Source: Pseudomonas sp.
GTDB taxonomy: Bacteria > Pseudomonadota > Gammaproteobacteria > Pseudomonadales > Pseudomonadaceae
Reading direction: 5' to 3'
NCBI GenBank assembly: GCA_007713455.1
Contig: VMRT01000001.1
Coordinates: 186,001 to 250,000 of the forward strand
DNA length: 64,000 nucleotides
Below the pieces are notes generated by a model. It made no database searches and was not told the DNA's origin. It was given only the letters and a program-made list of their open reading frames with translations. The position numbers and the translations under genes were made by a program. The first letter of the stretch is position 1, and the number at the start of each line of letters is the position of its first letter. This document shows positions 1 to 64,000 of the stretch, in pieces.

Positions 1-752
1 CCGGGATCAACTGGGCGCAGCTGGGTTCCATGGGCAACGCCGACTTCGCGCTGGGTGTGCAGGGCGACACGCTGGACGGCGTCAATAATGTCGGTGGCGT
101 GTTCAGCGCTGCGGTCAGCGTCGGCGACTTCAGCGGCGTGCTGCAGCTGCTGGAAACCCAGGGCGATGTGCGGGTGCTTTCCAGCCCGCGGATTTCCACT
201 CTCAACAACCAGAAGGCCGTGATCAAGGTCGGCACCGACGAGTTCTTCGTCACCGACGTTTCGACCACCACTACCTCGCTGGCGGGCGGCACCACCGCGC
301 CCGATCTGGACATCACCCTGACGCCGTTCTTCTCCGGCATCTCGCTGGACGTCACTCCGCAGATCGACGAGAACGACCAGGTCACGCTGCACGTCCGTCC
401 GACCGTCAGCCGCGTTCAGGATCAGAACAAGAGTATCCAGCTGGGCGGTTCCGACAACGTCTTCAACCTGCCACTGGCGCTGTCCACCACGCGTCAGTCA
501 GATTCCATCGTGCGCGCGCGCAGCGGCCAGGTCGTGGTCATCGGTGGCCTGCTGGAAAACCGCAACAGCAACAACGACGCCAACATTCCCTGGGCCTCCA
601 AGCTGCCCATCGTCGGCAGCCTGTTCCAGCAGCAACGCAAATCGCTCGAGCAGACCGAGCTGGTCATCCTGGTGCGCCCGCAGGTGATCGACGATCAGGT
701 CTGGCTCGACGAGCTGCGCCGCAGCGCCGATTCGTTCCGGCAGGTCAGGTAA
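1..752 (+). CDS. mshL: MSHA pilus secretin MshL (3' part, cut by window edge)
   Basis: This is the C-terminal part (about 249 residues, frame opening at base 3) of an outer-membrane secretin of the GspD/PilQ/MshL family, the ring through which the MSHA pilus exits. The core runs through LSSPRISTLNNQKAVIKVG, a stretch typical of MshL, then the beta-domain end with GQVVVIGGLLENR and KLPIVGSLFQQ, both secretin signatures, and finishes with the ELVILVRPQVI strand. The N-terminal secretin domains and lipobox lie upstream of the window. It ends 8 bp before mshM, so the two are co-transcribed. Identity is supported by family motifs and by the eleven msh genes that follow. Confidence 0.93.
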   Translation, partial: GINWAQLGSMGNADFALGVQGDTLDGVNNVGGVFSAAVSVGDFSGVLQLLETQGDVRVLSSPRISTLNNQKAVIKVGTDEFFVTDVSTTTTSLAGGTTAPDLDITLTPFFSGISLDVTPQIDENDQVTLHVRPTVSRVQDQNKSIQLGGSDNVFNLPLALSTTRQSDSIVRARSGQVVVIGGLLENRNSNNDANIPWASKLPIVGSLFQQQRKSLEQTELVILVRPQVIDDQVWLDELRRSADSFRQVR

Positions 753-760
753 GCATCGGT

Positions 761-1690
761 ATGTACGAAGCATTCTTCGGCCTGCAGGAAAAGCCATTCG
801 CATTGACGCCGAATACCGGCTTCATGGTTCGCCTGCCGCCTTACCAGGCGTGCCTGAACCTGCTGCGCGTGGCTCTGGCCGAAGGCGAGGGCTTCATCAA
901 GGTGACCGGCGAAGTGGGCACCGGCAAGACCCTGCTCTGCCGCGCGCTGCTCAAGCAACTGGATGCCGAACACTACCAGCTCGCCTGGTTGCCGAACCCA
1001 GCGCTCGGACCCATGGCGCTGCGCCAGGCGTTGGCCCATGAGCTGCATGTGCCGCGGGTCGAGCAACTGGACAATCACGGGTTGCTGACGGCACTGCATC
1101 GCCGGCTGATCGAGCTGGCCGGCCAGGGCAAGAGCACCGTGCTGTTGATCGATGAGGCGCAGGCGCTGCCACCGGCCACGCTGGAGGCCCTGCGACTGCT
1201 GACCAATCTGGAAACCGAGCAGCGCAAGCTGCTACAGGTGGTGCTGTTCGGCCAGCCTGAGCTGGACGCTACGCTGGCCAGCGAGAATTTCCGGCAATTG
1301 CGCCAGCGCATCACGTTCTCCTATCGCCTGCGCCCGCTGGATGTCAGCGATGCCAGGCGCTACCTGCATGAACGCCTGGCGGTTGCCGGTTATCAAGGTG
1401 AACCGCTGTTCAAGCCGGCCGCGATTCGCCTGCTGGTCAAGGGCAGCGGTGGCATCCCGCGGTTGCTCAACATCCTGGCCAACAAGTGCCTGATGGCGGC
1501 GTTTGGCGAAGGCCAGCGGCGGGTCGGCAGCCGCCACGTACGCCGTGCCCTGGCCGATACCGAGGGTGCGCGACCGTTCCTGCGTGCAGCCCTTCCGTTG
1601 CGTTGGGCATTGCTGGCGGGTGCGGCAACCCTGAGCCTGCTGCTGAGTGCATTGCCATGGCTGTCGCAGCTGGCCGAGGTGCGGCCATGA
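761..1690 (+). CDS. mshM: MSHA biogenesis ATPase MshM (ExeA/GspA-like AAA)
   Basis: A 309-residue AAA+ ATPase of the ExeA/GspA type. The opening MYEAFFGLQEKPFALTPNT is characteristic of this family. Walker A GEVGTGKT lies at residues 50-57 and Walker B VLLIDEAQ at 127-134. A single hydrophobic segment near residues 280-302 should anchor the C-terminus in the inner membrane, leaving the ATPase in the cytoplasm. By analogy with ExeA, it probably helps insert or assemble the secretin MshL in the envelope; that role is inferred. Its stop overlaps the mshN start as ATGA, which suggests translational coupling. Confidence 0.93.
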   Translation: MYEAFFGLQEKPFALTPNTGFMVRLPPYQACLNLLRVALAEGEGFIKVTGEVGTGKTLLCRALLKQLDAEHYQLAWLPNPALGPMALRQALAHELHVPRVEQLDNHGLLTALHRRLIELAGQGKSTVLLIDEAQALPPATLEALRLLTNLETEQRKLLQVVLFGQPELDATLASENFRQLRQRITFSYRLRPLDVSDARRYLHERLAVAGYQGEPLFKPAAIRLLVKGSGGIPRLLNILANKCLMAAFGEGQRRVGSRHVRRALADTEGARPFLRAALPLRWALLAGAATLSLLLSALPWLSQLAEVRP

Positions 1691-3051
1691 GCCTGGTCAA
1701 CGACATGCTGCGCGATCTCGAAGCGCGCGGCGCGGCATCCGGCGGGCAGAGCCCGTTCCTCGACATGCAGGCCGTCGATGAAACAGCCGCAACGCGGCGT
1801 CAGCGATCGGCACGGCTGCGCCGCTGGTTGCTGCCGCTGGCTATCGGGGCGTTGGTCGCCGCGGCATCGGTGGTGCTGTTCGAACGTTTCGCGCAAGCCC
1901 CGGCTGTGCAGGAGTCACCTGCCGCCGCTCCGGTGGTCGCTGCGGTGCCTGCAACTCAGCTCCTCGACGTCTTGCCGCAGCAAGACGGTGGCCGTTTCGT
2001 GCTGCAGTTGCTGTTGGATCGTTCGATCAGCTATCAGCGCACCGACGAAGGCGGCGCGATCAGTCTGCGCCTGCCGGATGTGACGCTCGCCGGTGGCCCG
2101 CGAAACGGTCGTGTGGAGAGCAATGGCCTAAGTCTGTCCTGGCGAGTGGAACAGCAGGGCGACCAGGTGCAGGTGCTGCTGCTCGGCATGACCGATCGCC
2201 TCGACGTGCGTGATCGGCTTGAGCCGGCCGCTGGCCATGCGCAGCTCTGGCTGGAAGTCCACATGGATGGCGCACCAGTGGCCGTTCCTGAGGACCTGGA
2301 CCTGCCTTTCGCCGAGCCGGCGTTGGACGAAGCGAGCCTGCCGGACTGGGTGACCCGCACGGCGCCTGACGCGCAGACCGCGCCGCCCGTCGCGCCGGAT
2401 GTACAACCGGTCGCCGAGCCAGCCCCGGCCCCGGTTGCCAGGCCCCAGGTTGCCACCAAACCCACCGTGCAGATCGGCAGTCATCGACCGGACCCGCTGG
2501 CCCAGGCGCGCGATGCGCTGCAACAGCAGAACTTCCCCCGTGCCATCGAGCTGCTGCAGGCGCTCCATGCCGCACAGCCGGACAACGCCGAGGCGGCCCG
2601 CTGGTTGGCTCGTGCTTACCTGGCGGCTGGACGGATCGAGCCATTGCTCGAGTGGATGCCGGCCCAGCTGCAGAGGCGGCCGTTCGATGCCGAGCTGCGT
2701 ATGCTGCTCGCCCGTGGCCAGCTGCAGAGCGGCGACAAACAGACGGCGCTCGCCACCCTGGTGCAGAACGCGCCGTCGCTGGCCAGCGATCCCGGCTATC
2801 ACGCATTGCTGGCGGCGCTGCAACAGCAGGTCGGCGACTGGGCGGGCAGCGCTGCGGTTTATCGCCAGCTGGTGGCTCTTCAGCCGCAGCAGGCGGCCTG
2901 GCAGCTGGGCTTGGCCATCGCGCTGGAACAGATCGATCAACCCGCCCGGGCGGCGCGCCACTACCGTCTGGCCGCGCAAGGGCAGGGGCTCGATGACAAC
3001 TCGCGGCGCTTCGCCGCCGAACGTGCCGGCGTACTCGGAGGTGCCCGATGA
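1687..3051 (+). CDS. mshN: MSHA biogenesis protein MshN (TPR protein)
   Basis: A 454-residue protein starting at the ATG that overlaps the mshM stop (ATGA); a longer upstream reading frame exists but would overlap mshM by about 200 bp. The start MSLVNDMLRDLEARG is typical of MshN. There is one membrane segment at about residues 47-65, then a proline- and alanine-rich periplasmic linker (around 200-260), then tetratricopeptide-like helices from about 270 to the end. It is thought to be part of the inner-membrane and periplasmic alignment complex of the pilus machine, but its exact role is not well established. Its stop overlaps the mshE start by 4 bp. Confidence 0.88.
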   Translation: MSLVNDMLRDLEARGAASGGQSPFLDMQAVDETAATRRQRSARLRRWLLPLAIGALVAAASVVLFERFAQAPAVQESPAAAPVVAAVPATQLLDVLPQQDGGRFVLQLLLDRSISYQRTDEGGAISLRLPDVTLAGGPRNGRVESNGLSLSWRVEQQGDQVQVLLLGMTDRLDVRDRLEPAAGHAQLWLEVHMDGAPVAVPEDLDLPFAEPALDEASLPDWVTRTAPDAQTAPPVAPDVQPVAEPAPAPVARPQVATKPTVQIGSHRPDPLAQARDALQQQNFPRAIELLQALHAAQPDNAEAARWLARAYLAAGRIEPLLEWMPAQLQRRPFDAELRMLLARGQLQSGDKQTALATLVQNAPSLASDPGYHALLAALQQQVGDWAGSAAVYRQLVALQPQQAAWQLGLAIALEQIDQPARAARHYRLAAQGQGLDDNSRRFAAERAGVLGGAR

Positions 3052-4772
3052 CCGCGCAAGACATGCGCCAGCGCAAGATTCGTCTCGGCGATCTGCTGGT
3101 CCAGGCCGGCCTGATCAGCGAGGCCCAGCTGCAGCAGGCGCTGCAGGACCAGAAGCGCACCGGCTCCAAGCTCGGGCGCACGGTACTCGACCTCGGCTTC
3201 ATCGACGAAGGCCGCCTGCTGCGTGCGCTGTCCGAGCAGCTGCAGATTCCCTTCGTCGAACTCAAGCACTACAAGTTCGACAACCAGCTGACCCAGAGCC
3301 TGCCCGAGGCGGTCGCCCGGCGCTTCCGGGTGATCGTGCTGTCCCGCCAGGGCGACGGTTTGCTGGTGGGCATGACCGACCCGCTGGACATCTTCGCTCA
3401 GGACGAGATCGAGCGCCTGCTCGGCAAGCGCGTCCACCCGGCAGTGGTGCGGGAAAGCGAGCTGCTCGGCGCGCTGGATCAGCTCTACCGCCGCACCAGC
3501 GAAATCGCCTCGCTGGCCGGCGAGCTGGAAGGTGAGCTGCAGGAAAGCGACTTCGACCTCTCGCGCCTCGGCGAAAGCAACAGCGATGCGCCGGTGGTGC
3601 GCCTGCTGCAGACGCTGTTCGAGGACGCCGTGCAGATGAAGGCCTCGGACATTCACATCGAACCGGACGAAGGCGTGGTGCGGATTCGCCAGCGTATCGA
3701 CGGCGTGCTCAACGAACAGGTGATGAAGGAGCACCGCGTCGCTTCGGCGCTGGTCATGCGCCTGAAGATCATGTCCGGCCTGGATATCTCGGAAAAACGC
3801 CTGCCGCAGGACGGCCGTTTCAACATCCGCGTGAAGAACCGCAACCTCGATGTGCGGGTTTCCACCATGCCTGTGCAGTTCGGCGAATCGGTGGTCATGC
3901 GTCTGCTCGACCAGAGCGGCGCCATGTTCAAGCTCGAAGGTACCGGCATGCCGCCGGCGATGCTCGAGCGCTTCCGACGCCTGCTGCAGCGTCCGCACGG
4001 CATGGTGCTGGTCACCGGCCCTACCGGCTCGGGCAAGACCACCACGCTCTACGCCGGGCTTTCCGAGCTGAACAGCCCGGAGAAAAAGATCATCACCGTC
4101 GAGGACCCGGTGGAGTACCGCCTGCCGCGGGTCAACCAGGTGCAGGTCAACGCCAAGATCGAGTTGACCTTCGCCCGCGTGCTGCGCGCCGCCTTGCGTC
4201 AGGACCCGGACATCGTCCTGGTCGGTGAGATCCGTGATCAGGAAACCGCCGAAATCGGATTGCGCGCCGCACTGACAGGCCACCTCGTACTCTCGACGCT
4301 GCACACCAACGATGCCCTGACCTCGGCCATGCGCCTGATCGACATGGGCGTCGAGCCCTTCCTCGTCGCCACCGCGCTGAATGCGGTGCTGGCCCAGCGT
4401 CTGATACGCCGCGTGTGCGAGAACTGCATGGAGGACGATCAGCCCGATCCTCGGCAACTGGCCTGGCTGGAAGCGCTGCACGGCGGCTCGCTGCGCGACC
4501 ATCGCTTCAAGCGCGGCACTGGTTGTCATCAATGCCACAACAGTGGCTATGCCGGCCGTGTCGGCGTGTACGAGCTGCTGGAGCTGGACGAACCGATGAT
4601 CGCCGAATTGCGTCGAGGCGATCCTCAGGGCTTCGCCGAGGCCGCGCGCCAGCAGGCGCACTATCGACCACTGGCGGCGTGCGCGCTGGATTACGCCATC
4701 GCCGGCGTCACCAGTATCGAAGAGGTGCTGAAGGTCTGCGCCACCCTGGCGGACGACGAGGTGATCGCGTGA
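3048..4772 (+). CDS. mshE: MSHA pilus extension ATPase MshE (GspE/PilB family)
   Basis: A 574-residue cytoplasmic secretion ATPase that powers pilus extension. An N-terminal MshEN/GspE-II domain (about residues 8-150) is of the kind that binds cyclic di-GMP in MshE and PilB homologues. Catalytic motifs are Walker A GPTGSGKTT (324-332), Asp box EDPVEY (352-357), Walker B IVLVGEIRD (389-397) and His box STLHTND (416-422). Four cysteines at 457, 460, 493 and 496 form the usual zinc-binding tetracysteine motif. The N-terminal domain makes c-di-GMP control of MSHA extension likely, though this is inferred from family knowledge. An ATGA overlap couples it to mshN. Confidence 0.95.
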   Translation: MTAQDMRQRKIRLGDLLVQAGLISEAQLQQALQDQKRTGSKLGRTVLDLGFIDEGRLLRALSEQLQIPFVELKHYKFDNQLTQSLPEAVARRFRVIVLSRQGDGLLVGMTDPLDIFAQDEIERLLGKRVHPAVVRESELLGALDQLYRRTSEIASLAGELEGELQESDFDLSRLGESNSDAPVVRLLQTLFEDAVQMKASDIHIEPDEGVVRIRQRIDGVLNEQVMKEHRVASALVMRLKIMSGLDISEKRLPQDGRFNIRVKNRNLDVRVSTMPVQFGESVVMRLLDQSGAMFKLEGTGMPPAMLERFRRLLQRPHGMVLVTGPTGSGKTTTLYAGLSELNSPEKKIITVEDPVEYRLPRVNQVQVNAKIELTFARVLRAALRQDPDIVLVGEIRDQETAEIGLRAALTGHLVLSTLHTNDALTSAMRLIDMGVEPFLVATALNAVLAQRLIRRVCENCMEDDQPDPRQLAWLEALHGGSLRDHRFKRGTGCHQCHNSGYAGRVGVYELLELDEPMIAELRRGDPQGFAEAARQQAHYRPLAACALDYAIAGVTSIEEVLKVCATLADDEVIA

Positions 4773-4853
4773 TCGCCGCTAGTCTCCTGCCTATCGCGGC
4801 CGTAGGCGCCAGCGCCGCGGGCGCCGTCCGGTCGCTTCGCGGGGAGCCTGCCG

Positions 4854-6092
4854 ATGCCTAGCTTCCGCTATACCGGCCGCGATATGCGCGGTGCACGGGT
4901 CAGCGGCGCGCTCGATGGCGCCAGCGCTGACGCCGTGGCCAGCGAGTTGGTGTCGCGCCAGATCACCCCACTGACAATCGATGCGGAGCGCGCCCAGGCC
5001 GATAGCGTCGACGTGTTTGCCGTGCTGCGCGAGAAGCTGCGGCGCAAACGTGTCGATCTGGACGAACTGATCATCTTCAGCCGCCAGATGTACAGCCTGA
5101 ACAAGGCCGGCGTGCCGATCATCCGCGCCATCGGCGGTCTGGCCGAATCCAATCGCAACCTGTATTTCCGCGGCATCCTGCAGGACGTGCGCGCCAGCCT
5201 CGAAAGCGGCCAGTCCATGGCGGTCGCGCTGAACGCGCATCCCAAGGTGTTCAACAATCTGTTTGTCAGCATGGTCAGCGTCGGTGAGAACACCGGCCAG
5301 CTCGACCAGGCGTTCAAGCAGCTGTCTGCCTATCTCGAGCTGGAACGCGAAACCCGCAAGCGCATCAAGCAGGCCACGCGTTATCCGATCTTCGTGCTGG
5401 TGGCCATGGGGGTGGCGCTGGGCGTCATCAACCTCCTGGTGATCCCGGCGTTCGCCAAGGTCTTCGCCCAGTTCCACGCGCAACTGCCGTGGGCCACGCG
5501 CGTGCTGATCGGCACTTCCAACTTCATGCGCGACTATTGGTGGCTGTTACTGCTGGGCATCGTTGGTGGGCTCTACGCGTTCTTCAAATGGATCGAAACC
5601 GACGCCGGGCGCTTGCGCTGGGACCGCATCAAGCTGCGCCTGCCCATCGTCGGCGGCATCTTCGAACGCATCGCCCTGGCACGCTTCACCCGCACCTTCG
5701 CGATGATGTACCGCGCCGGCGTGCCGCTGCTGCAGACCCTGTCGATCAACAGCGCCAGCGTCGGCAACCAGCATATCGGCCAGGCGATTCTCGGCATTCG
5801 CGAAAGCGTTGAACGCGGCGAAGCGCTGACCCGTTCGGCGCATAACTCCGGCCTGTTCACCCCGTTGGTACTGCAGATGATGGCCGTCGGCGAAGAAACC
5901 GGCGCGCTGGATGATCTGTTCATCGAAGTCGCCGACTTCTACGAGCAGGAAGTCGACTACGACCTTAAACAGCTGGCTGATGCCATCGAGCCGATTCTTA
6001 TCGTGGCCATGGGCGTGATGGTGCTGATTCTTGCGCTCGGTGTGTTTCTGCCGATGTGGGAACTGGGTAGCGCGGCGCAGGGGAGGGGTTGA
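4854..6092 (+). CDS. mshG: MSHA inner-membrane platform protein MshG (GspF/PilC family)
   Basis: A 412-residue polytopic protein with two tandem T2SSF domains, the platform protein that contacts the MshE ATPase and passes pilins into the growing pilus. The start MPSFRYTGRDMRGARVSG is typical of the family. Membrane helices are visible near residues 178-200, 222-242 and 380-402. The chosen ATG has GGGGAG 8 bases upstream. It lies 81 bp after mshE, the widest gap so far in the operon. It is followed 44 bp later by the first prepilin gene, leaving no room for an mshF gene, which sits here in Vibrio. Confidence 0.93.
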   Translation: MPSFRYTGRDMRGARVSGALDGASADAVASELVSRQITPLTIDAERAQADSVDVFAVLREKLRRKRVDLDELIIFSRQMYSLNKAGVPIIRAIGGLAESNRNLYFRGILQDVRASLESGQSMAVALNAHPKVFNNLFVSMVSVGENTGQLDQAFKQLSAYLELERETRKRIKQATRYPIFVLVAMGVALGVINLLVIPAFAKVFAQFHAQLPWATRVLIGTSNFMRDYWWLLLLGIVGGLYAFFKWIETDAGRLRWDRIKLRLPIVGGIFERIALARFTRTFAMMYRAGVPLLQTLSINSASVGNQHIGQAILGIRESVERGEALTRSAHNSGLFTPLVLQMMAVGEETGALDDLFIEVADFYEQEVDYDLKQLADAIEPILIVAMGVMVLILALGVFLPMWELGSAAQGRG

Positions 6093-6136
6093 TGAGCTTA
6101 CGAATAGCGACATTTCACATGAGCCACGGAGGCACG

Positions 6137-6661
6137 ATGCAACGACACAAGGGTTTCACCATGATCGAGCTGGTCGTGGTCATCGCCATCCTCGGCATCC
6201 TGGCCGCGGTCGCCTTGCCACACTTCATTGACTCGGCCAAGGACGCCCACCGCGCCAGCGTGCGCAGCGCTGGTGGTGCGCTGACGTCGGCCGTCTCGCT
6301 GGTGCGCGGCCAGTACGAACTGAATCGCGGCGGCGGCAGCAATGCCTGCCTGGCAGGAAACTGCCAGATCAACGTACAGGGCTACGGCAACGGCGCGATG
6401 GATGTGAATGCCAACGGCTGGCCCGTAGGCACCGAACGCAGCGGCACTCCGCTCGCCAACACCAGCATGTCCGCCGATGAATGCCGCAACCTCTGGAGCA
6501 ACCTGCTGCAGGCCTCCTCGCAGAGCCTGACCGGCACCAACCCGGCATTCACCGCCACGGCCAACGGCACCCGCTGCCTGTTCACCTACAACCTCGATGG
6601 CGGTGACGACGTCATCGAATACAACGCCAATACCGGCGAAGTCTTCGTCAACTTCAACTGA
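6137..6661 (+). CDS. mshB: MSHA minor prepilin MshB
   Basis: A 174-residue class III prepilin. The ATG at 6137 is preferred over the in-frame ATG at 6089 because GGAGG lies just upstream and it gives a standard short leader, MQRHKG, cut before FTMIELVVVIAILGILAA. The +5 glutamate needed for assembly is present. The mature protein contains an NGWPVG motif and a C-terminal TRCLFTYN stretch, as in MshB/MshA-like pilins, with cysteines available for disulfides. Its position between mshG and the major pilin gene matches MshB. GC content is like the neighbours, unlike the next gene. Confidence 0.83.
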   Translation: MQRHKGFTMIELVVVIAILGILAAVALPHFIDSAKDAHRASVRSAGGALTSAVSLVRGQYELNRGGGSNACLAGNCQINVQGYGNGAMDVNANGWPVGTERSGTPLANTSMSADECRNLWSNLLQASSQSLTGTNPAFTATANGTRCLFTYNLDGGDDVIEYNANTGEVFVNFN

Positions 6662-6681
6662 GTCAACAAGGAGCGACAACT

Positions 6682-7131
6682 ATGAAGAAGCAACAGAGCG
6701 GTTTCACCATGATCGAGTTGATTATGGTGATTGTTATTTTGGGGATTTTGGCGGCGTTTGCTTTGCCGAGATTTGCGGACTTCACTAGTGATGCGCGCTT
6801 GGCTGCCATGCAGGGCGCAGCAGGAGCTGTTAAGTCGGCTTCGGCGATCGTTCATGCGGCTGCGCTGGCAGATCCTACAGATGCCGCGGATGGTTCCATT
6901 ACTGTAGAGGTGGCAGTTGCGTTAGAAGGTAGCTATGCGGCACCTACCGAGGACGGGATCGCTCTTGCCGCCCAGCTGAGTGATGACGACTTCGATATAA
7001 CGGAAGGGACCGACATCATCACCATAGCGGACCCCGATAGATCTACTTGCTCTTTTACATACAAAATGGCTGCGGCTGATACCTCTCCTACTATCGATAC
7101 CAGTGATCTAATCGCGGATAATTGTGATTGA
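6682..7131 (+). CDS. mshA: MSHA major pilin MshA (probable)
   Basis: A 149-residue prepilin with leader MKKQQSG cut before FTMIELIMVIVILGIL; the glutamate at precursor position 12 is the mature +5 residue. Strong AAGGAG (6668-6673) precedes the ATG. Two cysteines (C123 and C148) could form the C-terminal D-region disulfide, and the surface part is unusually acidic (SDDDFDITEGTD). Base use is clearly AT-richer than the flanking genes, with runs such as GTTATTTTGGGGATTTTG, which suggests a horizontally exchanged pilin allele. It could instead be a second minor pilin, but its order and strong RBS favour the major subunit. Confidence 0.8.
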   Translation: MKKQQSGFTMIELIMVIVILGILAAFALPRFADFTSDARLAAMQGAAGAVKSASAIVHAAALADPTDAADGSITVEVAVALEGSYAAPTEDGIALAAQLSDDDFDITEGTDIITIADPDRSTCSFTYKMAAADTSPTIDTSDLIADNCD

Positions 7132-7149
7132 GACTGAGTCTGTTTGAGC

Positions 7150-7179
7150 GAAAAGCTGTTCTGTGCATAAAAGCTTTTC
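7150..7179 (+). terminator. Possible attenuator hairpin after mshA
   Basis: A 7-bp perfect stem, GAAAAGC paired with GCTTTTC, encloses a 16-base loop in the 80-bp mshA-mshC gap. The T-rich right arm would resemble a weak intrinsic terminator. Such an element could lower expression of the minor pilin genes relative to the major pilin; this is inference from position only. Confidence 0.3.
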
Positions 7180-7211
7180 CACGTGAGCCATCTAAATAAG
7201 CGAAGCTGAAA

Positions 7212-7652
7212 ATGCGCGCCCCACAAAGCGGTTTCACGGTTATTGAGCTAGTTATAGTAATTGTGATCATTGGCATGATTGCCGTCGTACTGGGGCCGCG
7301 CTTTTTTAATCGCAAGGCATTCGACGAGCGCTTCTACTTCGAAGAAGCGCTCTCGACTGTTCGCTATGGGCAGAAACTGGCTGTGGCAAGTGGTTGCCCC
7401 ATTGCCTTTCAAATCGACGCTTCTGGATATTCATTGAGTTACAGCGGCGGTGATTGCGGTGTCATGTCTGTCGGGAACGACTATGTCAAGGCGCTGCCGG
7501 CTGGTGTTGCTGTCACTAAAACACTCGCCATAAGTTTCAATTCCCTCGGCAGCGTAAACGAAGCCTGCCCAGGCGGGCGGTGTGTGGCCATGATCGGCAG
7601 CCACACCTTCACCGTCCACGCCGCCACCGGCTTTATCGAGGTGGGTCAATGA
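7212..7652 (+). CDS. mshC: MSHA minor prepilin MshC
   Basis: A 146-residue prepilin with leader MRAPQSG cut before FTVIELVIVIVIIGMIAVV and the +5 glutamate. The C-terminal half has two cysteine pairs (GCPIAF, GDCGVM, ACPGGRC) and a GSHTFTVHAATGFI strand typical of pseudopilin-like minor subunits. It lies 80 bp after mshA and shares some of its AT-richer base use. Its TGA overlaps an ATG (ATGA at 7649), the usual coupling mark in this operon, yet no convincing prepilin follows there; mshD now starts 263 bp later, beyond a group of palindromic repeats. Confidence 0.85.
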   Translation: MRAPQSGFTVIELVIVIVIIGMIAVVLGPRFFNRKAFDERFYFEEALSTVRYGQKLAVASGCPIAFQIDASGYSLSYSGGDCGVMSVGNDYVKALPAGVAVTKTLAISFNSLGSVNEACPGGRCVAMIGSHTFTVHAATGFIEVGQ

Positions 7653-7665
7653 CTCGATTCCAGAC

Positions 7666-7886
7666 CGTAAGCTGGGTTGAGCCTGCGAAGCCCAACGAGC
7701 AGAGTATCGGCAGGTTCCGGTCATTGCTTCGATGCGCATTGGACTTCGACACCATGTTCCTCATTCACAACCTACCAGGCTTCAACGTAGGGTGGATGAC
7801 GCTTTACCCATCCACCAATGTTCTCCACGCCACCAGTCACAATCCCGCCCCATGGTGGAAAATGCTGCGCGGTTTTCCACCCTACG
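7666..7886. repeat. Cluster of REP/BIME-like palindromes in the mshC-mshD gap
   Basis: Three palindromic units fill this gap. (1) GTTGAGC at 7676-7682 faces GCCCAAC at 7690-7696, pairing over 7 bp with one G-U. (2) GGTGGAT at 7791-7797 faces ATCCACC at 7810-7816. (3) GGTGGAAAA at 7854-7862 faces TTTTCCACC at 7873-7881. The outer ends are themselves an inverted repeat: CGTAGGGTGGA at 7786-7796 and TCCACCCTACG at 7876-7886. This arrangement of two hairpins between inverted conserved ends is that of a BIME or REPIN. The sequence style resembles dispersed intergenic repeats of the P. stutzeri group, from memory and not checked. Confidence 0.75.
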
Positions 7887-7914
7887 GCCGCGCCACGGGA
7901 CCGAGGTATCAGCC

Positions 7915-8346
7915 GTGATCCGCCCTCAACGCGGGATGACCTTGGTCGAGCTGGTTATCACCATCGTCATCATCGGCATCGCCGCAGCTGCATTGTTTTC
8001 CGCCATGGCGAGCATCACCGCGCGCTCGGCCAGTCCGCTGCTACGCCAGCAGAGCGTGATGATCGCCGAAAGCTATCTGTCGACGGCGCTGGCGCTGCCT
8101 TACGATCAGCTGAGCAGCGCCGCGCAATCGGCCGCTGCACCCCGGAATCTTGCCGGTGAACCGGTTACCGAACTGGCCGGCTACTCGGTCGCGCTGTCGG
8201 TCGATGGTGCTGCCAATCTGAACGGTGTTGACGCCACCCGCATCGAGGTGACGGTGACCGATCCGCAGAACCAGTCGTTACAGCTCTCCGGTTGGCGCAC
8301 CTGCTACGGTGAGTACGACGCCTTGGGGATTGCCCTATGCCCCTGA
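7915..8346 (+). CDS. mshD: MSHA minor prepilin MshD
   Basis: A 143-residue prepilin. The GTG at 7915 is chosen because GAGG lies 8 bases upstream (7903-7906) and because it gives a standard leader, MIRPQRG, cut before MTLVELVITIVIIGIAAAALF; the frame stays open further upstream, but only through the repeat cluster. The +1 residue is methionine, which prepilin peptidase tolerates, and the +5 glutamate is present. The body is short and beta-rich, as in MshD and other GspI/PilV-like subunits. It overlaps mshO by 10 bp. Confidence 0.82.
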   Translation: MIRPQRGMTLVELVITIVIIGIAAAALFSAMASITARSASPLLRQQSVMIAESYLSTALALPYDQLSSAAQSAAAPRNLAGEPVTELAGYSVALSVDGAANLNGVDATRIEVTVTDPQNQSLQLSGWRTCYGEYDALGIALCP

Positions 8347-9245
8347 TGCGAGCGCCGAGGCGCCAGAACAGTCAGCGAGAGAGAACGTTTGCGGGCGCTG
8401 GCTCGGCATTCTTCCGTCAGGGCGTCAGGCAAACCGCAGGCAGTACCAATGGGTTCACGCTGGTCGAGCTGATCATGGTGATCGCGCTGGCCGGAGTCGT
8501 CGCGGTGATGGTCGGTACGGTCATGTCGCGGCCGTTGCAAGGCTTCGCCGACAATAGTCAGCGGGCCGAACTGACCGATCGGGCGGCGATCGCGCTCAAC
8601 CGAATGGCGCGCGATATTCGGCTAGCCGTACCAAACTCCGTCCTTGTAGCCGACACGGGCGATGAAATCAGGCTCGTTCCGATCGCGGCCGCCGGACGCT
8701 ACCGGGCCAATCAGCCGATGCCTGATGGGCCACGTCAGGATCCTCCGGCCTGTACGCAGACATCCGGCCGCTGCTTGATTGATATCCTCAGCCCGATTGA
8801 GCCGGCAGATAGCAAGAACAACAAGCATTGGCTGATCATCTATAACACCGGTTCGCTCGTCGGGCGCCCCGAGCCCGTCGATGGAGCGGTTTCGCCGGTG
8901 TCACCCAAGGCCTTCACCTGGAAAAACGGCGTGCTTGAGGCTGATCTCTCGGCTTTCCGCTTCGAGTTCGCCTCGCCGCAACATCGGTTTTTTCTGGCCG
9001 ACCGAGTTGTCGGCTATCGGTGCCGAAATGGTGCGCTGGTTCGCGCTAAGTTCGACGAACTGGCCGCGGCTGATTATTCCGGTGCCGCCACCGTGGTCGA
9101 TCGTGTCGATTGCGGCCAGAGCCAGTTCAGCTACGAACCCGGCAACAACACGCGCAACGGCCTTGTGACGCTCAAACTGGTATTGGCTGGCGCTGGCGGA
9201 ACCGTCACCCTCTTGCAGCAGGTCCAAGTCGATAATGCGCCCTGA
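8337..9245 (+). CDS. mshO: MSHA minor prepilin MshO
   Basis: A 302-residue protein with a prepilin signal GFTLVELIMVIALAGVVAVM at residues 39-58. The leader before the cleavage glycine is about 39 residues, or 36 from the ATG at 8346, far longer than the 6-8 residues of the other pilins here. No ATG, GTG or TTG codon lies in frame closer to the cleavage site, so the long leader appears real. The globular part contains cysteine pairs (CTQTSGRC, YRCRNG, VDCGQ) as in GspJ/PilW-like subunits. Gene order D-O-P-Q and the 10-bp overlap with mshD support MshO. Confidence 0.83.
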   Translation: MPLMRAPRRQNSQRERTFAGAGSAFFRQGVRQTAGSTNGFTLVELIMVIALAGVVAVMVGTVMSRPLQGFADNSQRAELTDRAAIALNRMARDIRLAVPNSVLVADTGDEIRLVPIAAAGRYRANQPMPDGPRQDPPACTQTSGRCLIDILSPIEPADSKNNKHWLIIYNTGSLVGRPEPVDGAVSPVSPKAFTWKNGVLEADLSAFRFEFASPQHRFFLADRVVGYRCRNGALVRAKFDELAAADYSGAATVVDRVDCGQSQFSYEPGNNTRNGLVTLKLVLAGAGGTVTLLQQVQVDNAP

Positions 9246-9648
9246 TTTTTCCTTCCTACAGAGTCGCCAGCGCGGCTTCGGATTAGTCGCCGCCATGTTT
9301 GTCATCATCGTCATCGCCGGCGCGGTCGCGGCCATGGCGCGGATGTCCGAAACCCAGAGCGCCACCAGCAGCATGGCGATCCAGCAGGCGCGGGCCTATC
9401 AGGCAGCGCGGGCCGGGATTGAGTGGGGGATCCATAGGGCGATGGCCGGTGAATCCTGCAGCGATAACTTCATGCTCCAGGGCTTCACGGTGGACGTGCA
9501 GTGTGCCCCGGGCGCTGCCGTATCTCTGCCCGAGGAAGAGCGTAGCCTGCGCTTCATCTCACTGCAGGCTAGCGCACAGTACGCCTCGCCGGGCAGCCCG
9601 GATCATGTGTATCGGCAGTTGAGTGCCGTGGTGGAAAAGGATGATTGA
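9235..9648 (+). CDS. mshP: MSHA biogenesis protein MshP
   Basis: A 137-residue protein with an N-terminal segment RGFGLVAAMFVIIVIAGAVAAMA resembling a degenerate prepilin or PilX-like signal without the +5 glutamate. The next stretch, QQARAYQAARAGIEWGIHRA, is the amphipathic helix typical of MshP and PilX-like minor subunits. Two cysteines (ESCSDN and VQCAPG) could pair. It overlaps mshO by 11 bp. Its function is likely a non-canonical minor subunit or pilus-tip component; that is inference. Confidence 0.82.
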   Translation: MRPDFSFLQSRQRGFGLVAAMFVIIVIAGAVAAMARMSETQSATSSMAIQQARAYQAARAGIEWGIHRAMAGESCSDNFMLQGFTVDVQCAPGAAVSLPEEERSLRFISLQASAQYASPGSPDHVYRQLSAVVEKDD

Positions 9649-9649
9649 C

Positions 9650-12600
9650 ATGCTCGAGAGCATACGGGGCAGCTGGAGGCTACTGACGCGCTGTGCGCGG
9701 GTCGAGGCATCGTCGCTCGCGGTGCTTTGCCTGCTCGGTATTGTCTGTCTGGGCAGCCCAACCGCGTCGGCGGCGCTCTGCTCAAATGTCTTTCCCCAGG
9801 ACGCAACGCCGGATACTGGCGCGACACTCGACCTTGCCGTAATGGATCGTCAGGTCTACGGCCCCTTTCCCTCCCGTGGTGCCGCATACACCGCAAGCGG
9901 GGATTACTTCTACGACGCCGGCAAGCTGAACAACGGCGAGACCATCTCGGTAACGGCCGGCCGGCCCGTGCGGATGTTTGTCGACGGCGATCTCGAACTC
10001 GCACCGCATAGCAGGATCAATCCGAACGGTTCGGCGGCCGACTTGCTGATTGTCGTGCGCGGAAATCTAACCATCGGCACCAAGAACGATATCAATGCCT
10101 TGGTGTATGTGACCGGCGATGTCACCGCCAATCCTAGCGCTCACATAGAGGGTGCCCTAACAGCCGAAGGCAGCATCGATACCAAGGTCAAAGACGTTAT
10201 CACCTACGACGAGGTGGCCGCGTCGGCGTTTGCTCAGGGCGACCTCTGCCAGACTACCGAAAATATCCCGCTTTACCTGCGCTTCGATGAGGCGAGCTGG
10301 GGCGTACCGGCGAACACGGGGCGAGGGGCATTCGACATCCAGGTAATTGGCGGGGCCGTTACCGCCGGGGCTGACCCGGCCCGGCCCGTCGATAGGCAAG
10401 GCGAGGGAACGTGTCGATATGGGCGATTCGATGCACCCGCAAGTGCGGTGCTGGTACGAGATCACGACTCACTTGATCTCAAGCGTGAACTGAGTGCGAG
10501 TTTCTGGCTCAAGGTGGAGGCAACGCCGAGCGGTAACGTCGCCGTATTTTCGAAGGGCACTACGTACAGGCTTGAGTTAGATAACCAACGTCGGTTGGTA
10601 TTAACTTCGCGAGCGCCTACCTGGTTCGGCGGAAGGGCTTTGACGGTTTACTCTCGGCCACTCCCGATTGGCAAGTGGGTGCACGTAGGCTTTCACCTTA
10701 AACTAACGGTCGTCTTCTTAGGTTTGGACAGGCTAGACGGGGCACTTTATTTGGATGGAACTGCCGAGTCGGCAGCCAGTGAGACATTCTTGTTTGGTTC
10801 AACTCCGAACGACACTGACCCTCTTATCATCGCAGGTGATTCAAGTGGTCTCGTCGGATCGATCGACGAGGTTCGGTTACATCAAGGGCTCTGGACTATC
10901 GATGACTACAGGAGGCAGATGGCAGCGCGTCATTGGTGTGGCACGCCAGCAGGCATCGATCACTTCGAGTTCTCCACCAGTGCCTTAGCACATACCTGCA
11001 GCCCTCATGCCGTCACGCTCATGGCCTGTACCAATGCAGCCCCTGGGGCCTGCCAGCCCTACCAGGGCGACGTATCGGTAATCCTCAGAGGGGAGGGTTG
11101 GCTCGGTGGCAACCAGCAGACGCTCAGAGGCGGCGTGGGAACCTTTAGATTGCAGGGGCTGCAGCTGCAGATGCCCTTGGCCGTCGAAGCTTCAGAGCCC
11201 GCTGCCTCACCATTGACACTTTGCCGGATTGGCGATGCGCCGCTATCTTCCGACTGTCTTCTGAACTTCGTACAGAGCGGCTTTATCTTCGATGTTCCGG
11301 ATATGCAGGCCGGTCGCGGGCAGTCAATTGTGCCCATGCGTGCGGTAATAGACGTCGGTGAGGAGGGGAGCCCGCGTTGCGAGCCTGCGTTCACCGACCC
11401 CGATATCCCGCGTGAGGTACGGTTCTGGAGCAGCTTCGTCACTCCGTCAATCAACGAGCTGTCGGACAGCTCGAAACCGGTTCAGGTGAATGCCGAACCG
11501 ATCGGGCAGAGCTTTGCAGAGGCTCGGCCGCTCGCGCTTAGTTTCGATCAGAACGGCGCCACCGCGCTCGAGGTGAACTACGCCGAAGCCGGCCGGATGC
11601 TGCTCAACGCCTACTATTCGGGCAGCACGGAGGAGGGTGACAGCGGGCCGATGAGCGGCAGCGATGACTTCGTTTCCACGCCGGCGGGGTTCTGCATCGA
11701 GCCATCGCAGACCTGCTCGGCCGGAGACAGCAGCTGCGACGTGTTCCGGAAGGTTGGGCAGGTATTTTCAACAACGATCAGACCGGTAGCCTGGCGTGCC
11801 GATGGCGAGCTCTGTAAAGCGAGCACGACGAGAAACTATCGACAGGATCAGCTGCAGCTACGCCCGATGGTCCAAGCCCCCTCTCCAGTTATCGGTGGGG
11901 TGGCTGGGCGTGTACTCACACCGGTAGACGGGCGCTACGATCATCTGCCATCCGGCTCGCCGGCAAACTGGGATGGAGCTGTTATCCAGGATGTAGCGCT
12001 GTCAGAGGTTGGCGTGTTTCGCCTGCGAGTCGAGCCGCCTCCCTATCTCGGCGTGGCAGTGCCAGCCAGCGATTCGGCTCCGATCGGGCGGTTCATCCCT
12101 CGTTACCTGAAGGCAACAATCGAGGGCGCGCTGAACGCGGGGTGCGGCGTGTTCAGCTATCAGGATCAGCCAGTCGCTGTGGCTACGCCACCCGTGCTGA
12201 CGATCACTGGCTATGGCATTGCCGACGGGGCGGAGTACCCCACCGAGAACTACGATTTCGATGGCTTCTGGGGCTTCGCTAGTAGCCCAACCCCGAGTTG
12301 GTTAGCGGCTGACGGGAATCCAGACCTGGCCCCTCGACTGGACCAGGGAAAGGGCATCCCCGAGGCGTTGACCTGGCAGTCCATCAAAGACCTCGCTCCC
12401 AGCGAGAGCGGGAATAACGACGGTGACGGGCAGCGGACCTATACCTGGGGTGCCGATTGGCTACGCTACGGACGCGCTATGCAACCGGATGCCGCTGATC
12501 ATCCATTCCAGGTTCTCCTGCGCTTCACTGTGCAACAGCTGACCGATGGGGATGGTGTATGCAACGGCAGCACTTGCCAGGAAGCCGAGGCGGTGCTGGA

Positions 12601-13021
12601 CCACAGCGAGTTCCGTCTGGGCCGGCTACGCATCGGCAACGGCCATGGCTCGGAGTTGCAGGACCTCAGCCTGCCCTGGGTTATTGAGACCTGGCAGGCC
12701 TCGAATATCTTTCTCCCTGAAGGCGGGGATACCTGCAGTGCTTCGGTTTGGGGGAACGCGCAGGCATTCGAACAGGTGGGCAACCTGGCGAATAAGAGCC
12801 TTCAGATCGATGGCGGACAGACGGGGTATGAAGGCAGCCTGATCATTACCAAGCCGGAAGCCACCGGCGAAGCTCGTATCGGCTTTCCAAATGTGCCGGA
12901 ATGGCTCTGGTATGACTGGCAGGGCAAGGGGCGGGAGGCGAGTCGGGGGCTGGCCAGTTTCGGAATCTATCATGGCCCGAAGCCATTGATCTTCCGTCGT
13001 GAGGTATACCGGGGAATGTGA
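9650..13021 (+). CDS. mshQ: MSHA biogenesis protein MshQ (LamG and DUF6701 type)
   Basis: A large exported protein of about 1123 residues. The ATG at 9650 is preferred because AAGGA lies 8 bases upstream; ATGs at 9641 and 9623 are also in frame. A Sec signal ends near residue 41 (CLGSPTASA). A LamG/concanavalin-like domain spans about residues 230-430, with SASFWLKVEATPSGN and GSIDEVRLHQGLW. The C-terminal third, from about residue 730, resembles DUF6701 of MshQ proteins. It probably serves as a large tip or adhesive component; that role is inferred. Part of it (about 10450-10950) has lower GC, hinting at exchange of the sugar-binding-like domain. Last gene of the operon. Confidence 0.87.
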   Translation: MLESIRGSWRLLTRCARVEASSLAVLCLLGIVCLGSPTASAALCSNVFPQDATPDTGATLDLAVMDRQVYGPFPSRGAAYTASGDYFYDAGKLNNGETISVTAGRPVRMFVDGDLELAPHSRINPNGSAADLLIVVRGNLTIGTKNDINALVYVTGDVTANPSAHIEGALTAEGSIDTKVKDVITYDEVAASAFAQGDLCQTTENIPLYLRFDEASWGVPANTGRGAFDIQVIGGAVTAGADPARPVDRQGEGTCRYGRFDAPASAVLVRDHDSLDLKRELSASFWLKVEATPSGNVAVFSKGTTYRLELDNQRRLVLTSRAPTWFGGRALTVYSRPLPIGKWVHVGFHLKLTVVFLGLDRLDGALYLDGTAESAASETFLFGSTPNDTDPLIIAGDSSGLVGSIDEVRLHQGLWTIDDYRRQMAARHWCGTPAGIDHFEFSTSALAHTCSPHAVTLMACTNAAPGACQPYQGDVSVILRGEGWLGGNQQTLRGGVGTFRLQGLQLQMPLAVEASEPAASPLTLCRIGDAPLSSDCLLNFVQSGFIFDVPDMQAGRGQSIVPMRAVIDVGEEGSPRCEPAFTDPDIPREVRFWSSFVTPSINELSDSSKPVQVNAEPIGQSFAEARPLALSFDQNGATALEVNYAEAGRMLLNAYYSGSTEEGDSGPMSGSDDFVSTPAGFCIEPSQTCSAGDSSCDVFRKVGQVFSTTIRPVAWRADGELCKASTTRNYRQDQLQLRPMVQAPSPVIGGVAGRVLTPVDGRYDHLPSGSPANWDGAVIQDVALSEVGVFRLRVEPPPYLGVAVPASDSAPIGRFIPRYLKATIEGALNAGCGVFSYQDQPVAVATPPVLTITGYGIADGAEYPTENYDFDGFWGFASSPTPSWLAADGNPDLAPRLDQGKGIPEALTWQSIKDLAPSESGNNDGDGQRTYTWGADWLRYGRAMQPDAADHPFQVLLRFTVQQLTDGDGVCNGSTCQEAEAVLDHSEFRLGRLRIGNGHGSELQDLSLPWVIETWQASNIFLPEGGDTCSASVWGNAQAFEQVGNLANKSLQIDGGQTGYEGSLIITKPEATGEARIGFPNVPEWLWYDWQGKGREASRGLASFGIYHGPKPLIFRREVYRGM

Positions 13022-13032
13022 GTTCCGAAAGC

Positions 13033-13060
13033 AAAAAGGCCGCTCAATGAGCGGCCTTTT
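13033..13060 (+). terminator. Intrinsic terminator of the msh operon
   Basis: AAAAGGCCGCTC and GAGCGGCCTTTT form a perfect 12-bp stem around a four-base AAT-type loop, 12 bp after the mshQ stop. The right arm ends in T residues. It closes the MSHA operon. Confidence 0.85.
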
Positions 13061-13323
13061 CGTCTGGGTGTAAAAGAGGGGAATCCCTGGCCTGCCTGTA
13101 CCAAGGTCCCCGAAACTGGTTGATTCAGTCTATGCACTGGATGTGCCAGTTTCGTGAAGGTCGGCAGGCGGCTTTGCTCGGGCTTATTCACAGGCGCTGA
13201 GCGCCGGAATCCGCGGGGCGGCGGGTTCCAGGCGCTGTGTCAGCTGCCGTAAGGATGAGCCGGCAGATGTGATCTCGCGTAAAAGCAGTGCGCATGCCTT
13301 GTTGCATGCGCACATTTGGCGCG
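13061..13323. other. Convergent intergenic region with long palindrome and second terminator
   Basis: The 302 bp between mshQ and the META lipoprotein hold no convincing gene. Besides the msh terminator they contain a nested inverted repeat: GCCTGCC (13090-13096) with GGCAGGC (13163-13169), enclosing CGAAACTGG (13111-13119) with CCAGTTTCG (13146-13154). The 80-bp span could be a decayed miniature element or a structured RNA. At 13288-13313 a perfect 10-bp stem, GTGCGCATGC with GCATGCGCAC, followed on the minus strand by TGCTTTTA, is a plausible terminator for the minus-strand genes. The remainder shows nothing recognisable. Confidence 0.6.
13288..13313 (-). terminator. Probable terminator of the META lipoprotein transcript
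   Basis: A perfect 10-bp stem, GTGCGCATGC with GCATGCGCAC, and a 6-base loop, lying 11 bp beyond the stop of the minus-strand gene and followed on that strand by a T-rich TGCTTTTA. Confidence 0.6.
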
Positions 13324-13725
13324 TTATTCCTGTTCCGGCCAGAGCCGTAGCGGGGTGCCCTGGGCGGGCCAAAGGCGCAGTTGGTCGATGTTGGAGACAT
13401 CCCAGCGCTCGACGCGATTGAGCAGATCGAGGAAGTGGTGCTCCTGCTCCATGATTTCCTCCGCGCACATCTTGCGTGTGCTGCCCAGGTTGCTGAAGCG
13501 GATCTGCTGGCCATCACGCTCGTAACTGCCGAACCAGTGGTTGCAGCCCGCGTTGCCGTACGCGCGGCCTTCGCTCAGCGTGAGCGAGACGGGCGTGCGG
13601 CCGATCACTGCTTCATCGCCGATCCATTCGGCGATGTAGGTGACGTCGCGTTGCAGCTCGAGTTGCTCGGTGGCACAGCCTGTGAGTCCGAGGGCTGCGA
13701 TGAGTGGCAGGATTCGTGAAGTCAT
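13324..13725 (-). CDS. META-domain (DUF306) lipoprotein
   Basis: A 133-residue protein whose start MTSRILPLIAALGLTGCATE is a lipoprotein signal with lipobox LTGC, so it should be acylated and membrane bound. The domain that follows carries the META/HslJ signature: RAYGNAGCNHWFGSY and, further on, STRKMC. HslJ-type proteins have been linked to heat shock and novobiocin resistance in E. coli; no function can be assigned here. The frame opens further upstream, but the lipobox and the ATGA overlap with the preceding gene fix the start at 13725. Confidence 0.85.
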   Translation of the reverse strand: MTSRILPLIAALGLTGCATEQLELQRDVTYIAEWIGDEAVIGRTPVSLTLSEGRAYGNAGCNHWFGSYERDGQQIRFSNLGSTRKMCAEEIMEQEHHFLDLLNRVERWDVSNIDQLRLWPAQGTPLRLWPEQE

Positions 13726-14162
13726 GCCTGTTGCTCCTTCTGGCAGCTGGGGCAGCGGTGCTGGTCGTTCTGACCGGACCAGCCCAGTTCGGTGATGCGC
13801 GCCTGGGCGGCGGGCTTGCGTGCGGCCTCGCCGAGCTTGGCGTCCACGGCGAACTCGAAGTCCAGCTGTTTGCCGCAGCTGTCGCAGGCGACCTGCCAGT
13901 TGAGGATTTCCAGTTCGCGGAATACCGGCCCGCTGGCCACGGCCATCCATTGCCCCGGTGGGTTGATCAGGTGGCGGACCTTCTCCACTGTCAGGCGCTG
14001 GGAAAGGTCGCGGCTGCCCTTGAGCGTGACGATCAGTACATCGCCGCTACGAATCGAGCCGCCATTGCCGGTTACCTGATAGCGGCCCGGCGCCAGCGCA
14101 CGGCATTCGGTGAGGGTGTGGGCGGGGTTGAGCAGGGTGTAGCGGAAATCGTGTTCGGCCAT
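13722..14162 (-). CDS. Conserved hypothetical protein with paired CXXC motifs
   Basis: A 146-residue cytoplasmic protein beginning MAEHDFRYTLLNPAHTLTEC. It has CDSC near residue 93 and CPSC near the C-terminus, which together could bind one zinc ion as a zinc ribbon. I do not recognise a named family. The start at 14162 is chosen over an upstream ATG at 14240 because the upstream part is low-complexity arginine- and alanine-rich sequence. Its stop overlaps the start of the META lipoprotein (ATGA), so the two are probably translated together. Confidence 0.72.
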   Translation of the reverse strand: MAEHDFRYTLLNPAHTLTECRALAPGRYQVTGNGGSIRSGDVLIVTLKGSRDLSQRLTVEKVRHLINPPGQWMAVASGPVFRELEILNWQVACDSCGKQLDFEFAVDAKLGEAARKPAAQARITELGWSGQNDQHRCPSCQKEQQA

Positions 14163-14258
14163 GACTCGTGATCGACGGTGAGTTGTGCGCGCAATGCTAG
14201 CACGCGCCCTGGCGGCAGGCGTGCCGCCGGGACGAATCACGGACGAGCAGCCGGTTGG

Positions 14259-15065
14259 TTACTGCGCCTGGGTGGTTGCAGGTTTGCCGAAAGTGTCTTC
14301 GAAGAAGCGCTGCATATCACGCCAGGAACGTTCGTCCGCGGCTTTCTGATAGGCGACGTCCAGGCCGTTCTTCTGGTGGGCGTCGGCGCCCGGATTGGTG
14401 AAACCGTGCTTGGCGCCGGGCAGGCTAACGAACTGGTAGTCGGCACCGGCCTTGACCATCTCGACGTTCAGCGCGGCGATGTCGTCGGTGCTGATCATGC
14501 TGTCCTCGCTGCCATGCTCGACCAGCACACGCGCCTTGACGCTGCCGGGCGCGGCGCGGGTTTCGGTGGCCAACGCGCCGTGGAAGCTGACTACGCCTTC
14601 CAGCGGTACACCCTGGCGCGCCATGTCCAGGACCACCTTGCCGCCGAAGCAGTAGCCCACCGCACCCAGTTTGGCAGTATCGGTCTGCGCCTGGTCCTTG
14701 AGCAGGTCGAGGCCGGCGTTGAAGCGGCCCTTGGCAGCATCGGCGTCCTTCAGCGCCGCCTGCATGAAGCTCATGGCGTCTTTTGGGTGTTCGGTGTTCT
14801 TGCCTTCGCCGTACATGTCGATGGCCAACGCGCTGTAGCCCAGCTCGGCGAGGTCGCGAGCGCGCTGCTTGGCATAGTCGTTCAGCCCCCACCATTCGTG
14901 TACCACGACGATGCCAGGACGCTTGCCTTCGATGGCGTCGTCATAGGCGTAGTAGCCGATCATCTCGGTGCCATCGGCAGCGGTGTAGGGGATTTCCTGC
15001 GTCTGAATCTCGGCATTCGCAGTGACGCTGGCAACCATGATCAGGCCGAACAGGCAGTGGCGCAT
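14259..15065 (-). CDS. Exported dienelactone hydrolase family protein
   Basis: A 268-residue alpha/beta hydrolase with an 18-residue signal peptide (MRHCLFGLIMVASVTANA), so likely periplasmic. The catalytic triad of dienelactone hydrolases is visible: nucleophile Cys139 in GAVGYCFGG, Asp188 in HGSEDSM and His220 in GAKHGFTNPGA. The family hydrolyses dienelactone in chloroaromatic breakdown, but many exported members act on other esters or lactones, and no aromatic pathway genes are nearby. It stands alone, with about 95 bp to the next gene downstream, and the livF terminator lies upstream of it. Confidence 0.86.
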   Translation of the reverse strand: MRHCLFGLIMVASVTANAEIQTQEIPYTAADGTEMIGYYAYDDAIEGKRPGIVVVHEWWGLNDYAKQRARDLAELGYSALAIDMYGEGKNTEHPKDAMSFMQAALKDADAAKGRFNAGLDLLKDQAQTDTAKLGAVGYCFGGKVVLDMARQGVPLEGVVSFHGALATETRAAPGSVKARVLVEHGSEDSMISTDDIAALNVEMVKAGADYQFVSLPGAKHGFTNPGADAHQKNGLDVAYQKAADERSWRDMQRFFEDTFGKPATTQAQ

Positions 15066-15180
15066 CGTGGGATCTCCTTTGGTGATCGTTATGTTGGCGA
15101 AGGGGGTTCGAAGAAGGATAGCGGTTCTTCGACTGCACGCGCAGCGCCCGGGTTCGGCTGCGCGATGGATACATATAAGA

Positions 15181-15214
15181 CGAAAAAGCCCTGCCGGTTG
15201 GCAGGGCTTTTTCG
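15181..15214 (-). terminator. Terminator after livF
   Basis: CGAAAAAGCCCTGCC and GGCAGGGCTTTTTCG form a perfect 15-bp stem around a short loop, 18 bp beyond the livF stop. With A-runs and T-runs on both arms it could act on either strand; on the minus strand it closes the liv operon. Confidence 0.85.
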
Positions 15215-15232
15215 TCGAGCGTGGTGGCGATG

Positions 15233-15934
15233 TCAGCCGCCCAGGTAGGCGTCGCGCACTTTCGGATCGGTCAGCAGGTCCTCGCCGCTGCCCTGCATGA
15301 CGATATGCCCGTTCTCCAGCACGTAGCCGCGGTCGGCCAGCTTGAGCGCCTGGTTGGCGTTCTGCTCGACCAGGAACACCGTCACGCCATCCTCACGCAG
15401 CTGTTCGATGATCTCGAAAATCTGCTGGATGATGATCGGCGCCAAGCCCAGCGATGGCTCGTCGAGTAGCAGCAGCTTGGGTTTGCTCATCAGCGCGCGG
15501 GCGATGGCGAGCATCTGCTGTTCACCGCCGGACATGGTGCCACCGCGTTGCTGGTAGCGCTCCTTGAGCCGCGGGAACAGGCCGAGCACCTTGTCCAGTT
15601 GCTCCTGAAAGTCCGTCTTGCCGGTGAAGAAGCCGCCCATGGACAGGTTTTCCTCAACCGTCAGACGGGCGAAGATCCGCCGGCCTTCGGGTACCACGGC
15701 GATGGCCTTGCGCATGATGTCGCAGGTCTGCTGGCCGACCAGCTCCTCGCCCTGGAAGCGGATGCTGCCACTGGCCGCCTGCGGCGAGCCGCACAGGGTC
15801 ATCAGCAGGGTCGACTTGCCGGCACCGTTGGCGCCGATCAGGGTGACGATCTCGCCCTGTTCGACCTGCACGTTGATGTCGTGCAGGGCCTGGATCTTGC
15901 CGTAGAAGGTCGAGACGTTTTCGAAAGTCAGCAT
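15233..15934 (-). CDS. livF: Branched-chain amino acid ABC importer, ATPase LivF (BraG)
   Basis: A 233-residue ATP-binding subunit of the high-affinity leucine/isoleucine/valine importer. Walker A GANGAGKS lies at residues 34-41, signature MSGGEQQ at 134-140 and Walker B LLLLDEP at 154-160. The end, VRDAYLGG, and the length are typical of LivF/BraG. It pairs with LivG to drive the LivHM permease. It starts 2 bp after the livG stop and is the last gene of the operon, before a strong terminator. Confidence 0.96.
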   Translation of the reverse strand: MLTFENVSTFYGKIQALHDINVQVEQGEIVTLIGANGAGKSTLLMTLCGSPQAASGSIRFQGEELVGQQTCDIMRKAIAVVPEGRRIFARLTVEENLSMGGFFTGKTDFQEQLDKVLGLFPRLKERYQQRGGTMSGGEQQMLAIARALMSKPKLLLLDEPSLGLAPIIIQQIFEIIEQLREDGVTVFLVEQNANQALKLADRGYVLENGHIVMQGSGEDLLTDPKVRDAYLGG

Positions 15935-15936
15935 GC

Positions 15937-16704
15937 TTACGCCTCCCCCAGATAGGCTTTGATCACGTCCGGATTGTTACGGACTTGCTCGGGTGAACCA
16001 TTGGCCAGCGGGGTGCCCTGATTGATCACGTAGATGTGGTCGGAAATGCTCATGACCAGCTTCATGTCGTGCTCGATCAGCAGCACGGTGACCCCGTGTT
16101 TGTCGCGTAGCATGGCGATCAGGGCCTTGAGATCCTCGGTTTCTCTGGGGTTCAGGCCAGCCGCCGGTTCGTCGAGCATGAGGATGCGCGGGCGCGTCAT
16201 CATGCAGCGGGCGATTTCCAGACGGCGCTGCTGGCCGTAGGCGAGGGTGCCCGCCGGTCGATTGGCGACATCGGTCAGATTGACCTGTTCCAGCCAGTGC
16301 GCAGCGAAGTCCATCGCCTCGCGCTCGCTCTTGCGAAACGCCGGCGTCTTGAACAAGCCGGCAAGGAAGCCGGTGTTCAGGTGACGGTGCTGGGCCACCA
16401 GCAGGTTTTCCACCGCCGTCATGTCCTTGAACAGGCGGACGTTCTGGAACGTGCGCACCACGCCCTGACGAGCGATCTTGTGGCCAGGCAGGCCGTGGAT
16501 CGGCGTGCCGTCGAGGAGGATTTCCCCCGCGGTCGGCTGATAGAAGCCGGTCAGGCAGTTGAACACCGTGGTCTTGCCGGCGCCGTTGGGGCCGATCATC
16601 GAAACCACTTGCTTGTCATGTACCGTCAGCCCCACCTCGTTGACCGCCAGCAGGCCGCCAAAACGCATCATCAGGCCGCGTACTTCTAGAATCGGGCGGC
16701 TCAT
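15937..16704 (-). CDS. livG: Branched-chain amino acid ABC importer, ATPase LivG (BraF)
   Basis: A 255-residue ATP-binding subunit, the second ATPase of the importer. It has Walker [10 protein letters not shown] near residue 38, a [13 protein letters not shown] signature with the LivG-type YGQQR form, Walker [14 protein letters not shown] and the family's C-terminal VIKAYLGEA. LivG is longer than LivF because of an insertion after Walker A, as here. Its ATG overlaps the livM stop by 4 bp. Confidence 0.96.
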
Positions 16705-17953
16705 TGCTTCAGCTCCAGGTGTGGGCGTTGCATCGGCAGCAGGCCTTGCGGACGCCAGATCATCATCAGCACCATCAGGGCGCCGAACATCAACATGCGG
16801 TATTCGCTGAATTCGCGCATCAGCTCAGGCAGCAGGATCATCACGATGGCTGCGAGGATCACCCCGAGCTGAGAGCCCATGCCACCCAGCACGACGATGG
16901 CGAGAATGATCGCCGACTCGATGAAGGTGAACGACTCCGGCGATACCAACCCCTGGCGTGCGGCGAAGAAGCTGCCGGCAAACCCGGCGAAGGTCGCACC
17001 GAGGGTGAAGGCCGAGAGCTTGATCACGGTGGGGTTCATGCCCAGCGCGCGGCAGGCGATCTCGTCTTCGCGCAAGGCTTCCCAGGCGCGGCCGATCGGC
17101 ATGCGCAGCAGGCGGTTGATCACGAACAATGTCAGCAGCACCAGCAGCAAGGCGATCAGGTAGAGGAAGATCACCTTGTTCACCGAGTTATAGGCCACGC
17201 CGAAATACTCGTGGAACGTCTGCATGCCCTCGGCTGCGCGGCGGTCGAAGGACAGGCCGAACAGGGTCGGTTTGTCGATGCCGCTGATGCCGTTGGGGCC
17301 GCCGGTGAGGTCGGTCATGTTGCGCAGCAGGATGCGGATGATCTCGCCGAAGCCGAGAGTCACGATGGCCAGATAGTCACCGCGCAGGCGCAACACCGGG
17401 AAGCCCAGCAGGAAGCCGAACAGTGCCGCCATCGCGCCGGCGATGGGCAGTGCAGTCCAGAACCCGACCCCGTAGTAGTGCGAGAGCAGCGCGTAGGTAT
17501 AGGCGCCGACGGCGTAGAAGCCGACATAACCGAGGTCGAGCAGACCGGCCAATCCCACGACGATGTTCAGGCCGAGGCCGAGCATCACGTAGATCAGGAT
17601 CAGGGTGGCGATATCCACCGCGCCGCGCGAACCATAGAACGGCCACGCCAGCGCGAGCACGATCAGGCCCAGAATGACCCAGCGCTGGGTCGACGGCAGG
17701 GTAAGGAAGCTACCGGCACCGGCTGGCACGCTCGGCAGGCTCGGGCTGGCCGCCCAGCCGGCGGCCAGATGGGTGCGGAACAGTTGCCAGACGAACATGG
17801 CAACCGCACAGGCGGCGATGATCCAGAAGGTGCTCGCCTCGGCGCCATGCACTTCGACGCGGATGCCGACGGTGGTGAGCTTCAGGCCGAACACCGGCAC
17901 CGCCACGGCGATGACCAGCAGGGCGCTGAAGAAGGCTGTACGAAGATTGCCGG

Positions 17954-17957
<4 letters not shown>
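16701..17957 (-). CDS. livM: Branched-chain amino acid ABC importer, permease LivM (BraE)
   Basis: A 418-residue inner-membrane permease with about ten hydrophobic segments, including an N-terminal extension of two to three helices usual in LivM of Pseudomonas. The core has [20 protein letters not shown], a LivM signature, and an EAA-like loop around [20 protein letters not shown], the contact site for LivG/LivF. It overlaps livH and livG by 4 bp each, which implies coupled translation. Confidence 0.95.
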
Positions 17958-18877
<920 letters not shown>

Positions 18878-19059
18878 CACTGCTCTCCGAAGTCCCTGCA
18901 ATTCCATCCGGTCTGGCTGCGCTGCCCACGTCGAACACACCGCCCACCCTGGCGCGGCGCCACTGCGGTACGGCCCCCTGCGGATCACGCACGGCGCCGG
19001 TTCGAGGCGGGCCTGCTGTTCAGGCCGCTCGCTGGATTACAGGTATGGCAAGGCGGCCC

Positions 19060-19116
19060 GGTGCTTGTGGCAGGGCCGCCCGCTAAAACAAAGCCCACAA
19101 GCGAGTGTGGGCTTTG
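19060..19116 (-). terminator. Hairpins between livK and livH (partial terminator)
   Basis: AAAGCCCACA with TGTGGGCTTT forms a perfect stem at about 19091-19116, and on the minus strand is followed by TTTGTTTT: a good intrinsic terminator 15 bp after the livK stop. A second GC-rich hairpin, GGCGGCCC with GGGCCGCC, follows at about 19062-19081. This likely makes the binding protein more abundant than the membrane complex. Confidence 0.75.
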
Positions 19117-19131
19117 CGAGGCTGATGGAAA

Positions 19132-20250
19132 TTACTTGGCTTCGGTCTTGGTGCCGTCCTGGTGCCATTCATAGACGACGAAGTTGAAGTTCTTCAGGTC
19201 GCCTTTCTCGTCGAACTCCAGAACGCCGGTCGGGGTATCGAAGCTGTTGCTGCGCAGCGCTTCGGCGACCTTGTCGGTGTCGGTGCTGCCCGCTTTCTCG
19301 ATGCCTTCGGCGATGACCTGAACCGCAGCATAGGCCGGGAACACGAACGGACCGCTCGGATCCTGCTTCTTGGCCTTGAAGGCCTCGACCAGTTCCTTGT
19401 TGCGCGGATCCTGGTCGAAGGATTTCGGCAGTGTCACGTACATGCCTTCGGAGGCCGGGCCGGCGATGGCGGAGATTTCCGAGTTGCCGACGCCTTCCGG
19501 ACCCATGAAGCGTACATTCAGCCCCTTTTCCTTGGACTGGCGCAGCAGCAGACCCAGTTCCGGGTGATAGCCGCCGTAATAGACGAAGTCGACGCCTTCG
19601 CGCTTGAGCTTGGCGATCAGCGAGGAGAAATCCTTGTCGCCGGCATTGATGCCTTCGAACAGGCCGACCTTGACGTTCTTGCTTTCCAGGGTCTGCTTGA
19701 CGGCAGTGGCGATGCCTTCGCCGTACTGCTGCTTGTCGTGGATGACCGCGACGTTCTTCGGTTTGACGTGGTCGGCGATGAAGTTGCCGGCGGTCGGACC
19801 CTGCAGGCTGTCCAGGCCGATGGTGCGGAAGATCAGCTCGTAACCGCGGGAGGTGATGTCCGGGCTGGTGGACGCCGCGGTGATCATCAGGATGCCTTCG
19901 TCCTCATAGATGTCGGATGCCGGCTGAGTGGAGCTGGAGCAGAGGTGGCCGACGACGAACTGCACTTCGTCGTTGACGATCTTGTTGGCTACCGCCACGG
20001 CCTGCTTCGGATCGCAGGCGTCGTCGTAGCGCACGCCCTCGAGTTGCTGACCGTTCACCCCGCCGGCCTTGTTGATCTGCTCGATGGCCATTTCGGCCCC
20101 GATGAACTGCATGTCCCCGTACTGCGCCACCGGCCCGGTTACCGGCCCTGCCAATCCGATGCGGATGGTATCGGCGGCCAGGGTGTAGCTGGCTGCGCCG
20201 GTCAGTGCCATTGCCAGGAAAATTTTCGAAAGACGCTGCTTGGTCTTCAT
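19132..20250 (-). CDS. livK: Branched-chain amino acid binding protein LivK (BraC)
   Basis: A 372-residue periplasmic binding protein of the Leu/Ile/Val family. A Sec signal ends at about residue 25 (ALTGAASYTLA before ADTIRIGLAGPVTGP). The conserved disulfide cysteines are C79 (DDACDP) and C104 (GHLCSS), and the ligand-site region SSTQPASDIYEDEG is present. It delivers leucine, isoleucine and valine, and often alanine or threonine in pseudomonads, to LivHMGF. A terminator hairpin follows its stop, so livHMGF is reached by read-through or a second promoter. Confidence 0.95.
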   Translation of the reverse strand: MKTKQRLSKIFLAMALTGAASYTLAADTIRIGLAGPVTGPVAQYGDMQFIGAEMAIEQINKAGGVNGQQLEGVRYDDACDPKQAVAVANKIVNDEVQFVVGHLCSSSTQPASDIYEDEGILMITAASTSPDITSRGYELIFRTIGLDSLQGPTAGNFIADHVKPKNVAVIHDKQQYGEGIATAVKQTLESKNVKVGLFEGINAGDKDFSSLIAKLKREGVDFVYYGGYHPELGLLLRQSKEKGLNVRFMGPEGVGNSEISAIAGPASEGMYVTLPKSFDQDPRNKELVEAFKAKKQDPSGPFVFPAYAAVQVIAEGIEKAGSTDTDKVAEALRSNSFDTPTGVLEFDEKGDLKNFNFVVYEWHQDGTKTEAK

Positions 20251-20449
20251 AAGTGCTCCACTTGCATCGTTATTGTTTGAATCCTGCGGGCCGGAGAGCC
20301 GTTAAGAGGCGAACATCCCGAAACGCTCCGGCAACTGTACCGGCACAGTGTAGAAGTGTCTCCTCCGTTTGCACAGCCGGCAGATTCAACCGTTTGATGG
20401 GAATTGGGGCGCGGGTATCATGGCGCCCTTTTCGTTACGGACGAGTCCC

Positions 20450-20767
20450 ATGGCCGACGACGCAAGCACTCTTTATGCCAAGCTGCTGGGCGAAACCGCA
20501 GCGATCACCTGGCAGGAACTGCAACCTTTCTTTGCCCGCGGCGCGTTGCTGCAGGTGGCCGGCGAGGCCGATCTGGTCGAGGTGGCGGTGGCAGTAGCCG
20601 AAGACGATCAGACCAAGGTGGCCGCCTGGCTGACCAGTGGGCAGGTGACGAAGATGCCTGCTGAGCAGGCGCAAGACTGGCTGGAGCGCGATCCTGACCT
20701 GTGGGCCGTGGTCGTCGCACCCTGGGTGCTGGTGCAGGAACGCGTAGCGAAGCCGGCGCTGCACTGA
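20450..20767 (+). CDS. DUF2288 family protein
   Basis: A 105-residue soluble protein starting MADDASTLYAKLLGETAAITW, with a conserved core around WQELQPFFARGALLQVA and PDLWAVVVAPWVLVQER that matches DUF2288. The ATG at 20450 is chosen for agreement with family length; an in-frame ATG at 20420 would add ten residues. No function is known. It is convergent with the ABC permease gene, with 30 bp between the stops, and divergent from livK. Confidence 0.8.
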   Translation: MADDASTLYAKLLGETAAITWQELQPFFARGALLQVAGEADLVEVAVAVAEDDQTKVAAWLTSGQVTKMPAEQAQDWLERDPDLWAVVVAPWVLVQERVAKPALH

Positions 20768-20797
20768 AACGGGGCGGGCGTGACGCTGACGCCGCCC

Positions 20798-21565
20798 TCA
20801 GCCTCTCACCCAGCGCTGCCGCGCCCAGGCGCTCAGGCTGTCCACCGCCAGCACCATCGCCAGCATGGCGAGGATCACCGTCGAGGCCTGGGCTTCCTGG
20901 AACAGGCTGAGACTCATGTAGAGCATCTGGCCGAGGCCACCGGCGCCGACGAAGCCGAGCACACTGGCCATGCGGATATTGTTTTCCCAGCGATATAGCG
21001 TGTAGGCAACCAGCTGCGGCCATAGTGTCGGCAGGGTGCCGTAGCAGAACGCGGTGATCCGGCCGCTACCGGCCAGGCGCAGGGCGTCGGCGGGGGGCGG
21101 CGGGGTGTTCTCCAGCGCCTCGGCGAACAGCCGCCCCAACACTCCGGCCGTGTGCAGCGCCAGCGCCAGGGTGCCGGCGTTAGGTCCTAGGCCAGCGGCG
21201 AGCACCATCAGCGCCGCCCACACCAGTTCCGGAATCGCCCGCAGCGCATTGAGCAACAGCCGCGATGCAGCTTGCGCAACCAAGCCGAAGCGCCCCGCGG
21301 CCGGTAGCGCCAGCAACAGGCCAAGAATTGCCGCGAGCAGGGTGCCGATGGCCGACATGGCCAGGGTTTCCAGCGTGCCGTGAGCGATCGCCCGCAGATG
21401 ACTGGCCGATAGATCCGGGGTCATGAAGCCTGACGCGTAGGCAGCCATCTGGGTCAGGCCGTCGCGGCTGAGCAGCGCGGCGCTGTCCAGTTGCAGGAAG
21501 GCGAATGCTGCCACCACGGCACCGAGCAGACCCAGCGGGATGAGCAGGCGCGACAGCACCCTCAT
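20798..21565 (-). CDS. PhnE-type ABC permease, second of two
   Basis: A 255-residue inner-membrane permease of the PhnE family, with a binding-protein-dependent transport fold of about six helices. The EAA-like loop appears as EALENTPPPPADALRLAGSGR, and the C-terminal [20 protein letters not shown] is a PhnE signature. The start [10 protein letters not shown] at 21565 overlaps the stop of the preceding permease gene by 4 bp. The frame stays open far upstream antisense-like through the first permease gene, which is a coding shadow. It likely forms a heterodimeric channel with its neighbour. Confidence 0.85.
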   Translation of the reverse strand: MRVLSRLLIPLGLLGAVVAAFAFLQLDSAALLSRDGLTQMAAYASGFMTPDLSASHLRAIAHGTLETLAMSAIGTLLAAILGLLLALPAAGRFGLVAQAASRLLLNALRAIPELVWAALMVLAAGLGPNAGTLALALHTAGVLGRLFAEALENTPPPPADALRLAGSGRITAFCYGTLPTLWPQLVAYTLYRWENNIRMASVLGFVGAGGLGQMLYMSLSLFQEAQASTVILAMLAMVLAVDSLSAWARQRWVRG

Positions 21566-22395
21566 GCGAACCTCCAGCGCAGCAGCCGGCTGAGCAGGTC
21601 CGCCAGCAGCACCAGGGCGAGGAAGGTCAACAGCATGCTGGCCACCTCGCCGCCAGCGAACATGCGCATCGACAGATCCATCTGCTGACCCAGGCCGCCG
21701 GCGCCGACGAAGCCCATCACCACCGATGCACGAATCGCGCATTCCCAGCGGTAGACGCTGTAGGACAGCATCTCTCCAGTGGCCTGCGGCAGCACGCCGT
21801 AGAGGAACGCCTGCAGCCGGGAGGCACCGCCGCCGAGTAGCGCGCGGGCCGGCAGCGGGTCGACCGATTCGAAGATCTCCGCGTAGACCTTGCCGAGCAT
21901 GCCGGCGTAGGTGATGGCGATGGCCAGCACGCCGGCCGTTGGGCCGAGGCCGACGGCGCGGACGAACAGCAGCGCCCAGACGATTTCCGGGATGCTGCGC
22001 AGCACGATCAGCAGGCCGCGCACCGGCCAGCGCAGCGCGTGCGTCCACCAGGCCGGACGGCCGCCTCGGCTGAGCGCCGAAAGCGACAGCGCGCGGGTGG
22101 CGAGAAGGGCGCAAGGGATGGCGATGGCCAGCGCCAGGGTCATGCCGGCGGTGGCGATGGCCAGGGTTTCCAGCGTCGCCTGCCAGAGCAGGGCGAGGAA
22201 TTCGCTGCCATGTTCCGGCGGCCAGAAGGCCGAAACGAAGCTGCCCATGGTATCGGCGTTGCTGCCGTCGACCAGCACGTTCAGGTCCAGCTCGCTCAAC
22301 CGCAGGCCCGGCCACAGCAGCGCCACGGCCAGCAGCGTCAGCAGCAGGCGAGAGGTGGCGGCAGGGTCGCGGGGAACGGGCGCGGGGTTCAGCAT
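21562..22395 (-). CDS. PhnE-type ABC permease, first of two
   Basis: A 277-residue permease paralogous to the next gene, with the same closing motif [20 protein letters not shown] and an EAA-like loop around [20 protein letters not shown]. It overlaps the ATPase gene by 7 bp and the second permease gene by 4 bp. Two PhnE subunits in one operon are common for phosphonate, phosphite and related oxyanion importers. Confidence 0.86.
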
Positions 22396-23243
22396 CGCGG
22401 AATGTTCAGCTGCACGCGCGGCGCCGGTGCCGATGCCGGCGGGCGTCCGAGCTGCTCGTTGGCGTACAGCGCGGTCAGCTCGTCCTGACCGACCGCAGCG
22501 GCGGGTTTGTCGAACAGGATGCGACCGTCCCGCACGCCGACGATGCGCGGGAAATGCTCCAGTGCCAGCTCCACCGCATGCAGGCTGGCCAGCAGGGTGG
22601 CGTTGCGCCGTTGCGCCTCGCGATTGAGCAGGCCGAGGGTGTGGCTAGCCAACACCGGGTCCATGGCCGAAACGGGTTCGTCAGCGAGGATCAGATCCGC
22701 GCCCTGGTAGAGCATACGGGCGATACCGACGCGCTGCAGCTGACCGCCGGAGAGTTGATCGCAGCGCATGTACAGCTTGTCCGCCAGGTCCAGGCGACCG
22801 AGTGCGTCTGCAGCGCCCTGGCGATCCAGTGGGTAGATCAGGCTGAGCAGGCTTTTCGCCAGCGACCACTGGCCGAGACGACCGGCCAGCACCGCGGTGA
22901 TGACGCGTTGCCGAGGTGGCAGCGGCGGCGCCTGGTGGATCAGGCCGATGCGCGTGCGCAGGCGTTGGCGAGCTCCGGCGGTGAGCGACCAGGGACGTTG
23001 TCCGAGCAGCTCGACTTCGCCGCTGGCGGGCTTGAGTGCCGTGGCCAGCAGACGCAGCAGGGTGGTCTTGCCGGCGCCAGACGGGCCGATGATGGCGACG
23101 CGCTCGCCGGGTGCGACCGCCAGGTCGATGCCCCGCAGCGCCAGCTGGCCACCAGCATGCGTGTGATCGACACCGGCAAGCCTCAGCGCCGGGCCGTGCG
23201 CTGCGGCATGGTCCGGCGTCTGGGTGGTTTGCAAGTTGTTCAT
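22389..23243 (-). CDS. PhnC-type ABC ATPase
   Basis: A 284-residue ATPase. Walker [10 protein letters not shown] lies near residue 58, the ABC signature is [15 protein letters not shown], and Walker B is [14 protein letters not shown], the PhnC form. The C-terminal stretch after [20 protein letters not shown] is typical of PhnC. It follows the binding-protein gene by 19 bp and would energise the two permeases. Substrate is not determined by this subunit. Confidence 0.86.
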
Positions 23244-23262
23244 GAGCGACGCGAACGTGGCG

Positions 23263-24114
23263 TCACTTCAGCAGGCCGGCCGCGCGCGCAGCCTCCTCGA
23301 TGCCTTTGTAGTTTTCCGGCTTGGTCTCGATGAAGCGCGAGGCGGCCTGCAGGTCGAGAATCGCCTTGTGCTCCGGGTTGGCCGGATCGAGGGCGAGGAA
23401 GGCAGCCTTGATCTTTTCGACCAGCGCCGGATCGAGATTGCCGCGTACCGTCCAGTTGTAGTCGTAGTAGGGCGGGGTGGTGGAGATCACCCGGACCTTA
23501 TCGGTATCGACCTTGCCGGCCGCAACGAGCTTGTCCCAGACCGAGGCGTTGAGCACGCCGGCGTCGGCCTTGCCAGCTTCGACCCAGGCCGCAGTGGCGT
23601 CATGGGCACCGGAGTAGGCGATGCGCTTGAAGTACTGCTCCGGCTCGATGCCATCCTTGAGCATGAAGTAGCGCGGCATCAGGCTGCCGGAGGTGGAGGA
23701 CACCGAGCCGAACGCGAAGGTCTTGCCCTTCAGGTCGGCCAGCGATTTGACCTCAGGATCGGCGGTGATGAACTTGCTGGTGAACTGCTCGTCCTGCTCG
23801 CGCTGCACCAGTGGGATCGCATCGCCGGTCTTCAGGTGGGTCTGGACGAAGGTGAAACCGCCGAGCCAGGCGAGGTCGAGGCGATCGGAGGCCAGGGATT
23901 CGACGACGGCGGCGTAATCCGATACCGGGGTGAATTTCACCGGCATGCCCAGTTGCTGTTCCAGGTACTCGCCCAGCGGCTTGAACTTGCGGATCAGCTC
24001 GGTCGGTGCTTCGTCGGGGATGGCGGAAACCCGAAGGGTTTCAGCGGCATGGGTGGTCGTAATAGACAGGGACAGGGCAAGGCCGGCAACGGCTGCCAGG
24101 GAGCGCTTCAGCAT
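23263..24114 (-). CDS. PhnD-type periplasmic binding protein (phosphonate/phosphite-like or selenate-like)
   Basis: A 283-residue binding protein with a signal peptide ending at about residue 23 (SLSITTTHA before [14 protein letters not shown]). The motifs [20 protein letters not shown] and [13 protein letters not shown] place it in the PhnD family, which normally binds phosphonates, phosphite or related oxyanions. From memory, close relatives in Pseudomonas are labelled putative selenate binding proteins; the sequence alone does not settle the ligand. No phosphonate-cleaving or phosphite-oxidising gene lies nearby. First gene of a D-C-E-E operon. Confidence 0.82.
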
Positions 24115-24584
24115 TGAGGGTTCTCCGGTTCAATAGCGGAAAAAGCGCGCGGATTATAGAGCCTCTGCGGCACATCGCAGCAAGGGAAAGCGCCATCCGT
24201 GCCTTGGCGCGGCGCCAGGCAAGGAAATCGGCTCGCTCGGCGAACTTTTTTCAGCGGCCATACCTAAGGAATCTGTAGTGGCCGAATATCAGCAAAGTGC
24301 CACCCGCGCAGGGCAAGGGATACGAATGTGAAAGGCGGTAAGCGGCGGAAAACGACGATGGTCTGGGCGGATGGTCATTCCTTCAGGGAGGTTGCACGGA
24401 TAGAGGCTAGCTCGCCAGACACCGTGCCCCCGCGCAATGCACCGCTTGGCGAGAAGATGCTGGTCGAGGCGCGTCTGGCCGTGGTTCTGCTCGGGCCACT
24501 GCTTATCGACCTGCCCCAGACCTGAGGCCGAACCTCGACCTCCCTGCCGCGGATCACTGCGGCAGGGCATTCGCGGCGGGCTGC
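24115..24584. other. 470-bp region without a recognised gene
   Basis: This lies upstream of the PhnD-type operon and downstream of uppP, both on the minus strand. It should hold the operon promoter, but I see no convincing Pho box or -35/-10 pair. A stem CCCTGCCGC with GCGGCAGGG at 24542-24567 is a possible uppP terminator without a clear T-run. Short open frames on both strands (such as 24328-24525 plus) lack ribosome binding sites and recognisable sequence. Confidence 0.5.
24542..24567 (-). terminator. Possible uppP terminator hairpin
   Basis: A perfect 9-bp stem CCCTGCCGC with GCGGCAGGG and an 8-base loop, 18 bp after the uppP stop. No T-run follows on the minus strand, so termination is uncertain. 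Confidence 0.4.
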
Positions 24585-25397
24585 TCAGACAGCGCTGAAC
24601 AGCAACAGCAGCACGACACCAAGTATCAGTCGGTAGATCACGAATGGCAGCATGCCGACACGCTCCAGCAGCTTGAGGAAGAGGTGGATGCACAGATAGG
24701 CGCTCACCGCCGACAGCACCACGCCCAGCCCCATCGCCGGCCAATCCACTGGCGCGCCGCCTTCGACCAGATCCAGTGTGCTCAGCGCACTGGCGAGCAC
24801 GATCACCGGAATCGACAGCAGAAAGGAGAAGCGCGCCGCGCCCGAGCGCGACAAGCCGAGCAGCAGGCCGGCGGTCATGGTCACACCCGAGCGCGAGGTA
24901 CCAGGAATCAGCGCCAGTGCCTGGGCACAGCCGATCAGCAGAATGTCCTTCCAGGAGAGGCTGTGCTCGTCGCGCGGTTGCGCGGTACGCCGGCTGACCA
25001 CATCCGCCCACCACAGCAATATGCCAAAGCCGATGGTGGCCCAGGCGATCACCAGCGGTGAGCGCATGTGCACTTCGATGAAGCCCTTGAACAGCAGACC
25101 GGCGATGCCCACCGGAATCGTGCCGAGAATCACCGCCCAGGCGAGCCGACTGTCGCCGACGCGCTCGCGGCGTCCGAGCGAGGTAAACCAGTCGCGGGTC
25201 ATGCCGAACACCTCCTGGCGGAAATACCAGACCACGGCGGCGAGCGTGCCGAGGTGAACCGCCACGTCGAATGCCAGTCCCTGGTCGTCCCAACCCACCA
25301 GGTGCGGGAAGAGGATCAGATGAGCCGAGCTCGATACCGGCAAGAACTCGGTTAGTCCCTGCACGATGGCCAGGACGATGATCTGAATTAAATCCAT
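24585..25397 (-). CDS. uppP: Undecaprenyl-diphosphate phosphatase UppP (BacA)
   Basis: A 270-residue integral membrane enzyme that dephosphorylates undecaprenyl diphosphate to recycle the lipid carrier for peptidoglycan and other wall polymers; overproduction gives bacitracin resistance in E. coli. Signatures are QGLTEFLPVSSSAHLIL (residues 13-29, with Glu17 and the Ser/His pair) and PGTSRSG (165-171, with Arg169). About eight membrane helices are visible and the length is that of the family. AGGAAA precedes the ATG. It is divergent from the reductase gene across 280 bp and appears monocistronic. Confidence 0.95.
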   Translation of the reverse strand: MDLIQIIVLAIVQGLTEFLPVSSSAHLILFPHLVGWDDQGLAFDVAVHLGTLAAVVWYFRQEVFGMTRDWFTSLGRRERVGDSRLAWAVILGTIPVGIAGLLFKGFIEVHMRSPLVIAWATIGFGILLWWADVVSRRTAQPRDEHSLSWKDILLIGCAQALALIPGTSRSGVTMTAGLLLGLSRSGAARFSFLLSIPVIVLASALSTLDLVEGGAPVDWPAMGLGVVLSAVSAYLCIHLFLKLLERVGMLPFVIYRLILGVVLLLLFSAV

Positions 25398-25677
25398 TGT
25401 TTGTTTCCTGCGATGTCTTCTGATGCACGCGCGTTGCCAAGGGCAGGCGTGCGTTGAGCGGATGGGTCTGCGCGAGGCGATGCCCCAGGGCCTCCTTCAG
25501 AGGCGCTCGACGGCGGATCGTTCCGGTTGGTCGGGCAATTTGCTGGATCGGTCACATTGGCATTGTGGCAGCAGTAAGGGAGCATTGAGCAGTTGAGGGG
25601 GGAGGGAGGTACATCGTTTGGCCGTTCCTGGCGGTGCGGCGCTAGAATCACGACCTCGTTCGTCAAGGAGCCGCCTC

Positions 25678-26565
25678 ATGTCCGACCTGCCAACCCTCGC
25701 TTTTGCCGGTATCGGCCTGATGGGCCTGCCGATGTGTCGACGCCTGCTGGCGGCGGGGTATCGTCTGGCGGTGTGGAATCGCTCGCCCGAGAAGTGCCAG
25801 CCGCTGGTAGAGGTGGGGGCCAGGGCGGTGGCGACGCCCGCCGAGCTCTGTGCCGAGGCCGACATTGTGCTGTTGTGTCTGGCCGACACCGCCGCTGTGC
25901 GCGAGGTGCTTTTCGGCAAGGGCGGCATCGCCGAAGGTGGCAAGGCCGGCAAGCTGCTGGTCGATCACTCGAGCCTGGAGCCGACGGCAACCCGCGACAT
26001 GGCCGCCGAGCTGGAATTTCGCAGTGGCATGCGCTGGGTCGATGCCCCGGTCTCCGGTGGAACGCCGGGCGCGGAAGCCGGCAGCCTGGTGATCATGGCC
26101 GGCGGACGCGACGAGGATGTCGAGCGGGTACGGCCGGTGCTGATGAACCTGGGCCAGCGCTTTACCCATATGGGTGGGGTCGGCGCCGGCCAGGTGACGA
26201 AGGTCTGCAATCAGATGATCGTCGCCTGCAATGCGCTGGTGATCGCCGAGGTCGTGGCCTTGGCCGAACGTACCGGAGTCGACGCCAGCCTGCTGGCACC
26301 GGCGCTGGCCGGCGGCTTCGCCGATTCCAGGCCGCTGCAGATTCTTGCCCCGCAGATGGCAGCGAGCGAGTTCGAGCCGGTGAAATGGCACGTGCGCACC
26401 CTGCTCAAGGACTTGGACACTGCGGTGAAACTGTCCCGTGAGCAGGGTTCGGCGACGCCCTTGAGCGGCCTGGCCGCGCAGCTGATGCGCCTGCACGGCA
26501 GCCAGGGCAATCTGGAGCGTGACCCCGCCACGTTGGTGCAGATGTACCGGGAGGGCGAGCAATGA
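25678..26565 (+). CDS. garR: 2-hydroxy-3-oxopropionate (tartronate semialdehyde) reductase
   Basis: A 295-residue member of the beta-hydroxyacid dehydrogenase family. The dinucleotide site GIGLMG is at residues 11-16, the substrate-binding loop APVSGGTPGAEAGSL at 123-137 and the catalytic lysine at Lys175 in QVTKVCNQM. It reduces tartronate semialdehyde to D-glycerate. The ATG at 25678 has AAGGAG 7 bases upstream. Its stop overlaps the hydroxypyruvate isomerase start (ATGA), as in glyoxylate-utilisation operons where it is called glxR, but no glyoxylate carboligase gene is present here. Other 3-hydroxyacid substrates cannot be excluded. Confidence 0.85.
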   Translation: MSDLPTLAFAGIGLMGLPMCRRLLAAGYRLAVWNRSPEKCQPLVEVGARAVATPAELCAEADIVLLCLADTAAVREVLFGKGGIAEGGKAGKLLVDHSSLEPTATRDMAAELEFRSGMRWVDAPVSGGTPGAEAGSLVIMAGGRDEDVERVRPVLMNLGQRFTHMGGVGAGQVTKVCNQMIVACNALVIAEVVALAERTGVDASLLAPALAGGFADSRPLQILAPQMAASEFEPVKWHVRTLLKDLDTAVKLSREQGSATPLSGLAAQLMRLHGSQGNLERDPATLVQMYREGEQ

Positions 26566-27344
26566 AGATCGCCGCCAATCTGTCGCTGCTGTTCACCGAG
26601 CTGCCGCTTACCGAACGCATCCTCGCCGCCCGCACCGCCGGCTTCAACGGCGTGGAGATCCAGTTTCCTTATGAAGTGCCGGCCATTCGCCTGAAAGAGC
26701 AACTCGAGCGCGCCGGCATGCCGCTGGTGCTGATCAATTTGCCCGCTGGCGATCTGCTGCAGGGCGGACCAGGCCTGGCGGCGGTGCCGGACCGGCAGGA
26801 GGCCTTCGACGCGGCTCTGCAGGAGGCGCTGACCTATGCGCTGATGGTTCGACCGGCCAGTGTCAACGTGCTGCCGGGCCGCCTCGCCGAGGGCGTGGAC
26901 CGCGAGCTGGCGCTGGAGACGCTCGAGCACAACCTGTGGAAGACCGCCGACGCCTTCGACATGCTCGGCATCCGTGTGCTCTGCGAAGCGATCAACCCGC
27001 TCGACATGCCAGGCTTTCTGATCAACAGCGCGGCGGATCTGGAGGCTCTGCTGCAGCGCGTCGATCACCCCAACTGCCTGGCGCAACTGGATTTCTACCA
27101 TATGGCACGCCAGCAGCTGGACCTGCCCAGCTGCATTACCCGGCTGGGCGAGCGCATCGGTCATGTGCAGTTCGCCGACTGCCCGGGCCGCGGCGCGCCT
27201 GGTAGTGGTGAGCTGGACTTCAGCGCAGCGCTGCAGGCCTTGCAGGCCAGCGGCTACCAGGGCTGGCTGAGCGCCGAATACAAACCGGGGGAGCAGGGCA
27301 CCGAAGCCGGCCTGGGCTGGCTGGCCGAGTGGCGCGGGCGCTGA
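26562..27344 (+). CDS. hyi: Hydroxypyruvate isomerase family protein
   Basis: A 260-residue TIM-barrel protein of the AP endonuclease 2/xylose isomerase superfamily. The glutamates that match the two catalytic residues of E. coli Hyi are E142 (CEAIN) and E239 (SAEYKPG). The opening MKIAANLSLLFTELPLTERI is typical. It would interconvert hydroxypyruvate and tartronate semialdehyde, feeding the reductase encoded just upstream with a 4-bp overlap. Related enzymes with other sugar-acid substrates exist, so the exact substrate is inferred. Confidence 0.84.
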   Translation: MKIAANLSLLFTELPLTERILAARTAGFNGVEIQFPYEVPAIRLKEQLERAGMPLVLINLPAGDLLQGGPGLAAVPDRQEAFDAALQEALTYALMVRPASVNVLPGRLAEGVDRELALETLEHNLWKTADAFDMLGIRVLCEAINPLDMPGFLINSAADLEALLQRVDHPNCLAQLDFYHMARQQLDLPSCITRLGERIGHVQFADCPGRGAPGSGELDFSAALQALQASGYQGWLSAEYKPGEQGTEAGLGWLAEWRGR

Positions 27345-27464
27345 GCCATCGCGGGGCATAAGCGAAGGTGATGTTCGGAGACAGGATCAGGCACAGACTC
27401 TAGAGTCATGGTCGAGTCCCGGCTGGTCTGCGGCCGGAATATAAGAACAATCGAGACCGACGTC

Positions 27465-28811
27465 ATGCAGCCTTCCACCCAAGCATCCAACGCCTGGCGC
27501 GTGCTGTTTCTGCTCTTTCTGGCGAACCTGTTCAACTTCTTCGATCGCACCATACCGGCGATCATCGCCGAGCCGATCCGCCTGGAGTGGAGCCTCAACG
27601 ATTTCCAGCTCGGCCTGATCGGCACCGCCTTCACCATCGTCTACGCCATTGCCGGGCTGCCCCTGGGGCGCATGGCGGACCTCGGTTCGCGGCGCAAGAT
27701 CATGGGCTGGGGGCTCACCGCGTGGAGCGGCCTGACCGCGATTAACGGCCTGGCCTGGAACTTCTGGAGCTTCCTGCTGGTGCGCATGGGAATCGGCATC
27801 GGCGAGGCCAGTTACGCGCCCGCCGCCAACTCGCTGATCGGCGACCTGTTTCCGGCGCACAAGCGCTCCCGGGCCATGGGCATCTTCATGCTCGGCCTGC
27901 CGTTGGGCCTGTTGCTGGCGTTCTTCACCATCGGTTCCATGGTCGAAGCGTTCGGCAGCTGGCGCGCGCCCTTCTTCATCGCCGCGGTGCCCGGCCTGTT
28001 GCTGGCGCTGTTCATCTTTCTGATCAAGGAGCCCAAGCGCGGCGCCGCCGAGACCGTCAAGGTTTCCCAGGAGCCGGTGCAGCAGCCGATCCGCAAGGTG
28101 CTATCGATTCGCACCTTCTGGTGGCTGGTGCTGGCCGGCCTGGCATTCAACTTCGCCACCTATGCCTGCAACGCCTTCATGGTGCCGTTGCTGATGCGTT
28201 ATCACGGTGTCTCGCTGGTACAGGCGTCGGTCGCCACCGGCGTGATCGTCGGCTTGACCGGCCTGTTCGGGTTGACCCTGGGCGGCTGGGTCGCTGACCG
28301 TATCCACCAGCGCTACGCCCGTGGTCGCCTGATCTTCGCCGCTGTGAGCATGTTGATCGCGACCATCGCGACCGGCTATGCGCTGCTGGCCGGCCGCATC
28401 GAGGTCGGCATGTTCGTCGCGGTGTTCAGCATTGGCTGGCTGTTCTCCTACAACTTCTATACCTGCGTCTACACGGCAATTCAGGACGTGGTCGAACCGC
28501 GCCTGCGGGCCACGGCCATGGCGCTGTTCTTCGCCGGCCTGTACCTGCTGGGCGGCGGCATGGGGACAGTAGTGGTGGGGCTACTCTCGGACCACTTCGC
28601 CGAAGGGGCGATGCTAGCAGCGGGCGCCAGCGAGATGGCCGAGGCCTTCCGTGCCGAGGGTCTGCACGGGGCGATGTATCTGATACCTGCGTCGCTGCTG
28701 CTGACCATGCTGTTCCTGTTCCAGGCATCGCGGACCTTCTGCGCCGATGCCAAGCGCATGACTGCCGGGATGACGGCCGATGCGCCCGGCGCGGAGGCGG
28801 TGCCTGCCTGA
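27465..28811 (+). CDS. Spinster-like MFS transporter
   Basis: A 448-residue protein with twelve hydrophobic segments. LANLFNFFDRTIPAIIAEPI in the first helix and GRMADLGSRRKIMG between helices 2 and 3 mark it as a major facilitator of the Spinster-like group. The start MQPSTQASNAWRVLFLL at 27465 is chosen since the upstream in-frame ATG (27408) adds a non-hydrophobic tail; the RBS is weak. It follows hyi by 120 bp and might import a hydroxy acid used by the two enzymes. That link is only positional. A strong terminator follows. Confidence 0.83.
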   Translation: MQPSTQASNAWRVLFLLFLANLFNFFDRTIPAIIAEPIRLEWSLNDFQLGLIGTAFTIVYAIAGLPLGRMADLGSRRKIMGWGLTAWSGLTAINGLAWNFWSFLLVRMGIGIGEASYAPAANSLIGDLFPAHKRSRAMGIFMLGLPLGLLLAFFTIGSMVEAFGSWRAPFFIAAVPGLLLALFIFLIKEPKRGAAETVKVSQEPVQQPIRKVLSIRTFWWLVLAGLAFNFATYACNAFMVPLLMRYHGVSLVQASVATGVIVGLTGLFGLTLGGWVADRIHQRYARGRLIFAAVSMLIATIATGYALLAGRIEVGMFVAVFSIGWLFSYNFYTCVYTAIQDVVEPRLRATAMALFFAGLYLLGGGMGTVVVGLLSDHFAEGAMLAAGASEMAEAFRAEGLHGAMYLIPASLLLTMLFLFQASRTFCADAKRMTAGMTADAPGAEAVPA

Positions 28812-28833
28812 TACATTTGCGTTATGGGGTTTG

Positions 28834-28866
28834 TGCCCGGACCAGCGATGGCCGGGCATTTTTTTG
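28834..28866 (+). terminator. Terminator after the MFS gene
   Basis: TGCCCGG (28834-28840) and CCGGGCA (28852-28858) form the stem, followed directly by a run of seven or more T residues: a standard intrinsic terminator. Confidence 0.85.
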
Positions 28867-28957
28867 TCTGGAGTAGCGCGGCTGACGATAGGCCTGCAAC
28901 CGAGGGCGGCCTCCTTTACACTGCGCGGCTGTTTTTTCAGTACCCGTGGAACACGCC

Positions 28958-30223
28958 ATGCTCAACGCCTCATCCGCCCGCGCCTGCGGCATCGACTTCG
29001 GCACCTCGAATTCCACGGTTGGTTGGTGGCGCACCGGCGTCGATCCGCTGATCGCGCTGGAAGGCGAGCAACCGACCTTGCCGTCGGTGGTGTTCTTCAA
29101 TCTCGAAGAGCGCCGACCGGTCTACGGTCGGCAGGCGCTGAGCGAATATCTGGAGGGCTATGAAGGCCGCCTGATGCGTTCGCTCAAGAGCCTGCTCGGC
29201 TCCAAGCTGCTGAAAAGCGAAACCACCGTGCTCGGCAGCGCCATGCCGTTCAAGGAAATCCTCGGCCTGTTCCTCGGCACCCTCAAGCAGCGCGCCGAAA
29301 CGGCTGCCGGCCGGCCATTCGAGGAAGTCGTGCTAGGGCGGCCGGTGTTTTTCGTCGATGACGACCCGCAGGCCGACCGTGAGGCATCGGACACCTTGGC
29401 CGCTGCCGCCCGCAAGATCGGCTTCAAGGACGTGTCCTTCCAGTACGAGCCGATCGCTGCGGCCTTCGATTACGAGTCGCGTATCGAACGCGAAGAGCGC
29501 GTGCTGATCGTCGATATCGGCGGTGGTACCTCCGACTTCTCGCTGGTGCGGCTGTCGCCCGAGCGTCGGGACGTCGATGATCGACAGGCTGATATTCTCG
29601 CCACCGGCGGTGTGCACATCGGCGGTACCGACTTCGACAAGCAGCTCAGCCTGAGCGGGGTGATGCCGCTGTTCGGCTATGGCAGCCGGATGAAGAGCGA
29701 TGCACCGATGCCGACCAGCACGCACCTCAACTTGGCCACCTGGCACACCATCAACGCCGTTTACGCGCCGGCCTCGCTACGGGCGTTGCAGAGCATGCGC
29801 TACGACATCGTCGACCCCACCGGTATCGACCGGCTGTTCCGCCTGATCGAGCAGCGCGCCGGACACTGGCTGGCGATGCAGGTGGAGCAGGGCAAGATCG
29901 AGCTGACCGAGGCGGAGCAGTTCGCCATCGACTTCCAGCGTATCGAGCCGCAACTGCAGGTCGAGCTGACCCGCCAGGGCTTCGAAGGCGCCATCGCCGC
30001 ACTGCTTGACCGTATCGGTGGCAGCATCAATCAGCTGCTGGCGGATGCCGGCGTGCGCCATGATGAGGTCGATACGGTGTTCTTCACCGGTGGCTCGAGC
30101 GCCATTCCGGCACTGCGCGACAGCGTTGCCGGGCTGCTGCCCCGTGCACGGCATGTCGAAGGCAATCGCTTCGGCAGCATCGGCAGCGGATTGGCCATCG
30201 AGGCGCGCAAGCGCTACGGTTGA
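28958..30223 (+). CDS. Hsp70-family ATPase (YegD-like)
   Basis: A 421-residue protein with the actin/Hsp70 ATPase fold: phosphate-1 motif GIDFGTSNSTVGW near the N-terminus, YEPIAAAFDYESR, phosphate-2 motif VLIVDIGGGTSDFSLVRL and adenosine motif VFFTGGSSAIPAL. It lacks the C-terminal substrate-binding half of DnaK, as in YegD of E. coli. The ATG at 28958 is favoured over a GTG 12 bases earlier because the homologous region begins right after it. It may act as a specialised chaperone, but no client is known. The CHAD gene follows after 116 bp. Confidence 0.86.
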   Translation: MLNASSARACGIDFGTSNSTVGWWRTGVDPLIALEGEQPTLPSVVFFNLEERRPVYGRQALSEYLEGYEGRLMRSLKSLLGSKLLKSETTVLGSAMPFKEILGLFLGTLKQRAETAAGRPFEEVVLGRPVFFVDDDPQADREASDTLAAAARKIGFKDVSFQYEPIAAAFDYESRIEREERVLIVDIGGGTSDFSLVRLSPERRDVDDRQADILATGGVHIGGTDFDKQLSLSGVMPLFGYGSRMKSDAPMPTSTHLNLATWHTINAVYAPASLRALQSMRYDIVDPTGIDRLFRLIEQRAGHWLAMQVEQGKIELTEAEQFAIDFQRIEPQLQVELTRQGFEGAIAALLDRIGGSINQLLADAGVRHDEVDTVFFTGGSSAIPALRDSVAGLLPRARHVEGNRFGSIGSGLAIEARKRYG

Positions 30224-30241
30224 AATGAAATCCCGGCGTTG

Positions 30242-30259
30242 CTGACACAAATCTTCACA
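30242..30259 (+). promoter_or_regulatory. Possible Pho-box-like sequence upstream of the CHAD gene
   Basis: CTGACACAAAT followed by CTTCACAC resembles a PhoB box (two CTGTCAT-type half-sites 11 bases apart). The first half agrees at 9 of 11 positions; the second needs a one-base shift. CHAD proteins bind polyphosphate, so phosphate control is reasonable, but the match is weak. Confidence 0.3.
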
Positions 30260-30339
30260 CTGCCGAGATAACACCCGGCGTGGCGTGCGGGTCTCAATAC
30301 GGATGCTCCAGCGGAGCGTGTCATTGAGGGATAACGCAA

Positions 30340-31248
30340 ATGGCCTATCGAATACGCCCAGCGCGCAATGCTGCCAAAGAGGTGCGCAAGGCCGCGCTGG
30401 GGCGCATCAACAAGGCGATCCAGGCGCTCTGTGTCGAGTCGTCCGAGCGGGCCGAGGGCGTGCACCAGGCGCGCAAGCGCTTCAAGGAATTGCGCGCGCT
30501 GCTGCGGCTGGTGCGTGAACCGCTCGGTGCGCGTTTCAGCGTCGACAATCGTCGGCTGCGTGATGCCGGACGACGCCTGGCCGAGTCACGCGATGCCGCC
30601 GCCATGCTGGAAAGCTGGGACGCCCTGGCGCGCACCGATCAGCCACTGTTCGTCAGCGATGCGTTCCGCCAGATCCGTCTGCGCTTGCAGCAGCGCGCCG
30701 CGCCGGATGGTGAGGTGCATACCGGCTTCGACGTGGAAGTGACGCAGGTGCTGGGTGACCTGCGCGCACTGACTCGCGACGTGCAGCACTGGAAATTGCC
30801 GGGCAAAGGCTTCGGCTTGCTCGCCGCGGGCTTTCGGCGAACCTATGCCGACGGTGTGCGGGATCTCGCACGTGCGCAAAAGGCGGACTCGGATGAGTTG
30901 CTTCACGAATGGCGCAAGCGGGTGAAGGACCACTGGTATCACTGCCAGCTGCTGTCTCCGTGCTGGCCGGATGCGCTGGAAACTCGCGCGGAACAGCTTA
31001 AGCAGGTCGCCGACGCGCTGGGTGACGACCATGACCTGGCGGTGATGACTGAGCTGATGCAGGGCGAGCCCGAGCTGTTCGGTACACCGGATACCCGTGA
31101 AGCGGTGCAGCGCTGTATCGAACAGCGGCGGGCGCAGTTGCAACAGCGCGCGCTGCGCCTGGGCCGCCGCTTGTATGCCGAACCGCCAAAGGCGCTGGCG
31201 GAGCGGGTCGGGGCGTACTGGCGTATCGCGCGTAAGGAGTCGGAATAA
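30340..31248 (+). CDS. CHAD domain protein (polyphosphate binding)
   Basis: A 302-residue helical protein with many conserved histidines, arginines and lysines. Two copies of the CHAD pattern are visible: VHQARKRFKELRALLRL near residue 41 and LLHEWRKRVKDHWYHCQLL near residue 187. CHAD domains are known to bind inorganic polyphosphate through this basic surface. No CYTH phosphatase domain is fused. GAGGG lies 11 bases before the ATG. It may target the protein to polyphosphate granules. It is convergent with rapA, with a long hairpin between. Confidence 0.87.
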   Translation: MAYRIRPARNAAKEVRKAALGRINKAIQALCVESSERAEGVHQARKRFKELRALLRLVREPLGARFSVDNRRLRDAGRRLAESRDAAAMLESWDALARTDQPLFVSDAFRQIRLRLQQRAAPDGEVHTGFDVEVTQVLGDLRALTRDVQHWKLPGKGFGLLAAGFRRTYADGVRDLARAQKADSDELLHEWRKRVKDHWYHCQLLSPCWPDALETRAEQLKQVADALGDDHDLAVMTELMQGEPELFGTPDTREAVQRCIEQRRAQLQQRALRLGRRLYAEPPKALAERVGAYWRIARKESE

Positions 31249-31287
31249 TAGGAGCACGCCTCGACGAGGCCGTTCTCGGGGAAGCGC

Positions 31288-31322
31288 GGACCACCTCGTT
31301 CAGGTCGGGAACGAGGTGGTCC
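31288..31322. terminator. 14-bp perfect hairpin between CHAD gene and rapA
   Basis: GGACCACCTCGTTC (31288-31301) and GAACGAGGTGGTCC (31309-31322) pair perfectly around a 7-base loop in the convergent gap. There is no T-run on either side, so it may be a bidirectional RNA 3'-end structure or a dispersed palindromic repeat rather than a simple terminator. Confidence 0.55.
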
Positions 31323-31395
31323 AACCGCTGGCGCGTTGACCTGAACGGATGGGTTGGACACCGCCTTCAGGACACACGGGCAAAGCGCTGCCGGC

Positions 31396-34245
31396 TCAGC
31401 CGGCGACCAGCACCCGTATTGCCTCCAGTCGCAAGGCCGCCTTTTCCAGTGCTGCCAGGCCGTCTTCGCGCTGCTGACGCAGGGCTTCGATCTCGCTGTC
31501 GCGCACGCTCGGGTTGACTGCCTGTAGGGCTACCAGTCGCGCCAGCTCCTCCTCCAGGCCGGCCTTGAGCTTGCGTTGTGCCTCGGCAACGCGCTCGCTG
31601 TGGCGGGGCGCCATCTTGGCTTCGGCGGCGGCGATCTGGGTGGCCAGCACGTCGCGCTGGGCCTGAACGAACTTGTTGGCGCTGGCCCGCGGCACGCTTT
31701 CCAGCTGATCGTTGAGCGTATCGAAGGCCACCTTCGAGGCCAGGTCGTTGCCGTTGCCGTCGAGCAGGCAGCGCAGCGCCAGCGGCGGCAGGAAGCGGCT
31801 CAGCTGCAGTGCACGCGGCGCCACCACCTCACTGACGAACAGCAACTCGAGCAGTACGGTGCCCGGCTTGAGCGCCTTGTTCTTGATCAGCGCGACCGCG
31901 GTGTTGCCCATGGAGCCGGACAGCACCAGGTCCATGCCGCCCTGCACCATGGGGTGTTCCCAGGTGAGGAACTGCATGTCTTCGCGGGCCAGGGCCTGTT
32001 CACGGTCGTAGGTGATGGTCACGGCTTCGTCATCGCCCAGCGGGAAGCTGGCATCCAGCATTTTCTCGCTGGGGCGCAGTACCAGGGCGTTTTCCGAGTG
32101 GTCTTCGCTGTCGATACCGAACGCGTCGAACAGCTGCTCCATATAGATCGGCAGGGCGAACTGGTCGTCCTGCTCCTCGATGGCTTCGACCAGCGCCTTG
32201 CCTTGTTCGCCGCCGCCGGAATTGAGTTCCAGCAGACGGTCGCGACCGCTGTGCAGTTCGGCTTCCAGACGCTCGCGCTCGGCGCGGGCCTCGTCGATCA
32301 GCAGCTGATAGGTGTCGTCGTCACCTTCTTCCAGCTGCCCCAGCAGACGCTGTCCGAAGCGGTGCTGCAGGGCGTTGCCGGTCGGGCAGGTGTTGAGGAA
32401 GGCGTTCAGTGCCTGGTGATACCACTTGAACAGGCGTTCCTGCGGACTGGTTTCCAGATACGGCACGTGCAGCTGGATGGTGTGCTGCTGGCCGATGCGG
32501 TCGAGACGGCCGATGCGCTGCTCGAGAAGGTCCGGGTGCGCCGGCAGATCGAACAGCACCAGATGGTGGCTGAACTGGAAGTTACGGCCCTCACTGCCGA
32601 TTTCCGAGCAGATCAGCACCTGCGCGCCGAACTCCTCGTCGGCGAAGTAGGCCGCGGCGCGGTCGCGCTCGAGGATGCTCATACCCTCGTGGAACACCGT
32701 GGCCGGAATGCCGGAGCGCACGCGCAGCGCGTCTTCCAGATCCAGGGCGGTCTCGGCATGGGCGCAGATGACCAGCACCTTGTACTTCTTCAGCATCTTC
32801 AGCGTGTCGATCAGCCATTCCACGCGCGGATCGAACTGCCACCAGCGGTTGCTCGCCTCGCCGTCGTCCTGCTGGCTCTGGAAGGCGACCTCCGGATACA
32901 GCTCGGCATGCTCGCCCAGCGGCAGTTCGAGGTATTCGGCCGGGCAGGGCAGCGGATTGGGATGCAGCTGGCGCTCCGGGAAACCCTGCACGGCGGCACG
33001 GGTGTTGCGGAACAGCAGACGGCCGGTGCCGTGACGGTCGAGCAGCTCGCGGATCAGCCGGCTGCTGGCCTCGATGTCGCCATCGGTGGCGGCGGCCAGC
33101 AGGGCTTCGCCCTCGGCACCGAGGAAATCGTGGATAGTCTGATGTGCCTGCTGCGAGAGACGGCCCTCGTCGAGCAGCTCCTGCACGGCTTCGGCCACCG
33201 GCTGGTAGCTGGAGCTTTCGGCGCGGAAGGCATCGAGGTCATGGAAACGATTCGGATCGAGCAGACGCAGGCGGGCGAAGTGGCTGTCCAGACCGAGCTG
33301 TTCCGGAGTTGCAGTCAGCAGCAGCACGCCGGGGATCACTTCGGCCAGCTGTTCGACCAGTTTGTATTCGGCGCTGGCACCTTCCGGGTGCCAGACCAGG
33401 TGGTGCGCTTCGTCCACTACCAGCACGTCCCAGCCTGCGGCGAAGGCAGCGTCCTGGGCACGCTCGTCTTCCTTCAGCCATTCCAGCGATACCAGTGCCA
33501 GCTGGGTGTCTTCGAACGGGTTGCTGGCATCGCTCTCGATGAAACGCTCGGCATCGAACAGTGCGACTTCCAGGTTGAAGCGGCGGCGCATCTCCACCAG
33601 CCACTGGTGCTGGAGGTTTTCCGGAACCAGGATCAGCACCCGGCTGGCGCGGCCTGAGAGCAGTTGGCGATGGATGATCAGGCCGGCTTCGATGGTCTTG
33701 CCCAGGCCCACTTCGTCGGCCAGCAGTACGCGCGGGGCGATGCGGTCAGCGACTTCCTTGGCGATGTGCAGCTGGTGCGCGATGGGCTGCGCACGCACGC
33801 CACCGAGGCCCCACAGCGAGGACTGCAGCTGGGCGCTCTGGTGCTGCAGGGTGTGGTAGCGCAGGCTGAACCAGGCGAGCGGGTCGATCTGCCCGGCGAA
33901 GAGGCGGTCGCTGGCCAGGCGGAACTGGATGAAGTTCGACAGCTGGGTTTCCGGCAGGGTGCGGGCTTCGTTCTGTGCGGTCAGGCCGTGGTAGACCAGC
34001 AGGCCGTCGACGTCGTCGACCTCGCGCACGGTCATCTTCCAGCCTTCGAAATGGGTGATCTCGTCACCGGGAACGAAGCGCACCCGCGTCAGTGGGGCGC
34101 TGCGTGTCGCGTACTGGCGCGTTTCGCCGGTCGCCGGATAGAGCACGGTGAGCATCCGTCCATCCTGGGTCAGGATGGTTCCGAGGCCGAGTTCTGCCTC
34201 GCTGTCGCTGATCCAGCGTTGCCCCGGTAGATACTGCTGCGCCAT
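31396..34245 (-). CDS. rapA: RNA polymerase-recycling ATPase RapA (HepA)
   Basis: A 949-residue Swi2/Snf2 ATPase that binds core RNA polymerase and releases stalled or post-termination complexes. The N-terminal tandem Tudor-like domains cover about residues 1-110. Walker A DEVGLGKT is at 177-184 and Walker B DEAH at 278-281. Later motifs are [25 protein letters not shown] and [11 protein letters not shown], the last being the Snf2 motif VI. Length is close to the 968 residues of E. coli RapA. GGGAGG precedes the ATG. It appears monocistronic. Confidence 0.96.
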
Positions 34246-34396
34246 GCTGCCTCCCGCTGTGAAAAAGCCGGCTATGGTAACGGAACGTCGCCATCAGAGC
34301 GACGGCCGATGGCGACTGCGTGACGCATGAAGTGTAGCGGTCCTGTTAAAGTTGGCCGGTGCCGCGCCGATTCATCGGTAAAGAGGGGTAACCAGC

Positions 34397-34693
34397 ATGC
34401 TGCCACCCATCCCATCAGGCGTATTCCCGGTCAACGCCCAGCAGGACGTGGTCAAGCCGCGCCCGGAGATCGCACCGGTGGCACCCGTGCAGCCGAGCTC
34501 GGACGAAAGTGCGGTTACCCTCGACCGACGTCATCCGCAGGAGAGCGCCGAGATGCTGCGCGACGAGCAGCGGCGGCGTCAGCGCCGGGGTTATACCCCG
34601 GAGGAACTGGCGACCGGCGAGACTGATGAACAGGACCAGGCCGAGCTCGAAGAGCTGCCGCGCCAGGGACTCTGGGTTGACGTCGAGGTCTGA
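34397..34693 (+). CDS. Small conserved hypothetical protein
   Basis: A 98-residue hydrophilic protein, proline-rich at the N-terminus and strongly charged after residue 50 (EMLRDEQRRRQRRGYTPEE), ending in an acidic stretch and QGLWVDVEV. No signal, membrane segment or named domain is seen. GAGGGG lies 9 bases before the ATG and codon use fits the neighbours, so it is probably real. It is followed immediately by alkB, whose GTG lies one base beyond its stop, so the two are likely co-transcribed. Confidence 0.68.
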   Translation: MLPPIPSGVFPVNAQQDVVKPRPEIAPVAPVQPSSDESAVTLDRRHPQESAEMLRDEQRRRQRRGYTPEELATGETDEQDQAELEELPRQGLWVDVEV

Positions 34694-34694
34694 G

Positions 34695-35312
34695 GTGTTC
34701 ACGAACGACCCGAGCCACGCTTCATCGATCGAGTTGCCGGACGCCGCACTGGACTACTACCCGGGGTGGGTCGACAGCGAAACCGCCGATGCCTGGCTGG
34801 AGGACCTCGTCAGCGCCACGCCCTGGTCGCAACCCGAAATCCGAATCTATGGCCGCCAGGTTGCAGTACCACGCATGGTCGCCTGGTACGGCGACGCGGA
34901 CGCCGGGTATCGCTATTCCGGCCTGCGACATGATCCGCTGGCCTGGACACCGCTGTTGCGCGACATCCGTGAGCGTCTGCAGCACGAGACCGGTCAGCGC
35001 TTCAACGGTGTGTTGCTGAACCTGTATCGCGACGGACGCGACGCCATGGGCTGGCACAGTGACGATGAGCCCGAGCTGGGCGATTGCCCCACTGTCGCTT
35101 CGCTGAGCTTGGGCGCTGAGCGGCGTTTCGATCTGCGGCGCAAGGGCAGTGGGCGGATTCAACACTCGCTCGTCCTCGCACATGGCTCGCTGCTGGTCAT
35201 GAGGGGCACGACGCAGCATCATTGGCAACACCAGATCGCGCGGACAAGCAAGGTGCTGCAGCCGCGCCTCAACCTGACCTTCCGCCTGATCGAGACGAGG
35301 CCGAGCAAATGA
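34695..35312 (+). CDS. alkB: AlkB-family 2-oxoglutarate/Fe(II) dioxygenase
   Basis: A 205-residue oxygenase of the AlkB superfamily, which oxidatively removes alkyl groups from nucleic acid bases. The iron ligands appear as His121 and Asp123 (WHSDDE) with His179 (WQH); Arg191 and Arg197 in PRLNLTFR would bind 2-oxoglutarate. The substrate-loop sequence VPRMVAWYGD resembles ALKBH2/3-like proteins more than E. coli AlkB. The GTG at 34695 is chosen because GAGG lies 6 bases upstream; the open frame runs further up through the small protein gene. It overlaps the following gene by 4 bp. Confidence 0.87.
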   Translation: MFTNDPSHASSIELPDAALDYYPGWVDSETADAWLEDLVSATPWSQPEIRIYGRQVAVPRMVAWYGDADAGYRYSGLRHDPLAWTPLLRDIRERLQHETGQRFNGVLLNLYRDGRDAMGWHSDDEPELGDCPTVASLSLGAERRFDLRRKGSGRIQHSLVLAHGSLLVMRGTTQHHWQHQIARTSKVLQPRLNLTFRLIETRPSK

Positions 35313-35470
35313 GCAGCGACGAGAAGTTGATCGACTTCAGTGCCGAGCGCGCAAAGCGTATTCACGACCTCAACGACAAGCGCCTCGAGGAGATGCGCAA
35401 GACCTTCGAGCAGGTCCTGCCGCTGGGCAAGGCGAAGAAGAAGGGCAAACGCTCTCCGAAGAAGCGTTAA
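35309..35470 (+). CDS. Small basic protein downstream of alkB
   Basis: A 53-residue protein starting at the ATG of an ATGA overlap with the alkB stop. It has an amphipathic helical part (FSAERAKRIHDLNDKRLEEM) and a very basic tail (GKAKKKGKRSPKKR) that could contact nucleic acid. I recognise no family. The overlap and codon use suggest a real, co-translated gene; its association with a nucleic-acid repair enzyme is the only clue to its job. Confidence 0.65.
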   Translation: MSSDEKLIDFSAERAKRIHDLNDKRLEEMRKTFEQVLPLGKAKKKGKRSPKKR

Positions 35471-35578
35471 TCGCGCCCCCCTTCAACATTGCACAGATCG
35501 ATTCGCTATTAGCCGCTCGGCTAGCTCCACACTTCTGCTCCTACCCTGCCGTTTTTCGCCTCAAACACCCCTGTTTTC

Positions 35579-35592
35579 TTGACCTGGATCAG
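35579..35592 (+). promoter_or_regulatory. Distal ANR/FNR-like box
   Basis: TTGACCTGGATCAG matches the ANR/Dnr consensus TTGAT-N4-ATCAA at 8 of 10 informative positions. It lies 50 bp upstream of a second, better box and would support oxygen-dependent control of ccoM. Confidence 0.5.
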
Positions 35593-35628
35593 TCGTTGCT
35601 CACGGCTGTGCGCGCTGCTTTGTGGCCA

Positions 35629-35642
35629 TTGACCCGGGTCAA
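35629..35642 (+). promoter_or_regulatory. Proximal ANR/FNR box upstream of ccoM
   Basis: TTGACCCGGGTCAA is a perfect palindrome matching the ANR/FNR consensus with C/G in place of the central T/A. Its centre (35635-35636) would lie at -41.5 of a start site near 35677, with TAACTT (35665-35670) in the -10 position. This is the geometry of an ANR-activated promoter. The A/T content of the following TTTTTTTA is also promoter-like. Confidence 0.65.
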
Positions 35643-35711
35643 TTTTTTTAGGGGGGAGCGGGTTTAACTTGAACCCATCGAATAGCGAATCAGGTTTCGG
35701 AGGTAGGTCTC

Positions 35712-35819
35712 ATGTTTGTCGATGATGTGGTGCTCGCAGGGGTGGTCACGGTCGGCCTGATGGTCGCCTTCCTCGGAGGCTTCGGATATTTCATCTGGCG
35801 GGATGCGCACAAGAAGTAA
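35712..35819 (+). CDS. ccoM: cbb3-type cytochrome c oxidase small subunit CcoM
   Basis: A 35-residue protein, MFVDDVVLAGVVTVGLMV followed by AFLGGFGYFIWRDAHKK: one transmembrane helix with a short acidic N-terminus and a basic C-terminus. It matches what I recall of CcoM, the extra subunit found in the cbb3 oxidase of P. stutzeri, which helps assembly or stability of this high-affinity terminal oxidase in the inner membrane. GGAGG (35699-35703) precedes the ATG by 8 bases. It stands alone, far from any ccoNOP operon in this window, behind two ANR-like boxes, and is closed by a strong terminator. Confidence 0.85.
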   Translation: MFVDDVVLAGVVTVGLMVAFLGGFGYFIWRDAHKK

Positions 35820-35857
35820 GCGATTCCCGGCAGATTCAAAGAGCACGCAAGGCATTT

Positions 35858-35883
35858 AGGCGACCTATGGTCGCCTTTTTTTT
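35858..35883 (+). terminator. Terminator after ccoM
   Basis: AGGCGACC and GGTCGCCT form an 8-bp stem with a 3-base loop, followed by eight T residues. A textbook intrinsic terminator 38 bp after the ccoM stop. Confidence 0.9.
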
Positions 35884-35892
35884 GTGCGCGAT

Positions 35893-38800
35893 TTACCGAC
35901 GTGCCTGAGGTTGGACGAACACGATCGTCGTGAACGCCGGGACCTCGAACTCCCCACTGGTGACCTTGGCCTGGCGGCTGATCGGGTCGACCGAACCCTT
36001 CAGCACCGGATGCAACTCGTAGCCGTCCGCGCCCGGCAGGCGAACCGGCCTGTCCGAGGCATTGATCACCACCATCAGCGAGCTGTAGCGGCGGTCCAGA
36101 TCGCGGCCGTCACGCGGGCCATCGGCCAGGCTGAAGGCGATCACGCCGGGCTGCTGTTCGGGGCCAGTGTTGTGAAACTGTAGGCGCCGTTGCACCTCGC
36201 GGGCGCTGTCGAGCTGGAACAGTGCGCTGTCGCTACGGATTTTCAGCAGCTCGAGGAAACGTCGTTTCGCCGCGACGATGTCGGTGGTGCCCGGTTTGGC
36301 CTGCGGGTCGACAATGATCCTGCGAATCAGCGGCCAGTTGTCGCCGTCCTTGTCCGCGCGCGGCAGGCCCTTGTTCCAGTTGTTGTCCTGGTAGCTGAAA
36401 TCCACCGCGTTGAACCAGTCGCCCGAATCGTAGCTGTCGCGCTGCATGGACTTCGATCGCAGGATGTCCGAGCCGAGATGGATGAACGGCACTCCCTGGC
36501 TGAACAGCGGCACCGACAGCGCCACCATGTGCAGGCGCACCCTGTCGGCAACCGACAGGCTGCTGGCCAACTTGTACTGGTTGTTGTCCCACAGCGTTTG
36601 GTTGTCGTGCTTGGAGACGTAATTGACGGTTTCCTGCGGGTCCAGCGTATAGCCGGCGGGCTGGCCGTTGTAGTCGATCTCGCTGCCTTTGCGCGTGCTG
36701 CCGTCGGCGGTCACGAATTGGAAGTCGCGTAGCCCGCCAGCAACGCCGACGCGGATCAAGTCAGTGGCGTGCAGCAGTTGCGCTTTTTCCTGAGCTCCGG
36801 CGCCGCTCAGCTCATTGGGTCGCAGATAGAGCCCGTTGGCGAAGCCCTGGTTGCGACGAATACTCTCGCCGCCGTCGAATGGGCTGCCGCCACGGACCGC
36901 ATCACGTTGCCGGTCGTTGAAGGTACCTACGCCGGTACCAGCCATGTCCAGCTGGTTGGCATTGATGCCGCGTGCATTGCCGGCGACCTCGCCGAACTCC
37001 CAGCCTTCGCCGTAGAAATAGGTGTCGCGATCGATGCGGCGAACGGCGCGATACGCGTCGACGATCTGCTCGCGCATATGGTGACCCATGAGATCGAAGC
37101 GAAAGCCGGCGATCTTGTAGTCGCGTGCCCAGACCTTCAGCGAGTCGATCATCAGCTTGGCCATCATGCGATGCTCGCTGGCGGTGTTCTCGCAGCAGGT
37201 CGAGGTTTCCACCGCGCCGGTAGTCGGGTTGCGGCGGTGGTAGTAGCCGGGTACGACCTTGTCCAGGACGGACTTGTCGGCCAGGCCGGAAGCGTTGGTG
37301 TGGTTGTAGACCACGTCCATCACCGTGGCGAGGCCATTGCCGGCCAAGGCCTGCACCATCTGGCGGAACTCGATGATGCGCTGCACGCCTTCGGCATCGC
37401 TGGCGTAGCTGCCCTCGGGCGCGGTGAAGTGGAAGGGGTCGTAGCCCCAGTTGAAGTCATCCAGGCCGCGCAGGTCGTTGTACAGCGATTGCGCCTGACC
37501 GCTGGCCGGGTCGAAGCCCTCTAGCACCTGACGAATGCTCGCTGCGCCACAGTACTGCGCCCAGCGCTCCCGGGCCGCATCCGACAGGTCGCAGAGCTTG
37601 GCGAAGGGATCGTCCAGGTTGATCCGCCGAGCGGGGTCTTCGTTGATGGTCGCGATGTCGAACACCGGCAGCAGCTGCACGTGGGTGAGCCCGGCCTTCT
37701 GCAGGTCGCGCAGGTGCCGCATGCCGTTGCTGTTCTGGTGGGTAAACGCTGCGTAGGTACCGCGCAGCGCGGCCGGCAGGCTGGTGTCGCTGGCGCTGAA
37801 GTCGCGCAGATGGGTTTCGTAGATCACGCTCGCTTCGGGGCGCCCCGGATGTGGCGGACGCACGGCATCCCAGCCAGCTGGCTTGAGGTCGCCGGCGTTC
37901 AGGTCGACGACCTGGGCGTACTGGCTGTTACGCGACAGGCTCAGGGCGTAGGGATCGCTGACGAGCGTCGTCTCGATCCTGCCGCTGCTTGGTCGGTAGG
38001 CTGTGACTTCGTACTGGTAGTACTGGCGATCCAGTGAGCGCGGGCCTTCCAGACTCCAGACGCCGAGCCGCTCCCGCATAGACTTCGGATAACCGGGCAG
38101 CAGCTGTTTGGCGGCATCGAATACGTGCAGGCGAACCCGCTGTGCGGTCGGTGCCCAGAGCTTGAAGGACACACCTCTGGCATCGAGTGTCGCGCCCAGC
38201 TCGCCGTTGTAGGCGAACAGCATGTCGAGGATGCCGGCGGTCTGCACTTCGGTGGCATCGATGACCCGGTCGTCCGCGTCGTAGGCGATTACCACCAGTT
38301 GGCTCATCACGGCGCGGCGAATGTCTTTCACACCTGCCGTGATTCGGTAAGCGGGGGCATCGACCAGATGCGGGTGTTGGCGCCTGAGGCCATCGCGCAG
38401 GCTGGACGGCTGCATCGCCAGGGGCTGCCCGCCGCTGACGGCTCGCGCCTCGCTGTCGATGCGGATGCTGGCGTCGCTGGCATAGCGCAGTTCCAAGCGG
38501 CTGGCGCCCGGCGCACCGCCCACCAGTGCGAGCGTGAATGGATCAAGCCAGTGCGCCCGCGCGCCCTTGATCGCCGCGGCACTGCCACTCAGCGGCGTGC
38601 TGGACAGCTGCGGGTTGCCGCTGACCGTGAAGACACGACGGCCCAGTTCGTCGAAGCGCCAGATCAGGTCGCCACCGCCCAGATCCTTTTCGTCGCCCTT
38701 GTGCATGATCAGATTCAGGCAGCTGGCATTGGCGCTCAGTGGAATGCGGTACAAGGCGCCGTACCGCGGGTCGGTATCCACCGCCGCGAGCGGTTGCGCC

Positions 38801-39012
38801 CAGCTGGTTTCAGTCGCACTTCCGCTGCAGTCGGGGGCGTTCCACAGGTGCGGACCCCAACCGTTGTAGTCACCATCGGCGCGCTGATAGTAGAGCAGGG
38901 CCTCGTCGGGGCCAGGGTCGAGCGGGGTAGCCGAAGCGGATTGCATGGCCAGCGAGAAGCCGGCAAGGGCGAGCGCCGCCAGGCGCCGATAAGCGATCGA
39001 GCGAGTGAGCAT
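35893..39012 (-). CDS. pulA: Secreted pullulanase-type alpha-1,6-glucosidase
   Basis: A 1039-residue exported debranching enzyme. The signal peptide ends near residue 28 (LAMQSASA). A CBM41/PUD-like domain ([10 protein letters not shown], residues 49-58), further N-terminal modules and a CBM48 domain ([17 protein letters not shown], 281-297) precede the GH13 barrel. Catalytic regions are DVVYNH (566-571), the nucleophile Asp640 in [10 protein letters not shown], the acid/base Glu669 in [10 protein letters not shown] and Asp803 in SKHDNQ. NWGYDP (521-526) is typical of pullulanases. It cleaves alpha-1,6 links in pullulan, starch or glycogen. No lipobox is seen, unlike Klebsiella PulA. The start at 39012 is set by the signal peptide. 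Confidence 0.92.
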
Positions 39013-39179
39013 GGGTGAGGGTCCCGTTGTTGTTCTTCTTGTACTGCTCGCTGGATGGTCGGCGCGGGGTATCCGATACGCATCCTCCGTTGGGGAACTG
39101 CTCGGGGCGTAGGCCAAGGCCGTAATGGCGTTCTGCTTGTCGCCCGTGCCGGGCAGGCGGAGGGATTGCTGGAAATGAA

Positions 39180-39202
39180 GAGGGCGCCAAGCAGGCGCCC
39201 TC
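39180..39202 (-). terminator. Terminator after the MaoC hydratase gene
   Basis: GAGGGCGCC and GGCGCCCTC form a perfect 9-bp stem with a 5-base loop, about 45 bp beyond the stop of the minus-strand hydratase gene, followed on that strand by TTCATTT. Confidence 0.65.
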
Positions 39203-39247
39203 GGTTTGCCCCGTCCATGAACGGCGAGGCGATGAACGTAGGGATGT

Positions 39248-39718
39248 TCAACCGATGGTGATCGGCGGCAACTCCTTCAGTTCGACGGTCTCCTGCTTGC
39301 GTGGCGCGAGCACTTCCGCCTCGCCATCGACCACCTGCTCATCGTTCTGGTTGAACACGCGGGTGGCGATGCGCACGCGGTTCTTCGGCAGCTTCTCGAG
39401 GATTTCCAGACGCACGGTCAGGGTGTCACCGATCTTCACCGGGCGGGTGAATTTCATGGTCTGGCCGAGATAGATGGTGCCCGGGCCCGGCATGGTGCAA
39501 GCCACGGCGGCGCTGATCAGCGCGCCACTGAACATGCCATGGGCGATGCGTTCCTTGAACAGCGTACTAGCCGCGAACTCGGCATCCAGGTGGACCGGGT
39601 TGCGGTCGCCGGACATGGCCGCGAACAGCTGGATGTCCTTTTCCTCTACGTGCTTTTCGAAGCTCGCCTGCTGGCCGACTTCCAGTTCGGCGTAGGGCGT
39701 GTTGCTGATGGTGCTCAT
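39248..39718 (-). CDS. phaJ: MaoC-like (R)-specific enoyl-CoA hydratase
   Basis: A 156-residue hot-dog fold protein. The hydratase-2 motif SGDRNPVHLDAEFA is at residues 36-49, with catalytic Asp38 and His43. It hydrates trans-2-enoyl-CoA to (R)-3-hydroxyacyl-CoA, linking beta-oxidation to polyhydroxyalkanoate synthesis in many pseudomonads. Its place, divergent from fadD2 and next to fadD1, is shared with P. aeruginosa (PA3302-PA3299 as I recall), which supports a PhaJ role. Length agrees with PhaJ1. Whether this strain makes PHA from it is not shown here. Confidence 0.85.
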   Translation of the reverse strand: MSTISNTPYAELEVGQQASFEKHVEEKDIQLFAAMSGDRNPVHLDAEFAASTLFKERIAHGMFSGALISAAVACTMPGPGTIYLGQTMKFTRPVKIGDTLTVRLEILEKLPKNRVRIATRVFNQNDEQVVDGEAEVLAPRKQETVELKELPPITIG

Positions 39719-39996
39719 GGACAGTCCTCAGATGCTGGGGCGGGGCGCGTCAACTGCTGCGCCTGATCGAATCAGGTTTCGCGCAACCGGCACAGCCCGG
39801 TACTTGCGCGCTGGGGCTGCATTCTAGAGGCATGCAGCACGATTGTCCCGAGTGCAGGCCGTCCCGGCAGCGTGACGAAAGATTCACGGCAGTGATTTGT
39901 GCGGCTTGGACTGTTGCGTCGCGACGCTGACCTGATAAGTTCGCCAGAGCCCGCTGTGCGCGGGCCAGACACTCTCAGGTAAAGAGGCCAATAACA

Positions 39997-41685
39997 ATGC
40001 AGCCTGAATTCTGGAATGACAAACGCCCTGCTGGCGTGCCCAACGACATCGATCTAGGTGCTTACCGCTCGGTCGTCGAAGTGTTCGAGCGAGCCTGCAA
40101 GACCCACGCGGACCGCCCCGCATTCAGCAATATGGGTGTCACCCTCAGCTACTCCGATCTGGAGCGCCACTCCGCCGCTTTCGCCGCCTGGCTGCAACAC
40201 CACACCGATCTGCAACCCGGCGACCGCATCGCCATTCAGATGCCCAACCTGCTGCAGTATCCCATCGCGGTGTTCGGTGCGCTGCGTGCCGGCCTCATCG
40301 TGGTCAATACCAACCCGCTGTACACCGCGCGGGAGATGCGCCACCAGTTCCAGGATTCCGGCGCGCGGGCGCTGGTGTATCTCAATACCTTCGGCCACCA
40401 CGTGCAGGCGGTGCTGCCTGATACCGCCATCGAGCACCTGATCGAAGTGCGCATCGGCGACATGTTGCCGCCGCTCAAGGGCGCGCTGGTCAACGCGGCG
40501 GTCAAGCACCTGAAGAAAATGGTGCCGGATTACAGCCTGCCGCAAGCCGTTTCCTTCAAGGACGTGCTGCGCGACGGCGCACGCCACAGCCACAAGCCCG
40601 CGCCGCTGGAGCTCGACCACGTTGCCGTGCTGCAGTACACCGGCGGTACGACCGGTGTGGCCAAGGGCGCGATGCTGACCCACGGCAACCTGGTGGCGAA
40701 CATGCAGCAGGTGCGGGCCAACATGCAGCAGCTGGACGATCAGGGCCACCCGGTCATCCGTGAAGGTCAGGAAGTGATGATCGCGCCGCTGCCGCTGTAT
40801 CACATCTACGCCTTCACGGTTAACTGCATGTGCATGACGGTGACCGGCAACCACAACGTGCTGATTACCAACCCGCGGGACATCAACGGCTTCGTCAAGG
40901 AACTGCAACGCTGGCAGTTCTCCGCGTTCCTCGGGCTCAACACGCTGTTCGTCGCGCTGATGGCTCACCCGCAGTTCAAGAAGATCGACTTCTCCCGGCT
41001 CAAAGGCACCAATTCGGGCGGCACTGCCCTGGTTTCGGCAGTCGCCGAACGCTGGAAGAGCCTGACCGGCTGCACCGTCGTCGAAGGCTACGGCCTGACC
41101 GAAACCTCGCCGGTCGTCTGCGCCAATCCCCATGGCGAACATTCGCGCCTCGGCACGGTGGGGCTGCCGGTGCCAGGCACCACGGTCAAGGTAATCGACG
41201 ACGAAGGCAACGCCTTGCCGCTCGGCGAGCGCGGCGAGCTGTGCGTCAAGGGGCCGCAAGTGATGAAGGGCTACTGGCAGCGTCCCGAAGCTACGGCCGA
41301 GGTGCTGGACGAGGAGGGCTGGCTGAAGACCGGCGACATCGCGGTGATCGACGAGGACGGGTTCGTCAGCATCGTCGACCGCAAAAAGGACCTGATCATC
41401 GTCTCCGGTTTCAACGTCTACCCCAACGAGATCGAGGACGTGGTGATGGCCCACCCGAAGGTCGCCGCCTGCGCCGCTATCGGTGTCGCGGACGAGAAAT
41501 CCGGCGAGGCGGTCAAGCTGTTCGTCGTGCCCAGCGATCCGACCCTCACCCAGGAAGAACTGCAGGCTTATTGCCGGGAGAATTTCACCGGCTACAAGAT
41601 GCCGCGGCACTACGTTTTCCGCGATGCATTACCGATGACGCCGGTGGGCAAGATCCTGCGCCGCGAGTTGCGTGAAAGCGCCTGA
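39997..41685 (+). CDS. fadD2: Long-chain acyl-CoA synthetase FadD2
   Basis: A 562-residue adenylate-forming enzyme that activates exogenous fatty acids to acyl-CoA at the inner membrane. The ATP/AMP P-loop motif YTGGTTGVAKGAMLTH is at residues 214-229, the linker motif EGYGLTETSPVVCANP is near 365, and the fatty-acid signature DGWLKTGDI appears as EGWLKTGDIAVIDEDG with DRKKDLIIVSGFNVYPNE. First of the tandem fadD2-fadD1 pair conserved in Pseudomonas. It is about 60% identical by eye to its neighbour. A 28-base inverted repeat follows. Confidence 0.93.
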   Translation: MQPEFWNDKRPAGVPNDIDLGAYRSVVEVFERACKTHADRPAFSNMGVTLSYSDLERHSAAFAAWLQHHTDLQPGDRIAIQMPNLLQYPIAVFGALRAGLIVVNTNPLYTAREMRHQFQDSGARALVYLNTFGHHVQAVLPDTAIEHLIEVRIGDMLPPLKGALVNAAVKHLKKMVPDYSLPQAVSFKDVLRDGARHSHKPAPLELDHVAVLQYTGGTTGVAKGAMLTHGNLVANMQQVRANMQQLDDQGHPVIREGQEVMIAPLPLYHIYAFTVNCMCMTVTGNHNVLITNPRDINGFVKELQRWQFSAFLGLNTLFVALMAHPQFKKIDFSRLKGTNSGGTALVSAVAERWKSLTGCTVVEGYGLTETSPVVCANPHGEHSRLGTVGLPVPGTTVKVIDDEGNALPLGERGELCVKGPQVMKGYWQRPEATAEVLDEEGWLKTGDIAVIDEDGFVSIVDRKKDLIIVSGFNVYPNEIEDVVMAHPKVAACAAIGVADEKSGEAVKLFVVPSDPTLTQEELQAYCRENFTGYKMPRHYVFRDALPMTPVGKILRRELRESA

Positions 41686-41723
41686 CAACGACAGGCGCAG
41701 CCCGCAGAGGGCGGCTCAAATTG

Positions 41724-41754
41724 AGTGACCGGGACATATGTTCCGGTCACTTTA
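41724..41754 (+). terminator. Inverted repeat after fadD2
   Basis: AGTGACCGG and CCGGTCACT are the arms of a 28-base near-perfect palindrome around GACATATGTT, followed by TTTA. It probably ends the fadD2 transcript, leaving fadD1 with its own promoter. Confidence 0.6.
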
Positions 41755-41900
41755 TGTCGAATCAACGCGTTCCGGACTCTGTTCGCTCCTGGGCAAAGCT
41801 GCTAACCTCGGGCACGCTTTTAGCCCGATTAGTGGTACAAAAGTTAACAAATCACAACAAAACAGCTGCCATCGCGCAGTAATAAAGCTGTTGCTTAGGA

Positions 41901-43601
41901 GTGGGGTTCATGACCGATAACTTCTGGAAGGATAAGTATCCTGTTGGTGTCTCCAGCGAGATCAATCCCGACGAGTATCAGAACATCCAGGCTGTGCTCA
42001 AGCAGTCTTGCGAGCGTTTCGCCGACAAGCCGGCCTTCAGCAATCTCGGCAAGACCCTGACCTATGGTGAGCTGTACAAGCTGTCCGGCGATTTCGCCGC
42101 CTATCTGCAGCAGAACACCGATCTTCAGCCCGGCGACCGTATCGCTGTGCAGCTGCCCAACCTGATCCAGTACCCCATCGTGGTGTTCGGGGCCATGCGC
42201 GCCGGCCTCATCGTGGTCAACACCAACCCGCTGTATACCGCGCGGGAAATGGAACACCAGTTCAACGACGCCGGCGCCAAGGCGCTGGTCTGCCTCGCCA
42301 ACATGGCGCATCTGGCAGAGGAAGTGCTGCCCAAGACCGGCATCAAGCACGTGGTCGTCACCGAAGTCGCCGACATGCTACCGCCGCTCAAGCGCATGCT
42401 GATCAACGCGGTGGTCAAGCATGTGAAGAAGATGGTCCCGGCCTACAGCCTGCCGAAGGCGGTCAAGCTCAACGACGCGCTGGCCCTGGGCCGTGGCAAG
42501 GCAGTGCGGGACGTATCGCCGAGCAGCGATGAAGTCGCCGTGCTGCAGTACACCGGCGGTACCACCGGCGTCGCCAAGGGCGCGATGCTGACCCACCGCA
42601 ATATTGTCGCCAACATGCTGCAGTGCAAGGCGCTGATGGGGTCGAACCTCAATGACGGCAGCGAGGTGCTGATCGCCCCTCTGCCGCTCTACCACATCTA
42701 CGCCTTCACCTTTCACTGCATGGCGATGATGCTCAGCGGCAACCACAATATCCTGATCTCCAATCCGCGCGACCTGCCGGCGATGATCAAGGACCTGTCG
42801 AAGTATCGCTTCAGCGGCTTCGTCGGCCTCAACACGCTGTTCGTGGCGCTGTGCAACAGCGAAGACTTCCGCAAGCTGGATTTCTCCGCGCTCAAGGTCA
42901 CCCTGTCGGGCGGCATGGCGCTGCAGCTGGCGACGGCCGAGCGCTGGAAGCAGGTGACGGGTTGCCCCATCTGCGAAGGCTACGGCCTGACCGAAACCAG
43001 CCCGGTGGCCTCGGTCAATCCGATCGAGCACATCCAGATCGGCACCATCGGCATTCCGGTTCCTTCGACGCAGTTCAAGGTCATCAATGACGATGGCCAG
43101 GATCTGGCGCAAGGCGAGATCGGCGAGCTGTGCATCAAGGGCCCGCAGGTGATGAAGGGTTACTGGCAGCGCCCCGAGGCCACTGCCGAAGTGATCGACG
43201 CCGAAGGTTGGTTCAAGTCGGGCGATATCGGTGTCGTTCAGGAAGACGGCTACATCCGCATCGTCGACCGCAAGAAGGACATGATTCTGGTCTCCGGTTT
43301 CAACGTCTATCCCAACGAGCTGGAAGACGTGCTCGCCGGTCTGCCAGGGGTGCTGCAATGCGCCGCCATTGGCGTGCCGGACGAGAAGTCCGGTGAGGCG
43401 ATCAAGCTGTTCGTGGTGGTCAAGCCGGGGGAGAGCCTGACCAAGGAACAGGTCATGCAGCACATGCACGATAACCTGACCGGCTACAAGCGTCCGAAGT
43501 CAGTGGAGTTCCGCGACAGCCTGCCGACCACCAACGTCGGCAAGATCCTGCGTCGTGAGTTGCGTGATGAAGAGTTGCGCAAGCTGGGCCACAAGAAGTA
43601 G
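41901..43601 (+). CDS. fadD1: Long-chain acyl-CoA synthetase FadD1
   Basis: A 566-residue paralogue of the preceding gene with the same motifs: YTGGTTGVAKGAMLTHRN, EGYGLTETSPVASVNP, EGWFKSGDIGVVQEDG and DRKKDMILVSGFNVYPNE. The first ATG in frame is at 41901 (MGFMTDNFWKD); the ATG at 41910 is behind TTAGGAG and may be the true start. In P. aeruginosa, FadD1 prefers long-chain and FadD2 shorter fatty acids; a similar split is only inferred here. The 215-bp gap before it holds an AT-rich stretch (41840-41890) suitable for a promoter. Ends in a strong terminator. Confidence 0.93.
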   Translation: MGFMTDNFWKDKYPVGVSSEINPDEYQNIQAVLKQSCERFADKPAFSNLGKTLTYGELYKLSGDFAAYLQQNTDLQPGDRIAVQLPNLIQYPIVVFGAMRAGLIVVNTNPLYTAREMEHQFNDAGAKALVCLANMAHLAEEVLPKTGIKHVVVTEVADMLPPLKRMLINAVVKHVKKMVPAYSLPKAVKLNDALALGRGKAVRDVSPSSDEVAVLQYTGGTTGVAKGAMLTHRNIVANMLQCKALMGSNLNDGSEVLIAPLPLYHIYAFTFHCMAMMLSGNHNILISNPRDLPAMIKDLSKYRFSGFVGLNTLFVALCNSEDFRKLDFSALKVTLSGGMALQLATAERWKQVTGCPICEGYGLTETSPVASVNPIEHIQIGTIGIPVPSTQFKVINDDGQDLAQGEIGELCIKGPQVMKGYWQRPEATAEVIDAEGWFKSGDIGVVQEDGYIRIVDRKKDMILVSGFNVYPNELEDVLAGLPGVLQCAAIGVPDEKSGEAIKLFVVVKPGESLTKEQVMQHMHDNLTGYKRPKSVEFRDSLPTTNVGKILRRELRDEELRKLGHKK

Positions 43602-43616
43602 TACTCGTACCTCGAC

Positions 43617-43648
43617 GAAAAAACCCCGCCCCGGCGGGGTTTTTTCGT
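43617..43648 (+). terminator. Terminator after fadD1
   Basis: CGAAAAAACCCCGCC pairs with GGCGGGGTTTTTTCG, a stem ending in six T residues, 15 bp after the fadD1 stop. Confidence 0.9.
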
Positions 43649-43775
43649 TTTTGCGAACAGCGTTCATCGGCAGCGCCCGTCACAGCTTGAATTAGCGCTT
43701 GGTAGCGTTCTCCTCGTTATGTAGTCGGTGGCACAATGGCACTACTTAACCGCGTTTTTCATGGGGGATTTCCAG

Positions 43776-45461
43776 ATGCTGTCATCACTACGATTGCGAG
43801 TGAAACTGCTCTTGCTTGCCCTTGGCCCGATTCTGCTGCTCGCTGTCCTGCTCAGCGGCGTTGCAGTGATCGAGCTGCAGGATCTGGCTGACCAGCAGGA
43901 AACGCAGACCCGCGCCAGTCTCATACGCGACCGACGCGCCGAACTCGAAAGTTACGTGCAGCTCGCCCGCAATGCGATTGCGCCGATCTATGAGCGCTCC
44001 GCCGAAGGCGACCTGCAGGCCCGCGATCAGGCCGTGGCGCTGCTGGAAGGGCTGACCTACGGCCGCGAGGGCTACTTCTGGGGTTACGACGGGCAGTCCG
44101 TTCGCGTGTTCCAGGGCGCTACCCGCGAGCGTATCGGTGAGAACTTTGCCGACTTCAAGGACCCGAATGGCGTGTATGCGATTCGTGAACTGGTCAAGGC
44201 GGGTCAGAACGGTAGCCACTACGTCGACTACAGTTTCGCCGTGCCGGGCAGCAATGCACTGGTGCCCAAGGTCGGCTATGCCGAGTACCTGCCGAAATGG
44301 AACCTGGTATTCGGCACTTCGCTGAACCTGGATGGCGTCGAGCGCGATGTCGGTGAGGCTCGGGCAGCCTTCCAGGCGCGCATCGACAGTCTCACGCTGA
44401 TCATGCTTGGGTCTGCGCTGCTGCTGCTCATCCTCGTTGCCGTGCTCGCGGTGCTGATGAGCAATGCCATTCTGCGGCCGCTGCTGCAGATCAAGCAGAA
44501 CCTCGACGACATGGCTGAGGGCGATGGCGACCTGACTCATCGCCTGCCGGTTACCAGCCGTGACGAGCTGGGTGAGCTGTCGGCATCGTTCAACCGCTTC
44601 GTCGAGAAGATCCACGTGCTGGTGCAACAGGTCGCCGGAACCACCGCGCAGCTGACCGGCCTGGTGGGTGAAGTCGCCAGCCAGGCGCAGCGTTCGGAGC
44701 ACGCCATGGCCGATCAGCGCAGCGAAACCGACCAGGTGGCCACGGCAATCAACGAGATGTCGGCCGCTGCCCACGAAGTGGCGATGAGCGCCCAGCGTGC
44801 CGCCGAGGCCGCGCGCGAAACCGATCAGCAGGGCCTTGCGGCCAAGCAGGTCGTAGACCAGAGCATTCACCAGATTCATGAACTGGTGGGCGAGCTGCGC
44901 GGCAGCGGCGAGTCGCTGGAGGGGCTGCAACAGGACGTGAAAGGCATCGTCGGCGTGCTCGACGTGATTCGTGCCATTGCCGAGCAGACCAATCTGCTGG
45001 CGCTCAATGCCGCCATCGAGGCAGCCCGTGCCGGCGAGGCGGGGCGTGGATTCGCGGTGGTGGCTGACGAGGTAAGGGCGCTGGCCAGCCGCACGCAGCA
45101 GAGCACCGGCGAGATTCAGGGCATGATCGATCGCCTGCAGAACGCAACTTCGAACACCGTCAGCACCATGCTGCGCGCCGGTGAGAAAGGCGAGAGTACC
45201 CGTGATCACGCCAATCAGGCCGGGGAGTCGCTGGATGCCATCTCCGCACTGATCGGCACCATCAATTCGATGAACGCGCAGATCGCCGCCGCCGCCGAAG
45301 AGCAGACCGCCGTGGCCGAGGAGATCAACCGCAGCGTGCACCATATCGCCGACGCGGTGGACGGTGTGGCCAGCGATGCCGCCCAGGGCGCGCAAACCGC
45401 ACGTGAACTCAATGGTCTGGCGGAACAGCTCCAGCGGCTGGTGGGACAGTTCCGCATCTGA
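43776..45461 (+). CDS. Methyl-accepting chemotaxis protein with sCache sensor (copy 1)
   Basis: A 561-residue transmembrane chemoreceptor. The first membrane helix is at about residues 10-32 and the second at 207-228, framing a periplasmic single-Cache (sCache_2) sensor with the characteristic EGYFWGYD at 98-105 and [17 protein letters not shown] at 171-187. A HAMP domain (about 229-281) and the signalling hairpin, with the tip sequence [20 protein letters not shown], follow. sCache_2 receptors in pseudomonads often bind organic acids such as malate; the ligand here is unknown. The ATG at 43776 has GGGGGA 7 bases upstream. No CheR-binding pentapeptide at the C-terminus. Confidence 0.9.
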
Positions 45462-45492
45462 TCGAAAAGCCGCTCTAGAACGGGCCATCGCG

Positions 45493-45513
45493 AAACCCTG
45501 CCAGGCAGGGTTT
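45493..45513 (+). terminator. Hairpin between the two chemoreceptor genes
   Basis: AAACCCTGCC and GGCAGGGTTT form a near-perfect 10-bp stem about 30 bp after the first receptor's stop. The T-run is short (TTTAGTCGTT), so it may terminate only partly. Confidence 0.55.
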
Positions 45514-45644
45514 AGTCGTTCATGGGGTAAAGAAAGCTCCCGCCAGGTCGACAACCCGAAGGTACTTGCGCAATTGGTGCTTAAGTGGCGCCTGTTTTTT
45601 GTCGCAATTTCTCTTGCTACAAGTACCTAAAGGGATCGATCAGA

Positions 45645-47330
45645 ATGCTCTCCAATCTTCGTTTACGAATGAAGCTGCTGTTGCTCACGCTGGGCCCGAT
45701 TCTACTGCTCTCCATCCTCCTCAGCGGCATCGCCGTCTATGAATTGCGCGCACTGGCCGAACAGCAGGAAGAGCACACCCGCAAGAGCCTCATTCAGGAT
45801 CGGCGTGCCGAGCTCAAGCATTACGTCGAGCTTGCGCGCAATGCCATCGGGCCGATCCACGAGCGCTCCGCCGAAGGCGACATGCAGGCGCGCGATCAGG
45901 CGGTGGCCATTCTCGAGCGGATGTCCTATGGCAAGGACGGCTATTTCTGGGGCTATGACTCCCAGGCCGTGCGCATCTTGCAGGGCAACACCAAGGACAA
46001 GATCGGCCAGAGCTTCTACGACTACCGTGACCCGAACGGTGTCTACGCCATTCGCGAGCTGGTGCGCGCCGGCCAGGACGGCAGCCACTACGTCGACTAC
46101 AGCTTCGTGCTGGGTGACAGCAGCGTGCTGGTGCCCAAGGTCGGCTATGCCGAATTCCTGCCCAAATGGAACATGGTCTTCGGTACATCGTTGAACCTGG
46201 ATGGCGTCGAGCGCGACGTGCAGGCCGCGCGGGCAGAGTTCCAGGAGCGCATCGACGGGCTGGTAGCCATCATGCTGGTTTCGGCGTTCGCGCTGCTGGC
46301 GTTAATGGCGCTGCTAGCCGTCTTCATGAGCAATGCCCTGCTCAGTCCGCTGCTGCTGATCAAGCGCAATCTGGATGACATGGCCCAGGGCGACGGCGAC
46401 CTGACCCAGCGACTACCGATCACCAGCCAGGATGAACTGGGTGAGCTGGCCATGTCGTTCAACCGCTTCGTCGAGAAGATCCATTCGCTGGTACAGCAGG
46501 TCGCCGGCACCACCACGCAATTGAGCGGGCTGGTCGGTGCGGTGGCCAGCCAGGCGCAGCGCTCGGAACAGGCCATGGCCGACCAGCGCAGCGAGACCGA
46601 TCAGGTCGCCACGGCGATCAACGAGATGTCGGCCGCGGCCCACGAGGTCGCGATGAGCGCCCAGCGTGCCGCCGAAGCGGCGCAGCAGACCGATCAGCAG
46701 GGCGTTGCGGCCAAGCAGGTAGTCGATCAGAGCATCCGCCACATTCACGAACTGGTGGGCGAGCTGCGTGGTAGCGGTGAGTCGCTGGAAGGGCTGCAGC
46801 AGGACGTGAAAGGCATCGTTGGTGTGCTTGACGTGATCCGCGCCATCGCCGAGCAGACCAACCTGCTGGCGCTCAATGCGGCCATCGAGGCAGCCCGTGC
46901 CGGTGAGGCAGGTCGCGGTTTCGCCGTGGTCGCCGACGAAGTACGTGCCCTTGCCAGCCGTACCCAGCAGAGCACCGGTGAAATCCAGGGCATGATCGAC
47001 CGTCTGCAGAGCGCCACTTCCAACACCGTCGCCACCATGTTGCGCGCTGGCGAGAAAGGCGAGAGCACCCGTGACCAAGCCAACCAGGCCGGTGAGTCAC
47101 TGGATGCCATCTCCGCACTGATCGGCACCATCAACTCGATGAACGCGCAGATCGCCGCCGCCGCCGAGGAGCAGACCGCCGTGGCCGAGGAGATCAACCG
47201 CAGCGTGCACCACATTGCCGATGCGGTGGACGGTGTGGCCAGCGACGCCGCTCAGGGAGCCCAGACCTCCCGCGAGCTGAATGGACTGACCGTGCAACTG
47301 CAGCAGCTGGTCGGTCAGTTCCGAATCTGA
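45645..47330 (+). CDS. Methyl-accepting chemotaxis protein with sCache sensor (copy 2)
   Basis: A second 561-residue receptor of the same architecture and exact length as the previous one: membrane helices near 10-32 and 207-228, an sCache_2 sensor with [12 protein letters not shown] and signalling domain. The last about 330 residues are almost identical to copy 1, while the sensor differs at many positions (YGKDGYFWG against [18 protein letters not shown] against [17 protein letters not shown] against SFAVPGSN). This is a tandem duplication with diverged ligand domain and conserved output. AAGGGA precedes the ATG at 45645; the in-frame upstream ATG lacks an RBS. Confidence 0.9.
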
Positions 47331-47599
47331 TTCGACGTTCTCCGGCGGCAGGTGCAACGCCTGTCGCCGTTTGCTGAACGGCGCTGTTCGCAGCACCGTT
47401 CTGTCAGGTGCCACTGAAGCGCCTCGATGAAGTTCCCTGCAACCCGATCAACGGTGCTACCGGCGGGCGGCTGTCTCAGAACCGAGACGGCGGCCGTTCG
47501 GTCTAGCTCCCTATGGCCGCGTCCGCTGAAAGCAGTAGGGGACGATGGCGCAAGCCACAGGCGGCCTGCCCATCAATCCGTTGCAAGGATGAGTTACCC

Positions 47600-49204
47600 A
47601 TGCACAAAAAAAACAATGCTGTTCGGGTAGTTGCTTCTCTCGCATTACTTACCGGCAGTGTCGCTTTCGCGGCGCCGCAGGTAGACACCGCTCAATTCAA
47701 TGACTTCTGGACGCCGGATAAGCCGAACGCCGCGCTTTGCCGTTCGCCGTTGCTGGTTGGTACGCCGGTCGGTTTGCCGCGCTGCATGCAGGCGAGCAAT
47801 GTCATGAAGCACCTGGAGGCGTTGCAGGACATCGCCATGATGAACGACGGCAATCGTGCGTCCGGTCAGCCCGGTTATCAGGCGTCGATCGACTACGTGC
47901 GCAGCCGCCTGCAGCGCGCCGGTTATCGCGTCGAAGTGCAAGCCTTCCCGTTCCTTGCGTTCTATCCGGTCAGCCCCGGCACGCTGAGCGCCGTGGCGCC
48001 GCAGCCGGCCCAGTACGTCTGGGAGGAGGATTTCACCTACGCCGATCAGACCGATCCGGGCAATGTCACCGCACCGGTGGTGCCGGTCGACCTGGCTCTC
48101 GGCGCTGGCAACACCTCCACCAGCGGCTGTGAGCCCGAGGACTTCGCCGGCTTCCCGGCCGGTGCCATCGCCTTGATGCAGCGCGGCACCTGTCCGTTCG
48201 GGCAGAAGGCGAGCAATGCCGCGGCGGCCGGTGCGGCTGGCGCCATCATCTTCAACCAGGGGGACACCGAGGACCGCAAGGGGCTGCTGGTCGCAACCCT
48301 GGGCGAGGACTATAGCGGCGGCATCCCGGTGATGTTCTCGACCTACGATAACGGCGTGGCCTGGTCGCAGACCGCGGGGCTGCAACTGAGCATGAACGTC
48401 GACGTGGTGCGCGAGCAGACCGAGACCTACAACCTGCTGGCCGAAACGCGCCGCGGCGATCCGGGCAACGTGGTCATGGTCGGCGCGCACCTGGACTCGG
48501 TGTTCGAAGGGGCGGGCATCAACGACAACGGCTCGGGCAGCGCCGCGCTGCTCGAAATGGCGCTGCTGATGAGCAAGGCGCGGCCGGAAAACAAGGTGCG
48601 CTTTGCCTGGTGGGGCGCGGAGGAATCCGGCCTGGTGGGCTCGACCTACTACGTCACGCAGTTACCGGACGAGGAGAAGCAGCGCATCAAGGCCTATCTG
48701 AACGTCGACATGATCGGTTCGCCGAACTACGCCAACTTCATCTATGACGGCGATGGCTCCGACTTCGGCCTGCAGGGGCCACCCGGCTCGGCCGCCATCG
48801 AACGCCTGCTGCGCACCTACTTCCAGCTGCGCAATGCGCCGTCTGAAGGCACCGAGATCGATTTCCGCTCCGACTACGCACAGTTCTTCGAGGACGGCAT
48901 TGCCTTCGGCGGTCTGTTCACCGGTGCCGAGGACATCAAGACCGAGGAACAGGCGCAGCGTTACGGCGGCGCAGCCGGCCAGCCGTTCGATCCGTGCTAT
49001 CACAACGAATGCGACAACCTCGGCAACATCTCCACCGAGGCGCTGGAGTTGCACGGTGATGCGCTGGCCTTCGCCACCAGCTGGCTCTCGCTGTCGACCA
49101 AGATGATCGATGACGAGATCGCCGCAGCGGCCGAGCAGAGCATTGGCAGCATGCGCATCCAGCAGGTACAGGAGAAGTCGCGCTGGGGTCACTGGATCCG
49201 TTGA
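47600..49204 (+). CDS. Secreted M28 zinc aminopeptidase with PA domain
   Basis: A 534-residue exported peptidase like the P. aeruginosa aminopeptidase PaAP. The signal peptide ends at about residue 24 (TGSVAFA before APQVD). A protease-associated domain lies near 155-275. The di-zinc site is readable: His297 (GAHLDS), bridging Asp309 (INDNGSGS), general base Glu341 and ligand Glu342 (GAEESG), Asp370 (NVDMIGSPN) and His468 (CYHNECD, whose cysteines may pair). The start at 47600 follows AAGGA and gives a proper signal. It should release amino acids from peptides outside the cell, which fits a genome with a Liv importer. Confidence 0.9.
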   Translation: MHKKNNAVRVVASLALLTGSVAFAAPQVDTAQFNDFWTPDKPNAALCRSPLLVGTPVGLPRCMQASNVMKHLEALQDIAMMNDGNRASGQPGYQASIDYVRSRLQRAGYRVEVQAFPFLAFYPVSPGTLSAVAPQPAQYVWEEDFTYADQTDPGNVTAPVVPVDLALGAGNTSTSGCEPEDFAGFPAGAIALMQRGTCPFGQKASNAAAAGAAGAIIFNQGDTEDRKGLLVATLGEDYSGGIPVMFSTYDNGVAWSQTAGLQLSMNVDVVREQTETYNLLAETRRGDPGNVVMVGAHLDSVFEGAGINDNGSGSAALLEMALLMSKARPENKVRFAWWGAEESGLVGSTYYVTQLPDEEKQRIKAYLNVDMIGSPNYANFIYDGDGSDFGLQGPPGSAAIERLLRTYFQLRNAPSEGTEIDFRSDYAQFFEDGIAFGGLFTGAEDIKTEEQAQRYGGAAGQPFDPCYHNECDNLGNISTEALELHGDALAFATSWLSLSTKMIDDEIAAAAEQSIGSMRIQQVQEKSRWGHWIR

Positions 49205-49319
49205 TCGGCTGAACACCGCGCCGGCATGCCGGCGCGGTCCCTGCACAAACCCTTTCCCTTCGGCCGGCCGGGCAAATCTGCGACAATCGCGCCCTTCTCG
49301 AATTGCCCCACGGCTGTCC

Positions 49320-52300
49320 ATGACCGACGCAACGCCCGCTATCGATACCCTGCTGAAGAATCTTGACCAGGCCCTGTTCGCTGATCGCCACCGCCTGCGC
49401 CGGCAGCTGCACGAGCTGAGAAAGCAGCCGGACGAGGCCAAACTGGCCCAGTGGCTGGAGCGTTTTCAGGCGTCCGCCGCCAAGGTCGAGGCGCGCAGGC
49501 AGAGTGTGCCGCGCATTCGCTACGACGATAGCCTGCCAATCGCCGCCAAGCGCGACGAGATCAAGGCCGCGCTGGAAAAGCACCAGGTGCTGGTGATCGC
49601 CGGTGAGACGGGCTCGGGCAAGACCACCCAGCTGCCGAAAATCTGCCTGGAGATCGGCCGTGGCGTGCACGGGCTGATCGGCCATACCCAGCCGCGCCGG
49701 CTCGCAGCGCGCAGCGTCGCCACGCGGGTGGCAGAGGAAATCGGCACGCCACTCGGTGAGCTGGTGGGTTATCAGGTGCGTTTCGAGGATCAGAGCAAGG
49801 ACAGCTCGCTGATCAAGCTGATGACCGACGGCATCCTGCTGGCCGAGACGCAGCACGACCGCTTCCTCGAGCGTTACGACACCATCATCGTCGACGAGGC
49901 CCACGAGCGTTCGCTGAACATCGACTTCCTGCTCGGTTTTCTCAAGACCCTGCTGCCGCGCCGGCCGGACCTGAAGGTCATCATCACCTCGGCGACCATC
50001 GATCTGCAGCGTTTTAGCGAGCACTTCGACGGTGCGCCCATCGTCGAGGTGTCCGGGCGTACCTACCCGGTGGAAACCTGGTATCGGCCACTGGCGGCCG
50101 AGATCGATGAGGACGGCAATCGGGTCGAGGACGACCTGACCGTCGATCAGGGCATCCTCGCTGCGCTGGACGAGATCACGGCCCACGAGCAGAGCGTCGG
50201 CAAGCGCCCCGGCGATGTGCTGGTGTTCCTCCCCGGTGAGCGGGAGATTCGCGATGCGGCCGAGGTGTTGCGCAAGGCCAATCTGAAGTTCACCGAGGTG
50301 CTGCCGCTGTATGCGCGCCTGACGCCGGCCGAGCAGCAGAAAATCTTCCAGCCGCGACCAGGGCGCAAGATCGTGCTGGCCACCAACGTTGCCGAGACCT
50401 CGCTGACGGTGCCGGGCATCCGCTACGTGATCGACTCCGGCACCGCGCGCATCAGCCGCTACAGCTACCGCGCCAAGGTCCAGCGTTTGCCGATCGAGGC
50501 CGTGTCCCAGGCCAGCGCGAATCAGCGCAAGGGCCGTTGCGGGCGGGTCGAGCCGGGTATCTGCATTCGCCTGTACGGCGAGGAGGATTTTCTCGGCCGG
50601 CCTGAATTCACCGATCCAGAGATTCTGCGCACCAATCTCGCCGCGGTGATCCTGCAGATGCTGCATCTGCGCCTGGGCGACATTCAGGATTTCCCCTTTA
50701 TCGAGCCGCCGGATGGCAAGGCCATCAGCGACGGCTTCAACCTGTTGCAGGAACTTTCGGCGGTCAATCGCGAGAACCAGCTGACCCCAATGGGTCGCCA
50801 GTTGGCGCGCCTGCCGATCGACCCGCGACTGGGTCGCATGCTTCTCGAAGCCGCACAGCAGGGCAGCCTGGCCGAGGTGCTTATTGTCGCCAGCGCACTC
50901 TCGGTGCAGGACGTGCGCGAACGTCCGGCCGACCGCCAGCAGGCCGCCGATCAGGCCCATGCGCAGTGGAAGGACCCCGACTCGGACTTCGCCGCGCTGA
51001 TCAATATCTGGCGCGGTTTTGAGGAAAAGCGCCAGGAGCTGGGCTCCAACCCACTACGCACCTGGTGCCGGAAGAACTTCCTCAACTATCTGCGTCTGCG
51101 TGAATGGCGCGACGCGCATCGCCAGCTGACGCTTATTGCCCGTGAACTCAAGCTTGGCGCTCCCGCGGAGAATCGCGGTCAAGACCGCTCCCACAAGGGC
51201 GGCGATACCCGTGGGAGTGGTCTCGACCGCGAAAAGAACACTGCGGAGCGAGCACCGGAACACGCCGGCGCTCCCGCACCGACCACCGACACCAAGGTCA
51301 ACGTCATCCTACGCCAGCAGGCCGAAGCCAGCGAGGCGGCGCAGAAGGCCAAGAGCTACGCGGCTGTACACAAGGCGATCCTCGCCGGCCTGCTCAGCCA
51401 GATCGGCAACAAGACCGAGGAGGGCGACTTCCTCGGCGCGCGCCAGCGGCGCTTCTGGGTGCATCCCTCCAGCGTGATCGGGCGCAAGAAGCCCAACTGG
51501 CTGATGGCCGCCGAGCTGGTGGAAACCACCAAGCTGTTCGCGCGCATGGTCGCCAAGATCGAGCCCGACTGGATCGAGCCACTGGCCGGCCACCTGATCA
51601 AGAAGAACCACTTCGAGCCGCACTGGGAGAAGAAGCGCGGACAGGTGGTGGCCTACGAACAGGTAACGCTCTACGGCATGATCGTCGTTGGCCGTCGGCC
51701 CGTGCATTACGGCCCCATCGATCCGCCCGCTGCCCGCGAGCTGTTCATCCGCGAAGGGCTGGTACGCGGCGAGATGCACAGCCGTGCGCGAGCGCTCAGC
51801 GCCAATCGCGAGCTGCTCGAACGCCTCGACGAGCTGGAAGCCAAGGCGCGGCGACGCGACATCCTCGCCGACGAGGAAACGCTGTTCGCCTACTACGCTG
51901 CGCGCCTGCCGGCGGACATCTACCAGACCGCCAGCTTCGAGAACTGGTACAAGCGCGAAAGCCAGAAAGACCCGCAGCTGCTGATCATGCGCGAGGAAGA
52001 CGTGCTCGCCCGCGAGGCCAGCGAAGTCACCGCCGCGCAGTACCCGGACCACCTAAGCATCGGCGAGCTGCAGTTGCCGCTGGAATACCATTTCGAGCCC
52101 AACCACCCGCGCGATGGCGTGACCTTGCGCGTCCCGGCGCCGCTGTTGCCGCAATTGCGCAGCGAGCGGCTCGACTGGCTGGTACCGGGGCTGCTGGAAA
52201 CGAAGGCGGTGGCGCTGGTGCGCAACCTGCCCAAGGCACTGCGCAAGAACTTCGTACCGGTGCCGGATTTCGTCGGCGCCGCGCTGGCCAAGATCACCTT

Positions 52301-53408
52301 CGGTGAAGGCGCGCTGCCGGAGGCGCTGGGCCGTGAACTGCTGCGCATGACTGGTGCACGCGTATCGGACGACGCCTGGGCCGAGGCGGCAGCCGGTCTG
52401 GAAAGCCATCTGAAGATGAACATCGAGGTGGTCGACGCCCGCGGCAAGTTCCTCGGTGAGGGGCGTGATCTGGCTGAGCTCACCGCGCGCTTCGCCGAGG
52501 CCAGCCAGGCCGCCTTGGCGCCGCAGCAGCAGAAGGCCGAACAGAAGCCGGTCGAAGCCAAGGGTTTTGCCCAGGTCGCAGAAAAGGCCCAGGCGAAGAT
52601 GGCCGGGCTGTCGATGACCGTCTACCCGGCGCTGGTGGAAGAGGCAGGGGTGGTCAAGGAAGGCCGTTTCCCGACCCAGGCCGAGGCCGAGTGGCAACAT
52701 CGTCGCGCGCTGCAGCGCCTGTTGTTGCAGCAGCTGGCGGAGCCGGCCAAGTACCTGCGCAACAAGCTGCCGGGGCTCACCGAACTGGGCCTGCTCTACC
52801 GTGACATGGGCAAGGTCGATGCGTTGGTCGAGGATATCCTGCTGGCGAGCCTGGACAGCTGCATCCTCGATGGCGAAGCCCAGCTGCCGCGTGATGGCGC
52901 CGCGCTGGCGTCGCTCGCCGAGCGCAAGCGCGGCGACTGGGCCGCGCATGCCGAACGCCTGGCGCGCCTGACGCTGGAAATACTTAAGCACTGGCACGGC
53001 CTGCAGAAGCGCTTCAAGGGCAAGATCGACCTGGCCCAGGCGGTGGCGCTCAACGACATCAAGGCGCAGCTGGGCAACCTGGTCTATCCGGGCTTTGTTC
53101 GCGAAACGCCTGCCGAGTGGCTGAAGGAGTACCCGCGCTACCTCAAGGCCATCGAGCAACGCTTCGAGAAGATCGGTGCGCAGCTGCAGCGTGATCGCGT
53201 CTGGTCCGGCGAACTGGCCGGCTACTGGGAGCAGCACCAGACACGCCTGAAGAAGCACTTGCAGGAAGGCAAGCGCGATGCCGAGCTGGCACTGTATCGC
53301 TGGATGCTCGAGGAATATCGCGTCTCGCTCTGGGCGCAGCAGCTTGGCACCAGGATGGCGGTTTCGGACAAGCGCCTGAACAAGCAGTGGAGCCAGGTCG
53401 AGCCCTGA
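49320..53408 (+). CDS. hrpA: ATP-dependent RNA helicase HrpA, with in-frame repeat insertion
   Basis: A 1362-residue DEAH-box helicase. Walker A GETGSGKTT is at residues 95-103 and DEAH at 192-195; SATI, TNVAETSLTVPGI and QRKGRCGRVEPG are helicase motifs III, V and VI. A helicase-associated domain and the long C-terminal DUF3418 region follow. HrpA acts in mRNA processing and rescue of stalled ribosomes in E. coli, where it is about 1300 residues. Residues 613-649 are encoded by a 111-bp block carrying two inverted REP palindromes (51173-51232), bounded by direct copies of GGCGCTCCCGC; the frame is kept. The start MTDATPAIDT is chosen over an open upstream extension that overlaps the peptidase gene. 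Confidence 0.92.
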   Translation: MTDATPAIDTLLKNLDQALFADRHRLRRQLHELRKQPDEAKLAQWLERFQASAAKVEARRQSVPRIRYDDSLPIAAKRDEIKAALEKHQVLVIAGETGSGKTTQLPKICLEIGRGVHGLIGHTQPRRLAARSVATRVAEEIGTPLGELVGYQVRFEDQSKDSSLIKLMTDGILLAETQHDRFLERYDTIIVDEAHERSLNIDFLLGFLKTLLPRRPDLKVIITSATIDLQRFSEHFDGAPIVEVSGRTYPVETWYRPLAAEIDEDGNRVEDDLTVDQGILAALDEITAHEQSVGKRPGDVLVFLPGEREIRDAAEVLRKANLKFTEVLPLYARLTPAEQQKIFQPRPGRKIVLATNVAETSLTVPGIRYVIDSGTARISRYSYRAKVQRLPIEAVSQASANQRKGRCGRVEPGICIRLYGEEDFLGRPEFTDPEILRTNLAAVILQMLHLRLGDIQDFPFIEPPDGKAISDGFNLLQELSAVNRENQLTPMGRQLARLPIDPRLGRMLLEAAQQGSLAEVLIVASALSVQDVRERPADRQQAADQAHAQWKDPDSDFAALINIWRGFEEKRQELGSNPLRTWCRKNFLNYLRLREWRDAHRQLTLIARELKLGAPAENRGQDRSHKGGDTRGSGLDREKNTAERAPEHAGAPAPTTDTKVNVILRQQAEASEAAQKAKSYAAVHKAILAGLLSQIGNKTEEGDFLGARQRRFWVHPSSVIGRKKPNWLMAAELVETTKLFARMVAKIEPDWIEPLAGHLIKKNHFEPHWEKKRGQVVAYEQVTLYGMIVVGRRPVHYGPIDPPAARELFIREGLVRGEMHSRARALSANRELLERLDELEAKARRRDILADEETLFAYYAARLPADIYQTASFENWYKRESQKDPQLLIMREEDVLAREASEVTAAQYPDHLSIGELQLPLEYHFEPNHPRDGVTLRVPAPLLPQLRSERLDWLVPGLLETKAVALVRNLPKALRKNFVPVPDFVGAALAKITFGEGALPEALGRELLRMTGARVSDDAWAEAAAGLESHLKMNIEVVDARGKFLGEGRDLAELTARFAEASQAALAPQQQKAEQKPVEAKGFAQVAEKAQAKMAGLSMTVYPALVEEAGVVKEGRFPTQAEAEWQHRRALQRLLLQQLAEPAKYLRNKLPGLTELGLLYRDMGKVDALVEDILLASLDSCILDGEAQLPRDGAALASLAERKRGDWAAHAERLARLTLEILKHWHGLQKRFKGKIDLAQAVALNDIKAQLGNLVYPGFVRETPAEWLKEYPRYLKAIEQRFEKIGAQLQRDRVWSGELAGYWEQHQTRLKKHLQEGKRDAELALYRWMLEEYRVSLWAQQLGTRMAVSDKRLNKQWSQVEP
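51156..51277. repeat. REP doublet (REPIN-like) inserted in frame in hrpA
   Basis: TCGCGGTCAAGACCGCTCCC starts at 51173 and its inverted partner, ending GGTCTCGACCGCGA, spans 51208-51232. Each half is itself palindromic (GCGGTC-AA-GACCGC), and the two halves pair over about 22 bases with two mismatches. The block is bounded by direct repeats GGCGCTCCCGC at 51156-51166 and 51267-51277, exactly 111 bp apart, a multiple of three. REP sequences of this style are normally intergenic in pseudomonads; here the doublet is translated as part of a glycine-, arginine- and serine-rich linker. Confidence 0.85.
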
Positions 53409-53446
53409 CGTCGGGGCTGGCACGAATCGTCAATCGCAGGAAGCCC

Positions 53447-54340
53447 ATGGAAACTCGCAACAGGCTGGCGGGCGTCGCCGGCTCGCTCGCCGCATCGACG
53501 CTCTTCGCAACGCTGTATTACTACACGTCGCTGCTCGAGCCGCTAAGTGGCCAGCAGATCTACGGCTGGCGCATTCTGCTCACCGCACCCTGCCTGGCGT
53601 TGCTACTGCTCGCCATCGGTCGCTGGGGCGAGGTCCGAGAGATCCTCGTGCGCGTACCGGCAGAGGCGCGACTGTGGCTAGCGCTGCCGCTGTCTTCGGC
53701 GCTGGTCGGTTTGCAGCTGTGGCTGTTCATGTGGGCGCCGATCAACGGCCACGGGCTGGACGTTTCGCTCGGCTACTTTCTGCTGCCGCTGACACTGGTA
53801 CTTACCGGGCGCCTGGTTTTCGGCGAAACGATCAGTCGATTGCAACGCCTGGCCTGTCTGCTGGCGGCTGTGGGCGTGGGCAACCAGCTGCTACTGGCTT
53901 CGTCACTGTCATGGCCGGTACTCGCCGTTGCCCTGGGCTACCCGTGCTACTTCGTTCTGCGCCGCAAGCTCGGCACCGCCAGTCTTGGCGGGCTCTGGGT
54001 CGACCTGGTCATCAGCCTGCCGGTTGCTGCGCTGTTCGTCCTAGGCAGCGGTGAAACGTTGAACCTGCTTGCCGGCAATCCCCGCCTGCCATTGCTGATC
54101 GCCGGCCTGGGCGCGCTCAGCGCGCTGGCGTTGGGGCTGATGATCAACGCCAGCAAATACCTCAGCCTGACCCTGTTCGGCCTGCTCAGCTATGTCGAGC
54201 CGGTACTGTTGGTGGTCGTGGCGCTGCTGCTTGGCGAGAGCATCGCGCCGGACCAGTGGCTGACCTACGGGGCCATCTGGGCGGCGATTGTGGTGTTGGT
54301 CCTCGAAGGATTGCGGGCGCTGCGTCGGGGGCGAGGGTAG
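53447..54340 (+). CDS. EamA/RarD-type permease
   Basis: A 297-residue membrane protein with ten hydrophobic segments in two repeats of five, as in EamA (DMT) transporters. RLAGVAGSLAASTLFATLYYY, SGQQIYGWRILLTAPCL and the closing LTLFGLLSYVEPVLLVVVALLLGE are close to RarD proteins. The ATG at 53447 has AGGA upstream; an in-frame start at 53387 overlaps hrpA. The substrate is unknown; RarD was first linked to chloramphenicol resistance, which is not evidence of function here. It follows hrpA by 38 bp and may share its transcript. Confidence 0.82.
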   Translation: METRNRLAGVAGSLAASTLFATLYYYTSLLEPLSGQQIYGWRILLTAPCLALLLLAIGRWGEVREILVRVPAEARLWLALPLSSALVGLQLWLFMWAPINGHGLDVSLGYFLLPLTLVLTGRLVFGETISRLQRLACLLAAVGVGNQLLLASSLSWPVLAVALGYPCYFVLRRKLGTASLGGLWVDLVISLPVAALFVLGSGETLNLLAGNPRLPLLIAGLGALSALALGLMINASKYLSLTLFGLLSYVEPVLLVVVALLLGESIAPDQWLTYGAIWAAIVVLVLEGLRALRRGRG

Positions 54341-54442
54341 CGTTCGGTAGTGATTGATCAGGTGCCGAGGTTTCATCGGGCAGGCGCCGGCTGCTAGGGC
54401 AGAAAGCGGCACTGCATGGCCGCCGCTCAAGCCTGTTAGTTG

Positions 54443-55294
54443 CTAGATCATCTGCTGCGCAACCAGCCCGGCGACAATGGCCAGCCCCAGCGCGCCGAGC
54501 AGCATGCCAAGGCGCCATGCGGATTTACCTGGCTCACGAGCAGGAGCGGCGGCAACAGGTGCCGCCGTGTGCAGCGGGTTCGGCGTGGCAGGGCGGGGGC
54601 GGGAAGGTTTCGGCTGGGCGGCGACCGTGGCGGGCAGGTCGGTGGCGCGGACGAATACGGTAGCGTCTTCGTCGACGACTTCCGGGGTGCTGACCTTGGG
54701 CCCGATCACCAGCAGTGTGGTGTTGCCCAGCTGGATCTGGTCTCCCGGCTGCAGCACAGCGGTCGTGACCTTCTCGCGGTTCACCAGCAGGCCGTTGGCT
54801 GAGGCCAGGTCCTTCACTTCCAGCACATCGCCCTTGAGGTAGAACTCGGCGTGGCGGCGGGACAGTTCCGCATCGCTGAAGCAGAGCTCGCATTTGACCG
54901 AGCGGCCGAAGGTCATCGAGCCAGTGATGTGGTACTTGTGGCCCTGGTTCTCGCCCTTGACCACCTGCAACAGCCAGCGCGGGGCGCTCGCCACCTTGGT
55001 GCCGGCCTTGGCCGGATCGACGATCTGCAGTTCCAGCGCGCCCAGGCGCAGGCGGTCGCCGGAACGAATCTGGTAGCGCTCGCCGACCTTCTCGTCATTG
55101 ACGTAGGTGCCGCCAGGCGTGCCGAGGTCGGTGAGGTAATAGAAGCGGTTTTCCAGCAGCAGTTCGGCGTGAAATGGCGCGACCCCGGCGTCGTTGGCCA
55201 CCAGCTTGTTGCTGCGGTCCGAACCGAGGGTGAAGCGTTCATCGGCAAGCCAGACCGGACTTTGGCGATTGTCAGCGAAGTGGATCCTGAGCAT
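54443..55294 (-). CDS. Membrane-anchored protein with two FHA domains
   Basis: A 283-residue protein. Two forkhead-associated domains are visible: the first (about residues 18-92) with FTLGSD, PFHAEL and GTYVN, in which the usual GR is altered; the second (about 124-198) with complete motifs FGRS, SRRHAEF and NGLLVN, so this one should bind phosphothreonine. A proline-rich linker leads to a C-terminal membrane helix (about 258-280), placing the FHA domains in the cytoplasm. It is the last gene of a phosphatase-kinase-FHA group, so it probably reads phosphorylation by the neighbouring kinase. Confidence 0.85.
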   Translation of the reverse strand: MLRIHFADNRQSPVWLADERFTLGSDRSNKLVANDAGVAPFHAELLLENRFYYLTDLGTPGGTYVNDEKVGERYQIRSGDRLRLGALELQIVDPAKAGTKVASAPRWLLQVVKGENQGHKYHITGSMTFGRSVKCELCFSDAELSRRHAEFYLKGDVLEVKDLASANGLLVNREKVTTAVLQPGDQIQLGNTTLLVIGPKVSTPEVVDEDATVFVRATDLPATVAAQPKPSRPRPATPNPLHTAAPVAAAPAREPGKSAWRLGMLLGALGLAIVAGLVAQQMI

Positions 55295-55351
55295 GGCGCG
55301 GTACCTTTTAGCGGAGCGGGCGACGGTCTGAGCCGAACGGCGCTCGGCGAA

Positions 55352-56899
55352 TTATTGGTTGAATATCCGGTTCCACAGGCGCTTGACCGGGTTGGCCGGC
55401 GCTTGCGAGGTCTGCGTGTTGGTCGGCGCGGCGCGTGAGGTGCTGGCCGTTGTGCTTTTCACCGGGCGCGGGGCCCGGGCCTTGGCAACCCGCTGAGCAT
55501 GCGCGTCGTGCAGCGCGAGCAGGGGCGCATAGTCCGGGGTGGCTTCCAGCCCCTGCTGGATGTACTCCAGCGCAAGGGCGAACTCGCGGCGCCCGTAAGC
55601 TGCTTCGGCGAGCTCGACATAACGCTCGCTGACCTGCACCAGCCCGTCGCGGGCCACCTCGTTTTCCGGCAACCAGCCCAGCACCTGTTGGTAGTAGTGC
55701 ACCGCGCTGTCTTCGGCGGGTTGCAGCAACTGATCGTTTGCCAGCCGTTGCGCCGCCAGTTCCAGTGCCTGGGCGATGCGTGCATCGAGCACGCGGCGTA
55801 TGCCGTCGAGGGCCTCGACATTGTCCGAGTCCAGGCGCAGGGCCTGGCGGTAGTAGTAGTCGGCATTGTCGAACGCCGGTGCAGTCAGTTGCCCCTCATC
55901 CAGGCGTGCCTCGGCGCGCGTGAGGTAGTCGTTGATGCGGCTGTATTGCAGCCACTGGTAGCCGCCGGCGACCAATGCGGCGACTGTCACGATCAGCGCC
56001 GCACCGATCACCGCCCAGCGTCCGATGCCACGACGTCGACGGCGGCGTCTTGTCGGCGCCTCGATGAATGCCGCCGGTGCGATGCGGGTCTGGTCCATGT
56101 CCGGCTCGGTGAGCGTGTCGATGGCCGCCAGCAGCTCACGGCAATTGCCGAAGCGCTCATCCGGCTGCTTGGCCAGCATGCGGTCGAGCAATGGCTGGTA
56201 GGGCGCGAGCGCTGGCGGCAGTTGCGGCAAGGGCATCTGCAGGTGGTTGAGCACGGTTTGCGGATAGCTGCTGGCGCGGAATGGGTTGGTCCCGGTGAGC
56301 ATCTCGGCGAGTATCACTCCCAGACTGTAGATGTCGCTGCGCGCATCGAGTGGCTGGCACTGGGCCTGCTCCGGGCTGCTGTAGGCAGGGCTGCCGACGG
56401 CGATGCCGAAGTGGGTGAGCTCGTTATCCAGCTCTACGGCCTTGGCTACGCCGAAGTCGGTGAGCACCACGCTGCCGTCGTCACGGAAGAGGATATTGGC
56501 TGGCTTCACGTCTCTATGGACTAGCCCGCCGTCGTGCACCACCGCCAGGCCGCCGGCCAGCTGACGGATGATGTCCAGCGCGCGCGATGGTGAGAAGACA
56601 ATGCCGCGGTGTTGCGCCAGGTCGCCCCCGCCGAGGTATTCCATGGCCAGGTAGTGCCGGCCATCGGCGATCTGGCCGATGTCGTGGATGGTGATGATGG
56701 CCGGGTGGCGCAGCGAGGCGACGATATGGCCTTCCTGGATGAAGCGCTCGGTGAACGCTGCATCTTCCGTGCGCAACAGCACCTTGACGGCCACCTCGCG
56801 ATCCAGCGACAGCTGGGTGGCCAGATAGACCTCGGCCATTCCGCCTTTTCCGAGCCGCTTGTGCAGGCGATAGCCCGGTATTTCCAGCATCCGATGCAT
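55352..56899 (-). CDS. Transmembrane Ser/Thr protein kinase with TPR-like C-terminal part
   Basis: A 515-residue eukaryotic-type kinase. Visible are the glycine loop GKGGMAEV (17-24), Lys39 in AVKV, the catalytic loop HRDVKPAN (128-135), DFG (148-150) and the SPE of the activation segment (175-177): all catalytic residues are intact. A run of seven arginines precedes a membrane helix (about 294-314), then a helical repeat region (about 325-465) with TPR-like pairs, predicted periplasmic. There are no PASTA domains. A second possible start lies at 56890. It sits between PP2C and FHA genes, a classical signalling trio. Confidence 0.88.
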   Translation of the reverse strand: MHRMLEIPGYRLHKRLGKGGMAEVYLATQLSLDREVAVKVLLRTEDAAFTERFIQEGHIVASLRHPAIITIHDIGQIADGRHYLAMEYLGGGDLAQHRGIVFSPSRALDIIRQLAGGLAVVHDGGLVHRDVKPANILFRDDGSVVLTDFGVAKAVELDNELTHFGIAVGSPAYSSPEQAQCQPLDARSDIYSLGVILAEMLTGTNPFRASSYPQTVLNHLQMPLPQLPPALAPYQPLLDRMLAKQPDERFGNCRELLAAIDTLTEPDMDQTRIAPAAFIEAPTRRRRRRRGIGRWAVIGAALIVTVAALVAGGYQWLQYSRINDYLTRAEARLDEGQLTAPAFDNADYYYRQALRLDSDNVEALDGIRRVLDARIAQALELAAQRLANDQLLQPAEDSAVHYYQQVLGWLPENEVARDGLVQVSERYVELAEAAYGRREFALALEYIQQGLEATPDYAPLLALHDAHAQRVAKARAPRPVKSTTASTSRAAPTNTQTSQAPANPVKRLWNRIFNQ

Positions 56900-56918
56900 T
56901 GTAGAAACTCGCGCTTGC

Positions 56919-57695
56919 TTACGACTTGAGGGGTTTTAACAGCATGTTGATGAAGCGCCGCCCGCGGGACTCGGCCGCCGGGAGGGGGGCGGTGCGGCCG
57001 ATCACGATGCAGGAGATGTTGTCGCGGCCGCCGTGTTCATTGGCCTGGTCGATCAGCTGTTCCACCAGGTTCTCGAGGGTATCGGCAAAGGTGCAGCTGG
57101 CATGGATCTGCGCGTCGGTCAGCTCGTTGGTCAGGCCGTCACTGCATAGCAGCAGCAGCTCGCCGGGCTTGAGGGTGCCGCTGTGGGCACCGACTTCCAG
57201 CGGCGCCTCGCGTCCCAGGCAGCGCAGGATGATGTTGCGCCAGGCGTGGCCTTGAGCCTCGGCCGGCTTCAGCTCCCCGGCGTCGATCATCATCTGCACC
57301 CAGCTATGGTCCCGCGTAAGCTGCTCGATACCATTGGAGGTGACCAGATAGGCGCGGCTGTCGCCGACCCAGGTGAGTTCGAAGTCGGCACCCTTGAAAT
57401 GTGCTGCGACCAGCGTGGTGCCCATGCCGTCGTCCACAGCCGCGTCAAGTACTGCCTGGTTGGCGTGCTGAACCGCTGTCTGCAGCGAATCGCCGTCCTC
57501 GATCGCCTGCTGCAGTGCAGACAGTGCCAGGCTGCTTGCAACCTCCCCGCATTGATGCCCACCCATGCCGTCGGCGATGGCCCAGAGCCCCAGCTCCGGC
57601 GCGCAGAGCAGTGCATCTTCATTATGGCTGCGCCTGCGGCCTGGCGAGCTTTGCCCGGCGTAGTCCAGCAATGAATAAGAAAGGGTAGGTTGCAT
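56919..57695 (-). CDS. PP2C-family Ser/Thr phosphatase
   Basis: A 258-residue cytoplasmic phosphatase. PP2C motifs in order are RRSHNEDALL (21-30), ADGMGGH with the metal-binding Asp42, GTTLVAA, WVGDSRAYLV, CSDGLTNELTD and DNISCIVI near the end. It should remove phosphate from serine and threonine and counter the adjacent kinase. The ATG at 57695 is preferred (AGGG 8 bases upstream); a GTG at 57713 is in frame. First gene of the trio, 19 bp before the kinase gene. Confidence 0.9.
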   Translation of the reverse strand: MQPTLSYSLLDYAGQSSPGRRRSHNEDALLCAPELGLWAIADGMGGHQCGEVASSLALSALQQAIEDGDSLQTAVQHANQAVLDAAVDDGMGTTLVAAHFKGADFELTWVGDSRAYLVTSNGIEQLTRDHSWVQMMIDAGELKPAEAQGHAWRNIILRCLGREAPLEVGAHSGTLKPGELLLLCSDGLTNELTDAQIHASCTFADTLENLVEQLIDQANEHGGRDNISCIVIGRTAPLPAAESRGRRFINMLLKPLKS

Positions 57696-57986
57696 GCGAG
57701 GGCCCTGCGGCACGACGTCGAGCGAGCATGATGCGTGGGGCTCGTAGGGCTGTCATCGACCGGCACCGCGACAAGCGCAAAACTGTTAACTCGCGCAAAG
57801 GGCAGCTTTATTTTTCGGCTGTTATCCGCGAATGCTGGTAGCCCGATATGAGCAAGCGCGTTCAGGCAAACCGGCCGGCTAAAAGTTACTACTGCTGGCG
57901 CTGCTTCCCTGTAGTCTCGGCTTCCGCTCCTCACTGACACACCTGTCGTCGCTACAACCATCCGTTTCAGTCACGAGGAGCAAACC

Positions 57987-59126
57987 ATGCGCTTGGCCGA
58001 TTTCATTCTGGAAAACATCGAACCCATCCTTCAGCAGTGGGAAGACTTCGCCAAGACGATGACACCCGCCGCCAACGGCATGGATTCGGTGGCGTTGCGG
58101 GACCATGCGGAGCAGATGTTGCTGGCGATCGCCGCCGATCTGCGCACGGCCCAATCGGTGAAGGTGCGGATCGCCAAATCCCATGGGAAGGCGTCGCCGT
58201 CACGAGATGCCACTCCCGCGGAAACCCACGCTGACATCCGCTACTCGTCGGGCTTCACGATCGCGCAGGTCATCGCCGAGTACCGGGCATTGCGCACCAG
58301 TGTGCTGGTCCTGTGGATGTCGTCCGATGCAACGTCGAAAGAGCACGAGATTTCGGACATCATCCGCTTCAACGAAGCGATCGATCAGGCCCTCGCCGAG
58401 TCTGTGGTCTGCTATGCGGACGCCGTGGATGCCGCGCGAAATGTCTTTCTCGGCATATTGGGCCACGACCTGCGAAGCCCCCTCGGCGCCATATTGCTGA
58501 GTGCTGACGTACTGCTACGCACAGGGGATTTGCCTCCAAAGCCGACCATAAACGTGTCGCGTATCTATACGAGCGTGAAACGCTCGATCAAGATCGTCGG
58601 CGACCTGTTGGACTTTACCCGCACGCACTCAGGCGTAGGCATCCCGGTGCGCATGGACAGCGAAGATCTGGCGCTCGCGTGTGAAGGCATGGTTGAAGAG
58701 GCGAGGGCGTACAACCCCGACCGACAGATCGTCCTGCAGTCGGAGCCGAGCCTTCCTGGGCAGTTCGATAAATCGCGAATGGAGCAGGTGATTGCCAATC
58801 TGATTGGCAACGCCGTCGAGCATGGCGAGGCGGGGACACCGATCACGGTCAGCCTGAAAAACGATGAGGGGATCGCCGCGCTGACGGTTCACAACGTCGG
58901 CCGGCCCATCGCCGAATCGGCAAAAAGCAGCCTCTTCAATCCGATGGTGCGTCACATCCAGAGCGGCAACGCCGAGTACGGTGCGGGTGCGGGGCTCGGC
59001 CTTGGACTGTATATCGCATCCGCCATAGTCGATGCTCACCACGGCAGTATCGAGTTCGAGTCGATGGCCGGTAGCGGCACTACGTTCACGGTGCGCATAC
59101 CCCTGGGCGGCGAGCAGGCTGCATAG
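57987..59126 (+). CDS. Sensor histidine kinase with RsbRD-like N-terminal domain
   Basis: A 379-residue soluble kinase without membrane helices. The N-terminal 145 residues, ending in IAQVIAEYRALRTSVL and AIDQALAESV, resemble the RsbRD_N/RsbT co-antagonist helical bundle found in some kinases. The HisKA box FLGILGHDLRSPLGAI has the phosphorylatable His160; the N-box NLIGNAVEHG is at 271-280 and the GLGLGLYIASAIVDAHHG G-box near 345. GAGGAG lies 6 bases before the ATG. No response regulator gene is adjacent, so it is an orphan. It is divergent from the PP2C gene across 291 bp. Confidence 0.87.
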   Translation: MRLADFILENIEPILQQWEDFAKTMTPAANGMDSVALRDHAEQMLLAIAADLRTAQSVKVRIAKSHGKASPSRDATPAETHADIRYSSGFTIAQVIAEYRALRTSVLVLWMSSDATSKEHEISDIIRFNEAIDQALAESVVCYADAVDAARNVFLGILGHDLRSPLGAILLSADVLLRTGDLPPKPTINVSRIYTSVKRSIKIVGDLLDFTRTHSGVGIPVRMDSEDLALACEGMVEEARAYNPDRQIVLQSEPSLPGQFDKSRMEQVIANLIGNAVEHGEAGTPITVSLKNDEGIAALTVHNVGRPIAESAKSSLFNPMVRHIQSGNAEYGAGAGLGLGLYIASAIVDAHHGSIEFESMAGSGTTFTVRIPLGGEQAA

Positions 59127-59148
59127 TGCAGCCCACCTCAAGCAGCGG

Positions 59149-59880
59149 CTATCTGCTCATTTCGTACGCGCACATGTTGACTGTTGCCGCCAGATTCAGC
59201 GATTCGATGGCGCCACACCCAGGAATCGTGAATGGCTGGGCTTTGAGTGAGGCCAGCTGTTCGCGTGGCACGCCGCGGGCTTCGTTGCCGAACAGGTAGC
59301 AATCGAAGGCGCGGAAACTCGCCGATTGCACCGGCTCGCCGCTCATATCCAGGCAGGCGATGCGCTCGAAGCGGGTGTGCAACGAATCCAGTCCAACATC
59401 CAGCTCCAGCGGCGCATGAAAGATAGCGCCCATGCTCGAACGCACGACCTTTGGGTTGTACGGGTCGACGCTGCCGGGGCTGAGCAGGCAGCGGAAATTG
59501 CCGAACCACGCCAGCGTGCGCAGGATGGTGCCGAGGTTGCCCGGGTCCTGGATTTCATGGAGGTAGATGGCGCGTTCGCCTGCGACGGGCGCAGCAACCG
59601 GCGCGCCTGCCGCCGGCATCGGCACCAGTGCCACGATGCCTTGCGGGGTCTTGGTATCGGCGATCTGCGCCATCTGGCGGTCACTGATCAGGTGGGTCTT
59701 GAACGGGCTCTGCCATTGTTCGTAGGCATTGGTCACATACAGCTCGCTACGCTCCAGCAGCGGGTTGAGCAGGGCCGCCTTCTGCAGCTCCAGCACCAGA
59801 TGCTCGCCCTCCACCAGAAAATGCCCGAACTCGGTCCGGTACTTTTTCTGGTGCAGCTTCTTGATGTCGTCGAATTTCAT
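59149..59880 (-). CDS. TrmH/SpoU-family RNA 2'-O-methyltransferase
   Basis: A 243-residue SPOUT enzyme. An N-terminal RNA-binding part (FLVEGEHLVLELQKA) precedes the knotted SAM domain, with motif 1 QDPGNLGTILR (111-121), motif 2 LFGNEARG (196-203) and motif 3 IPGCGAIESLNLAATVNM (219-236). These proteins methylate ribose 2'-OH in tRNA or rRNA. The target here is unknown; RlmB is a possible relative but the N-terminal domain differs. It is the second gene after the FAD oxidoreductase (11-bp gap) and convergent with the kinase gene. Confidence 0.85.
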   Translation of the reverse strand: MKFDDIKKLHQKKYRTEFGHFLVEGEHLVLELQKAALLNPLLERSELYVTNAYEQWQSPFKTHLISDRQMAQIADTKTPQGIVALVPMPAAGAPVAAPVAGERAIYLHEIQDPGNLGTILRTLAWFGNFRCLLSPGSVDPYNPKVVRSSMGAIFHAPLELDVGLDSLHTRFERIACLDMSGEPVQSASFRAFDCYLFGNEARGVPREQLASLKAQPFTIPGCGAIESLNLAATVNMCAYEMSR

Positions 59881-59891
59881 CAGGGCGGCGC

Positions 59892-61529
59892 TCAGTTGCT
59901 CTGCACTTCGGTGTGTTCCACTTCAGCCAGCATCGATTTAGCCAGCGCCTCGGCGACCTTGATGCCATCCACGCCTGCCGAGAGAATGCCGCCGGCGTAA
60001 CCGGCGCCTTCACCGGCCGGATACAGACCGCGCAGGTTGACGCTTTGCAACGTCTCGTTGTCACGGGTGATGCGCACCGGCGACGAGGTGCGGGTTTCGA
60101 TGCCGGTAAGCACCGCGTCAGCGCGATCGAAGCCGCGGATCTGCTTGCCGAACGCCGGCAGCGCCTCGCGGATCGCCTCGATTGCATACTCGGGCAGCGA
60201 CGGCGCCAGATCGCCCAGGCGCACGCCTGGTTTGTAGGAGGGCTCGACCTCGCCGAACTCGGTCGATGGCACGCCGCGAATGAAGTCGCCGACCAATTGC
60301 GCGGGGGCGCAGTAATCGCTGCCACCCAGCTCATAAGCGCGTGATTCCAGGCGCTCCTGCAGCTCCACGCCGGCCAGCGGGTCGCCGGGGAAATCCTGCT
60401 CAGGGTTGATGCCTACGACGATGCCGGCATTGGCATTGCGCTCATTGCGCGAATACTGGCTCATGCCGTTGGTCACCACGCGCCCCGGCTCGGACGTGGC
60501 GGCCACGACGGTGCCGCCCGGGCACATGCAGAAGCTGTAAACCGCACGGCCGTTCTTGGCGTGGTACACCAGCTTGTAGTCCGCAGCACCCAGCTCCGGA
60601 TGGCCGGCGTACTTGCCCAGCCGGGCCTGGTCGATCATGCCCTGCGGGTGTTCGATGCGGAAACCGATGGCAAACGGCTTGGCCTCGATGAACACGCCCT
60701 GGCGATGCAGCATGCGCACGGTATCGCGGGAGCTGTGCCCCAGCGCCAGCACCACATGGCGACTCTTGATCGTCTCGCCGCTGGCCAGCACCACGCCTTC
60801 GAGCTGGCCATCGTTGATCGCGAGATCGGTCACTTTGCTCTCGAAGCGTACTTCGCCGCCGAGGGCGATGATCTCCTCGCGCATGGTCGAGACCACACCG
60901 GTGAGCCGGAAAGTGCCGATGTGCGGTTTACTCACATACATGATCTCGGCCGGTGCGCCGGCACGAACGAACTCGTGCACCACCTTGCGCGCGTAGAACT
61001 TGGGGTCCTTGATCTGGCTGTAGAGCTTGCCGTCCGAGAACAGCCCGGCGCCGCCCTCGCCGAACTGCACGTTGGATTCCGGCGTCAGGACCTTCTTGCG
61101 CCACAGCGCCCAGGTGTCCTTCGTACGGCTGCGTACATCCTTGCCGCGCTCCAGCACGATGGGCTTGAAGCCCATCTGTGCGAGCAGCAGCGCGGCGAAC
61201 AATCCGCAGGGGCCGAAGCCCACCACCAGCGGTCGCTCGCTCAGATTGGCTGGCGCCTGGCCCACCGGGTAGTAATTGGTGTCTGGCGCTGGACGCACGT
61301 TGTGGTCATCGGCAAAGCGCGCCAGGATCGCCGCCTCGTCGCGGGCCTCCAGATCGATGATGTAGATGAACAGAATGACGCTGTTCTTCTTGCGCGCATC
61401 GTAGCTGCGCTTGAATACGGTGAAATTCAGCAGATCGGCGTCGCTGATGTTCAGGCGTTTGACGATGGCCTGGCGCAACTCATCGGCGGAATGATCGAGG
61501 GGCAGGGACAGCTCGTTGATGCGAATCAT
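59892..61529 (-). CDS. FAD-dependent oxidoreductase (NAD(P)/FAD family)
   Basis: A 545-residue flavoprotein. The start MIRINELSLPLDHSADELR opens an N-terminal domain of about 95 residues that often precedes this class. The dinucleotide site VVGFGPCGLFAALLLA has GFGPCG at 104-109, followed by GEGGAGLFSDGKLYSQ and a C-terminal GLYPAGEGAGYAGGILSAGVDG. It is widespread in bacteria as an uncharacterised FAD dehydrogenase. The start at 61529 is set by the match of this N-terminal domain; the upstream open frame is proline- and arginine-rich and not homologous. Substrate unknown. Confidence 0.85.
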   Translation of the reverse strand: MIRINELSLPLDHSADELRQAIVKRLNISDADLLNFTVFKRSYDARKKNSVILFIYIIDLEARDEAAILARFADDHNVRPAPDTNYYPVGQAPANLSERPLVVGFGPCGLFAALLLAQMGFKPIVLERGKDVRSRTKDTWALWRKKVLTPESNVQFGEGGAGLFSDGKLYSQIKDPKFYARKVVHEFVRAGAPAEIMYVSKPHIGTFRLTGVVSTMREEIIALGGEVRFESKVTDLAINDGQLEGVVLASGETIKSRHVVLALGHSSRDTVRMLHRQGVFIEAKPFAIGFRIEHPQGMIDQARLGKYAGHPELGAADYKLVYHAKNGRAVYSFCMCPGGTVVAATSEPGRVVTNGMSQYSRNERNANAGIVVGINPEQDFPGDPLAGVELQERLESRAYELGGSDYCAPAQLVGDFIRGVPSTEFGEVEPSYKPGVRLGDLAPSLPEYAIEAIREALPAFGKQIRGFDRADAVLTGIETRTSSPVRITRDNETLQSVNLRGLYPAGEGAGYAGGILSAGVDGIKVAEALAKSMLAEVEHTEVQSN

Positions 61530-61687
61530 GGCGGTAATCCTGGCCGGTGACTCCGGCAGAGGAAGAAGAAGGGGCGGGGAGTAGGGCGCGGATTGTACCC
61601 GTCGCCGCTCGTGCCTGTCAGGCTGCGCTGATGGCCTTCCACGGCCTGTGTGCTGCGACCAGCGCCCGCGGGGCGGCATTATCGGCT

Positions 61688-61693
61688 TATAAT
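61688..61693 (+). promoter_or_regulatory. Candidate -10 element for rlmE
   Basis: TATAAT matches the sigma-70 -10 consensus exactly and lies 84 bp before the rlmE start in the divergent gap. No good -35 hexamer is seen 17 bp upstream, so this is only a candidate. Confidence 0.3.
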
Positions 61694-61777
61694 CGCCGCC
61701 ACTTTGCGTCCAATGGTTGTGCCTTGCTGCGCCTGTTGGCCCGCGTCTTACCTTGATTCTCCGTGGTTGGCTCTATC

Positions 61778-62398
61778 ATGAAACGATCCAAAAGCAGCCG
61801 TCGTTGGCTGGATGAACACGTCAACGATCCCTTCGTCAAACGCGCCCAGAAGGACGGCTTGCGCTCGCGCTCCAGCTACAAGCTGATCGAGCTGAACGAG
61901 AAGGACAAGTTGATACGCCCCGGCATGCTGGTCATGGACCTCGGCTCCGCTCCCGGTGGCTGGTCGCAGGTGGCCGGCGGTATCGTCGGTGAAAAGGGCA
62001 GGGTGCTGGCGACCGACATTCTGCCGATGGGCGGGCTGGATAACGTCGACTTCGTGCAGGGCGACTTCACCGAGGATGCCGTTTTTCAGCAGATCCTCGA
62101 CATGCTCGATGGCCGGCAGCCCGATCTGATCGTCTCCGACATCGCGCCGAACATCAGTGGCGTCGCCGCCGCCGACCAGGCTGCTTCGATGTACCTGGTC
62201 GAGCTGACCCTCGACATGGTTCGCCAGGTGCTCAAGCCCGGCGGCAACTACGTGGTCAAGGTCTTCCAGGGCGAAGGCTCGGACGACTTTCTCAAGGATG
62301 TGCGCAGCTCGTTCGAGAAGGTGTCGATCCGCAAACCGGAAGCATCGCGCCCGCGTTCGCGTGAGGTCTATCTGGTGGCGAAGGGGTTCAAGGGCTAA
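61778..62398 (+). CDS. rlmE: 23S rRNA (uridine 2552-2'-O)-methyltransferase RlmE (FtsJ/RrmJ)
   Basis: A 206-residue SAM-dependent enzyme that methylates U2552 in the A-loop of 23S rRNA at a late step of 50S assembly. The SAM site VMDLGSAPGGWSQ is at residues 52-64 and the catalytic K-D-K-E set can be read as Lys35, Asp121, Lys161 and Glu196. Length equals E. coli RlmE. The ATG at 61778 (MKRSKSSRRWLDEHV) is preferred over a GTG at 61763. In most pseudomonads rlmE is followed by ftsH; here a channel-like protein follows, so this may be a relocated or second copy. Confidence 0.9.
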   Translation: MKRSKSSRRWLDEHVNDPFVKRAQKDGLRSRSSYKLIELNEKDKLIRPGMLVMDLGSAPGGWSQVAGGIVGEKGRVLATDILPMGGLDNVDFVQGDFTEDAVFQQILDMLDGRQPDLIVSDIAPNISGVAAADQAASMYLVELTLDMVRQVLKPGGNYVVKVFQGEGSDDFLKDVRSSFEKVSIRKPEASRPRSREVYLVAKGFKG

Positions 62399-62472
62399 GG
62401 GCACTTTCAGTGCCCTGCCGCGCGTTCCGCTCCCGCTACACCCGAGCTGGCTGATACATCGATGGGCAATCA

Positions 62473-63117
62473 ATGCTGACCTACCTCGTGCGTTATCCCT
62501 CGGCAGCGCTGCTGTTTGTCCAGCTGCTCGGCATCCTGCTGTACCCCTTCATGGAAAACACCCCGCTCGGCCGCGCTGCCTTTGGTGCATTCGGCGTTGT
62601 GGTGCTGGTCCTGGCGTTGCGCATCGTCAACCGGAGCCCGACGCTGCATTCGCTGGCGTTCCTGATGGCCGCTGCGATCCTCGGACTGACGCTTGCCGTC
62701 GAACTGACAGCCGTGCCCGGCCTGCACCTAGCGTTGGTCGTGACCGAGTCGATGTTCTACTTCTACGCGGCGGCTGGCCTGATCGGCTACATGATGGAAG
62801 ACCAGCGCACGACGACGGACGAACTGTTTGCCGTCGGTGCCACCTTCACGCTGCTGGCGTGGGCGTTCGCCTACGCCTATGCGGCCTGCCAGCTCGTTGC
62901 CCCAGGCAGTTTCGTCGCCAACCTGCAGCCGGATGAGCCTCGCTCGTGGATGGAACTGCTGTTTCTCAGCGTCACCGTACTCTCCGGTGTTGGCCTCGGT
63001 GACATCCTGCCGCTGCGGCCTGTGGCGCGGGCGCTGGTCATGCTCGAGGAAATTGCAGGGCTGATGTACATCGCCCTGGTCGTCTCGCGGGTAATCGGGC
63101 TGACCATCCGCCGTTAA
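62473..63117 (+). CDS. Ion-channel-like membrane protein (Ion_trans_2 type)
   Basis: A 214-residue protein with about six hydrophobic segments. Near residue 168, SVTVLSGVGLGDILPLRP resembles the pore helix and selectivity filter of two-helix potassium channels (TVTTVGYGD), but with SGVGLGD (171-177), so potassium selectivity is not assured. Final helix IAGLMYIALVVSRVIGLTIRR. It starts 74 bp after rlmE and may be in the same transcript. It could be a non-selective channel or a sensory membrane protein; the role is inferred. Confidence 0.7.
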   Translation: MLTYLVRYPSAALLFVQLLGILLYPFMENTPLGRAAFGAFGVVVLVLALRIVNRSPTLHSLAFLMAAAILGLTLAVELTAVPGLHLALVVTESMFYFYAAAGLIGYMMEDQRTTTDELFAVGATFTLLAWAFAYAYAACQLVAPGSFVANLQPDEPRSWMELLFLSVTVLSGVGLGDILPLRPVARALVMLEEIAGLMYIALVVSRVIGLTIRR

Positions 63118-63181
63118 TGACTCCTCCTGCAACGCCGCCCTTCCGAATGCCCTGCCGCTGAGAGAAACGCCAGGCAAGGCC

Positions 63182-63997
63182 TTAGCCGATCGCCCGCAAG
63201 AACCGTCCAACCCGCTCCAGCACTACGTCCGGCTGCTCGCGATGCGGCACGTGGCCGACGTCGGGCAGCAGCGCCTGTTCGACATGGCCGCCGGCGTGCT
63301 GGGCGATCAGTTGCGGGTGGCGTTCGGAGCCGAATTCGTCGTTGTCGCCATGGATGGCCAGTGCCGGGCAGCGGACTCGAGGCAGGGCGTGGGTGAGGGT
63401 CCAGGAGGCGAAGTCGGGCGCGAGCCAGGTGTCGATCCACGCGCTGAGTACCCAGTCGCTGCGCTCGCCGTGGTAGCGGCGCAGGCGTTCGCGCTGTGCG
63501 GGGTCGGAGAACCAGCTTCTGGCCTGGCGGATGCCTTCCAGCGTGCGGGGTTCGACGAAGGTGACCGCCGACATCGTGATTATCGCCTGGCAGGCTGCTG
63601 GATATTGCGCGGCGCAATGCACGGCCATGCTGCCGCCGACGCTGTGACCGACCACCACAAAACGCTCGATACCCAGATGGTCCAGCACTTGGGCGAAGCC
63701 ATGCGCGGCTTCATCTTCGACGAAGGTCGGCGCGGGCGGGGCGGTCAAACGGTCGGAGCGGCCGAAGCCCAGCCGGTCATAGGCGACCACCGTGCGGCCG
63801 GTAGCCTGGGCGAGTGCGGCGGGAAAGTCCTTCCACTGCTCGATGCAGCCGAGCGACTCGTGCAGCAGCAGGATCGGTGCGCAGTTCGGGCGCAGCGCGC
63901 CGGCGTCGGGGAACCAGCTGCGGACGAACATCTGCCCATGCGTGCTCTGCACCCAGAGGTCGGTCGGGGCGTTGCCGAGCGTTGCGCTAGTGGTCAT
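63182..63997 (-). CDS. Alpha/beta-fold hydrolase
   Basis: A 271-residue soluble hydrolase. The nucleophile elbow is VGHSVGGS with Ser119, the acid is probably Asp220 (HGDNDEFG) and the base His249 (DVGHVPHREQP). The oxyanion loop is LLLHESLGCIEQW, and a short cap domain lies between about 140 and 200. The family includes esterases, lipases, and haloperoxidase-like and ring-cleavage hydrolases; no substrate can be given. It is complete, starting 3 bp before the end of the window, and is convergent with the channel gene. Confidence 0.83.
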   Translation of the reverse strand: MTTSATLGNAPTDLWVQSTHGQMFVRSWFPDAGALRPNCAPILLLHESLGCIEQWKDFPAALAQATGRTVVAYDRLGFGRSDRLTAPPAPTFVEDEAAHGFAQVLDHLGIERFVVVGHSVGGSMAVHCAAQYPAACQAIITMSAVTFVEPRTLEGIRQARSWFSDPAQRERLRRYHGERSDWVLSAWIDTWLAPDFASWTLTHALPRVRCPALAIHGDNDEFGSERHPQLIAQHAGGHVEQALLPDVGHVPHREQPDVVLERVGRFLRAIG

Positions 63998-64000
63998 GGA

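Follow-up and report, generated by a model that had tools for sequence, protein, structure and literature searches.

REP doublets at an overlapping minor pilin gene junction of an MSHA-type operon: a probable translated bridge with counterparts in related species

How can a tightly packed pilin operon hold a cluster of repeats between two of its genes? The question is raised by a stretch of 64,000 nucleotides of Pseudomonas sp. DNA (contig VMRT01000001.1, positions 186,001 to 250,000; hereafter the window, in whose coordinates all positions are given) that carries an MSHA-type operon. The source genome comprises 4.71 Mb in 46 contigs and is the denominator for all genome-wide repeat counts. 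The Pfam domain N_methyl was found in the products called MshB, MshC, MshD and MshO and was not found in the product called MshP; we assume these gene names by analogy with MSHA operons. An earlier note made from the sequence had pointed to the tight packing of the genes elsewhere in the operon, and this is borne out by gaps of 20 nt ahead of mshB and 80 nt ahead of mshC and by overlaps of 10 nt (mshD/mshO) and 11 nt (mshO/mshP). Between mshC, which ends in CAATGACTC with TGA at 7650-7652, and the GTG of mshD at 7915 lies a spacer of 262 nt, and inside it are two GTAG-type REP doublets. The features of the junction are the following.

7212-7652, forward strand: mshC-like minor prepilin gene (open reading frame with Pfam N_methyl; its stop TGA lies within ATGA).
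7638-7652, forward strand: Shine-Dalgarno-like GAGGTGGG and the old ATGA overlap start (ATG 7649); anti-Shine-Dalgarno duplex of -7.9 kcal/mol.
7649-7918, forward strand: bridging open frame of 89 codons, mostly REP sequence, which starts in the ATGA of mshC and whose TGA overlaps the GTG of mshD.
7667-7775, forward strand: decayed REP doublet A (class A; GTAAGCTGGGTTGAGCCTGCGAAGCCCAACG ... AACCTAC); the left arm is the class A motif with 2 mismatches, the right end was placed by eye.
7786-7886, forward strand: REP doublet (REPIN) B (class B, canonical; CGTAGGGTGGATGACGC..CATCCACC ... GGTGGAAAATGC..TTTTCCACCCTACG), GTAG ends outward, spacing 90; assigned on genome copies of the end motif and on pair spacings.
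7903-7917, forward strand: Shine-Dalgarno-like GAGG and the new mshD start GTG 7915; anti-Shine-Dalgarno duplex of -7.2 kcal/mol.
7915-8346, forward strand: mshD-like minor prepilin gene (N_methyl); the leader of 7 residues, read from the GTG, ends QRG before MTLVEL.
8337-9245, forward strand: mshO-like prepilin gene (open reading frame with N_methyl), with REP-like leader sequence in two relatives (L066, L017).

Judged from sequence, it is likely that REPs were inserted at the overlapping start of mshD and that the two genes are still coupled through a translated spacer cistron. The earlier note took the repeats to split mshC from mshD. Of that reading the insertion stands and the plain split does not: the frame of the old ATG at 7649 passes through both doublets and closes at TGA 7916-7918 over GTG 7915, in a new GTGA overlap with mshD. 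The note overlooked this open frame. The doublets lie between two pilin genes yet inside an open frame of 89 codons. The mshC-mshD junction is a real REP insertion rather than a plain split, and it is probably a translated bridge and one of a recurring set.

What are the repeats? The three hairpins with inverted outer ends that the note had described are all present, at about 7668-7697 (CTGGGTTGAG..CCCAACG), at 7791-7816 (GGTGGATG/CATCCACC) and at 7847-7888, and the outer arms CGTAGGGTGGA (7786-7796) and TCCACCCTACG (7876-7886) are perfect complements. Doublet B has the marks of a GTAG-tagged REP/REPIN: a GTAG-tagged imperfect palindrome, dispersed copies and an inverted doublet at the preferred spacing. 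The repeats exceed what chance would give: the class B end motif, CGTAGGGTGGA, occurs in 70 exact copies in the 4.7-Mb genome and its reversed control in none, and a 286-base query matched at least 40 places in the genome at E ≤ 0.001, its own site counted (40 of 61 candidates scored). Among the 25 neighbour pairs within 200 nt, 14 face outward, 10 inward and 1 the same way; 13 of the 14 outward pairs are spaced 61-96 nt, and the pair at the junction 90 nt. The class A motif has 10 matches at ≤2 mismatches in this genome against 6 for its reversed control. Class A is a relic here and not a live family in this genome; cleaner copies of doublet A stand at the same position in L021 and L017.

A search for a resident transposase in this genome gave no candidate for classes A and B: Y1_Tnp had no match in this genome at E ≤ 0.001, and the class A and B motifs were absent from the 32 transposase loci scanned out of 94 matches. 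Y1_Tnp is present in 41 of 56 genus genomes, a count in which IS200-like ones are perhaps included. G005 (KOS6), whose junction is of the C+B type, has a Y1-type transposase gene (L193, G005:C2:399000-401100) with class C REPs on either side, six in all, which ties class C to a resident transposase. A plasmid search found nothing.

If the doublets are an insertion, relatives may hold the empty site. Among 56 Stutzerimonas genomes, 36 had an mshD match, loci with both genes were obtained for 34, and 33 junctions were readable; L098, in which the "bridge" is a frameshifted mshC end, and L039/L053, with a run of N over the junction, were left out. A bare 4-nt ATGA overlap joins mshC and mshD in 11 of the 33, three of which have a 15-nt junction identical to another's. 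REPs of three classes (A, B and C) occupy the same place in 16, and the remaining six (L028, L029, L030, L042, L045, L050) have other spacers in which no REP was recognized. The REP-bearing junctions contain A+B (L009, L040, L010, L017), B with a diverged first half (L011, L012), A alone (L021), B alone (L016, L018, L023, L044, L046), C (L019, L022) or C+B (L013); L041, very decayed, was counted on a class B match at 6 mismatches. Outside the genus, Pseudomonas flexibilis (L070) has a different REP-like inverted pair at the same place. L040 (G060), of the same species, equals S. chloritidismutans AW-1 (L052) over the junction, and several congeners are identical to named Stutzerimonas records across REP-bearing junctions; this identifies the genus as Stutzerimonas. 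These comparisons support the earlier proposal that a BIME-like insertion displaced the coupling start, and the empty site with an ATGA overlap that it predicted in relatives is the one found in the 11 bare junctions. An equally long gap without repeats, which would have spoken against insertion, was seen in none of the 33: the longest distances from stop codon to cleavage site without a recognized REP are 121 nt (L045) and 95 nt (L029) versus 280 nt here. One of these spacers, in L045 (G076), is a REP-free bridge of 31 codons that begins MRQRG like a duplicated mshD leader start and is followed by a second ATG start, in the same layout; it is treated separately below.

Because the mshD tree scatters the junction types, insertions are indistinguishable from exchange of junctions. 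A different explanation is that mshB-mshC alleles are exchanged by recombination which the repeats mark or promote, and that the repeats are retained as borders of the cassette. In comparison with L052, of the same species, mshA is 100% and mshD 94% identical but mshB only 45% and the start of mshC 70%, and several relatives have class E REPs between mshB and mshC. Identity with L052 recovers, however, inside mshC ahead of the REP junction (90% in the rest of mshC, 94% in the bridge), the mshB-mshC gap of this genome has no REP match (class A, B and C motifs; class E by eye), and variable pilin genes are expected even without REPs. We therefore regard cassette borders as quite unlikely. More generally, mshB and mshC (6682-7649; compared with L052, L010, L011 and L051) are hypervariable between conserved neighbours, which looks like allele replacement, while mshD is 86-93% identical across the five nearest genomes.

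Returning to insertion with coupling through the spacer, the layout of the reading frames recurs with the repeats. In all 17 REP-bearing junctions (the 16 of the genus and L070), the path from the old ATGA/GTGA start to the next pilin gene is open. It takes three forms: a bridge of 57-123 codons ending in TGA over the ATG/GTG of mshD in 8 (L009, L040, L010, L011, L012, L013, L019, L021), a frame that continues into mshD in 5 (L016, L018, L022, L041, L070), and a frame that continues into an additional pilin gene in 4 (L017, L023, L044, L046). This extra prepilin gene, which stands between mshC and mshD, is MshA-like by eye and in frame with the upstream REP sequence.

In the window, both ends of the spacer are 4-nt stop/start overlaps, ATGA at 7649 and GTGA at 7915. 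In a background of 2000 random positions, 5% reach an anti-Shine-Dalgarno energy of -7.2 kcal/mol and 10% reach -6.3 kcal/mol. Where the bridge starts, all eight bridging junctions have values between -5.9 and -7.9; this site overlaps conserved mshC codons and may for that reason be kept for mshC. At the mshD start it is -6.9 to -7.7 in seven of the eight (-7.2 in the relatives L040, L010 and L011, -6.9 in L012), L019 being weak at -4.3. Other in-frame starts of mshD lie upstream, among them a GTG that gives a leader of 27 residues and is conserved in the clade; the ATG next to it, at 7852, has a poor Shine-Dalgarno sequence.

Is the open path more than chance? Over 18 inserts (the 17 and the non-REP L045), the bridging frame has 0 stop codons, against 38 and 40 for the two remaining frames. 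Shuffling gives a single REP insert a chance of being open of P 0.06-0.65; the product of these chances, a rough figure, is ~1e-7 on the assumption of ten independent lineages and ~2e-3 on that of five, and the independent insertions cannot be counted because the junctions share ancestry and perhaps recombination. The mshB-mshC gap, which separates two genes without overlap, was the control. Class E REPs (GTAGGGCGGGTGCAAGCC) lie there in L053:828-900, L054, L060, L077-L079, L081 and L082. The frame matching the bridge is open in one of the eight loci (L081) and all frames are broken in the other seven; two of the gaps, of 640 nt in L078 and 339 nt in L082, are long, and another gene may lie within them. 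In 14 other REP clusters of this genome (≥69 nt), 27 of 84 frames are open, and therefore the openness of one doublet says little by itself. Of the other doublets that lie within operons of this genome, two were inspected closely, L170 before a gene we take to be hmgA-like and L158 before one we take to be xdhC-like. The first is in an open frame with no sign of use, and both downstream genes have their own Shine-Dalgarno-like site. As further bridges these two were rejected: judged from sequence, they look like untranslated spacers.

The same data bear on another possibility, namely an ordinary intergenic REP insertion in which GC-rich repeats poor in stop codons leave an open frame as a by-product, with mshD initiating from its own Shine-Dalgarno sequence. 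The site of -7.2 kcal/mol at mshD would serve such initiation, and the chance openness of single inserts, the open frames in other clusters, the doublet before the hmgA-like gene and the unconstrained class C peptides described below all agree with it. A by-product would account less well for a relevant frame that is open in 17 of 17 junctions against 1 of 8 at the mshB-mshC gap, for the exact overlap offset in 8 of 8 bridges, and for the REP codons that the leaders of L016, L018 and L022 have to include. We consider this possibility unlikely. Instead, we infer that the bridge is translated, that ribosomes restart at its two ends and that there is selection for openness.

If the bridge is translated, is its peptide maintained? 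L009 and L010 give an in-frame dN/dS of 0.36 as against 0.94 and 1.34 for the shifted frames (0.35, 1.00 and 1.25 in a second computation), with synonymous change in excess (p = 0.001). The other nine pairs of the A+B clade have in-frame values of 0.38-0.79, mostly slightly under those of the shifted frames; L040-L011 gives 0.78 in frame versus 0.78 and 0.89. Gap runs in the alignments are 9, 3 and 3 in the A+B clade and 48 and 3 in the clade with the extra pilin. When the observed substitutions are placed at random, the frame stays open in 16-26% of cases for diverged A+B pairs, a weak test alone. The class C pairs, with dN/dS of 1.08, 1.99 and 0.78, reveal no constraint, and the gap runs in their alignment measure 1, 7 and 80 where the ends of the junctions differ. 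Because the class C pairs are unconstrained and most of the in-frame signal in A+B is slight, we read the bridge as a passage for ribosomes and not as a protein. A functional small protein made from the bridge was rejected as a candidate on the unconstrained class C peptides and on the 89-residue frame, which had no Pfam match at E ≤ 0.1.

The repeats might also act as RNA. Their hairpins could attenuate the distal mshD, stall ribosomes after mshC or block 3' exonucleases, in that way tuning the stoichiometry of the minor pilins. Local hairpins are present in the spacer, and the accessible text of PMC3733652 describes REPs as commonly proposed post-transcriptional control elements. The fold of the transcript, however, is no better than that of shuffles (z = 0.38), doublet A is decayed, and a consensus scan found no intrinsic terminator (hairpin plus T-run) between 7653 and 7914. 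A search of Rfam over 6000-9000 gave three matches at E ≤ 1, all far under gathering scores and all animal RNAs. On the fold, the Rfam result and the lack of a terminator-like site, an attenuator or structured RNA was rejected. If the frame is translated, elongating ribosomes would in addition unwind the hairpins. Action as RNA thus seems very unlikely, and the role as attenuator or RNase barrier that the earlier note had suggested finds no support in the sequence of the spacer.

What sets the place of insertion apart? The repeats stand behind the start codon and ahead of the prepilin cleavage site, in DNA that encodes the leader to be removed. In L016 and L018 (leader of 27 or 20 residues) and L022 (69 or 29), every in-frame ATG, GTG or TTG is within or before the REP; because none lies behind it, the leader must include REP codons if these pilins are made. 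For L023 and L046, the decayed right arm, as placed by eye, contains the last ATG/GTG/TTG start available. L041, L017 and L044 have an ATG behind the REP, and in these the REP codons may not be part of the pilin made. The pattern extends to a second gene: the MshO leader of S. stutzeri K1 (L066) contains a class B doublet in frame and must include REP codons, and the MshO leader of L017 contains a single REP-like palindrome in frame. In the window, the mshO leader (8337-8453) has 39 residues and no recognized REP, in line with leaders tolerating extension. Among 396 distinct sequences with a prepilin-like start in the loci covered, 21 have a REP in the open frame ahead of the cleavage site. 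They comprise 5 class E matches before mshC with a likely start behind the REP, 5 A+B bridges in the frame of mshD and 11 in-frame leader cases. We infer that leaders tolerate extension and that this may be the reason why the repeats landed there. More tentatively, and with somewhat less than even confidence, we suggest that leader-coding segments of prepilin genes are landing sites for REPs, which are domesticated either as leader or as a translated spacer cistron that carries ribosomes between overlapping pilin genes; such spacers could tune the ratios of minor pilins.

We, therefore, propose the following course of events. An ancestor would have acquired doublets A and B immediately after the ATGA at which the start of mshD overlapped mshC, in leader DNA; prepilin peptidase cuts off the short leader encoded at the insertion site. 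In this species, the insert would have shifted the frame, so that MshD now starts at the GTG directly after it, while the old ATG would have been retained as the start of the 89-codon frame through both doublets. On leaving mshC, ribosomes would begin anew at ATG 7649, read through the repeats, stop at 7918 and start once more at GTG 7915. The spacer cistron would keep the genes coupled, and its peptide need do nothing. REPs may persist in leader-coding DNA as long as ribosomes can pass.

Alternating REPs inside operons are known from the BIMEs of enterobacteria. The junction shares this arrangement; however, its family is the GTAG family of pseudomonads, and a reading frame passes through it. 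Translational coupling by ATGA or GTGA overlaps is also known. The same 4-nt overlaps stand at both ends of the spacer, except that coupling here would go via a repeat-derived cistron and not directly from one gene to the next.

GTAG REPs, their doublets and their occurrence inside genes have already been described (PMC3733652; PMC3116915). As far as the accessible text of these papers characterizes them, GTAG-tagged REPs/REPINs have the same GTAG head, imperfect palindrome, outward inverted doublet and dispersed family as doublet B; most are intergenic, whereas the junction REPs sit where genes overlap, inside a frame that joins the two genes. Intragenic REPs and the Rickettsia palindromic elements, as covered in the accessible part of PMC3733652, are likewise palindromic repeats that add codons to proteins, some of them N-terminally, but at these junctions they are codons of a cleavable prepilin leader or of a spacer cistron that stands apart. 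Many N-terminal REP cases are regarded in that part of PMC3733652 as probably extragenic; in L016, L018 and L022, by contrast, no ATG, GTG or TTG lies behind the repeat. Among the titles and abstracts listed in the literature searched, which lacked most subscription papers, none reported REPs in prepilin leaders or coupling bridged by REPs.

REPs are extragenic by name and reputation, and this junction places them in an open path. With several REP classes at one junction in different species, and a way to the next gene left open for ribosomes in each case, it provides a natural series on how selfish repeats are tolerated in tightly overlapped operons. It is also a caution for annotation, in which stretches of this kind might be labelled plain intergenic space or unknown proteins. 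The findings suggest that repeats can supply codons to a part of a protein that is thrown away once export is complete. If the more tentative reading on landing sites is true, these junctions would represent a class of translated mobile repeats that are kept for the passage of ribosomes and not for the peptide.
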